Shown one piece after another: positions 1 to 64,000 of a DNA stretch of 64,000 nucleotides. Every line of letters begins with the position of its first letter. The stretch's first letter is position 1. Origin of the DNA: Candidatus Nanopelagicales bacterium (GTDB taxonomy: Bacteria > Actinomycetota > Actinomycetes > S36-B12). The notes beneath the pieces are model-generated. The model was given only the letters and a program-made list of their open reading frames with translations, was not told the origin of the DNA and did no database searches. The stretch lies in assembly GCA_018609125.1 (NCBI GenBank), contig JABAYF010000028.1, positions 62,001-126,000 of the forward strand. The letters run 5' to 3'. The position numbers and the translations under genes were made by a program.

Positions 1-1212
1 CTCTACGTGCGCGACGCACTGGCGGCGCCGGCTCAGCGGTCCGGTTACGGCTACATTGAACTCCCGGTATTTGAAGAAACCGCGCTCTTTGAGCGTGGGG
101 TGGGGGAGTCAAGCGATGTGGTGTCCAAGGAGATGTATACCTTCACCGATCGGGGTGATCGATCGATCACGCTGCGCCCTGAAGGCACCGCCGGGGTGAT
201 GCGCGCCGTTGTGGAACACGGTTTACATCGAGGTCCTCTCCCCGTCAAATTGTGGTACGCCGGAGCTTTTTTCCGCGCAGAGCGCCCCCAGCGTGGACGC
301 TACCGCCAATTGCAGCAGGTTGGGCTGGAGGCAATTGGCAGCACAGCCCCCGCTCTTGACGCTGAAGTGATTGCGCTGGCTAATGAGGGTTTCGCGAGTC
401 TCGGTCTGCGCAGCTACGAACTACAACTAACCTCACTGGGCTGCGCACAGTGCCGGCCGATTTACCGCGAACTGCTTCGCGCGTTTCTGCTCACTTGCGA
501 CCTTGATGAAGCAACTCGGCTCAGGGCTGGGCTCAATCCATTGCGGGTGCTTGACGACAAACGAGAAGCGGTGCAACGTCAGTTAGTGACAGCACCGCTA
601 CCCGTTGATCATCTTTGCGCTGATTGCACCGAACACTTCGCCAGCGTGTGTTCGACGCTGGATCTACTCAATGTGACGTGGGTGGCCAACCCGCGGTTGG
701 TGCGAGGCCTTGACTATTACACCCGCACCGCTTTTGAGTTCACCCATCGCGGACTTGGCGCCCAGTCCGGCATCGGGGGTGGAGGTCGCTACGACGGACT
801 GATGGCGTCGCTGGGCGGGTCGGACCTGAGTGGGATTGGTTTCGGGTTGGGTGTGGATCGCACTTTGCTTGCCGTTGAAGCCGAGGGCATCAACCTGCCC
901 ATCGCGCCTACCATCGACGTCGTGGGGATCGCCACGAGTGTGCTGTCCCAGGATGCCCTGATCCTGATCATTCAACGTTTGCGACACCTGGGTGTCCGTG
1001 CTGACATCGCCTACGATTCGCGTTCGCTGAAGGCAGGTCTAAAGACTGCAAATCGATTGGGCGCGCGGTGGGCGATGATTCTAGGTGATGACGAGTTAGC
1101 CGAAGGCCTGGTCGCCATCAAGGATCTCCGAACAGGTGAACAGGTGCACCACAGCAACGACGCCATAGAACGGTGGGCTCCGTCGCTTCAGTGGCGTGCC
1201 CAGAGCTCATGA
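1..1212 (+). CDS. hisS: Histidine-tRNA ligase (5' end outside window)
   Basis: Class II aminoacyl-tRNA synthetase that charges tRNA-His in the cytoplasm. The reading frame is open from base 1 (Leu-Tyr-Val-Arg-Asp), so roughly the first 20 residues, including the usual KGTFD start region, lie upstream of the window; the GTG at 7 is internal. Motif 2 is seen as [18 protein letters not shown], the histidine-specific boxes as [12 protein letters not shown] and [11 protein letters not shown], and motif 3 as [14 protein letters not shown]-terminal anticodon-binding domain covers about the last 90 residues. Followed after 58 bases by aspS, a pairing common in bacteria. Identity is certain; only the start is missing. 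Confidence 0.97.
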
Positions 1213-1270
1213 GCTGCTGGCCAGCGTCGCACCGAAGATGCAGTTTCCACCACCACACAGGGAGCACTCA

Positions 1271-3025
1271 GTGATCAGAACGCACAAGGCCGGCGACCTA
1301 GGGATTGCCGATGTCGGCCACCAGGTGACGCTTGCGGGCTGGATATTGAGTCGGCGTGACCACGGTGGCGTGGCGTTCCTTGATCTGCGAGATGCTAGCG
1401 GCGTCGTTCAGGTGGTTGTTCATGATCCCGAGATTGCGCATGGCTTGCGTGACGAGTACTGCCTTAAAATTGTGGGGGATGTGCAGGCGCGTCCGGAGGG
1501 CAACGTTAATCCCGAACTTGCCTCTGGTGCGATCGAAGTCATGTCCACTCAGTTAGAGGTACTCAGTACCAGCGCTCCGCTACCGTTTCCCATTGATGAC
1601 CGTGTGAGCGTCGGCGATGAAATTCGACTTCGTTACCGGTACCTCGATCTGCGTCGTCCAAGTGCTGGCAATGCGATCCGGATGCGCTCAGCAGCCAACC
1701 GTATTGCCCGAGATGTGCTTTACGAACGTGGCTTTATTGAAGTAGAAACTCCCACGCTCACGCGCTCAACGCCGGAGGGGGCACGTGACTTTCTGGTACC
1801 TGTGCGGTTGCAGCCTGGTCATTGGTACGCGCTGCCCCAGTCACCGCAGCTGTTTAAGCAATTGCTCATGGTGGGTGGATTGGAGCGGTACTTCCAGATA
1901 GCTCGTTGCTATCGCGACGAAGATTTTCGGGCAGATCGACAGCCAGAGTTCACCCAGTTGGACATTGAAATGTCGTTCGTGGAGCAGGCTGATGTGATCG
2001 AGGTCGGTGAAGCCGTGGTGCGTGCGCTGTGGCGCGATATTTTGTCTGTCGAGATAGGCGAAATCGCACACATCACCTACTTCGAGGCCATGCGTCGGTT
2101 CGGCACAGACAAGCCTGACCTTCGATTCGGCATTGAACTCGTTGACCTCACGGAGTACTTCACGGCCACACCGTTTCGAGTTTTTCAAGCCGAGTACGTC
2201 GGTGCTGTCGTGATGCCAGGGGGTGCCGACCAGCCGCGCCGAACCTTTGATGCTTGGCAGGAGTGGGCCAAGCAGCGAGGAGCAAAAGGTTTGGCCTACG
2301 TTACTTTTGGCACCGATGGCTCCATCGGTGGGCCGGTGGCAAAGAACCTGTCCGATGCCGAACGAGATGGTTTACGAGAGGCGACAGGCGCAGAACCCGG
2401 TGATTGCGTGTTCTTTGCGGCCGGGGGTCAATCGGTATCCCAGGCACTACTTGGTGCGGCCCGCGATGAGATCGCCCGCCGCTTGGAGCTCGCCGACCCG
2501 CACGCGTGGTCCTTCGTCTGGGTCGTTGATGCGCCCATGTTCGAGCGGGTCGAGAACGATCAGGGCGAGGCTGGTTGGACGGCTGTTCATCACCCGTTCA
2601 CCTCGCCGAATGCTGAGTGGATCGATCAATTTGAACAGGCGCCAGATCAGGCGTTGGCTTGGGCCTATGACCTGGTGTGCAACGGAAACGAAATCGGCGG
2701 GGGATCAATCAGAATCCATCAGGCGAATGTGCAGCAGCGGGTTTTCTCACTGCTGGGATTAACGGAGGAGCAGGCCCGCGAGCAGTTCGGCTTCCTACTT
2801 GATGCCTTTGCTTTCGGCCCGCCTCCACACGGAGGCATCGCGTTCGGTTGGGACCGCATTGCCATGCTGTTGTCCGGATCAACTTCACTGCGCGATGTCA
2901 TCGCCTTCCCCAAAACTGGCGGGGGACAGGATCCGCTGACGGCGGCGCCGGCGCCGATCACTGCCCAGCAGCGAGCCGAAGCGGGCGTCGACGTGGATCC
3001 CTTTGCTGTTGATCAGGACGTATGA
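1271..3025 (+). CDS. aspS: Aspartate-tRNA ligase
   Basis: Class IIb synthetase charging tRNA-Asp; 584 residues, the normal bacterial length. The order is an N-terminal OB-fold anticodon domain (about 15-105), the class II catalytic core with motif 2 [15 protein letters not shown], the bacterial GAD insertion (about 290-410), and motif 3 GIAFGWDRI. The frame is open upstream to 1196, overlapping hisS, but the GTG at 1271 is preceded by GGGAG and gives the family N-terminus ([10 protein letters not shown]). The last four bases overlap rarA. Whether it is discriminating or also serves tRNA-Asn cannot be decided from this window because gatCAB and asnS are not present here. Confidence 0.96.
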
Positions 3026-4356
3026 CTTCGCCACCGTCGCTTTTCGATTCCTCGTCACCGCGAGCGGATGCCCCTCTAGCGGTGCGAATGCGACCTCGTG
3101 TCGTGACGGAGTTGATCGGACAAGAACATTTACTGCAACCGGGATCTCCGCTGCGCCGGCTACTGGCCGGAGACCTCACCGCGGCCGTGTCCATCATTGT
3201 GTGGGGGCCTCCGGGTACCGGAAAGACAACGCTGGCACACGTGGTGTCTCAGGCCATCGGTCAGCGCTTCGTTGAACTTTCCGCTGTCACGGCCGGGGTC
3301 AAGCAGGTGCGTGAAGTGATTGATCGGGCTCGCGATGATGCCGCGATGTACGACCGGCGGACCGTTCTGTTTGTTGACGAGGTTCATCGGTTTAGCAAAA
3401 CCCAGCAGGATGCGCTGTTGCCGGCCGTTGAAAACGGATGGGTGACGCTCATCGCCGCGACAACGGAGAATCCAAGTTTCTCGGTAGTCGCCCCGCTACT
3501 TTCTCGCAGCATTGTGGCCACTATGGCATCGTTGAACGATTCCTCAATTGGACAGGTGATTCAACAGGCGCTAGCCGATGAACGTGGATACAGCGGCGCG
3601 GTGTCTATTGATGACGATGCCATTCTTCACCTCACGCGCATCGCGCAGGGCGATGCTCGCAGAGCTCTTACCGCATTGGAGGCCTCGGTTGCTTCGCTCC
3701 CCGTGGGCGAAACACGGGTTCGATTGGCTGATGTTGAGCAGGCGGTCGCGGTAGCTGCTGTGCGCTACGACCGTGATGGTGATGAGCACTACGACGTGAT
3801 TAGCGCGTTCATCAAGTCGGTGCGCGGCAGCGATGTGGATGCCAGCCTGCATTACCTCGGCCGGATGCTGCAAGCCGGGGAAGACCCGAGGTTTATCGCG
3901 CGACGTCTGATGATCTTGGCCAGTGAAGACGTAGGCCTTGCTGATTCCCACGCCCTGACCCTGGCCGTGTCTGCAGCGCAGGCCGTTGCGCTGCTGGGAA
4001 TGCCGGAAGCGCAATTGACCCTCGCCCACACCACCATGTACCTCGCATTGGCTCCGAAGTCTGCTGCTGTCACGGCTGCGCTGGGGGCCGCCATGGCAGA
4101 TATTGACGGGGGGCGCATTGGTCGAGTGCCCGAACATCTGCGAGATGGGCACTACCCGGGGGCGGAAAAACTTGGTCATGGGCGGGGTTACCAATACCCC
4201 CACGATTTCGTGGGTGGGGTGGTGGCCCAACAGTACGCACCCGATCCGATCCAGGGCCGCTATTACTATCACCCGACCCGACACGGGGCTGAAGCTCGAT
4301 GGGCCGACACGTATGCGCGACTCCGTGAGGCATTAGGGTTCGTTGAGCAGGAATGA
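3022..4356 (+). CDS. rarA: Replication-associated recombination protein A (MgsA/RarA AAA+ ATPase)
   Basis: Clamp-loader-like AAA+ ATPase that acts at stalled replication forks. 444 residues. Walker A is [11 protein letters not shown] (near residue 63), Walker [10 protein letters not shown], sensor 1 AATTENPSF, and the C-terminal MgsA tetramerisation region begins around [15 protein letters not shown]. The ATG overlaps the aspS stop in an ATGA arrangement, so translation is likely coupled. An aspS-rarA-alaS neighbourhood is typical of actinobacteria. Confidence 0.95.
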
Positions 4357-4421
4357 GACCGTGCTTCATCGCCTGAACTTGCCGCGCTGCGGTGGAGAAT
4401 CCAGCAGAAAGGGATAACGTC

Positions 4422-4754
4422 ATGGCTCGTACCGTGTGGATTGTCCTGGGTGCAGCCGGTGGAGTCTTGGCCTACCGCAAGGGCCAGCAACTGGTGGAAG
4501 AGGCGCGGCAACGCGGGGTCGTGGGTAGTGTGTATGCCGCGTCAGAATCTGCCGGTGCCGCAGCATCAACCGCGCGTGATCTCCTGCAGCGTGGGCTCGC
4601 TGGCACGGCCGAAAAGAATGCAGCGAACCCCGTGTCGCCACCGGCAACCGGAGCTGCGGCAGCCCGAGCCCTCGCCGAAGCGCAACGCGCCGGTGCGGAC
4701 AAACCTCGGAGCAAGCGATCCAACGACGATATGAAAATGAAAGGCGAGTCCTGA
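4422..4754 (+). CDS. Small protein with N-terminal hydrophobic segment (DUF6167-like)
   Basis: 110 residues. The ATG at 4422 has the SD-like sequence GAAAGGG 6-7 bases upstream; an in-frame ATG at 4392 lacks one. Residues 2-18 form a short hydrophobic, glycine/alanine-rich segment (VWIVLGAAGGVLAYR), followed by a soluble Ala-rich stretch and a basic tail ending KMKGES. The gene sits directly before alaS and overlaps it by one base (TGATG). In Streptomyces a small membrane-associated family (DUF6167) has this position, and I assign it by context and overall form rather than by a decisive motif. Function unknown. Confidence 0.7.
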   Translation: MARTVWIVLGAAGGVLAYRKGQQLVEEARQRGVVGSVYAASESAGAAASTARDLLQRGLAGTAEKNAANPVSPPATGAAAARALAEAQRAGADKPRSKRSNDDMKMKGES

Positions 4755-7429
4755 TGGATTCTGCGGAGATCCGCACCCGCTTTCTGCGGTTTTTTGCAGA
4801 TCGCGATCACCAGGTCATCCCATCGGCATCCCTTCTCTTGGATGATCCGACCCTGCTGTTCGTCAATGCTGGAATGGTGCCGTTTAAGCCCTACTTCCTG
4901 GGCGAGGTAGCAGCCCCTTATAAGCGGGCGACCAGTGTGCAAAAGGTCGTGCGCACCCTCGACATCGAAGAGGTCGGCAAAACCACCCGACACGCATCCT
5001 TCTTTCAGATGGCCGGCAACTTCAGTTTTGGCGATTACTTTAAAGCGCAGGCGATTCCCTACGCCTGGGAGTTGTTGACTTCGTCGGTTGATGATGGTGG
5101 GTACGGATTTCCCGCTGACAAACTCTGGGTCACGGTTTTCCACGACGATGACGAGGCGGCGGAAATTTGGCATCGCGATGTCGGTGTTCCGCTCGATCGT
5201 ATCCAGCGCCGCGGCATGGCCGATAATTTTTGGTCGATGGGTGTGCCAGGGCCCTGTGGACCGTGTTCGGAGATTTATTTTGATCGTGGTCCTGAGTTTG
5301 GCCGAGAAGGGGGTCCCATCGCCGACGAGGATCGCTATCTTGAGGTGTGGAACTTAGTGTTCATGCAGTCCGAACGCGGTACCGGCGGCGATAAGAACGA
5401 CTTCCCCATCCTGGGCGATCTACCCGCGAAAAACATCGACACTGGGCTCGGTCTTGAGCGCATGGCTGCGATCTTGCAGGGCGTCGACAATATCTATGAG
5501 ATTGACACGACCATGGCCATCCTTGAGCGGGCGAGTGAGCTCACCGGCGCGATCTACGGCCGGGACCCGGTTGCTGATGTCGGATTGCGCGTTATCGCCG
5601 ATCACAGTCGCACCTGCACCTTTCTCATCGGCGACGGTGTCCTGCCCGGCAATGAAGGCCGGGGTTACGTGTTGCGCCGTCTCATCCGCCGAGTAGTGCG
5701 CACAATGCGAACTTTGGGCTGCGAGGAGCCCGCGGTGGCTGAACTTGTTGCCGCCACGGTCTCCGCTATGGGATCGCAATACCCGGAGATTAACGATGAG
5801 GCTGCCCGAGTCACATCGGTTGCAGTGCAAGAGGAAGCCGCGTTCCTGCAAACCCTTCGTACCGGCACCGTGATCTTTGATCTCGCTGCCCAAGAGGTAC
5901 GCAGCAACGGCCACGGCGTACTTCCGGGAGACAAAGCCTTCGCGCTGCATGACACATACGGCTTTCCAATTGAGTTGACCCTGGAGATGGCCCGCGAGCA
6001 AGGCCTTGATGTTGACGAGTCTGGCTTTCGTTCGTTGATGACCGAACAGCGTGAACGTGCCAAGGCAGACGCCCGCGCCCGCAAGGAAGGCATAGCCGGA
6101 GTCACCGCCTACCGATCCATCTTGGATACCGGTGGCACAACGTCATTTACCGGTTATGACGAAATCATCACCGAGGGTCGCGTTACCGGTCTTTTGCGAG
6201 ATGGCGAGATCGTGTCGCAGGCAGGTACCGGGGATCACTTAGAGATCATCACAAACCGCAGCCCATTCTATGCCGAGGCAGGCGGCCAGTTGGGTGATCA
6301 CGGTGTCATCGTCACCCCAGATGGCGCTCGCGCGGAGGTCTATGACGTGCAAACCCCCGTGCCGGGACTCTTTGTTCATCGGGCGCGCGTCACCGAGGGA
6401 GAATTTATCTCCGGTTGCGACATCGTTGGCATGGTTGATGTGGAACGACGGCGGGCGATTTCGCGCGCTCATACGGCCACACATTTAGTCCACCGAGCAT
6501 TTCGGCAGTTGCTGGGCGACACCGCAACCCAGATGGGTTCAGAAAATGCACCCGGTCGGTTTCGCTTTGACTTTCCCCACAGTGCAGCGGTACCGGAGTC
6601 GGTGCTGCGTGATGCTGAAGCCATCGTCAATGACGTGTTATCGGCTGACCTCGACGTATCGGCCAGGATGATGCACATCGACCAGGCGCGCGAATCCGGT
6701 GCCATGGCCCTTTTCGGTGAGAAATACGGCGAACAGGTGCGGGTGGTATCGGTCGGCGATTGGGCGCACGAGTTGTGTGGTGGCACACATGCTGAGCGCT
6801 CGGGACAGTTGGGACTGGTGTCGTTCTTAAGCGAAGGATCCATTGGTGCCGGTGTTCGACGCGTCGAAGCCTTGGTGGGGGTCGATGCGTATCGGCATCT
6901 GGCGAAGGAACACGTGCTGGTCAATCAACTTTCCACCATGATGAAGGCACCCGCTATTGAACTTCCCGGTCGTATCGAATCGATCCTTATCCGGCTGAAG
7001 GATGCTGAAAAAGAACTGCAGCGTCTTCGCAATGCTCAACTGACGGCGAACCTGGAGGGCATCACCGGCGAGGGGCAGGACTACGGTGAATTTCGTCTGT
7101 GGACATATCGCACACCCGATGGCGTTTCAGCAAATGAACTGCGCGACATCACTTTGCGTGCCCGCGGAACAGCCCGACCTGACCGCGGCGTGATCACCCT
7201 GGGTGCAACGGTCGTGGACGGCCGCGTCGCCCTGGTCGCGGCGGTGAACGACCGCTGTCGGGAACTTGGTTTGACCGCAAACGCCGTACTCCAGTCAGCG
7301 CTACCCGCCATCGGTGGTCGCGGTGGTGGTAAGGATGACATCGCCCAGGGGGGCGGCACAGATGTGGCCGGGCTCGAGCAGTCTTTCCGCGATGTGGCGG
7401 TCGCCGTTGAGTCCTTTTCCCAAGCCTAG
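4754..7429 (+). CDS. alaS: Alanine-tRNA ligase
   Basis: Charges tRNA-Ala and edits mischarged Ser/Gly. 891 residues, full length. The class II core contains FFQMAGNFSFGDYFK; the editing domain has the zinc-binding HTATH and CGGTH boxes (around residues 575 and 675), and the C-Ala domain ends with the Gly-rich GGRGGGKDDIAQGGG. Starts on the ATG that shares one base with the upstream small gene and is followed three bases later by ruvX, consistent with one operon. Confidence 0.97.
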   Translation: MDSAEIRTRFLRFFADRDHQVIPSASLLLDDPTLLFVNAGMVPFKPYFLGEVAAPYKRATSVQKVVRTLDIEEVGKTTRHASFFQMAGNFSFGDYFKAQAIPYAWELLTSSVDDGGYGFPADKLWVTVFHDDDEAAEIWHRDVGVPLDRIQRRGMADNFWSMGVPGPCGPCSEIYFDRGPEFGREGGPIADEDRYLEVWNLVFMQSERGTGGDKNDFPILGDLPAKNIDTGLGLERMAAILQGVDNIYEIDTTMAILERASELTGAIYGRDPVADVGLRVIADHSRTCTFLIGDGVLPGNEGRGYVLRRLIRRVVRTMRTLGCEEPAVAELVAATVSAMGSQYPEINDEAARVTSVAVQEEAAFLQTLRTGTVIFDLAAQEVRSNGHGVLPGDKAFALHDTYGFPIELTLEMAREQGLDVDESGFRSLMTEQRERAKADARARKEGIAGVTAYRSILDTGGTTSFTGYDEIITEGRVTGLLRDGEIVSQAGTGDHLEIITNRSPFYAEAGGQLGDHGVIVTPDGARAEVYDVQTPVPGLFVHRARVTEGEFISGCDIVGMVDVERRRAISRAHTATHLVHRAFRQLLGDTATQMGSENAPGRFRFDFPHSAAVPESVLRDAEAIVNDVLSADLDVSARMMHIDQARESGAMALFGEKYGEQVRVVSVGDWAHELCGGTHAERSGQLGLVSFLSEGSIGAGVRRVEALVGVDAYRHLAKEHVLVNQLSTMMKAPAIELPGRIESILIRLKDAEKELQRLRNAQLTANLEGITGEGQDYGEFRLWTYRTPDGVSANELRDITLRARGTARPDRGVITLGATVVDGRVALVAAVNDRCRELGLTANAVLQSALPAIGGRGGGKDDIAQGGGTDVAGLEQSFRDVAVAVESFSQA

Positions 7430-7432
7430 GTT

Positions 7433-7975
7433 ATGACCCCCGCACCCGGCTTTGGTGCTGTGTTGGCCATTGATGTGGGTTCGGTGCGCATCGGCCTCGC
7501 CCGCTGCACCGATGCCGAAGGGGTGGTTATTCCCTTAGCGACCCTGGCTAATCACGCCGGGGTCGTGGATGAGGTGGTTGGTCTCATTGATCAGATGCCC
7601 ACCGGGGCGGTCATTATCGGCCTGCCACTGACGCTGAGTGGTGAGGTCGGGCCGGCAGCCCAGACGGCCCAGTTGTTCGCCGATTCGCTGTGTCGACGAG
7701 TTGAGCCAGTGCCGGTGTATCTGGTGGATGAACGCCTCACCACGGTTGAAGCTCAACGTCGACTGTCGGCCAGTGGGCGAAGTCATCGTGATTCTCGACG
7801 GGTAATTGACCAGATGGCCGCGGCGATACTGCTGGAGCACGCCGTGTCGGTGTGGCGTCAGACAGGCAACCTGCCCGGAATTCGGGTTACCCTCGAGCAG
7901 GGGCCGCTACCGAAGCCTAGAAAGGCCCGCCATGGCAAACCTGCCGCGGTTGATCCGCCGAGCCCAGGAGGTTGA
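7433..7975 (+). CDS. ruvX: Putative pre-16S rRNA nuclease / Holliday junction resolvase-like YqgF
   Basis: RNase H-fold nuclease of the YqgF/RuvX family, implicated in 16S rRNA 5' maturation. 180 residues, with the catalytic Asp in IDVGSVRIGLA, the VIIGLPLTLSG strand, VDERLTT (catalytic Glu/Asp region) and the final DQMAAAILLE helix. The C-terminal tail of about 40 residues after the core is basic and longer than usual. Located between alaS and mltG, its standard actinobacterial position. Confidence 0.92.
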   Translation: MTPAPGFGAVLAIDVGSVRIGLARCTDAEGVVIPLATLANHAGVVDEVVGLIDQMPTGAVIIGLPLTLSGEVGPAAQTAQLFADSLCRRVEPVPVYLVDERLTTVEAQRRLSASGRSHRDSRRVIDQMAAAILLEHAVSVWRQTGNLPGIRVTLEQGPLPKPRKARHGKPAAVDPPSPGG

Positions 7976-7977
7976 CG

Positions 7978-9117
7978 ATGAGCCAGTTGCTCCCGTTCCT
8001 CCACGATGAGCCGCTTCCTCCCTCGCGCAACGATCGCAGTCGAATTCGACGAACGATGATCGCGGTGGGGGCACTGGCTTTAGTCCTGGCTGTGGTGTGG
8101 GCCGTGGTGACTGTTCGGGCTGTCCTGCCCACGGAAAGTGTCAGTGTTGAACCAGGCACGGCGGTGACCATCGTGATTGAGCCGGGAGATTCACTCACTG
8201 CCGTCGGCCAGCGGCTCGTCGACGCCGGAGTCTTGCTATCGGTTTCTTCTTTCATCGCTGCAGCTGCGCTTGAGGAACAATCCACCACGATTGGCCCGGG
8301 TGTTTATAACCTCACCGCCGGCCTCACCCCCGCTGAAGCTGTCCGAGCTTTATTGGATCCGGCGTCGAAAGAGCCTCCCCTGGTGGTGCGGGAGGGACTT
8401 CGCCTTACCGAGGTTCTCGCGCTGATTGCAGCGAACACAGGGATTTCCGAAGCCGATCTTGCAGCGGCTGCAGGGGATGCCGGTCAGTTCGATTTACCCG
8501 CCTGGGTGCCTGATCGACTCGACGGGGTGCTGTTCCCGGCCAGTTACCCGGTATTTTCGCAGATGACGAGCACCGAGGTGCTTGGCGCGATGGTGGATCG
8601 GTTCAACATCGCCGCGAACGAAACCGAATTGGAAGCCGGATCGAAACGCCTGCAGGTCACGCCCTATGAGGTCCTCACTGTGGCGTCGCTTGTCGAAGCT
8701 GAAGCTGCGCCTAAAGATTTCCGCAAGGTTGCCCGAGTCATCTACAACCGTCTTGCTGCGGGCCAACGACTGGAATTGGACTCCACCATCAACTTTGCGC
8801 TGGGGACCTCGACGTTGATCGTCACCGAGGACATGCTGGCAACCGACTCTGCCTACAACACCTATCGAAACGCCGGTCTGCCACCCACTCCGATCAATTC
8901 CCCAGGCCAGGCGGCTATTGAGGCGGCGTTGAAACCGGCCAAGGGAGACTGGTTGTACTTCGTGACGGTCAATCCCGCTGAACGCATCACCCGATTCACC
9001 GCCTCATATGAACGATTCCTGGAGTACAAGGCGCAATTTCAGCGTGTCTACGCCGAGCAGGTTGCCCAAGGTCTCGTCGACGCGGGCCCTTCGGCAGCAA
9101 ACCCCTCGCAACCATGA
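7978..9117 (+). CDS. mltG: Endolytic murein transglycosylase MltG (YceG-like)
   Basis: Membrane-anchored lytic transglycosylase that cleaves nascent glycan strands and terminates peptidoglycan synthesis. 379 residues: a cytoplasmic N-terminus of about 25 residues, one membrane segment (about 26-47), a LysM-like region, then the YceG domain with the catalytic Glu in VASLVEAEA and the family signature NAGLPPTPI near the end. The ATG at 7978 is chosen because AGGAGG lies at 7966-7971; an in-frame TTG at 7972 directly abuts that SD. Overlaps aroE by four bases. Confidence 0.93.
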   Translation: MSQLLPFLHDEPLPPSRNDRSRIRRTMIAVGALALVLAVVWAVVTVRAVLPTESVSVEPGTAVTIVIEPGDSLTAVGQRLVDAGVLLSVSSFIAAAALEEQSTTIGPGVYNLTAGLTPAEAVRALLDPASKEPPLVVREGLRLTEVLALIAANTGISEADLAAAAGDAGQFDLPAWVPDRLDGVLFPASYPVFSQMTSTEVLGAMVDRFNIAANETELEAGSKRLQVTPYEVLTVASLVEAEAAPKDFRKVARVIYNRLAAGQRLELDSTINFALGTSTLIVTEDMLATDSAYNTYRNAGLPPTPINSPGQAAIEAALKPAKGDWLYFVTVNPAERITRFTASYERFLEYKAQFQRVYAEQVAQGLVDAGPSAANPSQP

Positions 9118-10067
9118 CCGAGGTAAAAAAAGCGGGCGTGTTGGGTTCACCCATTTCCCACTCCCTATCGCCGGTTCTGCATCGAGCCGCATACGTTGCA
9201 CTGGGTCTGGATTGGGAATACGACGCCTTTGAAGTAGAGCAAGATCAACTCAGCGGTTTCCTGCGCAACTGCGGGCCGGAGTGGGCGGGGCTGAGCCTGA
9301 CGATGCCACTGAAGGAGCAGGTACTTGCCTATGTGGACCGACTCACACCCTTGGCCGAAAAGGTACGTGCTGCAAACACAGTGGTGATTTCTGATGGTCA
9401 ACTTGTGGGCGACAACACCGATGTGGCCGGCATGGTCAACGCGATCAACTCTGCCATCGGCACCTGGCCGCTCGGGGCCACGGCAGTGTCGAAGGCTCCT
9501 AGAGATGAATGGTCCGCGCGCACGGCCCTGATCATTGGGGCCGGTGCCACGGCGAGGAGCGCGCTGGCAGCGATTACCCATTGTGGTCAGCCTGATTCGG
9601 TCTACATCGTTGCTCGCAATCAAGCGGCTGCAGCGCAGTTAGCCGAAGATGCTCGCGCATGGGACTTAACGGCGCAGGTTGTTCCAACGACCCCGGCACA
9701 GTTGGCGACCGACGCTCCTGAACTTTGGGACTGCGATCTGGTCGTGTCCACCGTGCCGGGTACTGCCTGGAACGACCCATCGGCATGTTTTCCACAAGTG
9801 ATCGCACATGGCCAGAGTGCGAGCCGATCGTTGGAGACACTGGGCGCTGCGAGCAATATTCGGACAAACACATCGGTACTGCTTGATGTTGCTTACGACC
9901 CCTGGCCCACCCCGCTCACCACGTGGTGGAAAAGCACCGATCGGCCCGTGGCGACCGGTATCGACCTGCTGCTAGCCCAAGCGGCAGAGCAGGTGCGTCT
10001 GATGACCGGCAGACCGGCGCCGGTGGCTGCGATGCGGCGGGCGATAGAGGAGCACATGCTCGGCTAG
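9114..10067 (+). CDS. aroE: Shikimate dehydrogenase
   Basis: Reduces 3-dehydroshikimate to shikimate with NADPH. 317 residues, about 40 longer than the usual 270-280. The N-terminal substrate site is seen in GSPISHSLSPVLH and TMPLKE (catalytic Lys), then DNTDVAG; the NADP-binding loop is GAGATARSAL. The extra length lies partly in an insertion of about 20 residues before the nucleotide-binding domain (around 121-140) and partly in the NADP domain. Starts ATGA-coupled to mltG. With aroC, aroK, aroB and aroQ it forms most of the shikimate pathway; aroA and a DAHP synthase are not in the window. Confidence 0.93.
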   Translation: MTEVKKAGVLGSPISHSLSPVLHRAAYVALGLDWEYDAFEVEQDQLSGFLRNCGPEWAGLSLTMPLKEQVLAYVDRLTPLAEKVRAANTVVISDGQLVGDNTDVAGMVNAINSAIGTWPLGATAVSKAPRDEWSARTALIIGAGATARSALAAITHCGQPDSVYIVARNQAAAAQLAEDARAWDLTAQVVPTTPAQLATDAPELWDCDLVVSTVPGTAWNDPSACFPQVIAHGQSASRSLETLGAASNIRTNTSVLLDVAYDPWPTPLTTWWKSTDRPVATGIDLLLAQAAEQVRLMTGRPAPVAAMRRAIEEHMLG

Positions 10068-10097
10068 TTCGAGATGGAAATAAGGGGGGCGAGAGCG

Positions 10098-10799
10098 GTG
10101 CAGGTGATTGTGGCGATCTCGGTGATTCTTGGCGGCGTGGGTGGTGCCATCTGGGGCTGGTACATCCCGGCCGTTCTCCGCTGGGCGATGGCTGATCCCA
10201 CGATCAACGCCCGGCGCAGATGGACGTTGACGAGCGCTTCGTTGGCTGGGGCGGCAGTCCCTGTCGTGGCAGCGAACTCGGCAACGGTGCTGGCGTGGTG
10301 GTGGTTTGCAGGTTGCGGCGTCGCCCTTGCCGCCGGTGACGTCGCCCGGCATCGCCTACCCAACCGCCTGGTCTTGCCCGCAATTACCGGTGGGGTCCTG
10401 TGGCTTCTCCTCGCGGTCATCGTGCCGTGGCCAACTCAGGAGAACGGGAACGTCGTGTGGACGCCATCGCCGTATGAATGGAGCGATTGGGGGAGGGCGT
10501 TGCTAGCCGCAGGTGCTGTCGGGGTTGCCTATCTCGCGCTTGCCATGTTGTCACCGTCGGGTCTTGGCATGGGGGACGTGAAATTGAGCCCGCTGGTTGG
10601 GCTCTACCTCGGCTGGTCAAGTTGGACCCTGGTGGTGTGGGGGGTGTTTCTCGGGTTTGTTGCCGGTGCGATCTTGGCCCTGGTGGCCGCGATGAGCCAG
10701 CCCGGTCGGCTGCGCAGCCGCATGACCGCGCAGGTGCCCTTCGGCCCGGCAATGCTGGCCGGGGCTGCCATCGCCGCTGGCGCTACCGGTGGCATCTGA
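10098..10799 (+). CDS. Prepilin peptidase, A24 family (short form)
   Basis: Membrane aspartyl protease of the type IV leader peptidase family. 233 residues with about six or seven membrane segments. The two catalytic Asp motifs are [12 protein letters not shown] and GMGDVKL. There is no N-terminal methyltransferase domain with CxxC pairs, so this is a peptidase-only form. The GTG at 10098 is chosen because AAGGGGGG (10082-10089) precedes it; an in-frame ATG at 10074 has no SD. It sits between aroE and aroC, a placement also seen in other actinobacteria; no pilin or pilus ATPase gene is present here, so its substrate is unknown. Confidence 0.85.
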
Positions 10800-10812
10800 G
10801 AGGATTCAGCCC

Positions 10813-11991
10813 ATGTTGCGATGGTTGACCGCGGGTGAATCCCATGGGCCAGCATTGGTCGCCATCGTTGAAGGCATACCGGCTGGCGTTCACGTGACTA
10901 CCGCAGATGTCGCCGAACAACTGCGCCGTCGCCGACTCGGCGTGGGTCGGGGCGCTCGAATGAAATTCGAAGCAGATCAGGTGACCATCCAAGGTGGTAT
11001 CCGTCATGGCCAGTCCATGGGTGGGCCCATTGCCATTGAGGTCGCTAACTCAGAGTGGCCCAAGTGGACAACGGTCATGTCGGCGGACCCGGTTGATGAA
11101 CAGGTGTTGGCTGAGCAAGCACGAAACGCTCCTCTCACTCGCCCCCGGCCCGGACATGCCGATCTGGTGGGAATGCAAAAGTATGGTTTTGACGATGCCC
11201 GTCCGGTCTTGGAGCGTGCCAGCGCCCGCGAAACAGCGGCGCGCGTGGCACTGGGTGCCGTGGCGCGGGCCATGCTGGCGCAGACAGGTCAGATCACGGT
11301 GCTCAGCCATGTGATCAGCATCGGGAGCGTGGCAGTTCCCGAGGGGACCCTGCCAGAGGCTGGTGATACCGATCGCATTGACGAGGACCCCGTGAGATGC
11401 GCTGATCCGGACACCTCGATCCTCATGCAGGAAGAAATCTCCCAGGCGCATCGAGATGGCGACACTCTCGGTGGTGTCATCGAGGTCGTCGCCTACAACC
11501 TGCCGCCGGGTTTGGGTAGCCATGTGCATTGGGACCGTCGACTCGATGCACGGCTGGCCGCTGCCCTCATGGGCATTCAAGCGATGAAGGGAGTGGAGGT
11601 GGGCGACGGCTTCGAACTCGCTCGTGTTCGCGGGTCGGCTGCCCAGGACGAAATCGTGCCCGGATCTGACGGCATAGAGCGAACCTCTGGTCGTTCAGGT
11701 GGCACCGAGGGCGGCATGTCTACCGGTGCGGTCCTCCGCGTGCGGTCGGCGATGAAACCCATCTCGACAATTCCTAAAGCGCTACGCACGGTGGATGTCA
11801 GCACCGGAGCGCAAGCCAAGGCGATCAATCAGCGCTCAGACGTGTGCGCGGTGCCCGCCGCTGGCGTGGTGGCCGAGGCCATGGTGTGTCTGGTCCTCGC
11901 TGACGCTCTACTAGAAAAATGTGGCGGCGATTCGGTGACTGAGACGTCACGAAATTTGAGTCAGTACCTGGCCCACCTGGCGATCCGATGA
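10813..11991 (+). CDS. aroC: Chorismate synthase
   Basis: FMN-dependent last step of the shikimate pathway, EPSP to chorismate. 392 residues. Family signatures are [40 protein letters not shown] and [13 protein letters not shown]. The ATG at 10813 follows GAGAGGA at 10797-10803; an in-frame ATG at 10789 lies inside the previous gene. Ends in an ATGA overlap with aroK. Confidence 0.96.
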
Positions 11992-12509
11992 CGGCCAGCA
12001 GCGCACCTCTTATTGTGCTCATCGGGGCACCCGGGGCCGGCAAAACTACCGTCGGTCGCGGCGTGGCGGCCAGACTCGACGTGGATTTCCTTGATACCGA
12101 TGCCATCGTGGAGCAGGTGGCCGGCAAACCCGTTGCCGACATCTTCATTTGTGATGGTGAACAGCATTTTCGCACCCTTGAGGCACACGCTGTTGTTGAA
12201 GCGCTGAACACCCACACCGGTGTGTTGTCGTTGGGCGGGGGAGCCATCATGGATCCGACAACCCGGTCCGCGCTGGTGGGTCACCGTGTGGTGTGGCTCA
12301 ATGTTGGTGCCGCTGATGCATCAAAGCGGGTGGGCATGACCGGTGCGCGTCCGCTGCTGCTCGGCAACGCGCACAGCCTGCTGGTGTCTCTCCTGGAACA
12401 ACGCCTGCCGCTCTATGAAGAAGCGGCCACCGTGCGTATCAACACCGATGGTCGTCCGATCGACGCCGTTGTCGACGAAGTCGTGTCCCTCCTTGTAGAA
12501 CAGGCTTAG
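11988..12509 (+). CDS. aroK: Shikimate kinase
   Basis: Phosphorylates shikimate at O3 using ATP. 173 residues; P-loop [11 protein letters not shown], substrate-binding Asp in LDTDAIVE, the GGGAIMDP loop, and the lid Arg in MTGARPLLL. Translation coupled to aroC by ATGA and followed directly by aroB. Confidence 0.95.
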
Positions 12510-12511
12510 TG

Positions 12512-13603
12512 ATGACCACGACGCGAATCTCGGTACGCACCCCAGCCCCCTATGAAGTGATCGTGGGCCATGGACTCCTCGGCGAACTTGCTGCGCTGCT
12601 GGGCCCACGTGTTGACAAGGTCGCGGTTATCAATCCGGCCGGCCTAGCTGCCACGGGCGACGCCATTCGAGAAGATTTGGAAGCGCAGGGCTTTAAGGCC
12701 ATTGCGCTGGAGGTGCCTGACGGTGAGGAACAAAAAAACGCCGAGGTTGCCTCCTTCTGCTGGGGTGTTCTCGGCCAGGAAGGCTTCACTCGCACCGATG
12801 CCATCGTCAGCGTGGGTGGGGGCGCCACCACCGATCTGGCCGGTTTTGTTGCGGCCACGTGGCTTCGCGGTGTCGGCGTTGTCCACATTCCGACAACGGT
12901 TCTGGCCATGGTGGATGCTGCTATCGGCGGCAAGACCGGCATCAACACGCCCTCGGGGAAGAACCTCGTCGGCGCCATCCATGAACCGCGCGGAGTGCTG
13001 TGTGATCTGTCCGCGCTAGAAACCTTGGGGCACTTTGATGTGGTGGCCGGTCTCGCCGAGGCGATCAAGGCCGGTTTCATCGCCGACACCGAGATTCTCG
13101 CGCTTTTCGAAGCGAACCCACAGGCCTGTACCGATCCCACCACCGCGCAATTTCGTGAAGTGATCGAACGCGCGATTCGGGTGAAGGCCGATATCGTCGC
13201 CCACGATTTGCACGAGTCCCTTGATACACCCCTGGGTCGTGAAGTGTTGAACTACGGCCACACTTTTGGGCACGCTGTTGAGTTAGCCGAGAGGTACAGC
13301 TGGCGTCATGGGGCTGCGGTGAGCGTGGGCATGATGTTCGTGGCCGAGCTTGCCCGCCTCGCAGGCCATCTTGATGACGCCGGAGTGGAACAGCATCGAC
13401 GCATTTTGACCTCGGTGGGTTTGCCTGTCACGTATGGACCGGGTCAGTGGGACAAACTTCTTGGCGCCATGAAGGTGGACAAAAAAGCCCGGGGCGACCT
13501 GCTGCGATTTATTGTGCTCAATGAGCCGGGCAAACCTGCCCTGCTCGAAGGACCAGACCCCGTGCTCCTTGCGGCGGCCTACGCCGAGGTGAGCCAATCA
13601 TGA
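12512..13603 (+). CDS. aroB: 3-dehydroquinate synthase
   Basis: NAD- and metal-dependent cyclisation of DAHP to 3-dehydroquinate, second step of the shikimate pathway. 363 residues. Seen are DGEEQKN, GGGATTDLAGFVAATW, the long PTTVLAMVDAAIGGKTG box and the zinc-binding GHTFGHAVE. The ATG at 12512 is preferred over the GTG at 12509, which overlaps the aroK stop; ACAGG upstream is a weak SD. Ends in ATGA overlap with aroQ. Confidence 0.95.
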   Translation: MTTTRISVRTPAPYEVIVGHGLLGELAALLGPRVDKVAVINPAGLAATGDAIREDLEAQGFKAIALEVPDGEEQKNAEVASFCWGVLGQEGFTRTDAIVSVGGGATTDLAGFVAATWLRGVGVVHIPTTVLAMVDAAIGGKTGINTPSGKNLVGAIHEPRGVLCDLSALETLGHFDVVAGLAEAIKAGFIADTEILALFEANPQACTDPTTAQFREVIERAIRVKADIVAHDLHESLDTPLGREVLNYGHTFGHAVELAERYSWRHGAAVSVGMMFVAELARLAGHLDDAGVEQHRRILTSVGLPVTYGPGQWDKLLGAMKVDKKARGDLLRFIVLNEPGKPALLEGPDPVLLAAAYAEVSQS

Positions 13604-14049
13604 ACCCCGCACCCGTCACCATTTTGGTACTGAACGGACCCAATCTGAATCGACTTGGAACCCGCGAGCCACATATCTACGGCACCGACACGCTCACCGA
13701 CGTGCTCAACGCCTGTGCCCAGACGGCTGAGTCGTTGGGGCTGTCACTTGATGCACGGCAAAGTGATGACGAGGCAACCCTCATTTCTTGGGTGCACGAG
13801 GCTACCGATGCGCGCATGCCCATCATTATCAATCCTGCTGCTTTCACGCACTACTCCTATGCCCTTCGTGATGCCTTGGCCGCCCATCCGGGACCCAGCG
13901 TTGAGGTGCATCTGTCCAATCCGGCCGCCCGCGAGGACTTTCGCGCCACCTCGGTTATTTCACCGGTGGTCAGTGCAACGATCGCCGGACTCAAGGCCGA
14001 TTCCTACTCGTTGGCCGTGCGCGCCGTCGCATCACTGCTCGCGCAGTAG
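13600..14049 (+). CDS. aroQ: 3-dehydroquinate dehydratase, type II
   Basis: Converts 3-dehydroquinate to 3-dehydroshikimate as a dodecameric type II enzyme. 149 residues. The mobile active-site loop is NGPNLNRLGTREPHIYG (with the catalytic Arg/Tyr), followed by NPAAFTHYSYALRDAL and EVHLSNPAAREDFR (catalytic His region). ATGA-coupled to aroB. Confidence 0.95.
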   Translation: MNPAPVTILVLNGPNLNRLGTREPHIYGTDTLTDVLNACAQTAESLGLSLDARQSDDEATLISWVHEATDARMPIIINPAAFTHYSYALRDALAAHPGPSVEVHLSNPAAREDFRATSVISPVVSATIAGLKADSYSLAVRAVASLLAQ

Positions 14050-14060
14050 TTGCCGGGTCG

Positions 14061-15221
14061 ATGAGTCGCCACGCACTCCGGCGCACGCAAGCCTGGTCCG
14101 CAGCGGCCGAACAATCCGGGCTCCTCAATGGTGACCCAGGGATTCGATCTGGTGATGCGGACGGATTTCTCGTCACGTCACTGACGCATGTTCGGTACCT
14201 CACCGGCTTCTCCGGCAGCAACGCCGCCCTTATTCTCACCGATGGGGCAGCGATCTTGATCACCGATGGCCGTTACGTGACGCAGGCAGAGGTTGAAGCA
14301 CCCGATGTAGAGATTATGCTGTCTCGCAACGTGATGGCTGGTTTTGTAGATTTCGTTCGCGCGCAACCGGGTAGGCAGCAATGGTGGTGTGAGGCTGACC
14401 ATCTCAGCGCTGGTGAGTGGTTGGTTTTGGGCGCTGAAGATCGCCTCAGCATGCTCCCGCTGAAGGGTGCGGTGGAGTCTGTGCGCTTGATAAAAGATGA
14501 CGAGGAAATGGCGCATATTCGACACGCGTGTCAGATCAGTTCCACGGCGTTCATGGAGGTCATCGCCCGGGTTCAACCAGGCTGGACTGAGCGAGACCTT
14601 GCAGCGGCACTGGAATTTCAGATGCGCCACAACGGTGCCGATGGGGCAGCCTTCGACACGATTGTGGCTGCTGGCGATCACAGCGCACAACCACATCACC
14701 GGGCCACTGATCGCCCAATTCAGCTCGGTGACCTCGTCGTTGTGGACTGGGGGGCGAAGGTAAACGGCTATCACAGCGACCAGACACGCACGTTGGTAAT
14801 GGGCGCTGCCCGCGATTGGCAGCATGAACTGTTGACTCTGGTGCGAGCTAGTCAGCAGAGGGCGCTGACTTTGTTAGAACGCCATTTTTCAGCAGGGCCA
14901 GGCCCGGAATCATTTCCGGAGGTGAACCTGTCTGTGGCTACCTGCGATGTGGATCGTGCGGCACGGCAGGTGATTGTTGACGCCGGATTCGGGGAATATT
15001 TCGTACACGGCATCGGTCATGGCGTGGGGCTGGAGATACACGAGGCTCCGATGATGGGGGCTACCAGCGAAGGTATGCTCCTGTGTGGCTCTCCGGTCAC
15101 GGTTGAGCCCGGGGTGTACCTCGCCGGTCAAGGCGGGGTCCGCTGGGAGGATCTAGTTGTTGCGACGCGCAATGGCCTAGAGACTTTGACGCAGGCACCC
15201 CAGGACTGTGCATTTCAATAG
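14061..15221 (+). CDS. Xaa-Pro aminopeptidase-like M24B peptidase
   Basis: Dinuclear-metal aminopeptidase of the pita-bread fold removing N-terminal residues before proline; cytoplasmic. 386 residues: creatinase N-terminal domain (about 1-140), then M24 catalytic domain with metal ligands in VVDWGAKVNGYHSDQTRT (two Asp), HGIGHGVGLEIHE (His), VEPGVY and RWEDLVV (two Glu). Commonly found directly before efp in actinobacteria and firmicutes, as here, presumably because polyproline handling is shared. Substrate range (PepP versus PepQ) is not resolved. Confidence 0.9.
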   Translation: MSRHALRRTQAWSAAAEQSGLLNGDPGIRSGDADGFLVTSLTHVRYLTGFSGSNAALILTDGAAILITDGRYVTQAEVEAPDVEIMLSRNVMAGFVDFVRAQPGRQQWWCEADHLSAGEWLVLGAEDRLSMLPLKGAVESVRLIKDDEEMAHIRHACQISSTAFMEVIARVQPGWTERDLAAALEFQMRHNGADGAAFDTIVAAGDHSAQPHHRATDRPIQLGDLVVVDWGAKVNGYHSDQTRTLVMGAARDWQHELLTLVRASQQRALTLLERHFSAGPGPESFPEVNLSVATCDVDRAARQVIVDAGFGEYFVHGIGHGVGLEIHEAPMMGATSEGMLLCGSPVTVEPGVYLAGQGGVRWEDLVVATRNGLETLTQAPQDCAFQ

Positions 15222-15269
15222 CAGCGGTCGCGTGCTGTGTGCATCGCGGCAAAGGAAGGAATCGCCATC

Positions 15270-15833
15270 ATGGCATCGACCAATGACCTCAAGAACGGCA
15301 TCGTTCTTAACCTTGATGGCCAATTGTGGAGCGTGGTGGAGTTTCAGCACGTCAAGCCCGGCAAGGGCGGTGCATTCGTGCGTACCAAATTGAAGAATGT
15401 GCTCACCCACAAGGTGGTCGACAAGACCTTCAATGCTGGTATCAAGGTAGAAACGGCCACCGTGGACAAGCGGGAGATGCAGTACCTCTATCGCGACGGC
15501 GAGGACTTTGTCTTCATGGACGTACAAACCTACGATCAGCTGCCTGTCCCGGCCGCTACGGTCGGTGATGCAGCCAAGTTCCTCTTGGAGAACCAAACCG
15601 CCACCGTGGCCACCCATGAAGGTTCAGCGCTTTATGTGGAATTGCCTCCCTCAGTTGAACTCACCATCACCTATACCGAGCCGGGGTTGCAGGGCGATCG
15701 ATCCACGGGGGGCACGAAACCGGCCACCTTGGAGACCGGCGCGGAGATCGCAGTGCCGCTGTTCATTGAGTCCAATACCTTGGTCAAGGTGGACACCCGC
15801 GATGGTGGCTCCTATCTCGGTCGCGTCAACTAG
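15270..15833 (+). CDS. efp: Translation elongation factor P
   Basis: Three-domain tRNA mimic that rescues ribosomes stalled at polyproline. 187 residues, the standard length. The tip of domain I reads [15 protein letters not shown] with the conserved Lys at about residue 32. The ATG at 15270 has the strong SD AAGGAAGGA; in-frame GTG at 15237 is not needed. Two bases separate its stop from nusB. Confidence 0.97.
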
Positions 15834-15835
15834 GC

Positions 15836-16264
15836 GTGGGTGCACGAAGCAAAGCCCGCAAACGCGCCCTGGATGTCTTGTACGAGGCCGATATTCGGGA
15901 GTGCGATATGACCACGGTTGCCCAGGAACATGGTGCTCGTCGACGCAGTGACGATGGGGCAGCGGTCCACCCCTACACAGATGAACTTGTCCTTGGTGTT
16001 TTCCAACACCAGGAACGCATTGATGAATTGCTTTCTACCTACTCCCACGGCTGGACCCTGTCCCGAATGCCCGCCCTGGATCGCAATATCTTGCGGATCT
16101 CCACCTTCGAACTCCTGTGGGGCGATGAAGTGCCCGGTGCCGTCGTGCTAGCTGAGGCAGTCACCTTGGCCAAGGAATTGTCAACCGATGAGTCACCGGC
16201 CTTCATTAATGGCCTGCTGGCGCGAATAAAAGACGTGCGACCGACCCTGGATTTAACTGATTAG
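15836..16264 (+). CDS. nusB: Transcription antitermination factor NusB
   Basis: All-helical RNA-binding protein that joins NusE(S10)/NusG in rRNA antitermination complexes. 142 residues. The N-terminus (ARSKARKRALDVLYEADI) and the later AVVLAEAVTLAKELSTDES, then FINGLL, are diagnostic. GTG start two bases after efp. The 3' end almost touches the tRNA gene on the other strand (stop 16262-16264; tRNA from 16267). Confidence 0.95.
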   Translation: MGARSKARKRALDVLYEADIRECDMTTVAQEHGARRRSDDGAAVHPYTDELVLGVFQHQERIDELLSTYSHGWTLSRMPALDRNILRISTFELLWGDEVPGAVVLAEAVTLAKELSTDESPAFINGLLARIKDVRPTLDLTD

Positions 16265-16266
16265 GG

Positions 16267-16340
16267 TGCCCCGGGTGGGATTCGAACCCACACTGGACGG
16301 TGTTTGAGACCGCTTCCTCTACCGGTTGGGATACCGGGGC
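16267..16340 (-). tRNA. tRNA-Leu (anticodon CAA), short variable region
   Basis: Read on the minus strand the 74 bases fold as a complete cloverleaf: acceptor GCCCCGG/CCGGGGC, D arm with GG in the loop and three good pairs, anticodon stem GCGGT/ACCGT with loop CTCAAAC (anticodon CAA at 16306-16304), variable region of only five bases (CCAGT), and T arm GTGGG-TTCGAAT-CCCAC. The discriminator is A and CCA is not encoded. CAA reads UUG Leu codons, but bacterial tRNA-Leu normally has a long variable arm, so this is a class I body with a Leu anticodon. I recall similar short Leu-type tRNAs in other actinobacteria, but cannot check this here. Confidence 0.9.
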
Positions 16341-16376
16341 GCTTGCGCCACAGCCTAGAGGCGGGGGAGGACACAC

Positions 16377-16389
16377 TACGCTGGCGGGT
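16377..16389 (+). promoter_or_regulatory. Putative -10 box of a leaderless pdtaR transcript
   Basis: TACGCT (16377-16382) followed by 7 bases and then GTG at 16390. There is no SD at usable distance from that GTG. The spacing would put transcription start at or next to the start codon. No clear -35 is visible. Confidence 0.4.
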
Positions 16390-16947
16390 GTGCTCCGGGT
16401 TTGCGTCGCCGAGGATGAAGCGATCATCCGGATGGATCTGGTCGAAATTTTGACCGAGGCCGGCTATGAAGTCGCTGGCAGCGTGGGCGATGGCGAGGCA
16501 GCGGTGGAACTTGTCGACACGTGTAAACCCGATGTTCTCCTCGTGGACATCGCCATGCCGCGACTTGACGGCCTTGCCGTGACCCGCCAGGTGGCGGCGC
16601 GCACAGCCGTGGTCGTCATCACCGCATTCGAGCAGCCGGCCTTGATCGATGAAGCCACTCGGGCAGGGGCCATGGGTTACCTGGTGAAGCCGGTGGGGCG
16701 CGGTGATGTTCAAGCGGCCGTAGAAATTGCCGCCGGGCGCTGGGCCATGACGGCGCAGCTCAGTGCCGAGGTGGCCGACCTCCAACAGCGTCTTGCTGAC
16801 CGCCGAGACGTTGACCGGGCGAAGGCGCAACTCATGCGGGAGGGCATGGCTGAGGATCTTGCCTACGCCGAACTGCGCCGTCGGGCCATGGATGCCCGCG
16901 CAACCCTGGGCGATGTGGCTCGCGAACTGCTGGCGGACCATCAGTAG
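16390..16947 (+). CDS. pdtaR: ANTAR-type response regulator (PdtaR-like)
   Basis: Response regulator acting on RNA: a receiver domain (about 1-120) with acidic pocket CVAEDEAIIRMD, phosphoacceptor Asp in VLLVDIAMPRLDG and Lys in YLVKPVG, then a coiled-coil and C-terminal ANTAR domain (DRRDVDRAKAQLMREG). 185 residues. In Mycobacterium the homologue Rv1626 is phosphorylated by PdtaS and acts by antitermination; no kinase lies nearby here. The frame stays open back to 16300 inside the tRNA, so those starts are excluded. GTG 16390 fits a leaderless mRNA; a CTG at 16381 with GGGGGAGG before it is an alternative. Confidence 0.9.
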   Translation: MLRVCVAEDEAIIRMDLVEILTEAGYEVAGSVGDGEAAVELVDTCKPDVLLVDIAMPRLDGLAVTRQVAARTAVVVITAFEQPALIDEATRAGAMGYLVKPVGRGDVQAAVEIAAGRWAMTAQLSAEVADLQQRLADRRDVDRAKAQLMREGMAEDLAYAELRRRAMDARATLGDVARELLADHQ

Positions 16948-17070
16948 GCCGGTAGGTAACGCGCGTGGGCCGAAAAGGTCACGGATTGGCAACCATCGTG
17001 CTTTCCGGAGCCGTCAACGCCATTTTTGAAGCCAAGCCAAGATAGGTTGCGTTTACCGTAATCCCACGAT

Positions 17071-17097
17071 GGCAGGAAGGTCTTGTGCTTTCCTGCC
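17071..17097 (+). promoter_or_regulatory. Hairpin in the livK 5' untranslated region next to the SD
   Basis: GGCAGGAAGGT (17071-17081) pairs with GCTTTCCTGCC (17087-17097) around a five-base loop, with two G-U wobbles. The AAAGGAG ribosome-binding site of livK begins four bases later. There is no U-run, so it is not a standard terminator; it may protect the mRNA 5' end or tune translation. Confidence 0.55.
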
Positions 17098-17114
17098 CAA
17101 AAAGGAGTTCATAT

Positions 17115-18446
17115 ATGAAGCGACGTATTGCTGGGTCGCTAGCCCTTGTTGGCGCCGCAAGCCTCGTGCTTGCCGCCTGCGGTGGCAGCAGCGACGATGG
17201 CGGGTCGGCGACTCCCTCGCCCACCGAGGAAACCACCTCGGCCACCGCATCACCAACCGAGGACCCAACCGGGGACTGCGCTAATGATCAGTTGATCATC
17301 GGCACGCTCCTCCCGGCCACCGGCGACCTGGCATTCCTCGGGCCGCCCGAGTACGCCGGTGTCGACCTAGCCGTCCAGGAGATTGACGCCGGCGGCGGTG
17401 TGCTAGGAAAGCCGATCATCAATGAGTTCGGCGACTCCGGCGACACCAAGACCGACCTTGCTAGCCAAACCATCGACTCACACATCTCTAAGGGTGTCCA
17501 GGTCGTCATCGGTGCGGCATCTTCGGGTGTAACCTCCACCATCCTGGAGAAGGCCACCGTCCAGAACGGCCTGCTGGTTATCTCACCGGCCAACACCGCA
17601 CCCAGCTTGACGACTGCTCCTGATGATGGCCTGTACTTCCGTACCGCGCCCTCCGATGTGCTCCAGGGTGCAGTAGTGGCCAACGAGGCAATCGGCCTCG
17701 GCTTGACCGCTGGTGCAAGCATCTCCCGCGACGATCCCTATGGCAATGGCCTTCGTGATGCGTTTGTGAAGGACTTCGAGGCAGCAGGTGGCACCATCAC
17801 CTCCAATCTGAAGTACGACCCGGCCGCACCCTCGTTTGAGGCTGAGGTCGCCGAGATGGCCGCTGGCAACCCTGAGTTCGTTCAGGTGGTCGGTTTCGAT
17901 GAGACCACCAAACTGCTCCAGGAAATGATCAAGCAGGGCATCGGCCCGCAGGATCTTCAGGTATTCCTCGTGGACGGCAACATCTCCACCACGGCTTACG
18001 CTGATTTCCCCGCTGGCACGATGAACGGCACGATCGCCACAGTTCCTACCGGTGATCCCAGCTCCGATTTCGATGCATTCAACGAGCGTCTGCTCACCGT
18101 CGATCCGGATCTGACCGACTTCGCCTACGGTGCACAGTCCTATGACGCCGCCATGCTGGTCGCCATCGCGGCCCAGTACGCCGGCTGTGCTGATGCCCGT
18201 GCCATTGCAGATAACCTGCCCATCATTGCCAATGAGGCACCGGGCAACGAGATTTGCAAGACCTGGGATGAGTGCAACGCGATCATCTCTGCAGGTGGCA
18301 CCCCGAACTTCGATGGCGCCACGGGCCCGCTGGACTTCAACGAGTACGGCGATCCCAAGGCAGCAACGATCTCCATCGTGGAGTTCACCAGCAACACTGA
18401 ATTCGAAGAGATCAACCAGGTAACAGCGGACGTGCCGTCCCCGTAA
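17115..18446 (+). CDS. livK: Branched-chain amino acid-type ABC transporter substrate-binding lipoprotein
   Basis: Type I periplasmic-binding fold protein (Leu/Ile/Val-binding family) tethered to the outside of the membrane. 443 residues. Signal peptide MKRRIAGSLALVGAASLVLA with lipobox LAAC at residues 19-22, a Ser/Thr/Glu-rich linker of about 30 residues, then the binding domain starting LIIGTLLPATGDLAFLG. SD AAAGGAG at 17101-17107 fixes the ATG at 17115. It faces the livFGMH genes tail to tail instead of sharing their operon. The ligand could also be another amino acid, an amide or urea. Confidence 0.92.
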   Translation: MKRRIAGSLALVGAASLVLAACGGSSDDGGSATPSPTEETTSATASPTEDPTGDCANDQLIIGTLLPATGDLAFLGPPEYAGVDLAVQEIDAGGGVLGKPIINEFGDSGDTKTDLASQTIDSHISKGVQVVIGAASSGVTSTILEKATVQNGLLVISPANTAPSLTTAPDDGLYFRTAPSDVLQGAVVANEAIGLGLTAGASISRDDPYGNGLRDAFVKDFEAAGGTITSNLKYDPAAPSFEAEVAEMAAGNPEFVQVVGFDETTKLLQEMIKQGIGPQDLQVFLVDGNISTTAYADFPAGTMNGTIATVPTGDPSSDFDAFNERLLTVDPDLTDFAYGAQSYDAAMLVAIAAQYAGCADARAIADNLPIIANEAPGNEICKTWDECNAIISAGGTPNFDGATGPLDFNEYGDPKAATISIVEFTSNTEFEEINQVTADVPSP

Positions 18447-18465
18447 GGGTCTGCATAATCCACAG

Positions 18466-18508
18466 GCGTGGCTCGACTCCCTCGGGGGTCGGGCCACGCT
18501 TTACGTTG
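18466..18508. terminator. Intrinsic terminator after livK
   Basis: GCGTGGCTCGAC (18466-18477) pairs with GTCGGGCCACGC (18488-18499), a 12-pair GC-rich stem with one wobble and a ten-base loop, followed by CTTTACGTT. It serves livK; stem symmetry would also hinder minus-strand readthrough. Confidence 0.8.
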
Positions 18509-18532
18509 TGGGTAGATGTGCTACACCGCGAC

Positions 18533-18588
18533 AGCAACGAAAACAGCCACCATCAACCGTGGCGTTTCATTCGGTTGATGGTGGCTGT
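18533..18588 (-). terminator. Intrinsic terminator after livF
   Basis: Perfect 16-base inverted repeat: ACAGCCACCATCAACC (18543-18558) and its complement at 18573-18588 around a 14-base loop. Read on the minus strand it lies 15 bases after the livF stop and is followed by TTTTCGTT, as expected for a rho-independent terminator. Confidence 0.85.
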
Positions 18589-18603
18589 CGTGCCCGAACA
18601 GGT

Positions 18604-19461
18604 TTAAGCCTTGGCGAGGGTACCCAGGTACAGTTCGACAACCTTGGGGTCGTTGGCCAATTCCTGACCGGTGCCGGTGTAGGCGTTGCTCCCTTGATCG
18701 AGCACGTATCCGCGGTCAACAATTTGCAGACAACGGCTAGCGTTTTGCTCCACGATAATGACGGTGACGCCGGTTTTGTTGATGTCGCGAACACGCACGA
18801 AAACCTCGTCTTGGAGCGACGGCGACAGGCCGGCGCTGGGTTCATCGAGGAGTAGAACGCTGGGGTCCATCATGAGCGCCCGACCCATGGCGACCATTTG
18901 GCGTTCGCCACCGGACAGGGAACCGGTGCGCTGCTTACGCCGTTCACCGAGGGCGGGAAAGATGTCGACGACTCGGTCAAAACTCTGGTCGAATTTTTTG
19001 GGTTGCTGGTAGCAGCCCACCTGCAGGTTCTCCTCGATGGTCAGTGAGGGGAACACGTTGTTGTTCTGGGGCACAAAGGCCACACCCATGGTGACGAGTT
19101 TGTCCGCTCGCAGGTTCGTGATGTCTTTGCCGCGCAGTGTGACGGTGCCTTCATGGACGCGAACGAGACCAAACATGGCCTTCAACAGCGTGGACTTGCC
19201 CGCTCCGTTGGGGCCGATGATGCCGACGAGCTCACCCTCGGTCGCGGTGAGATTACAGCCGTTGAGGATGTTCACGCCGGGGAAGTAGCCGGCGGTGAGC
19301 TCCTGGGCATGGATGAGGTAGTCAGCCGCATTTGGGTCCGCCGAGGCGGGGGCTTTCACGGCTTGACGCGCCTCTAGGTCAAGTTCAGTTTCAAATTCGT
19401 GCAGGTCCTCAGGGCCGGGAACATTATCGGGCGTTCCCGCCCTCGGGTCGAAGCCGCTCAT
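18604..19461 (-). CDS. livF: Branched-chain amino acid ABC transporter ATP-binding protein LivF
   Basis: Cytoplasmic ATPase subunit that with LivG powers the LivHM channel. 285 residues: Walker A GPNGAGKST, signature LSGGERQMVAMGRAL, Walker B VLLLDEPSAGLSP. The first ~50 residues form an acidic, proline-containing extension absent from the usual ~235-residue LivF. Start ATG has GAGGAGA upstream, so the extension appears genuine. Last gene of the minus-strand liv operon, overlapping livG by four bases. Confidence 0.94.
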   Translation of the reverse strand: MSGFDPRAGTPDNVPGPEDLHEFETELDLEARQAVKAPASADPNAADYLIHAQELTAGYFPGVNILNGCNLTATEGELVGIIGPNGAGKSTLLKAMFGLVRVHEGTVTLRGKDITNLRADKLVTMGVAFVPQNNNVFPSLTIEENLQVGCYQQPKKFDQSFDRVVDIFPALGERRKQRTGSLSGGERQMVAMGRALMMDPSVLLLDEPSAGLSPSLQDEVFVRVRDINKTGVTVIIVEQNASRCLQIVDRGYVLDQGSNAYTGTGQELANDPKVVELYLGTLAKA

Positions 19462-20354
19462 GCGTCCGTCTCCTCTGCTGTGGTGAGGGATTGCCCTGAA
19501 TCGGTCAGCGCGTCATCATGATGGGCACCAAGGTAGGCATCGATCACCCGCTGATCTCGCATGACTGATGCGGGTGTGCCCTCCGAAATAATGGCGCCCT
19601 GAGCCATCACCACGACCCAGTCGCTGACGTCGCGGACCATGTCCATATCGTGCTCAACGAACATCACGGTGGTGCCCTCTTCGCGAATATCGCGAATGTG
19701 ATCGAGCAGGCTCTGCTTCAGTGCTGGGTTCACCCCAGCCATCGGCTCATCCAACATCACCAGATCGGGGTTGAGCATCAAAGCACGAGCCATTTCGAGC
19801 AATTTGCGCTGACCACCTGAAAGTGAGCCGGCAAAATCGGCTGATTTTTGGGCCAGATTGAACCGACCCAGCAATTCCATTGCGCGTTTGGTGTTGGCTT
19901 GTTCCTGGGCCGACCAGCTGAACTTAAAGATGGCCGAGAAAAGATTCTCACCTGTCTGCCCCTTGGCCCCCAGGAGCATATTTTGAAGCACGGTAAGGCG
20001 CGAGAGGCTCTTGGTGAGCTGAAAGGTGCGGACGAGGCCTCTGCGAGCCAACTTATTGGGTGCCGTGTTGGTGATGGTCTGGTTGTTGTAGCTCCAGGTG
20101 CCCTCATTGGCGGTGTCGAAGCCACTGATGACGTTAAAGAAGGTGGACTTGCCAGCACCGTTGGGGCCGATGAGTGCGGTAATTGCGCCCCGCTGTACTT
20201 CAAGATGGGATACGTCCACAGCGCGCAGCCCACCGAACTGGCGTACCACCCCGTCGGCGACCAGCACCGGGTCGGGCTTGGCCACCCCAGGATGTGGGTC
20301 AAGGTTTTTGAGCGCTTCAACGGCAGCATTGCCGATGACTGCATCAGCGGGCAT
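19458..20354 (-). CDS. livG: Branched-chain amino acid ABC transporter ATP-binding protein LivG
   Basis: Second ATPase subunit of the Liv importer. 298 residues; Walker A GPNGAGKST, signature LSGGQRKLLEMARAL, Walker B LVMLDEPMAGVNP, and the LivG-type C-terminal tail with VIDAYLG. ATG at 20354 lies 10 bases from AAGGAG; a TTG at 20357 in frame is a possible alternative start. Overlaps the end of livM by 11 bases. Confidence 0.94.
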   Translation of the reverse strand: MPADAVIGNAAVEALKNLDPHPGVAKPDPVLVADGVVRQFGGLRAVDVSHLEVQRGAITALIGPNGAGKSTFFNVISGFDTANEGTWSYNNQTITNTAPNKLARRGLVRTFQLTKSLSRLTVLQNMLLGAKGQTGENLFSAIFKFSWSAQEQANTKRAMELLGRFNLAQKSADFAGSLSGGQRKLLEMARALMLNPDLVMLDEPMAGVNPALKQSLLDHIRDIREEGTTVMFVEHDMDMVRDVSDWVVVMAQGAIISEGTPASVMRDQRVIDAYLGAHHDDALTDSGQSLTTAEETDA

Positions 20355-21327
20355 CAAGCATCAACTCCTTGCGATCGCCGAGGATTCCCTCTGGTCGGAA
20401 AACTATGAGTGCCATGAGCCCAACGCCGACAAGGATGAAGCGCACCGGGCCGATCTGCGTGGTACTGATGAAGGTGATGACTCCGCTGGAAACACCTTCC
20501 TTGAGGAACTGCTCGACGAAGACAAGGAGGAACCAAAAGATTGCCGCACCGAGTAGTGGCCCCATAACCCGGGCTGTTCCGCCAAGGATGAGCATCACGT
20601 AGAGGAAGAACGTGAAGTCGGGCACGAAACCATCGGGCTGTACCGCACCCTTGGCGATCGCTGAATACATGCCGGCGAAAGAGCCAAAAACACCACCGAT
20701 GATCAAAATCTGCAGCTTAAACAGGTAGGTGTTCTTACCGAGGGATCGAACGGCATCCTCGTCTTCTCGAACACCCTTGACTACGCGACCCCAGGGGCTG
20801 CGCATGAGCAGGAACGTCAACACCGTGAGGATGGCGATCACTAACCAGCCGGCAAGTACCAGCCACATGTCCACGCGAGTGAAAGAAATCGGACCAAGTT
20901 CGAAGCGCTCCCAGTCTGGCAGGGGGTTCAGATCGGAAAAGTCACCACCGATGGAGCCGGTGATGCCCTGTGAACCTCCCAGGAAGTCAAACGATTTTGC
21001 CAAGAATCTCAAGATCTCACTGGCCGCGATGGTCACGATGGCCAGATAGTCGGCCCGTAACCGAAGGGTCGGTACACCCAGTAGCAACGCGAGCACCGTA
21101 GCGGCAAGGATCGCGATCAGGATGGCGAGCCACAGGCTTAGGCCTACTTCTACCACCACGACGCCTACGGCATAGGCACCCACGGCCACGAAAGCGACCT
21201 GGCCGAAGTTGAGCAGACCGCCGTAGCCGAATTGAATATTAAGACCGATGGCGGCAAGGCAGTAAATGATGGCCGTGACGCCAATGGCCTGGGTGAGTGA
21301 TTGCGACAGAATGAATCCAAAGTCCAT
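20344..21327 (-). CDS. livM: Branched-chain amino acid ABC transporter permease LivM
   Basis: Inner-membrane permease of the Liv importer. 327 residues, about nine membrane segments; the family loop reads FGSFAGMYSAIAKGAVQPDGF, split here as FGSFAGMYSA and AKGAVQPDGF. The ATG lies four bases after the livH stop and has only a weak SD, suggesting coupled translation. Ends inside the livG start region. Confidence 0.92.
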   Translation of the reverse strand: MDFGFILSQSLTQAIGVTAIIYCLAAIGLNIQFGYGGLLNFGQVAFVAVGAYAVGVVVVEVGLSLWLAILIAILAATVLALLLGVPTLRLRADYLAIVTIAASEILRFLAKSFDFLGGSQGITGSIGGDFSDLNPLPDWERFELGPISFTRVDMWLVLAGWLVIAILTVLTFLLMRSPWGRVVKGVREDEDAVRSLGKNTYLFKLQILIIGGVFGSFAGMYSAIAKGAVQPDGFVPDFTFFLYVMLILGGTARVMGPLLGAAIFWFLLVFVEQFLKEGVSSGVITFISTTQIGPVRFILVGVGLMALIVFRPEGILGDRKELMLDAR

Positions 21328-21331
21328 GGTG

Positions 21332-22636
21332 TTAACCCACCCTCTCTCGTCGGCCGAGTAATCCCTGGGGTCTGACGAGTAGCAGCAGGATCATCAGTAG
21401 CAAAGCTGCGGCTGTTTTGAGTTCGGTGGGGACGATCAGCGTCGATAGCTGAACGGTGAGACCAACCACGAAAGATCCGACGATTGCACCACCGATGGTG
21501 CCGAGGCCACCGAGCACGACGGCGGCGAAGAAAGTGAGCAGCAGATACTGGCCCATTGTCCAGACGACGTTTTGGGTGAGACCTAGGAACACTCCGCTGA
21601 AGGCTGCCAGTCCGGCACCGAGAATCCAGACCACGGAGATAACCCGTTCCACGTTGACACCCGATGCCGACGCTAGCGCCGGATTGTCCGACACGGCACG
21701 GGTAGCCTTGCCCATGCGGGAATTTTTCAACCACAGCACCGCAACGGTGAGCACGACAATTGCGAGGCCGGAAAGGATCAATTCCTTCGGCGTGGCGAAC
21801 ACCGGCCCAATCTGCAGGGGTGCTTGACCAGCGAACTGCTCGAAACTCTTCGGTGCCCCACCGAAGAAGAACACGATGATGTAGCGCACGGTAATGGCCA
21901 GGCCAATGGAGACAATCATGGCGGCGATAAGGCCGGTGCCGCGCTTACGTAGTGGTTTCCAGAGGAATTGGTTTTGTCCCCAGCCCCACAGTCCAGCGCT
22001 AATGAGAATTGCGAGGGGACCGGCGATGATGATGTTGAGGCCAAAAGTGGTGTTGAGCACCAAGGCGGTAAAGGCACCGATGGTGAGCAACTCACCGTGA
22101 GAGAAGTTGGTCAGCCCGGTGGTGCCAAAGATCAAGCTCAGACCGAGGGCGCTGAGCGCAATGATGAACGATAGAACGATGCCGCCAAAGATCAATTGTG
22201 CTACCCGGTCAACGGTAATCGTGGATCCACCACCTCCACCTCCACCTCCACCTCCACCTTCACCAAGCCGGAAAATAATGCTCTTGTCTCGGGTGAGGAT
22301 GGTGACTTCGGTGGGGTTACTGCCCGCAACGGCCTGATTAACAGATTCCTCATTCAAGGTCACGGTCAAACTGGCGTTGGCCGGGACCGTCGAAACGGCA
22401 ATCCCCTCGCCGTCGGTCACCACATCGGCGGTGAAGCCATCGGGACCGGAGATGTTAATCGCCGCGTCAGGAATTCCGTTGCGCTCTTCATCGAGCACCC
22501 GAATTGTTAGTTGGACATCATCGGCGGCGGCGGAGGCTGGCTGGGCGAAGCCGAGTAGAGCAACGATTCCGACGATGAGCGAAGCAAGAGCGGTCCCAAT
22601 CAGCTGTACGGGGCGGCGTCTCGTTCGTTGGCGCAC
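21332..22636 (-). CDS. livH: LivH-type permease fused to a secreted N-terminal beta-sandwich-like domain
   Basis: 434 residues against the usual ~290-300. The order is a basic N-terminus and signal peptide (about 1-34, ending PASA-A), an extracytoplasmic domain of about 90 residues of the carboxypeptidase-regulatory/Ig-like kind (VQLTIRVLDEERNGIPDAAI), a run of 11 Gly, then a complete LivH permease beginning near VAQLIFGGIVLS with SLIFGTTGLTNFSHGELL. The GTG at 22636 has AAGGAGG four bases upstream; an in-frame ATG at 22654 would add six residues before the signal peptide. The frame remains open further upstream without a better start. The added domain may bind substrate-binding protein or cell wall; that is inference. 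Confidence 0.9.
   Translation of the reverse strand: MRQRTRRRPVQLIGTALASLIVGIVALLGFAQPASAAADDVQLTIRVLDEERNGIPDAAINISGPDGFTADVVTDGEGIAVSTVPANASLTVTLNEESVNQAVAGSNPTEVTILTRDKSIIFRLGEGGGGGGGGGGGSTITVDRVAQLIFGGIVLSFIIALSALGLSLIFGTTGLTNFSHGELLTIGAFTALVLNTTFGLNIIIAGPLAILISAGLWGWGQNQFLWKPLRKRGTGLIAAMIVSIGLAITVRYIIVFFFGGAPKSFEQFAGQAPLQIGPVFATPKELILSGLAIVVLTVAVLWLKNSRMGKATRAVSDNPALASASGVNVERVISVVWILGAGLAAFSGVFLGLTQNVVWTMGQYLLLTFFAAVVLGGLGTIGGAIVGSFVVGLTVQLSTLIVPTELKTAAALLLMILLLLVRPQGLLGRRERVG
22226..22258 (-). repeat. Hexameric (GGAGGT) repeat coding for 11 glycines
   Basis: Alternating ACC and TCC triplets on the + strand (GGT/GGA codons on the coding strand) encode the Gly11 linker between the secreted domain and the permease part of LivH. 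Slippage by six bases would change linker length by two residues without shifting frame. Confidence 0.85.
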
Positions 22637-22698
22637 ACGGCCTCCTTGGAGCATCAATCTTGACGGCGGACTTGGTGATCTTTGCGTTAGCGCAGCCG

Positions 22699-22704
22699 AG
22701 CATA
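22699..22704 (-). promoter_or_regulatory. Possible -10 box for the livHMGF operon
   Basis: TATGCT on the minus strand lies about 62 bases before the livH GTG in the only intergenic gap ahead of the operon. The -35 region is not convincing. Confidence 0.3.
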
Positions 22705-22754
22705 ACCACGCACGGGTAGTTGGGGAGGAAGAAAGGCCAAGGTTTTTGTCACGA

Positions 22755-23174
22755 TCACGTCGCATCTCGCAGGAGGCACGTTAACCGAGCCGTCACCGTA
22801 CGTTCACCCGCCTCATTGGTGATCTCGATCTGATACGACGCCAAGGTGCGGCCCACCGACAACGGCGTTGCCACAGCCGTCACGTACCCATCACGTGCGC
22901 TGCGATGGTGGCTACAGGACAACTCGATTCCCACGCCAAATCTGTCCGGCCCAGCCGCCATGGCGGCGGCCACCGATCCAACCGACTCCGCGAGCACCGC
23001 GCTGGCGCCACCGTGGAGGAGGCCGTAGGGCTGGGTGTTTCCGGCAACAGGCATGCGGGCAACGGTGCGTTCAGCACCAACTTCTAGCCACACGATCCCC
23101 ATGCGTTCGCCTAGGTGCCCCATGTCGGCAGCTTCGATGGCAGCTCTGCTTTGTTCGGCGCTAGGAGATGACAT
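22755..23174 (-). CDS. PaaI-family hotdog thioesterase
   Basis: Acyl-CoA thioesterase of the hotdog fold. 139 residues; the central helix motif reads QPYGLLHGGASAVLAESVGS (as QPYGLLHGGA then AVLAESVGS), typical of the PaaI/YdiI group, with the active-site acidic residue in the latter part. Divergent from polA with 46 bases between the starts, an arrangement known in other actinobacteria. Natural substrate (phenylacetyl-CoA, menaquinone precursor or other) cannot be read from the sequence. Confidence 0.87.
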   Translation of the reverse strand: MSSPSAEQSRAAIEAADMGHLGERMGIVWLEVGAERTVARMPVAGNTQPYGLLHGGASAVLAESVGSVAAAMAAGPDRFGVGIELSCSHHRSARDGYVTAVATPLSVGRTLASYQIEITNEAGERTVTARLTCLLRDAT

Positions 23175-23186
23175 GGCGCCACTCTA
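23175..23186 (-). promoter_or_regulatory. Putative -10 box, leaderless thioesterase mRNA
   Basis: Minus strand TAGAGT (23186-23181), six bases, then the ATG at 23174. No SD. It is face to face with the similar polA box. Confidence 0.45.
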
Positions 23187-23208
23187 GGGGTGGTCACTGT
23201 TGAGGTCT

Positions 23209-23220
23209 TAGGATCGCGAT
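23209..23220 (+). promoter_or_regulatory. Putative -10 box, leaderless polA mRNA
   Basis: TAGGAT (23209-23214), six bases, then ATG at 23221. There is no SD before the ATG. Confidence 0.45.
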
Positions 23221-25914
23221 ATGGCTGCGGTGATCGGCGGAAAAAAAGAGGTCGATCGACCCCGGCTTTTGCTCCTCGATGGCCATTCCCTGGCGTACCG
23301 AGCTTTTTACGCGTTACCCGTGGAAAATTTCGCGACGAGCACCGGTCAGCCCACCAATGCGGTCTATGGATTCACCTCCATGCTCATTAACGCCTTGCGA
23401 GATGAGCAACCCACGCATGTGGCCGTTGCCTTCGATGTGTCGCGAAAGACATTCCGTAGTGAAGTTTTTCCCGATTACAAGGCGACCCGAAAGGCCAGTC
23501 CGGAAGGTTTCGCTGGCCAGGTTGACCTGATCCGTCAGGTGCTCTCCGCCATGGGTATTCCGTTCGCGCAGATCGACGGGATGGAAGCGGACGACATTTT
23601 GGCGACCTGGGCCACCGCCGCCGCCACCGAGGGCGCTGTGGTGTCCATTATTTCCGGGGATCGCGATGTGTTCCAGTTGGTCACCGATGACGTCACCGTT
23701 CTCTACCCCCGAAAGGGAATGAGCGACCTGGCCCGGATGACACCGGGTGCGATCGAAGAAAAGTATGGACTCACCCCGGCGCAGTATCCCGATTTTGCCG
23801 CTTTGCGCGGGGACCCCAGTGACAATTTGCCCGGAATCCCGGGAGTGGGCGAAAAAACCGCCACCAAGTGGATCGCCACATATGGATCACTGGCGGGCTT
23901 GGTGGAACACGTGGATGAGATGGGCGGCAAGGTTGGCGATGCGCTGCGCCACTGCCTACCCCAGGTATTGGTCAATCGCCAACTCACATCCTTGCGTCTC
24001 GACGTTGCAGTCGACATCGCTCCCCTAGATATACCGGTACCCACCACGGCCTCCGCTGAGTTGGATGCGGTTTTTGATGCACTGCAGTTTCGGGTGTTGC
24101 GGGATCGGCTGAACGACGTGCTGACACCCGCCGCGGTAGCGCCGTCGGTGGAGGTGATGTTCGATCGAATGAGCAGTGGCGACATGAAGGAGCTGTGCGT
24201 CCAACTGCGCGAGGTGGACGTCCCGGTCAGTCTTGCTTTCGCTGGTCATTGGGGAGCCGGAACCGGAAGCCTCACCGCCATTGCCCTCGATTGGCCCGGT
24301 ATTCAGCCGCGTGTGGTGAGCCTCGACGAGGCGAGCGCCCCTACTTTGGCGCCGTTGTGGGAATGGCTGGCTGATGCAACTCGACCCAAGTACGCGTATG
24401 ACGTGAAGGGCCCGCTCCTAGCTTTCCACGCGCTGGGCAAGCGGCTGGCCGGTGTGGAATGCGATGTTGCGCTCGCGGCCTACGTCTTGGCGCCAGGCAC
24501 TCGCTGGGATGGGTTGGGTGGGCTGTGTGAGCGTTACCTTCAGCGAAGCCTGGATGTTGCGTTAGACACCGGCGACCAACTCGAACTTGTCGTGGATGAC
24601 TCGTCTTCGCTTCGGGGCCTTGCAGCTCAAGCATTGGCCGTGTCAGAGCTAGCCGCGGTCATGCTGCCCGTCCTTGCAGAACGTAGGTCGTTGTCGTTAC
24701 TCACCGATGTGGAAATTCCGACGAGTGAAGTGTTGGCCGAGATGGAGTTCGTCGGGATCGCCGCTGATGACCAGCAACTCAGGAGCCTGTCGACTGACTT
24801 TGGTGAGAACATGTCAAGCGCTGAAGCCACCGCATACGAGATTGTGGGCCGCCCGTTCAATCTTGGCTCGCCTAAGCAGTTGCAGGGCATATTATTTGAT
24901 GAACGTTCACTTCCGAAGACTAAGAAGATCAAAACAGGGTTCACTACCGACGCTGACGCCTTGAAAGGGTTATACGAAACAACTGCGGATCCACTCTTGG
25001 AGCAGATCTTGGCCTGGCGTGATGCAGCCAAGTTGCGGCAGACCGTTGATGGCCTCCTGCCACTATTGGATTCCGCCGGTCGCATTCACACCACGTTTCA
25101 ACAAACCACGACAGCGACCGGCCGGCTGTCAAGTTCGGATCCGAACTTGCAGAACATTCCCATTCGCACCGAAGAGGGCCGACGCATCCGCGGCTGCTTC
25201 GTGGTCGGCCAGGATTTCCACACCCTGCTGACCGCTGACTATTCCCAGATCGAGATGCGCATCATGGCCCACCTGTGCCAGGACGCTGCGTTACAGGCTG
25301 CTTTTGCAGCCGGTGAAGACCTGCACACCACCGTGGCCGCGCAGGTCTTCGGGGTCAATCCCGCAGACGTAGACGCGGAAATGCGTCGCCGTATTAAGGC
25401 GATGTCCTATGGGCTTGCCTATGGCCTGTCCGCCTACGGTTTATCTCAACAGCTCTCAATCGGGGTGGATGAAGGGCGACGACTGATGGAGGAGTACTTC
25501 ACTCGCTTCGGTGGCGTACGGGACTACCTCACTTCGGTGGTGGATGAAGCTCGGGTGCGCGGTTACACCGAAACGATGCTGGGGCGTCGTCGCTACCTGC
25601 CTGACCTCACCAGCGATAACCGCCAGCGGCGCGACATGGCCGAGCGCATGGCCTTGAACGCCCCCATCCAAGGCTCAGCTGCTGACATTATGAAAGTGGC
25701 CATGATTGATGTTGCCGCCGGCTTGAGTACGGCCAACCTCAGATCGCGTCTGCTGTTACAGGTGCACGACGAACTGGTCATTGAGGTTGCTGACGGTGAA
25801 TTGGATTCAGTGCGCGAAATCGTCGTGGGCCGCATGAGTGCCGCGGTTGAACTGTCGTTGCCGCTTGAGGTATCGGTGGGTGTTGGCCGGTCCTGGCAGT
25901 CGGCGGGACACTAA
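23221..25914 (+). CDS. polA: DNA polymerase I without a functional proofreading site
   Basis: Repair and Okazaki-fragment polymerase, 897 residues. The 5'-3' exonuclease domain (about 1-300) shows LLLDGHSLAYRAFYAL, GDRDVFQLV and SDNLPGIPGVGEKTA. The middle 3'-5' exonuclease-like domain lacks the DxE motif (sequence FAGHWGAG at that point) and the YxxxD motif, so it should be inactive, as in mycobacterial PolA. The polymerase domain carries ADYSQIEMR, RRIKAMSYGLAYG and VHDELVIEV. A Tyr occupies the O-helix position that is Phe762 in E. coli, also as in mycobacteria. Confidence 0.96.
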   Translation: MAAVIGGKKEVDRPRLLLLDGHSLAYRAFYALPVENFATSTGQPTNAVYGFTSMLINALRDEQPTHVAVAFDVSRKTFRSEVFPDYKATRKASPEGFAGQVDLIRQVLSAMGIPFAQIDGMEADDILATWATAAATEGAVVSIISGDRDVFQLVTDDVTVLYPRKGMSDLARMTPGAIEEKYGLTPAQYPDFAALRGDPSDNLPGIPGVGEKTATKWIATYGSLAGLVEHVDEMGGKVGDALRHCLPQVLVNRQLTSLRLDVAVDIAPLDIPVPTTASAELDAVFDALQFRVLRDRLNDVLTPAAVAPSVEVMFDRMSSGDMKELCVQLREVDVPVSLAFAGHWGAGTGSLTAIALDWPGIQPRVVSLDEASAPTLAPLWEWLADATRPKYAYDVKGPLLAFHALGKRLAGVECDVALAAYVLAPGTRWDGLGGLCERYLQRSLDVALDTGDQLELVVDDSSSLRGLAAQALAVSELAAVMLPVLAERRSLSLLTDVEIPTSEVLAEMEFVGIAADDQQLRSLSTDFGENMSSAEATAYEIVGRPFNLGSPKQLQGILFDERSLPKTKKIKTGFTTDADALKGLYETTADPLLEQILAWRDAAKLRQTVDGLLPLLDSAGRIHTTFQQTTTATGRLSSSDPNLQNIPIRTEEGRRIRGCFVVGQDFHTLLTADYSQIEMRIMAHLCQDAALQAAFAAGEDLHTTVAAQVFGVNPADVDAEMRRRIKAMSYGLAYGLSAYGLSQQLSIGVDEGRRLMEEYFTRFGGVRDYLTSVVDEARVRGYTETMLGRRRYLPDLTSDNRQRRDMAERMALNAPIQGSAADIMKVAMIDVAAGLSTANLRSRLLLQVHDELVIEVADGELDSVREIVVGRMSAAVELSLPLEVSVGVGRSWQSAGH

Positions 25915-25961
25915 TTTGTCATTTTGACCACCACCGGTGCGCCAACTGGCACACTCGCGTC

Positions 25962-27458
25962 ATGCATATCCTCAAGACATCCCGGCCTTCGCTATCGCAG
26001 CGGTTGAGCGGACGCTGGAAGTTGACCTTCGCCGCTGTGGGGGCCGGTGTACTTCTGGCTTCGTGTGCCTCGGGCACCATCCCTGATTCGCGAGATACCA
26101 GTACTGACGTTGCGTTCAACTCCTGTGACAGCATCGCTTGCCAGGGCACGCTTGAGGGTGCGGACTACGACATCTTGCTACCCGACACTTGGAACGGCAC
26201 GCTGCTGTTGTACTCCCACGGTTATCGCGGGGCTGAACCCTTCCCGCCCAACTTTGACCCGGTAGTCACAACACCGGTACCCGTACCCGGCTGGGACTCA
26301 GGAGATAAGAGCCTCGGTGACGCACTGCTGCAAAGCGGTTATGCGATGGCGGGCTCGGCGTATGCATCCAACGGTTGGGCCGTAGAAGACGGTGTAGCCG
26401 CGGCCGAGCAGATTTACGATTTCTTTTCCGCAAATGTCGGTACCCCCAAGCGCGTCATCATCTGGGGTGATTCCCTCGGCGGTCTCATCACCACCACGTT
26501 GGCCGAAAAGGGGCTTGACTGGGTAGATGGAGCTCTACCGCTGTGTGGTGTCATGGCTGGACTTGTGCCCAATATTGGTCTTGCATTGGACGCGGCATAT
26601 GGCGTGCAACAGTTGGTGTATCCGGAAATGCAGATCGTTGATTTCACCAGCTATGAGCAGGCTGTTGCAAACTGGGAAGGTGCGGCGTCTCGCCTTATTC
26701 AAGGTGCCCGCGATCTAGACTTGGAGACGGTTGCCAAGTTACTGACCATCGCGGCGATGACTGACGCACCAGAGAAAACCTTCTCCCAGGACGGCGCGGA
26801 CATCACCAGCCAGGTCACCGGAACCGTGGAGTCATTGTTGACGGCTTTGGCCTATGGCACGGTGGGCCGTTTTGACATCGAACAGCGCTACGGCGGCAAT
26901 GTGTCGGGTAATGAAGGAACCGATTACGCGCTGCGCCTAACTGACGAGGAGCGGGACGTCATTGATGCCGTTGGTGGTGCAGGGGCGGCTGATCGTTTCG
27001 TGGCGCAACTAGATAACGGTCCACGCATCGCTGCCAACCCCGCTGCGCAGGCAGCAGCCCTGGAACGCGGCGGCAATCCCAACGGTGCGATTACGGCGCC
27101 GATGATCACGATGCATACCGCCTTTGATCCGCTGGTCATCGTTGAAAATCAGTCCTTCTACCGCATTCGTTATGACGCAGCGGTGTCCGAAGGGAGAGCA
27201 CAGGGTGACCTCATCCAGCTTTTCACGACACCACCAGCGGCGTACTCCGCTGAAGAAGGCGCACCGTACGGGGCCGGGCACTGCAACTTCACAATGGATT
27301 CGCGCATCGCCCTGATTGGGTTGATGGAAAATTGGATTCAAACCGGCCTCTTCCCCGGCAGCGCAGCTATTGCGGCGGCGATGGGTACGGACAGCGGCTA
27401 TGCACCGCTGTTCGCCCCGGGTCCGTGGCCAGATGCCAATGCGGTGATCACCGAGTAG
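25962..27458 (+). CDS. Secreted lipoprotein of the alpha/beta-hydrolase fold
   Basis: 498 residues. A long basic N-terminus leads to a signal peptide with lipobox LASC (about residues 33-36), so the mature protein is lipid-anchored outside the membrane. The nucleophile elbow is WGDSLGG near residue 170, preceded by LLLYSHGYRG (oxyanion-loop HG) and followed late by the candidate catalytic His in GAGHCNF. Several Asp residues could complete the triad. It may be an esterase or peptidase; no substrate can be assigned. No SD is evident before ATG 25962. It converges with the flippase gene, 24 bases apart. Confidence 0.82.
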   Translation: MHILKTSRPSLSQRLSGRWKLTFAAVGAGVLLASCASGTIPDSRDTSTDVAFNSCDSIACQGTLEGADYDILLPDTWNGTLLLYSHGYRGAEPFPPNFDPVVTTPVPVPGWDSGDKSLGDALLQSGYAMAGSAYASNGWAVEDGVAAAEQIYDFFSANVGTPKRVIIWGDSLGGLITTTLAEKGLDWVDGALPLCGVMAGLVPNIGLALDAAYGVQQLVYPEMQIVDFTSYEQAVANWEGAASRLIQGARDLDLETVAKLLTIAAMTDAPEKTFSQDGADITSQVTGTVESLLTALAYGTVGRFDIEQRYGGNVSGNEGTDYALRLTDEERDVIDAVGGAGAADRFVAQLDNGPRIAANPAAQAAALERGGNPNGAITAPMITMHTAFDPLVIVENQSFYRIRYDAAVSEGRAQGDLIQLFTTPPAAYSAEEGAPYGAGHCNFTMDSRIALIGLMENWIQTGLFPGSAAIAAAMGTDSGYAPLFAPGPWPDANAVITE

Positions 27459-27482
27459 GACCGGATCGTTGTCGTTGCTGAC

Positions 27483-28778
27483 CTAGGACGGCAGGTGATC
27501 ATCGTTAGACGTTGCGGGAGTGCCTTGTCGGTACTCCCGCAACGTGTATGCGAGGCCGATTATGCACAGCAGCGCGGCGGCGATGGCGACAGCGGTGGCA
27601 ATTCCGGTGACCGTGCGGGGTAGTACAAGCACGGCGTTGACCCCAAGAGCGATGACTGCGATCCAAATTGCGAGCACTGCGCGTCGGTCATCCACGGCCA
27701 ATCGGGCCAGGAGCAGCACTTGGGCGAGAGCGAACAGTGCCCCAATCAGAGCGAAGAGCCATACGATGGGCACCAGGCTTTCGTACTGGGGTCCACCCAC
27801 GGCCGCTACAACCAATCCCGGGACGGCCGCAGTCGTCAGCACAATGACACTGCCGAGCCCGGCGACTGTGGCCAAGGTGATGATCAGCGTTCGGGACCGG
27901 CGAGCATCGGCCAGGCGCGGGAAAGCGATGATGCCCACGAACTGGGGGAGCCAGAAGGCGATCTTGATCACGATAGAGCCCACGCCGTAGTCGCCGGCCT
28001 GATCAGCCGGCAGCAGAGCACGAGCGAGGACGACGTCAATGTTGGTGAGGAGAAATAGCGCGAAGAGCGCATGGGTAGCGTGGGCTACCGGGTGCATCAA
28101 CGGACGAATCGGCCGGTGATCGGATGCGTGCAGCGGGGCCACAGCAATACGGCCGATGAAGGCGCCGCACACGCTGCCGACCATGATGCCAAACAGGGTT
28201 GCTGCGGCTGATGAACCGATGAGCGCTCCGACCACCCCGCCGATACCGCGTCCGAGGCCGACGCTGGCGTAGATGAGGGCGAGGCGGGCAAAGGATTCTC
28301 TGCCCTGGGCGACGCCCAATTGCGCGCCGATCCAGGTGAGGGGCGCCAGCGTGAGGGCTACCCACAACAGCGGCCACCAATTTGATAGATCGAGGAGCCA
28401 GGCCATGGCCGGTGTGATGGCGAGGGCGGCGAGGCAGATGGCCGCAGCGCTGGCGAGGCCTAGTCGCAAGCCTTGGGAGCCGATCGCTGCCTTCGTGGAG
28501 TCGCTGGCCACGATGAGCCTGGCGATGACTGCCTGCAGGCCCAGGGCAACCACATTGCCGATCAAGATAAGCCCCAGCATTGCAGCGACGATGCCGAACT
28601 CGTCGGGGCCGAGGGCGCGCGCAGCAACAACGTTCACCACGTAGGCCGCGATCTGGGCGATTCCCAAAGCCACAGCGACCAGCCCGGTCCCGTGCAGCAG
28701 GGACGAACGCATCAGGCGAGCAGCTCGACTGGCTAAGTCGGTGCCCGATTGCTCATCGTCTGCGCCCGTGGTTGTCAT
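27483..28778 (-). CDS. Polysaccharide/lipid flippase of the MATE-like (MOP) superfamily
   Basis: 431 residues with roughly 12 membrane segments, starting with a helix after LMRSSLLHGTGLVAVAL; the AARALGPDEFGIVAA box after the first helix is typical of Wzx/oligosaccharide flippases. The ATG at 28778 (MTTTGADDEQ) is chosen because upstream codons overlap the divergent gene that starts at 28801. Placed at the edge of an envelope glycan cluster, it probably moves a lipid-linked sugar or lipid across the membrane; MurJ identity is unlikely because murJ usually sits near the origin-proximal mviN locus and is larger. The 3' end contains a strong hairpin. Confidence 0.8.
   Translation of the reverse strand: MTTTGADDEQSGTDLASRAARLMRSSLLHGTGLVAVALGIAQIAAYVVNVVAARALGPDEFGIVAAMLGLILIGNVVALGLQAVIARLIVASDSTKAAIGSQGLRLGLASAAAICLAALAITPAMAWLLDLSNWWPLLWVALTLAPLTWIGAQLGVAQGRESFARLALIYASVGLGRGIGGVVGALIGSSAAATLFGIMVGSVCGAFIGRIAVAPLHASDHRPIRPLMHPVAHATHALFALFLLTNIDVVLARALLPADQAGDYGVGSIVIKIAFWLPQFVGIIAFPRLADARRSRTLIITLATVAGLGSVIVLTTAAVPGLVVAAVGGPQYESLVPIVWLFALIGALFALAQVLLLARLAVDDRRAVLAIWIAVIALGVNAVLVLPRTVTGIATAVAIAAALLCIIGLAYTLREYRQGTPATSNDDHLPS
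27509..27545. terminator. Long hairpin inside the flippase 3' coding end
   Basis: ACGTTGCGGGAGTGCC (27509-27524) pairs with GGTACTCCCGCAACGT (27530-27545) around the loop TTGTC: 16 pairs with a single G-U. It lies 50 bases after the convergent hydrolase stop and within the last ~20 codons of the flippase. No U-run follows on either strand, so it may be a factor-assisted terminator or mRNA 3'-end stabiliser. Confidence 0.6.
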
Positions 28779-28800
28779 GGGCCTGCCACGATAGTGGGCT

Positions 28801-30582
28801 ATGGCCACGCAAACAGCGAGAACAGGCGTGGGCCGCCGATTGCGGATGTGGTCGACCGGTCCCGGCCTGGTTGTGGGTTGGGCTGCCCTGTTGACGTTGG
28901 TTATCAGTTGGCCCATGCTGCGCAGCGGATATGTGCTCAGCTACGACATGGTGGCCGTCCCACGCCAATCGCTGCTGCCAGAGTTCTTTGGGTTCGGCGC
29001 GGGTCTGCCACGGGCCGTCCCTCAAGACGCCGTCTTCGCGTTGGTCACACAGGTGGTGGCCGGTGAATGGCTGCAAAAGCTCATGCTGCTGGCAATCTTG
29101 CTGCTGGCCGGTATCGGTGTAGGTCGCCTGCTCAGCGGGTTCGGTCGTCCGTGGCAGTTGATGGGCGTCACGCTGGCTATCTGGAACCCTTTCGTGGCCG
29201 AGCGCCTCGTCATCGGCCACTGGTCCCTCCTCCTGGCTTACTCGGTGCTGCCGTGGATGCTGGCGGCCCTGGTAAAAATCCGTTCTACGGATCGGGGGTA
29301 CATCGGGCTTATTTGGCTCGCCGCGACTGGCTCGCTCGTTCCCAGCGCAGGCATTCTCGTAACGCTATTGGTTACCGTGCCACTTCTGTGGCCGGCCGCC
29401 CACACGCCGTTTCTGCGCCGCATGCTGACAGTCCTGTGCATCTGGCTGCTCAATCTGCCCTGGGTGCTGCCAGCATTGATGCATCCAGACTCTGGTACGT
29501 CTGCCGCTGAGTCAGTAGCGGTTTTCTCGCTTCGGTCCCAGGGCCCGTGGGGCGAATTGGTGACCGCCCTGAGCCTCGGCGGAATCTGGAATAGCGAGGT
29601 GACCCTGGCGTCGCGCTCGTGGTGGACCGCTCCTGTGATCGGCCTTGTGCTGTGTGCGTTGGCTGCGATAGGGGCTCAGCGCTGGCTGCGCCGGGCTCAC
29701 GATGTCTCCATGGCATGGTTGTGGATCCTCAGTGGTATCGGCCTGTGCATCGCTTTGGCACCGGTGTGGTTCGGTTCAGCATGGACACAGGTCGTGGGCA
29801 GCGTTCCAGGCGCGGGCATTCTGCGGGATTCAAGCAAGTGGTTGATCTATCTGGCGATGGCGGTGGCCATCTGCGCACCTGTTGGAGTGCGATACCTAGT
29901 ACGGCGGTTAGAAGACCCCGCCACCCGTCGAGCGTTCGCAGTCCTGGTGATTATCGTTCCGATTGCGGCCATGCCGGACTTCGTCTGGGGGGCAACGGGT
30001 CGTCTTAGCGCCGTTCACTATCCAGCTCAGTGGACGCAGTTGCGAGAGGTCATGGCGGTGCAGTCGGCGCCGGGAGACGTCCTGGTTTTGCCCTGGTCGG
30101 CTTTTCGGCAGTATGAATTTAACGATCGGCGAACGGTTTTAGACCCGGCTCCGCGTTGGCTGCCGCGACCCTCGTTGGCGGTCAGTGATCTGGCGGTAGC
30201 AACAGATGATGGTGTGATCGTGCTACCCGGAGATAATCGTCGCGCCGGTGAAATTAGCGACTGGATCGCAACGGAGAGACCACTGAGCGGGCTCCCGCCA
30301 TCGCTGGGCATCGGCTGGGTCCTCGTCGAATCGGGTCAGCGGCCCGAGCCATCACCGGCATCACTGGTTGGTCTGCAGCAGACGTGGGCCGAGGGTGACC
30401 TGAGGCTTTATCGGGTGGATAGCGTGGCAACCACGATGACCCTGACGGCAGGTGAGCGGGTTGTCGTCGCCCTGGATGCCGTACTTTTTGGGGCGCTGTG
30501 GGTGGCCCTGGCCGCTGCAGGTGTCTTGCGTTGGCGGCGAAGCCACAGCAAGGGCCGTGATCCGGTGGTATCAAGCGGGTAG
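28801..30582 (+). CDS. Polytopic membrane protein, GT-C-like (Rv0226c-like by position)
   Basis: 593 residues with about 11-12 membrane segments in the first 420 residues and a soluble, extracytoplasmic region near 420-560 before a final membrane helix. The first external loop SGYVLSYDMVAVPRQ holds Asp in the place where GT-C glycosyltransferases keep their catalytic acid, and the general layout resembles the N-terminal part of AftD. Mycobacterium keeps a membrane protein of similar size (Rv0226c) beside the same methyltransferase/glycosyltransferase/acyltransferase neighbours. I infer a role in envelope glycan assembly; no specific reaction is supported. Divergent from the flippase, 22 bases apart. 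Confidence 0.65.
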   Translation: MATQTARTGVGRRLRMWSTGPGLVVGWAALLTLVISWPMLRSGYVLSYDMVAVPRQSLLPEFFGFGAGLPRAVPQDAVFALVTQVVAGEWLQKLMLLAILLLAGIGVGRLLSGFGRPWQLMGVTLAIWNPFVAERLVIGHWSLLLAYSVLPWMLAALVKIRSTDRGYIGLIWLAATGSLVPSAGILVTLLVTVPLLWPAAHTPFLRRMLTVLCIWLLNLPWVLPALMHPDSGTSAAESVAVFSLRSQGPWGELVTALSLGGIWNSEVTLASRSWWTAPVIGLVLCALAAIGAQRWLRRAHDVSMAWLWILSGIGLCIALAPVWFGSAWTQVVGSVPGAGILRDSSKWLIYLAMAVAICAPVGVRYLVRRLEDPATRRAFAVLVIIVPIAAMPDFVWGATGRLSAVHYPAQWTQLREVMAVQSAPGDVLVLPWSAFRQYEFNDRRTVLDPAPRWLPRPSLAVSDLAVATDDGVIVLPGDNRRAGEISDWIATERPLSGLPPSLGIGWVLVESGQRPEPSPASLVGLQQTWAEGDLRLYRVDSVATTMTLTAGERVVVALDAVLFGALWVALAAAGVLRWRRSHSKGRDPVVSSG

Positions 30583-30620
30583 TGTGGCCAGCGGCAAGCC
30601 CGGCGAAAAAATGCCAGAAT

Positions 30621-30653
30621 TTGACGCGCATGGCCGAAAAGGTTTGCTACTGT
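30621..30653 (+). promoter_or_regulatory. Possible promoter of the DUF2613 gene
   Basis: TTGACG (30621-30626) and an extended -10-like TGCTACTGT with TACTGT at 30648-30653. The 21-base spacer is too long for a standard promoter, so the -10 may act without the -35. Confidence 0.3.
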
Positions 30654-30703
30654 CAGCGACGGCAGACGGTTAATCGACCGGGCGGCCCACGATGGAGGTC
30701 ACC

Positions 30704-30844
30704 ATGAATTTGATCCTTGGTCCGATTATTGCTGCGGTTGTGGGGGCGATTGTCGCTGGTGGCGCCGCTTTTGGCATCGTTTCTTCGCAGACCGCCGTGC
30801 CATCCCCGGTTGATGCACCCTTCGTGGTCTACGGCACCAACTAG
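30704..30844 (+). CDS. 46-residue DUF2613-like membrane/secreted peptide
   Basis: Starts ATG at 30704 with GGAGG five bases upstream and ends TAG at 30844. The peptide begins MNLILGPIIAAVVGAIV, one Ala/Gly/Val-rich hydrophobic helix of about 28 residues, followed by a short hydrophilic tail ending VVYGTN. Size, composition and proximity to aftD fit the DUF2613 family, whose Mycobacterium member (Rv0236A) lies next to aftD. Function unknown; it may be a small partner of the membrane glycosyltransferases. Confidence 0.75.
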   Translation: MNLILGPIIAAVVGAIVAGGAAFGIVSSQTAVPSPVDAPFVVYGTN

Positions 30845-30862
30845 TTCTGGCCTTTCCCCCCG

Positions 30863-32005
30863 TTATTGCCCACGCAGGCGCAGGGCAGGCGTCTTGGCGT
30901 TGTGTGCTGCTGGCCCGATAGCCAATAAGATCTCTTCGAATTGATCCACGCTGGCATCCCAGGAGTAATTCCCAGCATGTAGGCGGGCAGCTGCGCCAAG
31001 TTGCTGCCTGCTGGTCGCGTCGGTGATGAGCCTGCCGATCGCCGCGATGAAATCGTCCCGGCCACCATCCACAAGCACGCCGGTTTCTCCATCGCGCACC
31101 GATTCGCAGACCCCACCGGCTGCCCGGTAAGCCACCGTGGGTACCCCACGGGCGGCGGCCTCCATGACCACCAGACCCCAGCCTTCTTTGAGTGAGGGGA
31201 GGGCCAAAATCCAGGCGCGCGCAAGTTCGGCCTGCTTGGCCTGCTCATCGATATGCCCGGTAAAGGTAATCCGGTCAGCCACCCCCATGTTCTGGGCATG
31301 GCGCTGCAACTGCGGCATCCACCATCCATCACCCACCACCGAAAGCGTGAGGTCGGGAAAGGCACCGCGAAGGGCTGCGACAGCATCAATGGCGTGTTCA
31401 ACCCTTTTGTGTGGGACCAGACGTCCAAGGACGACCAGATGTGGATGATCAGCCGGTTTCTGGATGGACGTCTCGTGGGTGCGTGTCCCGTTGGGCACCA
31501 CGCTGATGCGCTCGGGGCCGATGCCGAGCAGCGCTAGTTCGGACCTTGTCGCCTCGGACACGGTGATGTACCGACAGCGGCGGTACACCCGTGGTGCCAG
31601 TTTGGACTCCACCCACCAACCAAAGCGAGCTCGGATGGGGTCGTAAACGACCGGCCACTGCTCCCGATGGACATGGTGAACCAGGACGACCACGGGAACC
31701 TTGGTAGCCCACGGAGCAAGGAAGGGGATCCCGTTGTGCGTGTCTATCACCACGTCGGCGTGAGCAAAGTCTTTTTTCCGCAACGTGCGCCGAGCACGCT
31801 GGTAAACGCTGAGTTTGCCACCCTGACGAATAAAGGTGACCCCATCAATCGTTTCACGATCCGGTGCCTGATCGTGTGCCGCGCAGATGATGGTGACCTC
31901 ATGCCCCCGCTCAGCGAGTCCGCGGGCGATGGTTTCCAGGTAGACCTCAGATCCACCACCTTCTGGATTGGCCATGTCCCGCCAGTTCAGCCACACGATG
32001 CGCAT
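30863..32005 (-). CDS. GT4-family glycosyltransferase (Rv0225-like)
   Basis: Retaining GT-B glycosyltransferase, 380 residues. N-terminal half begins RIVWLNWRDMANPEGGGSEV (in two parts RIVWLNWRDM and NPEGGGSEVY), with the Gly-rich acceptor loop; the C-terminal half has GRLVPHKRVEHAI and the donor-binding EGWGLVVMEAAARGVP (Glu-x7-Glu). ATG 32005 is chosen because it matches the family start and a TAGGTT box lies 7 bases upstream. Divergent from the methyltransferase, as are Rv0224c and Rv0225 in Mycobacterium. Acts in the cytoplasm on an unknown lipid or sugar acceptor. Confidence 0.85.
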   Translation of the reverse strand: MRIVWLNWRDMANPEGGGSEVYLETIARGLAERGHEVTIICAAHDQAPDRETIDGVTFIRQGGKLSVYQRARRTLRKKDFAHADVVIDTHNGIPFLAPWATKVPVVVLVHHVHREQWPVVYDPIRARFGWWVESKLAPRVYRRCRYITVSEATRSELALLGIGPERISVVPNGTRTHETSIQKPADHPHLVVLGRLVPHKRVEHAIDAVAALRGAFPDLTLSVVGDGWWMPQLQRHAQNMGVADRITFTGHIDEQAKQAELARAWILALPSLKEGWGLVVMEAAARGVPTVAYRAAGGVCESVRDGETGVLVDGGRDDFIAAIGRLITDATSRQQLGAAARLHAGNYSWDASVDQFEEILLAIGPAAHNAKTPALRLRGQ

Positions 32006-32018
32006 GGGGCAAAACCTA
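32006..32018 (-). promoter_or_regulatory. Putative -10 box, leaderless glycosyltransferase mRNA
   Basis: Minus strand TAGGTT (32018-32013), seven bases, then ATG at 32005; no SD. Confidence 0.4.
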
Positions 32019-32066
32019 CTGGGCGGACTCATTGGGTTCAGCCAAATATTGATTGTCTTCCTGGGG

Positions 32067-32078
32067 TACCGTCAGCCG
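32067..32078 (+). promoter_or_regulatory. Putative -10 box, leaderless methyltransferase mRNA
   Basis: TACCGT (32067-32072), six bases, then GTG at 32079. No SD is present. Supports this start over upstream in-frame codons that overlap the divergent gene. Confidence 0.4.
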
Positions 32079-32855
32079 GTGGCGTCGGTTACGGGTCGAT
32101 CGGGTGGGCACGAATGGCGTCCAGACGTGTCCCGGGCAGCAGGGCTGTGGCGCGCATTCGGTCAGGAGCAGTCACATCCTGAAGTTTTCTACCGAGCATT
32201 GGCGCAAGATTCCGCCGCCCAGGTCCACTCCTATCACCCGCTCAATGGCGCGGTCATGGTCGATGTGGGCGGTGGCCCGGGCTTCTTCGAAGACGCCTTC
32301 ACCGAACGTGGAGCGACCTACATCGCCGTTGACGCCGATGCCGGCGAAATGCGATTGCACGGTCGAACTCCCGGCGGGCGTACCGTGCAAGCCAGCGGAA
32401 CCGAACTGCCCTTCCCCGCGGCAACATTCGACGTCACGTACTCATCAAATGTTGCCGAGCATGTGGCTGATCCGTGGCGCATGGCCGATGAAATGGTGCG
32501 TGTCACCAAACCGGGCGGCACCGTGGTGTTGTCCTACACACTGTGGTGGGGTCCCTGGGGCGGGCACGAAACAGCTCCATGGCACTACCTGGGCGGGCAT
32601 CGAGCTGCGCGCCGGTACCGGCGCGTGCGTGGTCACGATCCCAAAAATTATTTCGGCACCAGTCTTTTCCCGGTAACTGCGGCGGCGGGAATGCGGTGGG
32701 CCCGGCAACACCCGGATGTGGATCTCATCGCCGCCGTGCCTCGCTATCTGCCCGATTGGAGTCGCTGGATTCTGCGCGTGCCGCTGATCGGTGAAGTCTT
32801 CAGTTGGAACCTGCTCCTGGTCCTGCGTCGGCGTAATCCCAGGTCGCTGGAGTGA
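32079..32855 (+). CDS. SAM-dependent methyltransferase (Rv0224c/MtrP-like)
   Basis: Class I methyltransferase, 258 residues from GTG 32079. Motif I is VDVGGGPGFFEDAF; the acidic end of strand 2 is AVDADAGEM; the post-I region has GTELPFPAATFD and SSNVAEHVADPW, typical of the UbiE/Methyltransf_11 group. Similar proteins stand beside a GT4 gene in Mycobacterium (Rv0224c) and Corynebacterium, where the homologue MtrP is reported to support trehalose mycolate transport. Overlaps the GTG of aftD by four bases, so the two are probably cotranslated. The methylated substrate is unknown. Confidence 0.83.
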   Translation: MASVTGRSGGHEWRPDVSRAAGLWRAFGQEQSHPEVFYRALAQDSAAQVHSYHPLNGAVMVDVGGGPGFFEDAFTERGATYIAVDADAGEMRLHGRTPGGRTVQASGTELPFPAATFDVTYSSNVAEHVADPWRMADEMVRVTKPGGTVVLSYTLWWGPWGGHETAPWHYLGGHRAARRYRRVRGHDPKNYFGTSLFPVTAAAGMRWARQHPDVDLIAAVPRYLPDWSRWILRVPLIGEVFSWNLLLVLRRRNPRSLE

Positions 32856-35800
32856 GCGAAACAAACACGACGCGAGTTGTTTCAACGCCGGCCCCGGCCT
32901 CGCCGGAGCCATCTGGTGGTGCGAACGAGCAATTCCTGTCGCGGTGGCGATATGTGGCCGTAGCCCTGGGCCTGATCGCCCTGGCGTTCACCCAAAACCC
33001 CGGCCGAATCGCAGCGGATACGAAACTGGATCTTTTGGTTGATCCCGGCGGCCTGATGTCTCGGTCCTTCACGCTGTGGGAACCTTTGGGATTTTTCGGC
33101 CAGTTACAAAATCAGGGCTATGGCTACCTCTTCCCGATGGGTCCCTTTTTTTGGTTCTTTGATCTGCTTGGCATGCCCGGGTGGGTTGCTCAGCGCATGT
33201 GGTGGTCGGTGCTGCTCGTGGTCGCTTTTGCTGGCGCAGCCCGGGTCATTCAAGCGCTAGGCATTCCAACGTTCACGCCGGTCGCCATCGGTGCGTTGAG
33301 CTACGCGCTAGCCCCACGGATGATGACCGAACTCACGGTTCTTTCCGCCGAGGTGGTGCCCTTCGCCTTGGCGCCCTGGGTGCTGCTGCCACTCATCTAT
33401 CTCACCCGCGGTGGCTCGATTCGCCGCGCGGCTACCTTCAGCGGTCTGGCTGTGTTCGCTGTTGGGGGAGTCAACGCTGTTGCCACGATCGCGGTACTTC
33501 CCCTAGCGGCATGGTGGATTGTGTATCGCTTCACCGGGCGAGCCAGGTTGGTGCTGGGAGGTTGGTGGGTCGGTGCGGTGGCACTCGCCACCGCCTGGTG
33601 GGTAATTCCGCTACTGCTACTCGGTCGATATTCGCCGCCATTTCTGGACTGGATCGAGTCGGCATCGGTGACAACCGCGATCACCGCACCTGACACTGCA
33701 CTGCGCGGAACATCGGCGTGGGTGGCCTATGTGTCCGAACTTGGCGGTCCGGTGTGGCCGGCTGGGTGGGTGATGGTGACCACCCCACTGCTGATCGTGA
33801 TTTCTGGCATCACGGTTGTGGTCGGGGTCGTAGGGGTCGCCCTGCACCGCAATCCCTATCGGGTGTATTTACTCTCAGCGGTATTCGCCGGGCTTGTTCT
33901 GGTCACCATGGGACATCTTGGGCCACTGCAGGGTTTCGGATCAGACACGCTTCATTCCCTCCTGGACGCAGCGTTATCGCCGCTACGAAATACGCATAAA
34001 TTTGATCTGATTCTGCGACTTCCGCTGGCCATCGGGGTCGCGTACGCGATGCATCGGCTCATGCTGGCACGCGTTGGCTATCCCCGGTTAGCCAAGGTGG
34101 CCATCGTCGCTGTGTTGGTGCTGGTGGTCTCCGGTGCCACGGCCCTTGTCTCGGGCACCTCAACCCTCAACCGGTCCTTTGTCGAGATCCCCACCTATTG
34201 GCAGCAGGCCGCTACCTGGCTAGAGGATCGATCCGACTCGGGCCGGGCACTGGTGGTCCCCGGTGCATCGTTCGCTGTCTTTTCGTGGGGGCGCACCAAC
34301 GATGAACCACTGCAGGCGCTGGGTGGATCGCCATGGGTGGTGCGAGATGCCGTGCCATTGGCGAACGCCGGGGCAATTCGATATCTCGATGCGGTTAACG
34401 CCCAGATCGACAGTGGTCGTGATATTGCAGGCCTGAGCACAGCGTTAGCGCGTGCCGGCATCGAATGGGTGGTGCTGCGCAATGACATTGACGTACGTCA
34501 AACAGGCGTGCCCAGAACCGCTCGGGTCAGGCAGACACTCACCAGTTCACCGGGGCTTGCCCTGGTCACCAGCTTTGGGCCAATCGCCACCCTGCCCAAT
34601 AGTGACACCCTGGTCGTTGATCGCAGTTTGAGTAACGAGGTACCACCTATTGAAGTGTGGCGGGTATTACCTTCCCCAGCCCAGCCTGATCCGCGATTCG
34701 CGCTCCGGGCTGCCGAAGAGGTGTACGTCATGAGTGGGTCCAGTGAGGCACTCGCGGACCTCGCCGATACCGAACAACTCAAAGACCGGGTCATTGTTTT
34801 TGCTGGCGATGAGCAACCGCTTGTCGATCTGAACACACCGCCCACACTCCGTTTTGGGGTGACCGATTCCTTTCAGCGGTCGGTCGTCAACTTTGGCTTA
34901 TCCCGCGATAACCGCAGTGAAGTGCTCAGCGCCGACACGCCACTTCCTGTGAATCGTCCGGTCAACGACTATCTTCCGGTTGACCCTGCGGGTCGACAAT
35001 CGGTCGCCGAATACATCAACGGCACCGTCCAGGCCTCATCCTCTGCGTCCATGGGTAACAACGCCACCGTGTTGCATCGCGAAAACCAAGCTTGGTCAGC
35101 GATTGACGGCGATGACCAGACCTGGTGGGCGTCGGCAATCGTTGACTTTTCCAAGGACGAGGCACTGGGACAGTGGTGGCAGGCACAGTGGGCGGAGCCG
35201 GTATTTGTCGATGGAGTTGATATTCGGTTGCCGCCGAACGCTGCCGAGGAGGGTCAGTACACGATCACTGTCGGTACGGATGCGGGGGAGGCGGTATCGA
35301 CGATTCCCGCTGGTGCGGGGTGGACCCGACTGGCAACGGTCGCTGGGTTATCTAAGAGCCTGCGCATCACCCTGGATGGGGTTACCGGCACGGCCGTGCC
35401 TGCGCAGTTTGGACTTGCCGGTGTAGATCTACCCGTACCGATTGATCGTTTCGTGCGCACATCAGGAGTAGTAGATGGTGGTCCGATGGTCTTTCGGGCT
35501 GAGCAGGGCTCCCGGAGCGGATGTTTATCTGTGCGGGGACTGGTCACATGTGCGCCCGATTTGGCTCGATTTGGCGCGGAGCGTTCAGGTATTCGGCGAC
35601 TGGTTGATGTCGCTGCCCCCGGTGAATACCGCATTGCCATGACCTTGCGACCGCGCATCGGTGACGGCCTCAATCGACTCCTCGATGGAGCGGATATTGG
35701 TGACATCACGGCGCAGGCCTCGAGCACTCTCACCCTCGACCCAGGCGTTGCCGCCCGATCACTCGTTGACGGATCACAGGAAACGGCCTGGATCGCGGGT

Positions 35801-37072
35801 GCTGATGACCGACAGCCAGAGGTCACCTTGACCTGGGACGAGCCGATCAGGGTGAGTGGTATTCGCCTCGGCCTCAGCCCCCAACTTCCCGCATCTCGTC
35901 CGCTTTCAGTGACGGCCATCGTTAATGGCCTGCCCACAACGGTGGTGGCGAATGCAGATGGTGTCGTGCGTTTCCCGGCACAGGAGACAAACTCAATTAC
36001 ATTGGTATTTGTCAACAATCTCGCCCGTCGCACCTTGGACCCCCTGACCGCAAACGTGGAAATCCTTCCGGTTGGTGTCTCCGAGATTGGGCTCATCGGG
36101 CGTGATTCACTGGAGCGCGGACCCACCCCCGGCGACGTGATCAGCGTCGACTGCGCCAACGGTCCCACCGTAGAGATTGATGGCGTGGTCAAAGCGCGCA
36201 GTGAGGTGTCTGTCACCTACGGGCAGGTGCTTGCCGAAGCCCGGGTGCCAGCCAGTCTCTGCGGTGGGCGAACCGTGCTGCTCGAACGCGGCGAACACGC
36301 CATTGTCGTGGACTCCACCGCTGAATTCGTCGTGGACTCTGTCGTCTTGACCCCGGTGACTGACATCGGCATCCCGGCGGCGACGGGTGCGGCTGCGGTG
36401 ACGTCGTGGGAACCGGCGAGCAGGAGCCTGGTGGTCAATGCGCAGGCGGAGCCCCGAGTGCTGGAGTTGAATGAAAATGCCAACCCGGGCTGGGTCGCGA
36501 CAATCAATGAAGAGCCACTCACGGCGCTGCGCGTCGATGGATGGCGCCAAGCCTGGTGGATTCCAGCCGGTGTCGGCGGTGTCGTCTCTGTTGAGTTCGC
36601 CCCCGACACCACGTTCAGGGCTGGCTTAATCGCTGGTGCCATGGCTGTATTGGCGCTGGTGGCATTGTGCGCTATCCCGATACGGCGACGATGTGCACCC
36701 GTGGTCGTGCCCGTGCGTCCGTGGGAAGACTGGCTGCTGGCGGGTGTTGGAGTTGTGGCAGCCGGTCTTCTCGCCGGATTCGCCGGAGTGGTTGTATCAG
36801 GGGTAACGATGGCCATCGTGTGGAGCTATCGCCTGCGCCGCAGCCGAATCGGCTTGATCGTTGCAGTGCTGGGCGCCGCTACTGTTCTCGCCAGTATGTG
36901 GGCTTGGCCGCAGCGAGCAAGTGCACCGGCGTGGGTTGAGATAACGCTGACACTCCTTACGGTGCTGGGCTTGGCAGCCGCTGCCGCCCCGTGGCGTTGC
37001 CGCGCCGATGAGTCCACCGCTGAACCGGACGCTCCAGCACAAACCACGACGCAGTTGCCGCCAGCACGCTGA
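32852..37072 (+). CDS. aftD: AftD-like alpha-(1->3)-arabinofuranosyltransferase
   Basis: Very large membrane GT-C enzyme, 1406 residues. The first ~420 residues hold 11 or more membrane segments; the first external loop has the Asp pair of ADTKLDL (D56, D60) and YLFPMGPFFWF, the DUF3367 hallmark. A long extracytoplasmic part follows, with two discoidin/F5-8-type-C-like sugar-binding domains recognisable by AIDGDDQTWWAS (near 750) and LVDGSQETAWIA (near 970), then C-terminal membrane helices (about 1255-1380). In mycobacteria AftD adds arabinofuranose to arabinogalactan and lipoarabinomannan from decaprenyl-phosphoarabinose. The 3' end overlaps the convergent acyltransferase by 116 bases. Confidence 0.88.
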   Translation: MSETNTTRVVSTPAPASPEPSGGANEQFLSRWRYVAVALGLIALAFTQNPGRIAADTKLDLLVDPGGLMSRSFTLWEPLGFFGQLQNQGYGYLFPMGPFFWFFDLLGMPGWVAQRMWWSVLLVVAFAGAARVIQALGIPTFTPVAIGALSYALAPRMMTELTVLSAEVVPFALAPWVLLPLIYLTRGGSIRRAATFSGLAVFAVGGVNAVATIAVLPLAAWWIVYRFTGRARLVLGGWWVGAVALATAWWVIPLLLLGRYSPPFLDWIESASVTTAITAPDTALRGTSAWVAYVSELGGPVWPAGWVMVTTPLLIVISGITVVVGVVGVALHRNPYRVYLLSAVFAGLVLVTMGHLGPLQGFGSDTLHSLLDAALSPLRNTHKFDLILRLPLAIGVAYAMHRLMLARVGYPRLAKVAIVAVLVLVVSGATALVSGTSTLNRSFVEIPTYWQQAATWLEDRSDSGRALVVPGASFAVFSWGRTNDEPLQALGGSPWVVRDAVPLANAGAIRYLDAVNAQIDSGRDIAGLSTALARAGIEWVVLRNDIDVRQTGVPRTARVRQTLTSSPGLALVTSFGPIATLPNSDTLVVDRSLSNEVPPIEVWRVLPSPAQPDPRFALRAAEEVYVMSGSSEALADLADTEQLKDRVIVFAGDEQPLVDLNTPPTLRFGVTDSFQRSVVNFGLSRDNRSEVLSADTPLPVNRPVNDYLPVDPAGRQSVAEYINGTVQASSSASMGNNATVLHRENQAWSAIDGDDQTWWASAIVDFSKDEALGQWWQAQWAEPVFVDGVDIRLPPNAAEEGQYTITVGTDAGEAVSTIPAGAGWTRLATVAGLSKSLRITLDGVTGTAVPAQFGLAGVDLPVPIDRFVRTSGVVDGGPMVFRAEQGSRSGCLSVRGLVTCAPDLARFGAERSGIRRLVDVAAPGEYRIAMTLRPRIGDGLNRLLDGADIGDITAQASSTLTLDPGVAARSLVDGSQETAWIAGADDRQPEVTLTWDEPIRVSGIRLGLSPQLPASRPLSVTAIVNGLPTTVVANADGVVRFPAQETNSITLVFVNNLARRTLDPLTANVEILPVGVSEIGLIGRDSLERGPTPGDVISVDCANGPTVEIDGVVKARSEVSVTYGQVLAEARVPASLCGGRTVLLERGEHAIVVDSTAEFVVDSVVLTPVTDIGIPAATGAAAVTSWEPASRSLVVNAQAEPRVLELNENANPGWVATINEEPLTALRVDGWRQAWWIPAGVGGVVSVEFAPDTTFRAGLIAGAMAVLALVALCAIPIRRRCAPVVVPVRPWEDWLLAGVGVVAAGLLAGFAGVVVSGVTMAIVWSYRLRRSRIGLIVAVLGAATVLASMWAWPQRASAPAWVEITLTLLTVLGLAAAAAPWRCRADESTAEPDAPAQTTTQLPPAR

Positions 37073-38126
37073 CCAACACGGTCGCGATGAGCACCGGGAT
37101 GAAGCCGCCGCCAAAAATCGACAGGTTGAACACGTCAACAATGAGTCGAAGCAACACTAGGTGCCACAGGAAGATGCCGTAGGAAATGGTGCCCAGGTAC
37201 ACCACGACCGGGTGCTGCAGGAATCTTGACCAGGTGGAACCTGCATCCCATCGGCCGAAGAAGCCGGGCAGGAGAAAGAAAATGGCGATGATGGCGAAAG
37301 CGGCGTGCTTGACCGCGATCTGCGTGCCCGTTCCATCGACCAGATCGATAGGGCCACCCAGTGGGGTCGCGGCGATCACGTAAATGGCGGCCGCAGCTCC
37401 TAGGCAGATGGGAGTTTCCCGCGCCAGATCAACGACTCGGTTCATCCACCGTGGGGGATCGGGACGTTCCAATCGCGTCGAAACCACGGCCGCTGTCATG
37501 CCAACGGCGAACCAATCCAGATGGCTGATGATCCAAAGCCCGCTCAGCCCTGTGCCGCCGTCGAACAGGGTGCTGCGCCCGATGATGAAAACCCAGGTGA
37601 GGGTTGCCAGACCCGCAATAACCCAGAGTTGGGATTTGCTACTTCGGCTGGGATCACCGCGATGTCGACGCCCCGCCAGCCAGGCAAGCAGCGGCAGCAG
37701 GACATAAAAGGAGACCTCGGTAGCCAAACTCCAGGTCTGAGTGAGGCCCTCGAGAGTAAATCCGGGAATGTAAATGTGCAGCAGGCCCAGGTGCACGACC
37801 CAAAAGTCCCAGGGCACCGGCTGGATCTCTGGCAGTACCAGGATCGTGAACACAACCATGGCCCAGTACGCGGGCAGAATTCGGCCGGATCGACGCAGCG
37901 CATACGTACCCAGCCGAGGTGGGGATGAGGCAGCCATGGCACTACGCGCCCAGGGGCGGTAGAGCAAGAAGCCCGACAGAACGAAAAACAGGGTCACGCC
38001 AAAATCCATGCGTCCTAGCAGCGGACCTACGACGGGGGAGAAGCTTTCACCGGTCGTGAATGCGACGTGCGTGGTGAGCACAAGGAGGGCGGCGATGGCC
38101 CGATAGCCATCGAGGAGCGGAAACAC
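36957..38126 (-). CDS. Acyltransferase 3 family membrane protein (Rv0228/TmaT-like)
   Basis: Integral O-acyltransferase, 389 residues, about ten membrane segments. N-terminal LDGYRAIAALLVLTTH carries the catalytic His; FFVLSGFLLYRPW is the second family box and WFVLERPVQRW closes the domain. GTG 38126 gives the exact family start; no good SD. Homologues in Corynebacterineae (TmaT) acetylate trehalose monomycolate ahead of MmpL export, and are divergent from a DUF3068 gene as here. The acceptor in this organism is unknown. Its last 116 bases are antisense to the end of aftD. Confidence 0.87.
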   Translation of the reverse strand: MFPLLDGYRAIAALLVLTTHVAFTTGESFSPVVGPLLGRMDFGVTLFFVLSGFLLYRPWARSAMAASSPPRLGTYALRRSGRILPAYWAMVVFTILVLPEIQPVPWDFWVVHLGLLHIYIPGFTLEGLTQTWSLATEVSFYVLLPLLAWLAGRRHRGDPSRSSKSQLWVIAGLATLTWVFIIGRSTLFDGGTGLSGLWIISHLDWFAVGMTAAVVSTRLERPDPPRWMNRVVDLARETPICLGAAAAIYVIAATPLGGPIDLVDGTGTQIAVKHAAFAIIAIFFLLPGFFGRWDAGSTWSRFLQHPVVVYLGTISYGIFLWHLVLLRLIVDVFNLSIFGGGFIPVLIATVLVSVLAATASWFVLERPVQRWTHRRGNATGRQRLPSPAP

Positions 38127-38227
38127 TTACCCATGATGTCGCGAAGAAGCCTCACATGGCGGTGTTTTCCGCTACGGTTCCCACACGATGCCAGCATTTG
38201 ACTGGTAGCAATCACTTGGGAGGCGTG

Positions 38228-39199
38228 ATGAAGCGCGGTTTTGGCATTGTCTTGGTGGGAGTCGGCGTTTTTGCCCTCGTCCTCGCCGGACTACTTCGAT
38301 TCACCGTGGTTCCAGCGGTGGCACAAGCCCCACTGTCACCGGGTGAGGACACCGGCGGCGTCACTCAGACTGATCAAAGTGGCATCGCGGCCAAGCTCTT
38401 TGATCCAGCTACCCAGACCGAGCGCACCGATGTGCCGCTCACGGCCACGCGCTTCACCCGCGGCGACGTTCCGGCGAGCCAGACCACGGAGGCATTGAAC
38501 GCAAACCTGGCCATCTATGACTCCTTCCTTCGCGTGGAGGACAATGCCGGGGTCGTCGTGTCTGCAACCACCCTCCGCGTTGCCTTTGATCGAGTCTCCT
38601 CTGAACTGAGCAACTGCTGCGGCGCTAACTACGACGGGCTCGAAGTGGACTTCACCGGGGTCAATCCGTTGAAGTTCCCCGTGTTCACCAAGGCGCAGGA
38701 CTACAACTTCTTCGATACCGTGCTACAAGAGGCTCTCCCGATCACCTATATCGGTACCGAAGAGGTTGAGGGCTTGAGCGTGTATCGCTTCGAGCAGCAG
38801 TTTGAGGCCAAACAGATCGGATTCCTGGCCGTACCGGGTCCGCTCGTGGGTTCCCCGGCCGCGACCTATCAGGCGGCACGCTGGTACGCAAACTCTCGTG
38901 TCTTGTACGTGGAACCGACCACCGGATCGATCGTGAAGGGGGAGGAGCGTCAGGTACAGACCCTCCGCGGCCCGGACAACACAGACCAGGTCACCGTTAT
39001 TGACGCGGTACTCGGGACGACCGCCTCGGAAGTCACCGAGTCGGTAGACCTCGCGAAATCTCAGTCCTCCCTCATCAATCTCCTCAACACCACGGTCCCG
39101 ATCGCGGCCCTCATTCTCGGCCTGATCCTGCTCGCGGTCGGCATCGCCCTGTTGGCGACGTCGCGAAATGCAAGCCCGCGTCGAGTCACCACCGAGTGA
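38228..39199 (+). CDS. DUF3068 (PorA-family) two-anchor envelope protein (Rv0227c-like)
   Basis: 323 residues: N-terminal membrane anchor (about 4-30), a large extracytoplasmic domain of about 260 residues, and a C-terminal helix (TVPIAALILGLILLAVGIALL, seen as TVPIAALILGLILLA) before a short basic tail. This is the layout of DUF3068, found widely in actinobacteria. ATG 38228 follows GGGAGG. Mycobacterium places it (Rv0227c) next to the acyltransferase Rv0228, also divergent. Role in lipid or glycan transport is suggested by neighbours only. Confidence 0.85.
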   Translation: MKRGFGIVLVGVGVFALVLAGLLRFTVVPAVAQAPLSPGEDTGGVTQTDQSGIAAKLFDPATQTERTDVPLTATRFTRGDVPASQTTEALNANLAIYDSFLRVEDNAGVVVSATTLRVAFDRVSSELSNCCGANYDGLEVDFTGVNPLKFPVFTKAQDYNFFDTVLQEALPITYIGTEEVEGLSVYRFEQQFEAKQIGFLAVPGPLVGSPAATYQAARWYANSRVLYVEPTTGSIVKGEERQVQTLRGPDNTDQVTVIDAVLGTTASEVTESVDLAKSQSSLINLLNTTVPIAALILGLILLAVGIALLATSRNASPRRVTTE

Positions 39200-39212
39200 G
39201 TTCTTTCTCCGG

Positions 39213-39247
39213 CGAGGCCCGCGTTGATGAAGATCATGCGGGCCTCG
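39213..39247 (+). terminator. Hairpin terminator after the DUF3068 gene
   Basis: CGAGGCCCGC (39213-39222) and GCGGGCCTCG (39238-39247) form a perfect 10-pair stem with a 15-base loop, 13 bases after the stop. A U-run is lacking (TATCCTGTCC follows). Confidence 0.65.
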
Positions 39248-39361
39248 TATCCTGTCCAGACGCAGAAGTTATGCACTGATTACAGACATAGCTAATCGGT
39301 AGGCCCCTTAACGCATGCTTCTGCCCCCCACGAGCGCCATCCATCAACCGGAGTATGAGAC
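39248..39361 (+). promoter_or_regulatory. rpsA upstream/leader region
   Basis: The 114 bases between the terminator and rpsA must hold the rpsA promoter and 5' leader. AT-rich segments TTATGCA and CATAGCTAATC are candidate -10 regions, but I cannot choose between them. GGAG lies just ahead of the TTG start. Confidence 0.3.
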
Positions 39362-40840
39362 TTGACCTCCACGACATCCACCCCGACCGCTTCCACCTCA
39401 CCGCAGGTTGCCATTAATGACATTGGCACCGCTGAAGACTTCATGGCCGCCATTGACGCCACGATCAAGTACTTCGATGATGGCGACATTGTCGAAGGTG
39501 TGATCGTCAAGGTCGACCGCGACGAGGTACTGCTCGATATCGGCTACAAGACCGAAGGTGTCATCCCCTCCCGCGAGCTGTCCATCAAACATGATGTTGA
39601 CCCCAATGAGGTTGTCTCCGTTGGCGACAGCGTCGAGGCATTGGTTTTGCAGAAGGAAGATAAAGAAGGTCGCCTGATCCTGTCCAAGAAGCGCGCCCAA
39701 TACGAGCGAGCCTGGGGCACCATCGAAAAGGTCAAGGAAGAAGACGGTGTCGTGGAAGGCGCTGTCATTGAGGTTGTCAAGGGTGGCCTCATCATTGATA
39801 TTGGTTTGCGCGGCTTCCTGCCGGCTTCCCTGGTTGAGATGCGTCGCGTTCGCGACCTACAGCCTTACGTGGGCAAGACCCTCGAAGCCAAAATCATCGA
39901 GTTGGACAAGAACCGCAATAACGTGGTCCTGTCGCGACGGGCGTGGTTGGAGCAGACGCAAAGCGAGGTGCGCCAGACATTCCTCACCCAGTTGGGCAAG
40001 GGTCAAATTCGCAGCGGTGTCGTTTCCAGCATCGTGAACTTCGGTGCTTTCGTTGACCTTGGCGGCGTCGACGGTCTCGTTCACGTCTCCGAGTTGAGTT
40101 GGAAGCACATTGATCACCCCTCCGAGGTGGTCGAGGTCGGCCAAGAGGTCACCGTCGAGGTCTTGGACGTCGACATGGATCGCGAGCGCGTGTCACTGTC
40201 GCTGAAGGCGACCCAGGAGGATCCCTGGCAGCACTTCGCTCGCACCCATCAAATCGGTCAGGTCACACCGGGCAATGTCACCAAGTTGGTTCCCTTCGGC
40301 GCTTTCGTGCGAGTCGAAGAGGGGATCGAAGGTTTGGTGCACATCTCTGAACTCGCTGAACGTCATGTGGAGATCCCCGAGCAGATCGTGCAGGTCGGTG
40401 ACGAGATCTTCGTGAAGGTCATCGATATTGATCTCGAGCGCCGCCGGATTTCACTGAGCTTGAAGCAGGCCAATGAAACGACGTCCGGAGAGGCGGCGGT
40501 CGAAGAGTTTGATCCTTATCTTTACGGTATGGCCCCGGCCTTTGATGAGTCAGGCAATTACATCGGGCCCGAGGGCTTTGACCCGGAGACCGGTGAGTGG
40601 AAGGCAGAGTTTGAGTCACAGCGCACCGCCTGGGAGCAGGAATACGCTGATGCGCACGCGCGCTGGGAAGCGCACCGCAAGCAGGTTGACCAAGCCCGCA
40701 CCGCCGACCAGGCTGCTGCAGCAGAGGCTGGTGAATCCTCGGCGAACTACTCATCCGAGGAGCCGGCAGAAGATTCGGGCACGCTGGCCACTGACGAGGC
40801 GTTGCAGGCACTGCGCGACAAACTGACGGGCGATTCCTGA
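39362..40840 (+). CDS. rpsA: 30S ribosomal protein S1
   Basis: mRNA-binding ribosomal protein, 492 residues with four S1 (OB-fold) repeats: first near GDIVEGVIVKVDRDEVLLDIG, given as GDIVEGVIVKVD; second EGAVIEVVKGGLIIDIG; third GVVSSIVNFGAFVDLGG; fourth GNVTKLVPFGAFVRVEEG. The tail is acidic and low in complexity. TTG 39362 is taken as start because GGAG lies 8-9 bases upstream and the next ATG in frame is internal. Four-repeat S1 is the usual actinobacterial form. Confidence 0.95.
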   Translation: MTSTTSTPTASTSPQVAINDIGTAEDFMAAIDATIKYFDDGDIVEGVIVKVDRDEVLLDIGYKTEGVIPSRELSIKHDVDPNEVVSVGDSVEALVLQKEDKEGRLILSKKRAQYERAWGTIEKVKEEDGVVEGAVIEVVKGGLIIDIGLRGFLPASLVEMRRVRDLQPYVGKTLEAKIIELDKNRNNVVLSRRAWLEQTQSEVRQTFLTQLGKGQIRSGVVSSIVNFGAFVDLGGVDGLVHVSELSWKHIDHPSEVVEVGQEVTVEVLDVDMDRERVSLSLKATQEDPWQHFARTHQIGQVTPGNVTKLVPFGAFVRVEEGIEGLVHISELAERHVEIPEQIVQVGDEIFVKVIDIDLERRRISLSLKQANETTSGEAAVEEFDPYLYGMAPAFDESGNYIGPEGFDPETGEWKAEFESQRTAWEQEYADAHARWEAHRKQVDQARTADQAAAAEAGESSANYSSEEPAEDSGTLATDEALQALRDKLTGDS

Positions 40841-40860
40841 AAAACGCATTAGTTTCAGCA

Positions 40861-40884
40861 GTGACCGGGCGCTTGGGTTAACTT

Positions 40885-40898
<14 letters not shown>
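40861..40898 (+). promoter_or_regulatory. Inverted repeat enclosing the uvrB start codon
   Basis: GTGACCGG (40861-40868) and CCGGTCAC (40891-40898) are perfect complements with 22 bases between, so the GTG start at 40885 would sit in the loop. It could be an operator or translational hairpin; no SOS box of the CGAAC-N4-GTTCG kind is visible. Confidence 0.4.
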
Positions 40899-42948
<2,050 letters not shown>

Positions 42949-43014
42949 CCAGTAGGTGATGACACCCGGGTAAGGGCGAACGGTGCGTCACGGCGCCTGG
43001 GCCAGGATGCATGG

Positions 43015-43722
43015 TTACCAGCCGCGCTCGCGCCATTCAGCCAGGTGCGGCCGCTGCTCGCCCAGAGTCGTGTCATGACCGTGTCCGGGATAAATCGCGG
43101 TGTCGTCACCGAAGAGGTCGAAGATGTGACGCTCAACGCCACTGAGCAACTGATCGAAACGCTCCGGGTCATCCCAGGTCTTGCCGACGCCGCCGGGGAA
43201 GAGGCAGTCTCCGGTGAAAATATGCGATCGCCCGCCAGGCTCGGTGTAGGCCAAAGCGATGGAACCCTCGGTGTGGCCTTGAAGATGGATGGCGTCGAGA
43301 ACAATGCGGCCGAATGCCACGGTGTCGCCGTGGTCAAGGACACCTTCCGTAGCGACCGGGATGTCCTCAGCATCATGTCGCCCGGCATAGGTGACGGCCC
43401 CCGTTTGGGCAATGACTTCGGCGAGCCCCTGCCAGTGATCGGCGTGGCCGTGTGTGGTGACCACCTTGGTGAGCGGTGCACTAGCGGGTTCCATTGCGGC
43501 AGTCAAAGCGAGGAGCCGGTCAGGTTCAGCAGCGGCATCAATCAGGAGTTTCGCTCCCGTTTCTGTGCACGTGAGCAGGTAGGCATTGTTGTTGTAGGGC
43601 CCGACCGCGATCTTGGCGATGCGCAGTTTGTCCGTCTCACGCACCTGTGCGGGTGAGCCGACGGCAGGATCGCCGCCATAGGGAGCTGATGTGAAGATTT
43701 CTACGTTTTCGTGACCCGACAT
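43015..43722 (-). CDS. MBL-fold metal-dependent hydrolase (glyoxalase II-like)
   Basis: 235 residues. Zinc ligands are seen in THGHADHWQG (HxHxDH), TGDCLFPGG (Asp) and YPGHGHDTTL (His), the glyoxalase II/YcbL pattern. Codons upstream of ATG 43722 add seven residues but overlap the promoter region shared with uvrA. Mycobacterium has an equivalent gene (Rv1637c) next to uvrA. Substrate unknown; a thioester hydrolase role is the family default. Confidence 0.88.
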   Translation of the reverse strand: MSGHENVEIFTSAPYGGDPAVGSPAQVRETDKLRIAKIAVGPYNNNAYLLTCTETGAKLLIDAAAEPDRLLALTAAMEPASAPLTKVVTTHGHADHWQGLAEVIAQTGAVTYAGRHDAEDIPVATEGVLDHGDTVAFGRIVLDAIHLQGHTEGSIALAYTEPGGRSHIFTGDCLFPGGVGKTWDDPERFDQLLSGVERHIFDLFGDDTAIYPGHGHDTTLGEQRPHLAEWRERGW

Positions 43723-43734
43723 AGCCCCACCATA
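43723..43734 (-). promoter_or_regulatory. Putative -10 box, leaderless MBL-hydrolase mRNA
   Basis: Minus strand TATGGT (43734-43729), six bases, then ATG at 43722; no SD. Confidence 0.45.
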
Positions 43735-43753
43735 GGACGGCACCGATAGCGAC

Positions 43754-43766
43754 TACTGTGGCGGCT
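43754..43766 (+). promoter_or_regulatory. Putative -10 box, leaderless uvrA mRNA
   Basis: TACTGT (43754-43759), seven bases, then GTG at 43767. An earlier in-frame GTG (43758) overlaps the box itself. Confidence 0.4.
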
Positions 43767-46673
43767 GTGTCTGATCGCTTAATCGTGCGGGGTGCGCGGG
43801 AACACAACCTGAAGAACGTCTCGCTCGACCTACCCCGCGATGCGCTCATCGTCTTCACCGGGCTGTCTGGTTCGGGGAAGTCATCGTTGGCATTTGACAC
43901 AATTTTCGCCGAAGGACAACGCAGGTACGTTGAAAGCCTCTCCGCCTATGCCCGACAGTTCCTCGGTCAGCTGGATAAACCCGACGTTGATTTCATCGAA
44001 GGCTTGTCCCCAGCAGTGTCCATCGATCAAAAATCCACGTCGCGGAATCCTCGATCAACGGTGGGCACTATCACTGAGGTGTACGACTACTTGCGGTTGC
44101 TCTACGCCCGGATTGGCAAGCCACACTGCCCGATGTGCGGCGATCCGATTGCCCGGCAAAGTCCGCAACAGATCGTAGATCAGATTCTGGACTGGCCAGA
44201 GGGCACTCGCTTTGCCCTGCTCAGTCCGGTGGTGCGTGAACGTAAGGGTGAGTACGTTGACCTGCTGCGATCCTTCCAGGCCCAGGGCTATGCCCGAGTG
44301 CGGGTTGATGGTGAGTCCTACACCCTCGATGAGGTGCCTAAACTCAAGAAGTCTGAGAAGCATTCGATTGACGTGGTCATTGATCGGCTCGTGGTGAAGC
44401 CTTCGGCGCGCCGCCGCATTACCGACAGTGTTGAAACGGCGCTGGGGCTTTCGGCCGGATTGGTCATTGCTGAGCGAGTCAACCTCACCGATCCGGCGGA
44501 GCGGGAGCTCACGTTCAGTGAACACCTTGCCTGTCACAATGATGGGTTGTCTTTCGAAGAGTTAGAGCCTCGCTCCTTTTCGTTCAACTCCCCTTTTGGT
44601 GCCTGTCCGGACTGTTCCGGTCTAGGTACGCGGGTTGAGGTGGACGAGGAGTTGATCGTCCCCGATGACACGTTGACGCTGGCAGCAGGAGCCATCGCGC
44701 CATGGTCGAGCGGACATAATTCGGACTACTTCCTCAGACTGCTCACCGCACTGGGTGATGAATTAGGTTTCGATACCGAAACACCCTGGTCCATGCTCTC
44801 CTCGCGGTTACGCAAGGCGATCCTGCGCGGTCATGAGACGCAAGTGCATGTCCGATACCGCAATCGTTACGGCCGGCAGCGCAGTTACCACACCGCGTTC
44901 GAAGGAGTAATTCCTTTCGTTGAACGCCGGCATCGGGAGGCAGATTCTGACGCCGGCCGGGAACGATTCGCCGGCTTCATGCGTGAAGTGCCCTGTCCCT
45001 CATGTGGGGGAGCACGCCTGAAGCCGATGAGTCTTGCGGTCACCATTGACGGTAGAAACATCGCTGAAATTGCCAGGCTTCCCATCGGCTCGGCGGCCAC
45101 GGTATTGGCTGACCTGGTACTGAGTGAGCGAGATGCCCACATTGCCGAACGCGTGTTGAAGGAGGTGAACGAGCGACTCGCCTTTTTGGTGGATGTGGGT
45201 CTGGACTATTTATCCCTAGATCGAGCGGCGGGCACTTTGGCCGGCGGTGAAGCTCAACGTATTCGCCTCGCAACCCAGATCGGATCTGGCCTGGTCGGCG
45301 TGTTGTACGTGCTTGATGAGCCCAGTATTGGACTCCATCAGCGCGACAATCGCAGACTCATTGACACCCTGCTACGCCTGCGTGACCTGGGCAACACCCT
45401 GATTGTGGTGGAACACGACGAAGAGACCATTCAAAATGCTGACTGGATCGTAGATATCGGTCCCGGTGCTGGCGAGCATGGCGGCCATGTCGTGGTGAGT
45501 GGGCCCTATGAAAAACTCGTCAGGGCGAAGCAGTCTCTCACCGGTGATTATCTTTCTGGCCGACGGTCAATTGCGGTGCCATCGGTACGTCGTCCGATTG
45601 ACCCCGCACGGATACTGACCGTTGAAGGGGCGCGGGAAAACAACCTGGACAACGTGACGGTGGACATCCCGTTGGGAATTCTCGTCGCCGTAACAGGAGT
45701 GAGCGGCTCAGGAAAGTCCACCCTGGTTAACGACGTGCTGTACAACGTTTTGGCTCGAGACCTCAATGGTGCTCGCCTCGTGCCGGGCAGGCATCGCCGG
45801 ATCGCCGGTGTCGACCAGGTTGACAAGGTGGTCCATGTAGATCAGAGCCCCATCGGGCGCACGCCGCGCAGTAATCCAGCGACCTACACGGGCATGTTCG
45901 ACCACATTCGAAAACTATTCGCCCAAACACCAGAGGCGAAGGTGCGTGGATACCAACCGGGGCGCTTCTCTTTCAATGTCAAGGGGGGGCGCTGCGAGTC
46001 CTGTTCCGGCGACGGAACACTGCGCATCGAAATGAACTTCCTGCCCGACGTGTATGTCCCATGTGAAGTGTGTCAAGGCGCCCGCTACAACCGCGAAACC
46101 CTTGAGGTGCACTACAAATCCAAGACGATCGCCGACGTATTGAATTTGCCCATCGAGCAGGCACTAGATTTCTTCGCCGCCGTACCTCCAATCGCTCGAC
46201 ACCTAAGAACCTTGGTCGATGTGGGACTGGGCTATGTGCGCCTAGGCCAGTCTGCGCCCACCCTCTCCGGCGGTGAGGCACAGCGCGTGAAGTTAGCCGC
46301 AGAACTACAGAAGCGATCGACTGGACGAACGGTCTACGTTCTTGATGAACCAACAACCGGGTTGCACTTCGAAGACATCGCCAAGTTGCTGGCGGTACTG
46401 CAGGGTCTGGTTGACAAAGGCAACTCCATGATCGTGATCGAGCACAACCTTGATGTCATCAAATCTGCGGACTGGATTATCGACATGGGTCCCGAGGGTG
46501 GGTCCGGGGGCGGCCAGGTAGTTGCGGTCGGCCCCCCAGAGGTGATTGCGGCACACCCGACAAGCCACACCGGCCGGTTCCTCGCCCCGCTCTTACCTGA
46601 GGCCACGGCTAGTACGACGTCCATCAAACCGAAACGCAAGACGCCGCCGAAGAAGCCGGTTCGAGTTCGCTAA
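43767..46673 (+). CDS. uvrA: UvrABC excinuclease subunit A
   Basis: Damage-sensing ABC-type ATPase dimer of excision repair. 968 residues from GTG 43767, which gives the canonical [17 protein letters not shown] start. Two ATPase modules: [13 protein letters not shown] and [13 protein letters not shown] for Walker A, signatures [12 protein letters not shown] and [12 protein letters not shown]. Zinc modules are [15 protein letters not shown] with CPSCGGARL, and CESCSGDGT with CEVCQGARY. The basic [10 protein letters not shown] tail is typical of actinobacterial UvrA. Confidence 0.97.
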
Positions 46674-46758
46674 CCCGGCATGGAATGGCCTTCTGGGTTA
46701 ACCTAGGGCCCACGAGTTCAATGCTTATTAACACCCAACTTAACGGAAGCGGTAGGTC

Positions 46759-47268
46759 ATGGAGTCCACAGACAGCAACGGAGACGTCGTTTCTGCGCGC
46801 AGCGACCTCAGCCGCAGGTCCGTGCTCGTTGCCGGCACCGCGGTTGGTGCGGCGGGTCTACTGGCTGCCTGCGGTGGTGGTGGCGATAGTGGTGCCACCA
46901 CCGCAGCACCAGCACCAGCACCAGCACCAACGACAACCACCGGTGGCGGCTCACCCACACCTACGGTCAATCCAGGCCCCGACAATGCGCTTGCCGCGGT
47001 GTCTGACATTCCCGTTGGTGGTGGTCAGGTGTTCGATGGTCCCAAGGTTGTCGTCACCCAGCCCACCGAGGGCGAAATTCGTGGGTTCACCGCGGTGTGC
47101 CCTCACCAGGGTTGCCTGGTGAACTCGGTTGAGAACAACGAGATTCGCTGCCCCTGTCACGGGTCCTTGTTTTCAGCCGACAATGGCGACGTCATCCGTG
47201 GACCGGCAGTGCAAGGTTTGGCCTCGGCGAATGTCAGTGTTTCCGACGGCTTTGTCACCTTGGCCTAG
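46759..47268 (+). CDS. Rieske [2Fe-2S] protein, Tat-exported lipoprotein
   Basis: 169 residues. SRRSVLVAG is a twin-arginine motif and LLAAC (about 33-37) a lipobox, so the protein is probably folded with its cluster, exported by Tat and lipid-anchored. A low-complexity Ala-Pro/Thr/Gly linker (about 40-72) precedes the Rieske domain with cluster ligands CPHQGC and CPCHGS and the closing GPAVQGL. It stands alone with no oxidoreductase partner in the window. Similar small Rieske proteins occur between uvrA and uvrC in other actinobacteria; the electron partner is unknown. Confidence 0.9.
   Translation: MESTDSNGDVVSARSDLSRRSVLVAGTAVGAAGLLAACGGGGDSGATTAAPAPAPAPTTTTGGGSPTPTVNPGPDNALAAVSDIPVGGGQVFDGPKVVVTQPTEGEIRGFTAVCPHQGCLVNSVENNEIRCPCHGSLFSADNGDVIRGPAVQGLASANVSVSDGFVTLA
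46905..46928 (+). repeat. Four AGCACC hexamers in the Rieske linker
   Basis: Four exact AGCACC units encode an Ala-Pro alternating spacer; as with the Gly tract of livH, unit changes keep the frame and alter only linker length. Confidence 0.85.
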
Positions 47269-47306
47269 GGTTTCCCCGTCCGCAGTCCCCGCAGATGACG
47301 GGGGCC

Positions 47307-47318
47307 TAGGCTGGCTTA
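47307..47318 (+). promoter_or_regulatory. Putative -10 box, leaderless uvrC mRNA
   Basis: TAGGCT (47307-47312), six bases, then GTG at 47319. No SD. Confidence 0.45.
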
Positions 47319-49298
47319 GTGGCTGACCCGTCGACCTACCGGCCCGCTCCGGGCACTATCCCGGAAGCGCCGGGGGTTTATCGTTTCCGAGATGAGCGTG
47401 GCGTAGTCATCTACGTCGGGAAGGCCAAATCCCTACGTTCCCGGTTAGCGTCATATTTTGCCGACCTGTCCGGCCTGCATCCGCGCACCCGGAGCATGGT
47501 GCAGGCAGCGTCATCGGTGGATTGGGTCACGGTTGGCACCGAGGTCGAAGCGCTGCAACTGGAATACACCTGGATCAAGGAGTTTGATCCTCGGTTCAAC
47601 GTGCGCTACCGCGATGACAAGTCCTACCCCTATCTTGTGGTGACCGTTGATGAACGTATTCCGCGGGCCTATGTCAGTCGTGACGCGAAAAAGCGAGGCG
47701 CGAAGTATTTCGGTCCCTTCGCCCACGCATGGGCGATTCGCGAGACCCTTGACCTCATCCTTCGGGTGTTTCCCATTCGAACCTGTTCAACCGGGGTCTA
47801 TCGACGGGCTGAACGTATGGGTCGGCCATGTCTGCTGGGGTATATCGACAAATGCAGCGCCCCGTGCGTAGGCCGCGTGACGCCTGAGGAACATCGTGAG
47901 ATCGTGTCAGAATTCACCACCTTCATGGGCGGCCAGACGCAGGTCATTGAGCGCCGCCTCCAACAGCGTATGCGTGCCGCATCTGCCGAACAAGACTATG
48001 AGCAGGCGGCGCGGCTCCGAGATGATCTCGGGGCCCTTGCTCGCGCCACCGAACGCAACGCCGTGGTCCTGCCAGACGGCACCCAGGCCGACATCATCGC
48101 CCTGTGCGAGGACGAACTTGAGGCAGCCGTTGAGGTTTTCCACGTCCGACATGGTCGCGTAACCGGGCAGCGCAGCCTGATCGTTGAAAAGGTTGAAGAT
48201 TTGGACACTGCCGGCCTGCTCACCAGGCTGATTCAGCAGTTGTACACCGATCAGACCGCGGTACCGCCGCGAGTGTTGATCTCGGCAATGCCAGAAGCGG
48301 CCTCGGTTGCCTATCTGGGCGAAATTCGACAGGCTCCCGTCGCGGTGTCCGTTCCACAGCGGGGTGCGAAAAAGGCATTGATGGACACCGTTGCGGGCAA
48401 CGCGCAGCAGGCGCTCCACCTGCACAAACTCAAACGCGCTGGGGACCTTACGACTCGTAGCTTGGCGCTCACCCAGATTCAGCAGATGCTGGATCTGCCG
48501 GTAGCTCCGCTGCGGATCGAGTGCGTCGACGTCTCTCACCTCGGCGGCCAGGATGTGGTGGCCTCCCTGGTGGTATTCGAAGATGGTGCTCCACGAACGA
48601 AGGACTACCGCTCCTATCGCCTGAGCCCGGAAGGTTCTCGCGATGACACCAGTGCGATTGAAGAGGTGGTTTATCGCCGATTCCGTCGCATGGTGCAGGG
48701 TGATCAGGACGAGCAGGATATTCAGGACAGCAGCGCGGCTACACCTGTGCCGCAGCGCTTTGCCTACCCCCCACAACTTTTACTCATTGACGGAGGGGCA
48801 CCGCAGGTGGCAGCGGCTCAGCGAGCAATTGATCGGCTCGACATGGCCCTGGTCCCCATCGCCGGTCTCGCCAAACGGTTAGAGGAAGTCTGGATTCCTG
48901 GGCAAAGCGATCCGGTGATTTTGCCCCGTGCCAGCGAAGGACTCTTCCTGCTTCAACGCATCCGCGATGAAGCGCATCGAACCGCAATTCGTCACCAGCG
49001 GCAAACTCGTAAAAAGCGCACCACGACCAGTCGATTGGACGCGGTGCCAGGCCTCGGTCCGCAACGGCAACAGGATCTGCTGAAGGCATTTGGTTCGGTG
49101 AAGAAGTTGCAAGGGGCAACGGCTGCTGAATTGCAATCAGTTTCTGGTATTGGCCCTGCGCTCGCTGAACTCATCGTGTCTGAACTGTCAGCACAATCAG
49201 CAAGCAGCAGCAGCACACCACTAGAATCACAGAAGATGCCAACCGGTGGCTTCTCGCCGAGCACGGCAAGCCAAGACGACAGGAATGATTCTGCATGA
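47319..49298 (+). CDS. uvrC: UvrABC excinuclease subunit C
   Basis: Dual-incision nuclease of excision repair. 659 residues: GIY-YIG domain (PGVYRFRDERGVVIYVGKAK, given as PGVYRF and VIYVGKAK), UVR motif for UvrB contact (DYEQAARLRDDLGAL), RNase H-like nuclease domain (CVDVSHLGGQDVVASLV), and a tandem helix-hairpin-helix (VPGLGPQRQQDLL, VSGIGPALAEL). The C-terminal ~40 residues are Ser-rich and variable. First gene of a run uvrC-rapZ-yvcK-whiA, conserved in actinobacteria and firmicutes; overlaps rapZ by four bases. Confidence 0.97.
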   Translation: MADPSTYRPAPGTIPEAPGVYRFRDERGVVIYVGKAKSLRSRLASYFADLSGLHPRTRSMVQAASSVDWVTVGTEVEALQLEYTWIKEFDPRFNVRYRDDKSYPYLVVTVDERIPRAYVSRDAKKRGAKYFGPFAHAWAIRETLDLILRVFPIRTCSTGVYRRAERMGRPCLLGYIDKCSAPCVGRVTPEEHREIVSEFTTFMGGQTQVIERRLQQRMRAASAEQDYEQAARLRDDLGALARATERNAVVLPDGTQADIIALCEDELEAAVEVFHVRHGRVTGQRSLIVEKVEDLDTAGLLTRLIQQLYTDQTAVPPRVLISAMPEAASVAYLGEIRQAPVAVSVPQRGAKKALMDTVAGNAQQALHLHKLKRAGDLTTRSLALTQIQQMLDLPVAPLRIECVDVSHLGGQDVVASLVVFEDGAPRTKDYRSYRLSPEGSRDDTSAIEEVVYRRFRRMVQGDQDEQDIQDSSAATPVPQRFAYPPQLLLIDGGAPQVAAAQRAIDRLDMALVPIAGLAKRLEEVWIPGQSDPVILPRASEGLFLLQRIRDEAHRTAIRHQRQTRKKRTTTSRLDAVPGLGPQRQQDLLKAFGSVKKLQGATAAELQSVSGIGPALAELIVSELSAQSASSSSTPLESQKMPTGGFSPSTASQDDRNDSA

Positions 49299-50176
49299 CC
49301 GGTGATCAAGCGCGTGACCTGCCCATTGACGTTGTGCTGGTCACAGGCATGTCTGGGGCAGGTCGATCTACGGCCGCGCGAGCGCTAGAAGATCTTGGCT
49401 GGTTCGTTGTCGACAACCTTCTGCCATCCCTCATTCCGGTCACCATTCACACGGCAGGGGAAAGCGGTCACATCGACCGAATGGCGGTGGTGGTCGATGC
49501 CCGTGGCGGTCACTTCTTTGACGACACCGAGCAAGCACTTGCTGATCTTCGCGCCAACCGCGTCGCCGTACGCGTGGTTTTCCTGGAAGCCTCTGATGAG
49601 GCGTTAGTTCGGCGCTTCGAAAGCAGTCGGCGGCCACACCCATTGCAGCAGGGTGAACGACTTGTCGATGGCCTCAGGCGTGAACGGATCATGTTGGCTA
49701 CGCTGCGTGCAGATGCTGATCTGGTAATCGACACGTCAAATCTGAACGTGCATGACCTGCGGCGAAAGGTCGATGCAGCGTTTGGCGGGGACCAGCAGAT
49801 TCCACTCCGAGCCACCGTGCTTTCCTTCGGCTTCAAGTATGGACTTCCGGTGGATGCCGACATCGTCCTGGACGCGCGCTTCCTGCCGAATCCGCACTGG
49901 GTGGAAGCCTTGCGAGAGCGCACCGGTTTAGACCCGGCCGTCAACGACTACGTCATCGAACAACCCGATGCGCCCGGGTTTCTCGACCAGGCCTCTGGGC
50001 TCATTGATTTGATGGCTGCGGGTTATCTTCGTGAGGGCAAGCGCTACGTCACGATCGCTATTGGCTGCACCGGCGGCAAGCACCGAAGTGTTGCTATGGC
50101 GGAAAACCTCTCGGTGCGCCTCGTTCGAGATGGGGTAGAAACGCTGGTGGTTCATCGAGACCTCGGCCGTGAATAG
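49295..50176 (+). CDS. rapZ: RNase adapter RapZ (YvcJ) nucleotide-binding protein
   Basis: P-loop ATPase/GTPase, 293 residues: Walker A GMSGAGRSTAARAL, Walker B-like DNLLPSL region, C-terminal domain FGFKYGLPVDADIVLDARF (seen as FGFKYGLPVDAD) and IGCTGGKHRSV. In E. coli RapZ senses glucosamine-6-phosphate and directs RNase E; in Gram-positives its role is less clear. ATGA-coupled to uvrC and overlapping yvcK by eight bases. Confidence 0.94.
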   Translation: MTGDQARDLPIDVVLVTGMSGAGRSTAARALEDLGWFVVDNLLPSLIPVTIHTAGESGHIDRMAVVVDARGGHFFDDTEQALADLRANRVAVRVVFLEASDEALVRRFESSRRPHPLQQGERLVDGLRRERIMLATLRADADLVIDTSNLNVHDLRRKVDAAFGGDQQIPLRATVLSFGFKYGLPVDADIVLDARFLPNPHWVEALRERTGLDPAVNDYVIEQPDAPGFLDQASGLIDLMAAGYLREGKRYVTIAIGCTGGKHRSVAMAENLSVRLVRDGVETLVVHRDLGRE

Positions 50177-51146
50177 CGATACTCACCCCGAAACCGTTGT
50201 CGCGCTTGGTGGGGGCCACGGACTGTCGGTGACACTTCGTTCGTTACTGCGGCTGACTCCGAATGTCACCGGCATCGCCGGTGTCATTGACGATGGTGGT
50301 TCCAGCGGGCGACTGCGCGATAGTTTTGCCATCCTGCCACCGGGTGACCTGCGCATGGCACTCGCGGCAATGATCCCGGAAACCCCGCGGGGCCAGTTGT
50401 GGCATCACGTGTTACAGCACCGATTCGAGGGTTCCGATGACCTCTCCGGTCACGCGATCGGAAATCTTCTCCTCGCAGCCCTGTGGAGCGAGACCAACGA
50501 TGTAGTGGCTGGCCTGGCAGCCCTTACCGAGGCAGCGGGTGCGCAGGGTTGCGTTCTACCCAACGCACTCGAACCGGCGGTCCTGACCGCGCATGTGACC
50601 AAGCTGGGAGAGGTTGGCAGTGAATGGGTGACCGGCCAGTCAAAGATATCGGCCACCCAGGGCTTTATCAGCGACATGCAGCTCATTCCTGGTGACCCAC
50701 AGCCGTGTGCTGCTGCAGTGCAAGCGATTCTAGACGCGGATGCGATTGTGCTAGGACCCGGTAGTTGGTTTACCAGCGTGCTGCCGCATCTATTGGTGCC
50801 AAGTATTCGGGCAGCGATCGAGGAGTCAACTGCCCGCCGAATCCTTATCCTCAACCTCGCTGATGAGGCGGGGGAAGCACAGGGGTTCGCCCCCGAGACG
50901 TACCTTGACTCGTGGCGGCGCCTACTTGGAGAGGTGGAGCTGCACGATGTGATCGCCGATACGGGTTTCGTGAGCGATCGGTCGACCCTGAACCGGGCAG
51001 TTCAACGTCTTGGTGCGCGGTTGCACCTGGCGGATGTCGCGAAGGAGAGTGTTCATGAAGAGATCCTGCTGTCAAAGGCGTTGGGGCGCCTGATCTGCTC
51101 GGACCACCGCCGCGACTCAGGGCCGATCCACGGCGTGCAAGGATGA
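50169..51146 (+). CDS. yvcK: Gluconeogenesis factor YvcK (CofD-like)
   Basis: CofD-fold protein, 325 residues; [15 protein letters not shown] at the N-terminus is the nucleotide-sugar binding loop, with [12 protein letters not shown] and LLAALW following. In Bacillus and Mycobacterium the orthologue (YvcK/CuvA) binds UDP-GlcNAc and is needed for cell-wall control and growth on gluconeogenic carbon. The GTG start overlaps rapZ. Confidence 0.94.
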
Positions 51147-51150
51147 CGCC

Positions 51151-52140
51151 ATGGCGTTGACCTCGGAGGTCAAAGACGAGCTCAGTCGACTCGTGGTGAC
51201 CCGAACATGCTGCCGCAAGGCGGAGGTGTCAGCGCTGTTGCGTTTCGGTGGATCTATTCACATTATTGGTGGCCAGATCGTTATTGAAGCTGAAGTTGAT
51301 GCAGGCTCTACCGCGCGTCGACTTCGCCGGGATCTCATCGAAATCTTTAATCAGGACAGTGAAATTTCTATGTTGTCCGGATCCGGTGTTCGTAAGGGCA
51401 GTAGATATGTGGTCCGCGTCGTTAATGGCGGGGAACACCTGGCACGACAAACCGGTCTCGTTGATGCCGGCGGTCGCCCGATTCGAGGATTGCCACCGGC
51501 GGTCGTTAACGGTGGAGTTTGCGATGCGGAGGCGGCCTGGCGTGGTGCCTTCCTGGCCCACGGTTCACTTACCGAGCCCGGGCGATCATGCGCACTGGAA
51601 GTTACCGCCCCAGGACAGGAATCCGCACTTGCCCTGGTGGGTGCGGCTCGTCGACTAGGCATTCAAGCGAAGTCGCGCGAGGTTCGCGGGATTGATCGTG
51701 TGGTCATCAAGGACGGCGACGCTATCGGCGCCATGCTGACGCGAATGGGTGCTCACGCGAATGTCCTCACCTGGGAGGAACGTCGGATGCGCCGGGAGGT
51801 GCGCGCAACCGCGAATCGGCTAGCCAACTTTGACGACGCAAACCTCAGAAGGTCCGCACGTGCCGCTGTCGCGGCAGGGGCACGAGTGAGTCGGGCGCTG
51901 GAAATTCTTGGTGACGCTGTGCCTGATCATCTCGCTGAGGCAGGCAAACTACGCCTGGATCACAAACAGGCCAGCCTTGAAGAACTTGGTGCCCTCGCTC
52001 AACCCCCAATGACCAAAGATGCGGTGGCCGGCCGTATCCGACGCTTACTTTCCACCGCGGACCGCCGGGCAGAGGAGCTAGGCATCCCCGGTACTGAAGC
52101 AGCACTCGCCGACGCGGATTTGGACGAGATCGAGGACTAG
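51151..52140 (+). CDS. whiA: DNA-binding protein WhiA
   Basis: Transcriptional regulator combining a LAGLIDADG-like N-terminal fold (about 1-200) and a C-terminal helix-turn-helix domain (about 220-310). 329 residues; [13 protein letters not shown] and the [17 protein letters not shown] motif, with LEELGAL, are diagnostic. In Streptomyces it controls sporulation and division genes with WhiB; in non-sporulating actinobacteria it is conserved and linked to cell division. Confidence 0.95.
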
Positions 52141-54489
<2,349 letters not shown>

Positions 54490-54493
<4 letters not shown>

Positions 54494-55287
54494 TGAGCGT
54501 TGCACCACGTCGACCATTGATGGCCGGCAACTGGAAGATGAACGTCAACCACCTCGAGGCGATCGCGTTGGTGCAAAAAATCGCTTTCGCGCTCAACGAC
54601 GCCGACTACGACGCGGTAGACGTGGTGGTGTTGCCACCCTTCACCGACTTACGCTCCGTTCATACCTTGGTGGATGCCGACAACCTTCGACTGGACTTCG
54701 GCGCCCAGGATATTTCACCGCATGTCTCCGGTGCCTACACCGGAGACATTAGTGGCGCGATGCTGGCGAAATTGCGTTGCCACTACGTCACGGTGGGGCA
54801 CAGTGAACGTCGCGATTACCACCACGAGACCAGCGCCATCGTTGCAGCAAAGGCTGCTGCGGCTTGGCGAGTGAATATCCGTCCAATCGTGTGTGTCGGT
54901 GAGGGCGAAGATGTTCGCCAGCAAGACCGTCAGGTCGAGTACTGCCTCGATCAGCTAACGCAATCCCTTGACGGGCTTACCGAGGAGCAGATCGGTGACA
55001 GTGTGATTGCTTATGAACCCGTCTGGGCGATCGGAACCGGCCGCGTGGCCGAACCGGTCGATGCTCAGCTCATGTGCGCTGCGATTCGTTCACACCTTGG
55101 GGAAATCGCGTCTCCTGAAACGGCCGACAAGGTAAGACTGCTCTACGGCGGTTCGGTGAAAATGAGCAATATCGCGGGCATCATGGCTGAGCCCGATGTC
55201 GATGGAGCACTCATTGGCGGGGCGAGCATTGATGCAGATGAGTTCGTGGGCATCGTTCGCTATCGCCTCCACCCCGACCCCGCCTAG
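54490..55287 (+). CDS. tpiA: Triose-phosphate isomerase
   Basis: Interconverts DHAP and glyceraldehyde-3-phosphate. 265 residues; catalytic Lys in GNWKMN, His in VGHSERR, Glu in [11 protein letters not shown], and phosphate-binding [13 protein letters not shown] 54490 overlaps the pgk stop (ATGATGA); the adjacent ATG 54493 is equally usable. Confidence 0.97.
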
Positions 55288-55420
55288 ATGGTGGGGGTGT
55301 GCTGTTGGGGCGTCGTGATAACGTCGCGCCTAAGCAGTGAGTAGTAAAGACCACCTACGCCAAACCCGATGCAGGGTTCATGACCGGCCAGATGTTTCGG
55401 CCGAGCAAAGGATGTCGCAC

Positions 55421-55666
55421 ATGAGTACGGCCCTCGTAATCGGTTTGGCCATCATTTTGGTGGTCACCAGCATTTTGCTCATCGTGCTCATTCTTCTGCA
55501 CCGCGGCAAGGGCGGTGGGCTATCGGACCTGTTCGGTGGTGGAGTGACCTCATCGGTGGGTGGATCCTCGGTGGCGGAGAAAAACCTGAACCGAATTACC
55601 GTAGGAATTGGCCTGGTGTGGGCCGCTTCAATCGTGGCCGTGGGCCTTCTTGTGCGCACCGGCTAA
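55421..55666 (+). CDS. secG: Preprotein translocase subunit SecG
   Basis: Small subunit of the SecYEG channel. 81 residues with two membrane helices (about 4-25 and 56-77) joined by the family loop HRGKGGGLSDLFGGG. ATG 55421 has AAAGGA eight bases upstream; an in-frame ATG at 55412 overlaps that SD. Standard place after tpiA; the 133-base gap before it may hold its own promoter. Confidence 0.94.
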   Translation: MSTALVIGLAIILVVTSILLIVLILLHRGKGGGLSDLFGGGVTSSVGGSSVAEKNLNRITVGIGLVWAASIVAVGLLVRTG

Positions 55667-55752
55667 GCACCACCTCGGACACGGCACGAAGCGCCTGTTC
55701 AAGTAAGAGACACCGGTAGTGACCCGGGAACACAGAGACGAAGGAGCAGTCA

Positions 55753-56085
55753 GTGGCAGGTGGAAGCGCGATCCGTGGAAGTCGGGTCGGAGCGGGCCCC
55801 ATGGGCGAGGCTGAGCGTGGCGACATGGCACCGCGACTGCACATCACGTTCTGGTGTGCCCGCGGTCATGAAACAACCCCGAGTTTCGCTGCTGATGCGC
55901 CCATTCCCGAGACCTGGGACTGCCCTCGATGCGGCTGGCCGGCTGGTCAAACCCATGACGCGCCTCCGTCGCCGCCCAAGATTGAGCCCTATAAGACCCA
56001 CCTGGCCTACGTCAAAGAGCGCCGTTCCGATGCAGATGGTGCGGCCATCTTGGAAGAGGCGCTCAATCGTCTCAATCGCCGTTAG
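55753..56085 (+). CDS. rbpA: RNA polymerase-binding protein RbpA
   Basis: Actinobacterial transcription activator that binds RNA polymerase and the housekeeping sigma factor. 110 residues: basic N-terminal tail, zinc-ribbon-like core domain with CARGH and CPRCGW, then basic linker and sigma-interaction helices YKTHLAYVKERRSD and ILEEALNRL. GTG 55753 follows GAAGGAG. Its last 14 bases overlap the convergent opcA. Confidence 0.92.
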   Translation: MAGGSAIRGSRVGAGPMGEAERGDMAPRLHITFWCARGHETTPSFAADAPIPETWDCPRCGWPAGQTHDAPPSPPKIEPYKTHLAYVKERRSDADGAAILEEALNRLNRR

Positions 56086-56989
56086 TAGCCGGAACGTTTT
56101 CCACTCCCGCAAGAGTGCGGCCATACACCGCGTCGGGGGTAAGTCGGCGCAATTCTTCGGCTAGCAATTCAGCAGAGGACCGTCGGGCAAGCGCGACGGT
56201 GGAATCGGGCACTCCGGGTGCGCTGAGCGAGGCAACAGCCCCGTCGATGCGGGAGAGGCTCAGATCGCCCTCGGCAGTGGTCATCACAACGTCGGTAATG
56301 CCGGGACCCGCGCTATCGCTCAAGGTGACCTCAACGTTGAGACACAGTTTCAGCCATGAAGCGAGAAGAACACCACTGGGATTGTTCTTACCAACGCCAA
56401 TTTGGGCCGACTCCACTGGTGAAACGTGGCGATCCAGCATTGCGGCGAGCACGGTGCGCCAAGGTGTGAGGCGGGTCCAGGCCAAATCAGTATCGCCGGG
56501 TATGTAATTGCGGGCCCGAATGAGTAATTCTTCGCGCGGGTCATCGGCCATGGCCGTATCGGTGATGCGGCGTTGGGCGTGCAGGCCAATGGGATCCTTG
56601 GCCACGCTTTCTGGAGCGTGCGCTGGCCACCAGGCGACGATGGGCGTGTCGGGTAGGAGCAGCGGAATGACGACAGAGTTGGCGTGCGTCGCCCTTGCGC
56701 CACGAAGGCGAACGACTGCAACCTCACCGGGGCCATCGTCACCGCCCACCGCAATGTCTGCATCGATCACATCGGCATCGCCACCGGGCCGCGGAACCAT
56801 CGTGAGGATGCGCATGGGATGTTCACGGGCGCTGTCCACCGCCGACTGTGTCGCATCTGCCTGGTGAGATTCATTGCTCATGATGAGCAGGGTGAGCACC
56901 ATGCCCGTCGTGGGAGAACCCATGCGGTGACGCTCACTGCTGATCGCACCGGCGATATCTCCGCCACTGATGTCGTGTAGTCGAATCAT
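56072..56989 (-). CDS. opcA: Glucose-6-phosphate dehydrogenase assembly protein OpcA
   Basis: Actinobacterial/cyanobacterial activator that promotes active G6PDH assembly. 305 residues; recognised by ILTMVPRPG, VIPLLLPDTPIVAWWP and its place directly after zwf, whose stop it overlaps by four bases. Last gene of the tkt-tal-zwf-opcA run; the 6-phosphogluconolactonase gene that often follows is absent. Confidence 0.93.
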   Translation of the reverse strand: MIRLHDISGGDIAGAISSERHRMGSPTTGMVLTLLIMSNESHQADATQSAVDSAREHPMRILTMVPRPGGDADVIDADIAVGGDDGPGEVAVVRLRGARATHANSVVIPLLLPDTPIVAWWPAHAPESVAKDPIGLHAQRRITDTAMADDPREELLIRARNYIPGDTDLAWTRLTPWRTVLAAMLDRHVSPVESAQIGVGKNNPSGVLLASWLKLCLNVEVTLSDSAGPGITDVVMTTAEGDLSLSRIDGAVASLSAPGVPDSTVALARRSSAELLAEELRRLTPDAVYGRTLAGVENVPATNGD

Positions 56990-58506
56990 GGTCGCCGCCA
57001 GATGCGGCCGTCGCGCGCAATCATCGCGTATGCCTCACTGGGCCCCCAACCGCCTGATGCGTATCCCGGAGGCTGGCCCTGCTCGGTCCACTGCGCGAGA
57101 ATCGGATCTAGGATTCGCCAACTTAGATCAACTTCTTGCTCACCGGGAAACAGCGGCGGGTCGCCGAGGAGGACATCAAGGATGAGGCGCTCATAGGCCT
57201 CTGGGCTGGCGTCAACAAAGGAATCGCCGTATTGGAAGTCCATGGTTACGTCGCGCACCTCCATGGCCGCACTACCCGGGACTTTGGAGCCGAAACGCAG
57301 CGTCATCCCTTCATCGGGTTGAATCCGAAACACCAGCGCATTGTCGGCAGAATCCATGACGAAGTCACGGCCGAAGGGCAGGTGTGGAGCCTTTTTGAAG
57401 ATCACCGCGACTTCGGTGACCCGCCGACCCAAACGCTTCCCGGTGCGCAGGTAAAAGGGCACGCCCGCCCATCGTCTGTTGTCGATCATGAGGCGAATAG
57501 CGGCGAATGTTTCCGTTTGTGAGTCTGCCGGGATTCCCTCTTCCTCCAGATAGCCACATACCGGCACTCCGCCCTGCCATCCCGGGGAGTACTGCCCCCT
57601 GGCTGTGTGTGCGCCAATATCGGCGGGGACCTGGACCGATGCTAGTAGTTTCTCTTTCTCCTGCCGTACGTGTTCGGGATCAAAATTCAGCGGCTCTTCC
57701 ATTGCTGTCAACGCCATCAACTGCAATAGGTGGTTTTGAATGACGTCTCGGGCTGCTCCGATTCCGTCGTAGTAACCCGCCCTTCCACCGATGCCGATGT
57801 CTTCGGCCTGGGTGATCTGCACGTTGTCGATATAGTTGCTGTTCCACAACGGCTCGAACATTTCGTTGGCGAAGCGCACCGCGAGAATGTTTTGAACTGT
57901 TTCCTTGCCCAGGTAGTGATCGATCCGAAAGATCTCATCGGGGGAAAAGACCTCCGAAAGCACCGAATCAAGTTCTTGAGCGCTGCGTAGATCCTGACCG
58001 AACGGTTTTTCAATGACGACCCGTCGCCAACCATGTTCGGGTCGTTGGGCGAGTCCCGATTCCTTAATCTGTTTGATGACAATGGGAAACAGGCCGGGCG
58101 GGATCGACAGGTAGAAAGCGTGATTACCCAAAGTTCCGCGGGCACGATCAACCTCGTGCAGGGTGTGCTTGAGTCGATCGAACGCAGACGGGTCGTTGAG
58201 GTCACCGGCAACGAAACGGATTCCCTGGGAAAGTTGCTGCCAGACCTCTTCGCGGAACGGAGTGCGTGCGTGCGACCGCACCGCGTCGTGCACCTCCTGG
58301 GCGAAGTCTTCATCGGCCCACTCGCGACGAGCGAATCCGACAATGGCGAAGCCCGGAGGTAGTAAGCCACGATTAGCCAGGTCGTATATTGCCGGCATAA
58401 TCTTTTTACGTGCAAGGTCACCGGTGACGCCGAAGAGAACGACGGCGCTGGGGCCGGCAACGCGTGGTAGGCGCAGGTCCGCGGGATCGCGGAGTGGATT
58501 GGCCAC
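56986..58506 (-). CDS. zwf: Glucose-6-phosphate 1-dehydrogenase
   Basis: First, NADPH-forming step of the oxidative pentose phosphate pathway. 506 residues: NADP loop GVTGDLARKKIMPA, substrate/catalytic box RIDHYLGKETVQN (His acts as base), and VIEKPFGQDL. Starts four bases after the tal stop region, on the same strand. Needs OpcA, encoded next. Confidence 0.97.
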   Translation of the reverse strand: MANPLRDPADLRLPRVAGPSAVVLFGVTGDLARKKIMPAIYDLANRGLLPPGFAIVGFARREWADEDFAQEVHDAVRSHARTPFREEVWQQLSQGIRFVAGDLNDPSAFDRLKHTLHEVDRARGTLGNHAFYLSIPPGLFPIVIKQIKESGLAQRPEHGWRRVVIEKPFGQDLRSAQELDSVLSEVFSPDEIFRIDHYLGKETVQNILAVRFANEMFEPLWNSNYIDNVQITQAEDIGIGGRAGYYDGIGAARDVIQNHLLQLMALTAMEEPLNFDPEHVRQEKEKLLASVQVPADIGAHTARGQYSPGWQGGVPVCGYLEEEGIPADSQTETFAAIRLMIDNRRWAGVPFYLRTGKRLGRRVTEVAVIFKKAPHLPFGRDFVMDSADNALVFRIQPDEGMTLRFGSKVPGSAAMEVRDVTMDFQYGDSFVDASPEAYERLILDVLLGDPPLFPGEQEVDLSWRILDPILAQWTEQGQPPGYASGGWGPSEAYAMIARDGRIWRRP

Positions 58507-58510
58507 CGGC

Positions 58511-59626
58511 CTATTTTAGGTCGCGTAAACGCTGATCAACGGAGTCCAGCAGGTCCTGCCAGGAATCGGCGAAAGACGCCACACCGGCAGCTTCGAGTTC
58601 GGCGCAGACCTGCGCCTGGTCGATGCCGAGTTCGTTGAGCCGGTGCCACACGTCGGCTGACGCCGCCTGGGTATCGGTGACCGTGTCGCCATCGAATTGA
58701 CCGTGATCTGCCACTGCCATCAGTGTTTTCTCCGGCATTGTGTTCACGCAACCTGGGGCTGCCAGGCCAATGACGTAGCGCGTGTCGTCGTAGGCGGGAT
58801 TCTTTACGCCGGTGGAGGCCCACAGTGGGCGCTGAGGGTGGGCGCCCTGTTCGCGCAGCAACGACCAGCGCGACTGCGAAAGGGCATCGGTGTACAGACC
58901 CCAGGCCAGGCGTGCACTTGCTAGAGCGGCGCTGCCTTGGAGTTGCAGGGCTTCGGCAGTTCCTAGGTCGGTGAGTCGTTGGTCGACTGAGGTGTCTAGC
59001 CGGCTCACGAAGAAGGAGGCAACCGAATGAATGCCGGTTGGCTCATGGCCGCGGAGCAGTGCCTTTTCCAACCCTGCTTGCCAGGCCTGAAGAACCGCGG
59101 CGTATCGCTCGAGCGAGAAAATCAGGGTCACGTTGACGCTGATGCCGTAGGAGAGAACCTCGGTAATCGCGGGCAGTCCTGCCAAGGTGGCAGGAACTTT
59201 AATTAACACGTTAGGCCGGGCCACCTCGTCCCACAACTCCCGTGCCTGCGCGATCGTGGCATGGGTGTCGTGCGCCAGTCGCGGATCGACCTCAATGGAT
59301 ACGTGACCATCAACGCCACCGGAGGAGATGAACAGGTCGTTGAACAGATCACAGGCACTGCGAACATCGTCGGTGGTCATGGCGCGAACAGCGCCCTCGG
59401 CGTCTGCACCAGCTGCGGCAAGGGATGTGAGCTGGGCGTCGTAAGCCGCGCTGTGGCCGCTGATGGCCTTGGCAAAAATTGTGGGATTTGTGGTCACTCC
59501 GCGAACACATCGGGTGTCGATCAGGCCCTGTAAGGATCCGCTGGTGATTCGGTCTCGGTTGAGGTCGTCTAACCACATGGACACGCCGAGGTCGGTCAGT
59601 TGCGTCAACACTTTGGGGATGGACAT
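58511..59626 (-). CDS. tal: Transaldolase
   Basis: Transfers a dihydroxyacetone unit in the non-oxidative pentose phosphate pathway. 371 residues, the long actinobacterial form. Schiff-base Lys in NVLIKVPAT; GVTTNPTIF near the N-terminus. ATG 59626 is chosen for the SD GAGGAGT upstream and the family start SIPKVLTQLTD. Lies between tkt and zwf. Confidence 0.96.
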   Translation of the reverse strand: MSIPKVLTQLTDLGVSMWLDDLNRDRITSGSLQGLIDTRCVRGVTTNPTIFAKAISGHSAAYDAQLTSLAAAGADAEGAVRAMTTDDVRSACDLFNDLFISSGGVDGHVSIEVDPRLAHDTHATIAQARELWDEVARPNVLIKVPATLAGLPAITEVLSYGISVNVTLIFSLERYAAVLQAWQAGLEKALLRGHEPTGIHSVASFFVSRLDTSVDQRLTDLGTAEALQLQGSAALASARLAWGLYTDALSQSRWSLLREQGAHPQRPLWASTGVKNPAYDDTRYVIGLAAPGCVNTMPEKTLMAVADHGQFDGDTVTDTQAASADVWHRLNELGIDQAQVCAELEAAGVASFADSWQDLLDSVDQRLRDLK

Positions 59627-59673
59627 GGGGCAAACTCCTCGAATCGGTTGGACCAAACGGGCGAAAAAAGTTA

Positions 59674-61776
59674 TTAGCGGCCTACACAATCGCGGGCAGC
59701 AGTCACCATCGCGTCGACGGTAATGCCAAACTCTTGGTACAGGATCTCGCTGGCCGCACTGGCGCCGTAATGATCAAGGCCGATGGTGCGACCCTGTGAG
59801 CCAACATATCGATGCCAACCCAGGGTGGCACCCGCCTCGATGGATACACGCGCGGTGATGTGCGGGGGAAGAACGTAGTCGCGGTAATCCTGAGTTTGGT
59901 TGTCGAACCAGTCCAGGCACGGTGCGGAAACCACCCGGGCATTGATCCCAACCTTGGCCAACTCTTCGCGAGCTGTCACTGCAATGGCCACCTCAGAACC
60001 AGTTCCGATCAAGATGACATCGGGGCTGCCTGACTCGACGTCTTCAAGAACGTAGGCCCCCTTCGCCAGTGTGTCGGCATCGGTATTTTCGGTGCCGTGT
60101 AACACCGGTAGACCCTGGCGGCTCAAGATGAGTCCGACGGCGCCGCTTTGACGAAGGATGGCCAGCCAAGCGGCTGCAGTTTCTCGAGCGTCGGCGGGGC
60201 GGAGAACAGAAAACTGTGGAATCAGCCGTAGGGACCACAGATGCTCAACCGGTTGATGCGTGGGGCCATCTTCGCCGAGGCCAATGGAGTCGTGAGACCA
60301 CACGTAAGTGGACGGAATGTTCATCAGTGCGGCTAGCCGGACAGAACCACGCATGTAGTCGCTGAAGACGAGAAACGTGCCGCCAAAGGCGCGGGTAAGC
60401 CCGCCGATGTTGATGCCGTTGAGGATGGCGCCCATGGCATGTTCGCGAACCCCGAAATGCAAGATCCGGCCGTAGGGCGATGAATCGACGGCACCGGATC
60501 CGGCGGGGAGGAAAGACAGACCGCCGGTGATGGTGGTGTCATTGCTGCCGGCCAAATCAGCTGAGCCACCCCACAACTCCGGTAGCAGGGAAGCAAGAGC
60601 ATTGATTGCTTTCCCCGATGCGGCCCGGGTGGAAATGGAATCACCGGTGTCGAATGTGGGCAGTGCCTGATCGAGACCATCGGGCAATTCACCGCTTGTG
60701 AGTCGATCGAGCAGGGCGGCTCGTTCCGGGTGCTTGTTGCGCCACAGGAGGTACCTGGCATCCCAGTCGTTGCGTATCGCGCGATGTGCATCCTGGAATC
60801 CGCGTGTGTAATCCAAAACCGAGGCAGGTACCTGAAAATCCTTGTCCGGATCCAGCCCGAGGATCGACTTCGTTGCGGTTACCTCGGCTGCACCCAGTGC
60901 CGAACCATGAGCTTTGGCAGTGTTTTGAGCGTGCGGGGCAGGCCAGGCAATGATCGAGTGCATCGCGATGAACGTGGGTCGCTCTGATTCATTGGCGGCT
61001 GCATCAAGGGCCGCCATTAATCCTTCGACATCAACGTCGCCGGTAGGTGTGAGACCCACTTCATGAACGACCCAGCCATAGGCTTCGTATCGACCCACGA
61101 CGTCCTCAGTGAAGGCTACGCGCGTGTCTCCCTCGATGGAAATATGGTTGTCGTCCCAGATCACGGTCAAGTTCGCTAGCCGCTGCGTACCGGCGATGCT
61201 GGACGCTTCACCGGAGATTCCTTCCTCCAGATCACCGTCGGAGGCAATCACCCAGACGCGATGGTCGAACGTACTCGTCGCCCATGGTGCCTGCGGGTCG
61301 AACAGCCCCCGCTCGAATCGCGCCGCCATGGCCATCCCGACCGCGGTCGATAACCCTTGTCCGAGGGGTCCGGTTGTGGTTTCAACGCCCACTGTGTGTC
61401 CGTGTTCAGGATGTCCCGGGGTCTTCGCTCCCCAGGTGCGAAACTGCTCCAGGTCGCTGAGTTCAAGGCCGTAGCCGCTCAGGAACAGTTGGATGTAGAG
61501 GGTGAGCGAACTGTGGCCGCAGGACAAAACAAATCTGTCCCGACCAGGCCACTGCGGGTCGGTTGGGTCGTGGCGCAGATACCGGCTGAACAGCAGGTGG
61601 GCGGCGGGCGCAAGACTCATCGCGGTACCAGGGTGCCCGTTGCCCACCTTTTGAACCGCATCCATAGCGAGACCGCGGATGACCGCCACGGTGGCGTCAT
61701 CAGCATCGGTCCAAGCGGTGGCGGCATAGCGAGGAGCTAGAGCGGGAAGGTCGGTGGTCTCTGAGGACAGGGTCAC
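59674..61776 (-). CDS. tkt: Transketolase
   Basis: Thiamin-diphosphate enzyme moving two-carbon units. 700 residues from GTG 61776, the family length. N-terminal GNGHPGTAMSLAP, TPP/Mg motif SDGDLEEGISGEA, middle-domain Glu in FGVREHAMGAI and SHDSIGLGEDGPTHQP. The frame is open upstream to 61935 but those codons lie in the promoter region toward ctaB. Head of the minus-strand pentose phosphate operon and divergent from ctaB, a usual actinobacterial order. Confidence 0.96.
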   Translation of the reverse strand: MTLSSETTDLPALAPRYAATAWTDADDATVAVIRGLAMDAVQKVGNGHPGTAMSLAPAAHLLFSRYLRHDPTDPQWPGRDRFVLSCGHSSLTLYIQLFLSGYGLELSDLEQFRTWGAKTPGHPEHGHTVGVETTTGPLGQGLSTAVGMAMAARFERGLFDPQAPWATSTFDHRVWVIASDGDLEEGISGEASSIAGTQRLANLTVIWDDNHISIEGDTRVAFTEDVVGRYEAYGWVVHEVGLTPTGDVDVEGLMAALDAAANESERPTFIAMHSIIAWPAPHAQNTAKAHGSALGAAEVTATKSILGLDPDKDFQVPASVLDYTRGFQDAHRAIRNDWDARYLLWRNKHPERAALLDRLTSGELPDGLDQALPTFDTGDSISTRAASGKAINALASLLPELWGGSADLAGSNDTTITGGLSFLPAGSGAVDSSPYGRILHFGVREHAMGAILNGINIGGLTRAFGGTFLVFSDYMRGSVRLAALMNIPSTYVWSHDSIGLGEDGPTHQPVEHLWSLRLIPQFSVLRPADARETAAAWLAILRQSGAVGLILSRQGLPVLHGTENTDADTLAKGAYVLEDVESGSPDVILIGTGSEVAIAVTAREELAKVGINARVVSAPCLDWFDNQTQDYRDYVLPPHITARVSIEAGATLGWHRYVGSQGRTIGLDHYGASAASEILYQEFGITVDAMVTAARDCVGR

Positions 61777-61789
61777 AGTGCGAAGCCTA
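61777..61789 (-). promoter_or_regulatory. Putative -10 box, leaderless tkt mRNA
   Basis: Minus strand TAGGCT (61789-61784), seven bases, then GTG at 61776. Same hexamer as before uvrC. Confidence 0.45.
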
Positions 61790-61910
61790 GCGAGCCTCAG
61801 CCCACCGCGGGTGCAGTCGGTAGTGTCGTCGTAGTCTGGATATAGGCAGACGAGCACGCAATGAAGCGCGTTCCGCGAAAAATCCGGTGGCATAGGAGAG
61901 GTGGTGGGGC

Positions 61911-62834
61911 GTGGGTGCCCTAGACCCAGCTGCATCGGCCGCTACCACCCCGGAAACTGGCTGGGTGACCACGGTGCGTGCCTACGTATCGGTTACCAAA
62001 CCCCGCATCATCGAATTACTCCTCGTCACCACGGTTCCGACGATGATCTTGGCTGCTCAGGGCTGGCCAGATCCCTGGGTCATGATCGCGGTAATCGTTG
62101 GCGGTGCGCTTGCTGCAGGCGGGGCCAGCACCTTCAATAACGTCTACGACGCAGACATTGACCGACTCATGGTGCGCACCGCACATCGACCGATGGCCAG
62201 TGGCGCCATCTCGCCCCGCGCTGGATGGATTTTCGGGTCGATACTGTCCGTTGCCAGCGTGGTCGTCCTGGCGATGTTCACCAACTGGCTTGCTGCAGCA
62301 CTGGGTGCGCTGGCCATCGCCGCTTACGCCCTGGGCTACACGGTGCTCCTCAAACGCCGCACGGCGCAAAACATTGTGTGGGGTGGCGCGGCCGGTTGCA
62401 TGCCGGTCCTCATCGGTTGGGCTGCGGTATCCGGGTCCTTATCGTGGACGCCGGTCATTTTATTCTTTGTTGTTTTTTGGTGGACGCCTCCGCATTACTG
62501 GCCACTGTCTTTGCGCTATCGAGACGACTACGAAAGCGCCGGCGTACCGATGCTCCCTGTTCTCGCACTTCCGGCCACCGTCATGCGGCACATCGCTGCA
62601 TATTCGGCGCTGATGGTGCTGACGTCGTGGGTGCTCATTCCGATTGCACCGATGGGCTGGGTCTATTCTGTGACCGCGATCGTGCTCGGCGTGGCCTTCG
62701 GGCTTGAAGTATTCCGACTATGGCGCAGGATAAAACGCGGGGCAGAAGACGTCGCGCCAATGCGGCTGTTCCATGGGTCAATCACATATCTGGCGCTCCT
62801 GTTCCTCGCAGTTGCCATCGATCCATTCGTTTAA
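61911..62834 (+). CDS. ctaB: Protoheme IX farnesyltransferase (heme O synthase)
   Basis: UbiA-family membrane prenyltransferase converting heme B to heme O. 307 residues, about nine membrane segments. The first Asp-rich motif is NNVYDADIDRLM and the conserved KPRIIELLLVTT opens the protein; the second loop has DDYESAGVPMLP. GTG 61911 follows AGGAGAGG at 61894-61901. With ctaA it supplies heme A for cytochrome aa3 oxidase. Confidence 0.95.
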   Translation: MGALDPAASAATTPETGWVTTVRAYVSVTKPRIIELLLVTTVPTMILAAQGWPDPWVMIAVIVGGALAAGGASTFNNVYDADIDRLMVRTAHRPMASGAISPRAGWIFGSILSVASVVVLAMFTNWLAAALGALAIAAYALGYTVLLKRRTAQNIVWGGAAGCMPVLIGWAAVSGSLSWTPVILFFVVFWWTPPHYWPLSLRYRDDYESAGVPMLPVLALPATVMRHIAAYSALMVLTSWVLIPIAPMGWVYSVTAIVLGVAFGLEVFRLWRRIKRGAEDVAPMRLFHGSITYLALLFLAVAIDPFV

Positions 62835-62856
62835 CAACGACTGAAGTCAGCGGGCG

Positions 62857-63852
62857 CTATCGAGCCGCCACTGGCTGCGGATCATCTACTGAAGCAGGCA
62901 CGCGCCGGACGCCCAGGAAGAGCCACACGGTTATAGCCCACACCAGGCATGCTCCGAGCAAGTGGAGGGCAACCGGTGGCCACGGCACACCGGTGAAGTA
63001 CTGCACGTAGCCAATGGCTCCCTGGGCAAGGCTGACCCCGGTGAGAATCCACACCCTTCTTTGCAGTACGCGGGGCGCACGAACGAGGCCCACAGCCACG
63101 ATCATCCCGATTAGCAGACCCAGGAAAAGCCACACGGAGTCGGCATGCAGCCACGAAATCATTCGGGGGTCAATGGGGAATCGTGAATCGACTCCGGAAT
63201 CACCAGAGTGAGGGCCGCTTCCGGTGACGATGACCCCCAACACCACCACCACGGCTGAGGATGCCACGAGTGCAGCGCACAGCCATCGAACCGCAGCGGG
63301 CATCGCCAGCGTGGGCCGGTAGTGACCGCCGGGGACGAGCTCATGTGACCGCACCACCAGAACAACGCAGCCGGCAATAATGAGCATGGATACGAGGAAG
63401 TGCGCGCCCACGGCGTATGGGCTCAGGCCGGTGAGAACTGTGACGCCACCGAGGACAGCTTGAAGGATCGTGCCCACGAGCGGAATTGCCGCCCAGAGAA
63501 AGAGTCGGCGCGGATAAATACGTCCGAGACGTCGCTGCCGACGCCACCACCTGATCGTGGCAACGATCGCAGCAATCGCAAGCACGGCGAGAACAAAGGT
63601 GAGTAGGCGGTTTCCGAATTCGATCGCCTTTTGGCCGATGCTTTCTTCTTGCGCGGACGTGGGTGTGAGTGATCCATCGACACATTCCGGCCAGGTGGGG
63701 CACCCAAGTCCGGATCCGGTGAGGCGCACAAGACCACCGGTAACGACGATGCCGATCTGGGCTACCAGGTTGGCCTGGTAGATCCGTCGGACGACGCGGC
63801 CTACCCCGCGTGCGCCGGTAGTGGATAGGGCTGGGTCTGCCAACGCGGTCAC
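62857..63852 (-). CDS. ctaA: Heme A synthase (COX15/CtaA)
   Basis: Membrane monooxygenase that oxidises heme O to heme A. 331 residues, eight membrane segments. TGSGLGCPTWPECVDG holds the extracytoplasmic Cys pair of the Bacillus-type family; heme-ligand His residues are seen at GAHFLVS and in the later helices (ISWLHADS). Convergent with ctaB, 22 bases apart. Confidence 0.94.
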   Translation of the reverse strand: MTALADPALSTTGARGVGRVVRRIYQANLVAQIGIVVTGGLVRLTGSGLGCPTWPECVDGSLTPTSAQEESIGQKAIEFGNRLLTFVLAVLAIAAIVATIRWWRRQRRLGRIYPRRLFLWAAIPLVGTILQAVLGGVTVLTGLSPYAVGAHFLVSMLIIAGCVVLVVRSHELVPGGHYRPTLAMPAAVRWLCAALVASSAVVVVLGVIVTGSGPHSGDSGVDSRFPIDPRMISWLHADSVWLFLGLLIGMIVAVGLVRAPRVLQRRVWILTGVSLAQGAIGYVQYFTGVPWPPVALHLLGACLVWAITVWLFLGVRRVPASVDDPQPVAAR

Positions 63853-63864
63853 GTATCCACACTA
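63853..63864 (-). promoter_or_regulatory. Putative -10 box, leaderless ctaA mRNA
   Basis: Minus strand TAGTGT (63864-63859), six bases, then GTG at 63852; no SD. Confidence 0.45.
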
Positions 63865-63905
63865 CGACGGAACCTAAAGTTCACCAATCCGAGGTGAGCA
63901 GGTGA

Positions 63906-64000
63906 CTAGTCCCAGCGAAACGTGCGTCGAGCGATCAATGCGGCAAAGAGGCCCCAAGCAAGCAGCACGACCAGCGGAATCCAGGCGCTCGTGTTGAGTG
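63906..64000 (-). CDS. C-terminal end of a membrane protein, probably ABC-2-type permease
   Basis: Open minus-strand frame entering from the right edge and ending TAG at 63908-63906. The visible 30 residues are NTSAWIPLVVLLAWGLFAA followed by LIARRTFRWD, one membrane helix and a basic/aromatic tail typical of actinobacterial ABC-2 permeases. In many actinobacteria an ABC permease and ATPase pair (Rv1457c/Rv1458c in Mycobacterium) stands beside ctaA/ctaB, which supports the call. Only the tail is visible. Confidence 0.6.
   Translation of the reverse strand, partial: LNTSAWIPLVVLLAWGLFAALIARRTFRWD

Follow-up and report, generated by a model that had tools for sequence, protein, structure and literature searches.

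Why does a bacterium without detectable mycolate genes carry an envelope-gene block whose relatives in Mycobacterium and Corynebacterium are tied to trehalose-mycolate traffic? The block lies between polA and rpsA in the window, that is, the whole 64,000-nucleotide stretch of Candidatus Nanopelagicales DNA analysed here. A preliminary description had reported that its families occur together, and this observation is confirmed: eight genes lie at positions 27483-39199 (Table 1), and Pfam and NCBIfam profiles matched the listed families far above chance, with the exception of the DUF2613-like peptide, which stays below threshold. Upstream of the block are polA and then a lipoprotein gene, and downstream an S1-type rpsA-like gene and uvrB. 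The longest open reading frame of the flippase reaches 28916, and the likely start at 28778 yields a protein of 431 amino acids, a length similar to that of its homologues. The likely starts of the methyltransferase, a GTG at 32079, and of PgfA, at 38228, also differ from those of the longest frames. All block genes are open, with intact motifs.

Table 1 Features of the envelope-gene block and of the lipoprotein gene preceding it (window coordinates).
Feature	Coordinates	Strand	Basis
Secreted lipoprotein with GDSLGG nucleophile elbow (alpha/beta-hydrolase-like)	25962..27458	+	LLASC lipobox-like motif and GDSLGG, from sequence
Wzx/MATE-type polysaccharide flippase	27483..28778	-	PF01943, 48 bits, 2.1e-12
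MmpA orthologue, AftD-like GT-C membrane protein	28801..30582	+	NF053599, 446 bits (cut-off 210), 2e-133
DUF2613-like membrane peptide, 50 aa	30692..30844	+	PF11021, 17.6 bits, under the 22.1 cut-off
GT4 cytosolic glycosyltransferase, Rv0225 position	30863..32032	-	PF00534, 125 bits, 2.5e-36
MtrP-type SAM methyltransferase	32079..32855	+	PF08241, 67 bits, 2.6e-18
AftD, full length: GT-C domain and carbohydrate-binding modules	32852..37072	+	PF11847, 703 bits, 3.6e-211; CBM_AftD, 1.9e-9
TmaT-type acyltransferase-3 (AT3)	36957..38126	-	PF01757, 94 bits, 1.6e-26
PgfA/LmcA (DUF3068, 'PorA'), membrane-anchored lipid-binding protein	38228..39199	+	PF11271, 227 bits

By profiles, best-hit tests and gene order, we assign the block to the mtrP-mmpA-pgfA-tmaT-aftD locus of Mycobacterium and Corynebacterium. 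Orthologues of MtrP, MmpA, PgfA and TmaT are all four present, as judged from profile cut-offs, identity and synteny. The methyltransferase aligns over its full length with its syntenic orthologues at 48-65% identity (48% for the Mycobacterium one), and the GT4 protein is 42-72% identical to the syntenic GT4 of block-bearing Actinomycetes loci. The best hit of the window AT3 was the syntenic AT3 in 8/8 genomes, with 162-171 bits against 130-136 bits for the next match in the three Mycobacterium-type genomes, and its R-X10-H and RxxR motifs (R9-X10-H20 and R79-R82) are invariant in 45 sequences. AftD matched the solved mycobacterial AftD (6wbx/6w98) with an E-value of about 6e-158 over ~1350 residues, and its loop motif DTKxDL shows hardly any variation among 57 sequences. 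The DUF3068 protein is called PgfA by NF053601 (227 bits, cut-off 160, 4.7e-67) and matched the LmcA crystal structure 7n3v (E 1.1e-11). Finally, MtrP/GT4 and AT3/PgfA form divergent pairs with the orientation known from Mycobacterium, both in the window and in loci L065 and L066. That the block is homologous to Rv0224c-Rv0228 and shares its divergent pairs, as had been proposed, is thus borne out by profiles, MtrP identity, AT3 best hits and orientation.

The whole genome, an incomplete 2.15-Mb draft that is 97.3% complete, was searched with family profiles. In this assembly, Pks13 was not found, the only matches being partial and FabF/FabD-like (83 and 43 bits, cut-off 2100). Neither Emb arabinosyltransferases nor a DprE1/ALO domain were found in the assembly, and the decaprenyl-phosphate phosphoribosyltransferase model gave at best 24.6 bits there, with nothing over its cut-off; the C. 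glutamicum control was positive in each of these searches. MmpL3 was not found either, as the two MmpLs of the assembly score 233 and 218 bits against a cut-off of 1400, and both are generic. The claim that no mycolate genes are in view therefore holds assembly-wide for the families searched. The product in the window organism is most probably not a mycolate. The genome encodes a PIP synthase (NF045883, 240 bits), a PIM acyltransferase (NF005919, 383 bits) and a GT4 in the PimA position, the latter without a specific model; with these anchor genes present, phosphatidylinositol-mannoside anchors are plausible. Besides heme O synthase and MenA, a third UbiA-type prenyltransferase is found at G000:C28:2815-3522 (L178:2752-3570). 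It was considered as an arabinose-donor enzyme and rejected, having no match to the phosphoribosyltransferase model.

The distribution of the block was surveyed by a contig scan with the methyltransferase alignment, which yielded 80 named loci, each considered with a neighbourhood of ~20 kb. All seven families are present in 25/80 loci, and six in 34/80. The nearest named relatives of the window block are those of other Candidatus Nanopelagicales metagenome-assembled genomes (MAGs). The full block adjoins polA in Nocardioides, Aeromicrobium and Kribbella; Micromonospora carries the full block as well, Jiangella carries most of it beside an rpsA-like gene, and the block is found rearranged in Amycolatopsis, Lentzea, Nonomuraea, Streptosporangium and Blastococcus. 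To our knowledge, Nocardioides and the other named carrier genera are mycolate-free by established chemotaxonomy. Gene-order comparison across Actinomycetia, which the preliminary description had suggested, therefore finds the block widespread in cultured genera, a breadth that this description had missed. Mycolic acids have been described as exclusive to Corynebacteriales (PMC6194230). In the literature searched, mostly outside subscription journals, we found no report of the whole block in mycolate-free genera, and priority is not certain. Two observations on single records may be added. In the Nocardioides loci L099 and L158, two aftD-AT3 units flank the methyltransferase, which suggests a tandem duplication of part of the block, and L117, from a record titled Streptomyces sp. 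SID13031, has the layout and scores of Kribbella and may be misnamed.

The joining of two Mycobacterium loci into one block had been regarded as special to this organism, but it is not. In Gordonia, aftD-AT3-pgfA-flippase-mmpA-GT4-mtrP form one block, and C. glutamicum cg3161-cg3168 are contiguous in the published gene list (PMC7775120), while aftD lies about 15-18 kb from mmpA in Mycobacterium-type genomes. Since the block is contiguous in Gordonia and C. glutamicum too, the merged state is older and the Mycobacterium split derived. The block-gene trees follow taxonomy, with the mycolate taxa in one split (support 1.0) and the window grouped with its own order, apart from them (support 1.0). 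Together with the presence of the block in mycolate-free genera, these trees uphold the earlier proposal that the locus originated before its use for mycolates. Within the window's order the block is patchy: 14/60 genomes have PgfA, and the family with the smallest genomes has none among those sampled, which suggests loss.

The published account of MmpA reports no catalytic domain, only partial AftD similarity and a distribution restricted to coryne- and mycobacteria (PMC8698533). The AF2 model of the window MmpA is confident (pLDDT 90.1), and its best PDB fold is AftD (6w98, E 5.7e-9, TM 0.52), followed by the PglB/AglB/STT3 oligosaccharyltransferases and ArnT, all of them GT-C proteins. No PDB sequence was matched by MmpA in phmmer or profile searches; matches came only from the fold search and from profile-profile comparison, the latter pairing MmpA with AftD at 99.1% over 475 columns and aligning MmpA Asp49 with AftD Asp60. 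Among 32 MmpAs, Asp49 is near-invariant, and the only one that clearly departs from this is an N-terminally truncated call; GT-C enzymes carry an essential Asp in the corresponding first loop (PMC12041299). Fold, profile and Asp49 suggest that MmpA is probably an active extracytoplasmic glycosyltransferase rather than a transport helper only. The preliminary description had labelled it a 'GT-C-like membrane protein' and had not recognised it as MmpA. On the 'trehalose lipid delivery' model of NCBIfam, MmpA relatives in genera without mycolates reach 393-541 bits, indicating that this name is spreading beyond its evidence.

How, then, would such a module work? Gene content, family membership, catalytic motifs, the predicted MmpA fold, conservation of the block and the absences of mycolate and arabinose-donor genes were computed directly; from these we infer the order of steps, the substrates and the product. 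We propose, with a probability of roughly 0.6, that the block represents an ancestral system of actinobacteria for the assembly, modification and transport of an envelope glycolipid or lipoglycan, and that this system was later taken up for mycolate export. The cytosolic GT4 would add a sugar to a lipid-linked acceptor, MtrP would methylate the intermediate or license AT3, and the flippase would turn the intermediate across the membrane. Outside, the GT-C proteins MmpA and AftD would extend it with sugars from polyprenyl-phosphate donors, AT3 would O-acylate the product, and PgfA/LmcA would bind its lipid and carry it outward. In mycobacteria and corynebacteria, the same parts would have been reused for the export of acetylated trehalose mycolates and for lipoglycan maturation. 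As to the product, deletion of LmcA in C. glutamicum abolishes mature LM/LAM (PMC8972800), and in mycobacteria lipid trafficking is coordinated by PgfA (PMC9678360); an acylated lipoglycan is thus a reasonable candidate for the ancestral product. Conversely, LM/LAM are unaffected in the C. glutamicum tmaT, mtrP and mmpA mutants (PMC8698533), so that the lipoglycan reading is weaker for these three genes. Among single products, a lipomannan-like lipoglycan on a PIM anchor is the likeliest, although we put it forward only as a possibility, well short of even odds. A little short of even odds, and thus still tentative, is the more general idea that MmpA and AftD are a pair of extracytoplasmic GT-C glycosyltransferases which, in most carriers, use a polyprenyl-phosphate donor to add a sugar other than arabinose to a methylated, acylated glycolipid, with mycobacterial mycolate export and arabinan branching as late take-overs.

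The conservation of the AftD active site counts against this explanation, for it could mean that the same arabinose donor is used and made by another route. We considered an arabinan system, in which a glycolipid receives D-arabinofuranose through AftD and MmpA and the donor comes from an unrecognised route. The window AftD is full length and shares DTKxDL with arabinan makers such as Amycolatopsis, and the distant AftD-like proteins of other classes mostly co-occur with the phosphoribosyltransferase. The donor question was addressed in an even sample of 347 genomes of the phylum, which are related, so that the counts are not independent events. MmpA is above its cut-off in 25/347 genomes, 16 of which belong to one family, presumably Mycobacteriaceae, the only family with strong Emb hits. 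The phosphoribosyltransferase is present in 16/16 of these, and over its cut-off in 0/9 of the MmpA-positive genomes outside the mycolate family, five of which (G000, G083, G134, G199 and G261, G199 being a single contig) carry a strong AftD (494-780 bits). With the phosphoribosyltransferase missing, decaprenyl-phospho-arabinose from the known route is an unlikely donor for the AftD of these organisms. An arabinan product is further opposed by the window genome, where DprE1 domain and Emb were not found and the phosphoribosyltransferase was below cut-off, and we regard it as unlikely. Arabinogalactan genes have been assigned only to lineages past the node that gave rise to Corynebacteriales, Pseudonocardiales and Actinopolysporales (PMC6194230). 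The preliminary description had proposed an ancestral system for an arabinan or an acylated glycolipid; the ancestral part stands, the arabinan is disfavoured and was dropped because Emb, DprE1 and the phosphoribosyltransferase are missing, and the interpretation as a whole is partly supported. In other classes, a more distant AftD-like group (about 230-335 bits) occurs mostly with the phosphoribosyltransferase and not with Emb, and may represent a second, Emb-free arabinan-like system. One genome outside the class encodes an AftD-domain frame of 2719 codons (G343:C1:855082-857031) and two further AftD-like genes.

A capsule or exopolysaccharide cluster, in which the flippase exports polyprenyl-linked repeats, the GT-C enzymes decorate them and PgfA helps to display the polymer, appears quite unlikely. 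Polysaccharide loci typically contain a Wzx-type flippase together with GT4, GT-C enzymes and AT3, and patchiness within the order is expected of a dispensable surface polymer. However, no polymerase, chain-length or initiating sugar-phosphate transferase gene was seen in the block, its gene content is strongly conserved across orders, unlike that of variable capsule loci, and PgfA relatives act on lipids (PMC9678360, PMC8972800). Recent horizontal acquisition of the block from a mycolate maker, perhaps in non-functional form, could also account for the patchy presence, but it is very improbable and was dropped: order-mates as well as Nocardioides and Aeromicrobium keep the polA-to-rpsA location, the trees place the window with its own order and the mycolate taxa in a separate split, and every gene is open with its motifs intact. 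Finally, it is barely credible that the organism makes and exports mycolates with genes merely missing from the draft, since, even though it has each of the four locus proteins linked to trehalose-mycolate traffic, a 97% complete assembly is without detectable Pks13, Emb, DprE1 and phosphoribosyltransferase, its MmpLs (218-233 bits) fall far below the 1400-bit MmpL3 cut-off, the single-contig genome G199 also has the block without Emb or phosphoribosyltransferase, and named carriers such as Nocardioides are, as far as we know, mycolate-free.

Three further features of the block and its surroundings may be noted. The lipoprotein gene at 25962-27458 occupies the same place in several Nanopelagicales relatives and in one Frankiales MAG, and its product is a possible esterase or deacylase that could partner AT3. 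It had no match in Pfam or in a PDB profile search, and its AF2 model was poor (pLDDT 41 with five sequences), so we make no fold claim. The DUF2613-like peptide is real though sub-threshold, supported by its conserved counterparts in order-mates; a relative's copy scores 21.4 bits on PF11021, also below 22.1. Convergent aftD and AT3 share their 3'-terminal stretches (36957-37072), and an overlap of 36-166 bp recurs in 32/36 convergent pairs, from Nanopelagicales to Nonomuraea and Gordonia, an unusually persistent antisense arrangement.

The new results are that MmpA is predicted to adopt a GT-C fold and that the donor synthase is missing, at its cut-off, from all nine sampled MmpA-positive genomes outside the mycolate family; the breadth of the block among genera without mycolates adds to these. 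The transport machinery arguably preceded mycolates and probably first served another surface glycolipid. MmpA gains a testable enzymatic role, and the reach of the database name 'trehalose lipid delivery protein' into organisms without trehalose mycolates is a warning. In M. tuberculosis, Rv0226c, Rv0227c and Rv0228 are essential (PMC8698533, PMC9678360, PMC9558356). In cultured mycolate-free carriers, where loss of a gene is not necessarily lethal, the function of each protein, including MtrP and MmpA, could be studied with readouts free of confounding mycolate effects.

Compared with known systems, the window block has the same families and divergent pairs as C. glutamicum cg3161-cg3168/NCgl2759-2764 (aftD, tmaT, lmcA, mmpA, GT, mtrP; PMC7775120) and as Mycobacterium Rv0224c-Rv0228 plus aftD. 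Unlike these, it stands in a genome without detectable mycolate, Emb or arabinose-donor genes, includes a flippase and the DUF2613-like peptide, is flanked by an order-specific lipoprotein hydrolase and lies between polA and rpsA. The peptide adjoins mmpA and GT4, whereas in Mycobacterium it is found beside aftD. The window AftD is homologous over its full length to the protein of 6w98 and 6wbx, including the carbohydrate-binding modules and the DTKxDL loop, but the known arabinose-donor genes are missing from its genome. The window PgfA shares DUF3068 along its full length with LmcA/PgfA (MSMEG_0317; 7n3v), while trehalose monomycolate is not expected as its ligand. Lastly, the window relative of MmpA (NCgl2761/Rv0226c), the 'trehalose lipid delivery protein' of NCBIfam, scores more than twice the model's cut-off (446 against 210 bits), and, in contrast to the published description (PMC8698533), MmpA occurs across the class, with a predicted GT-C fold and a conserved loop Asp.
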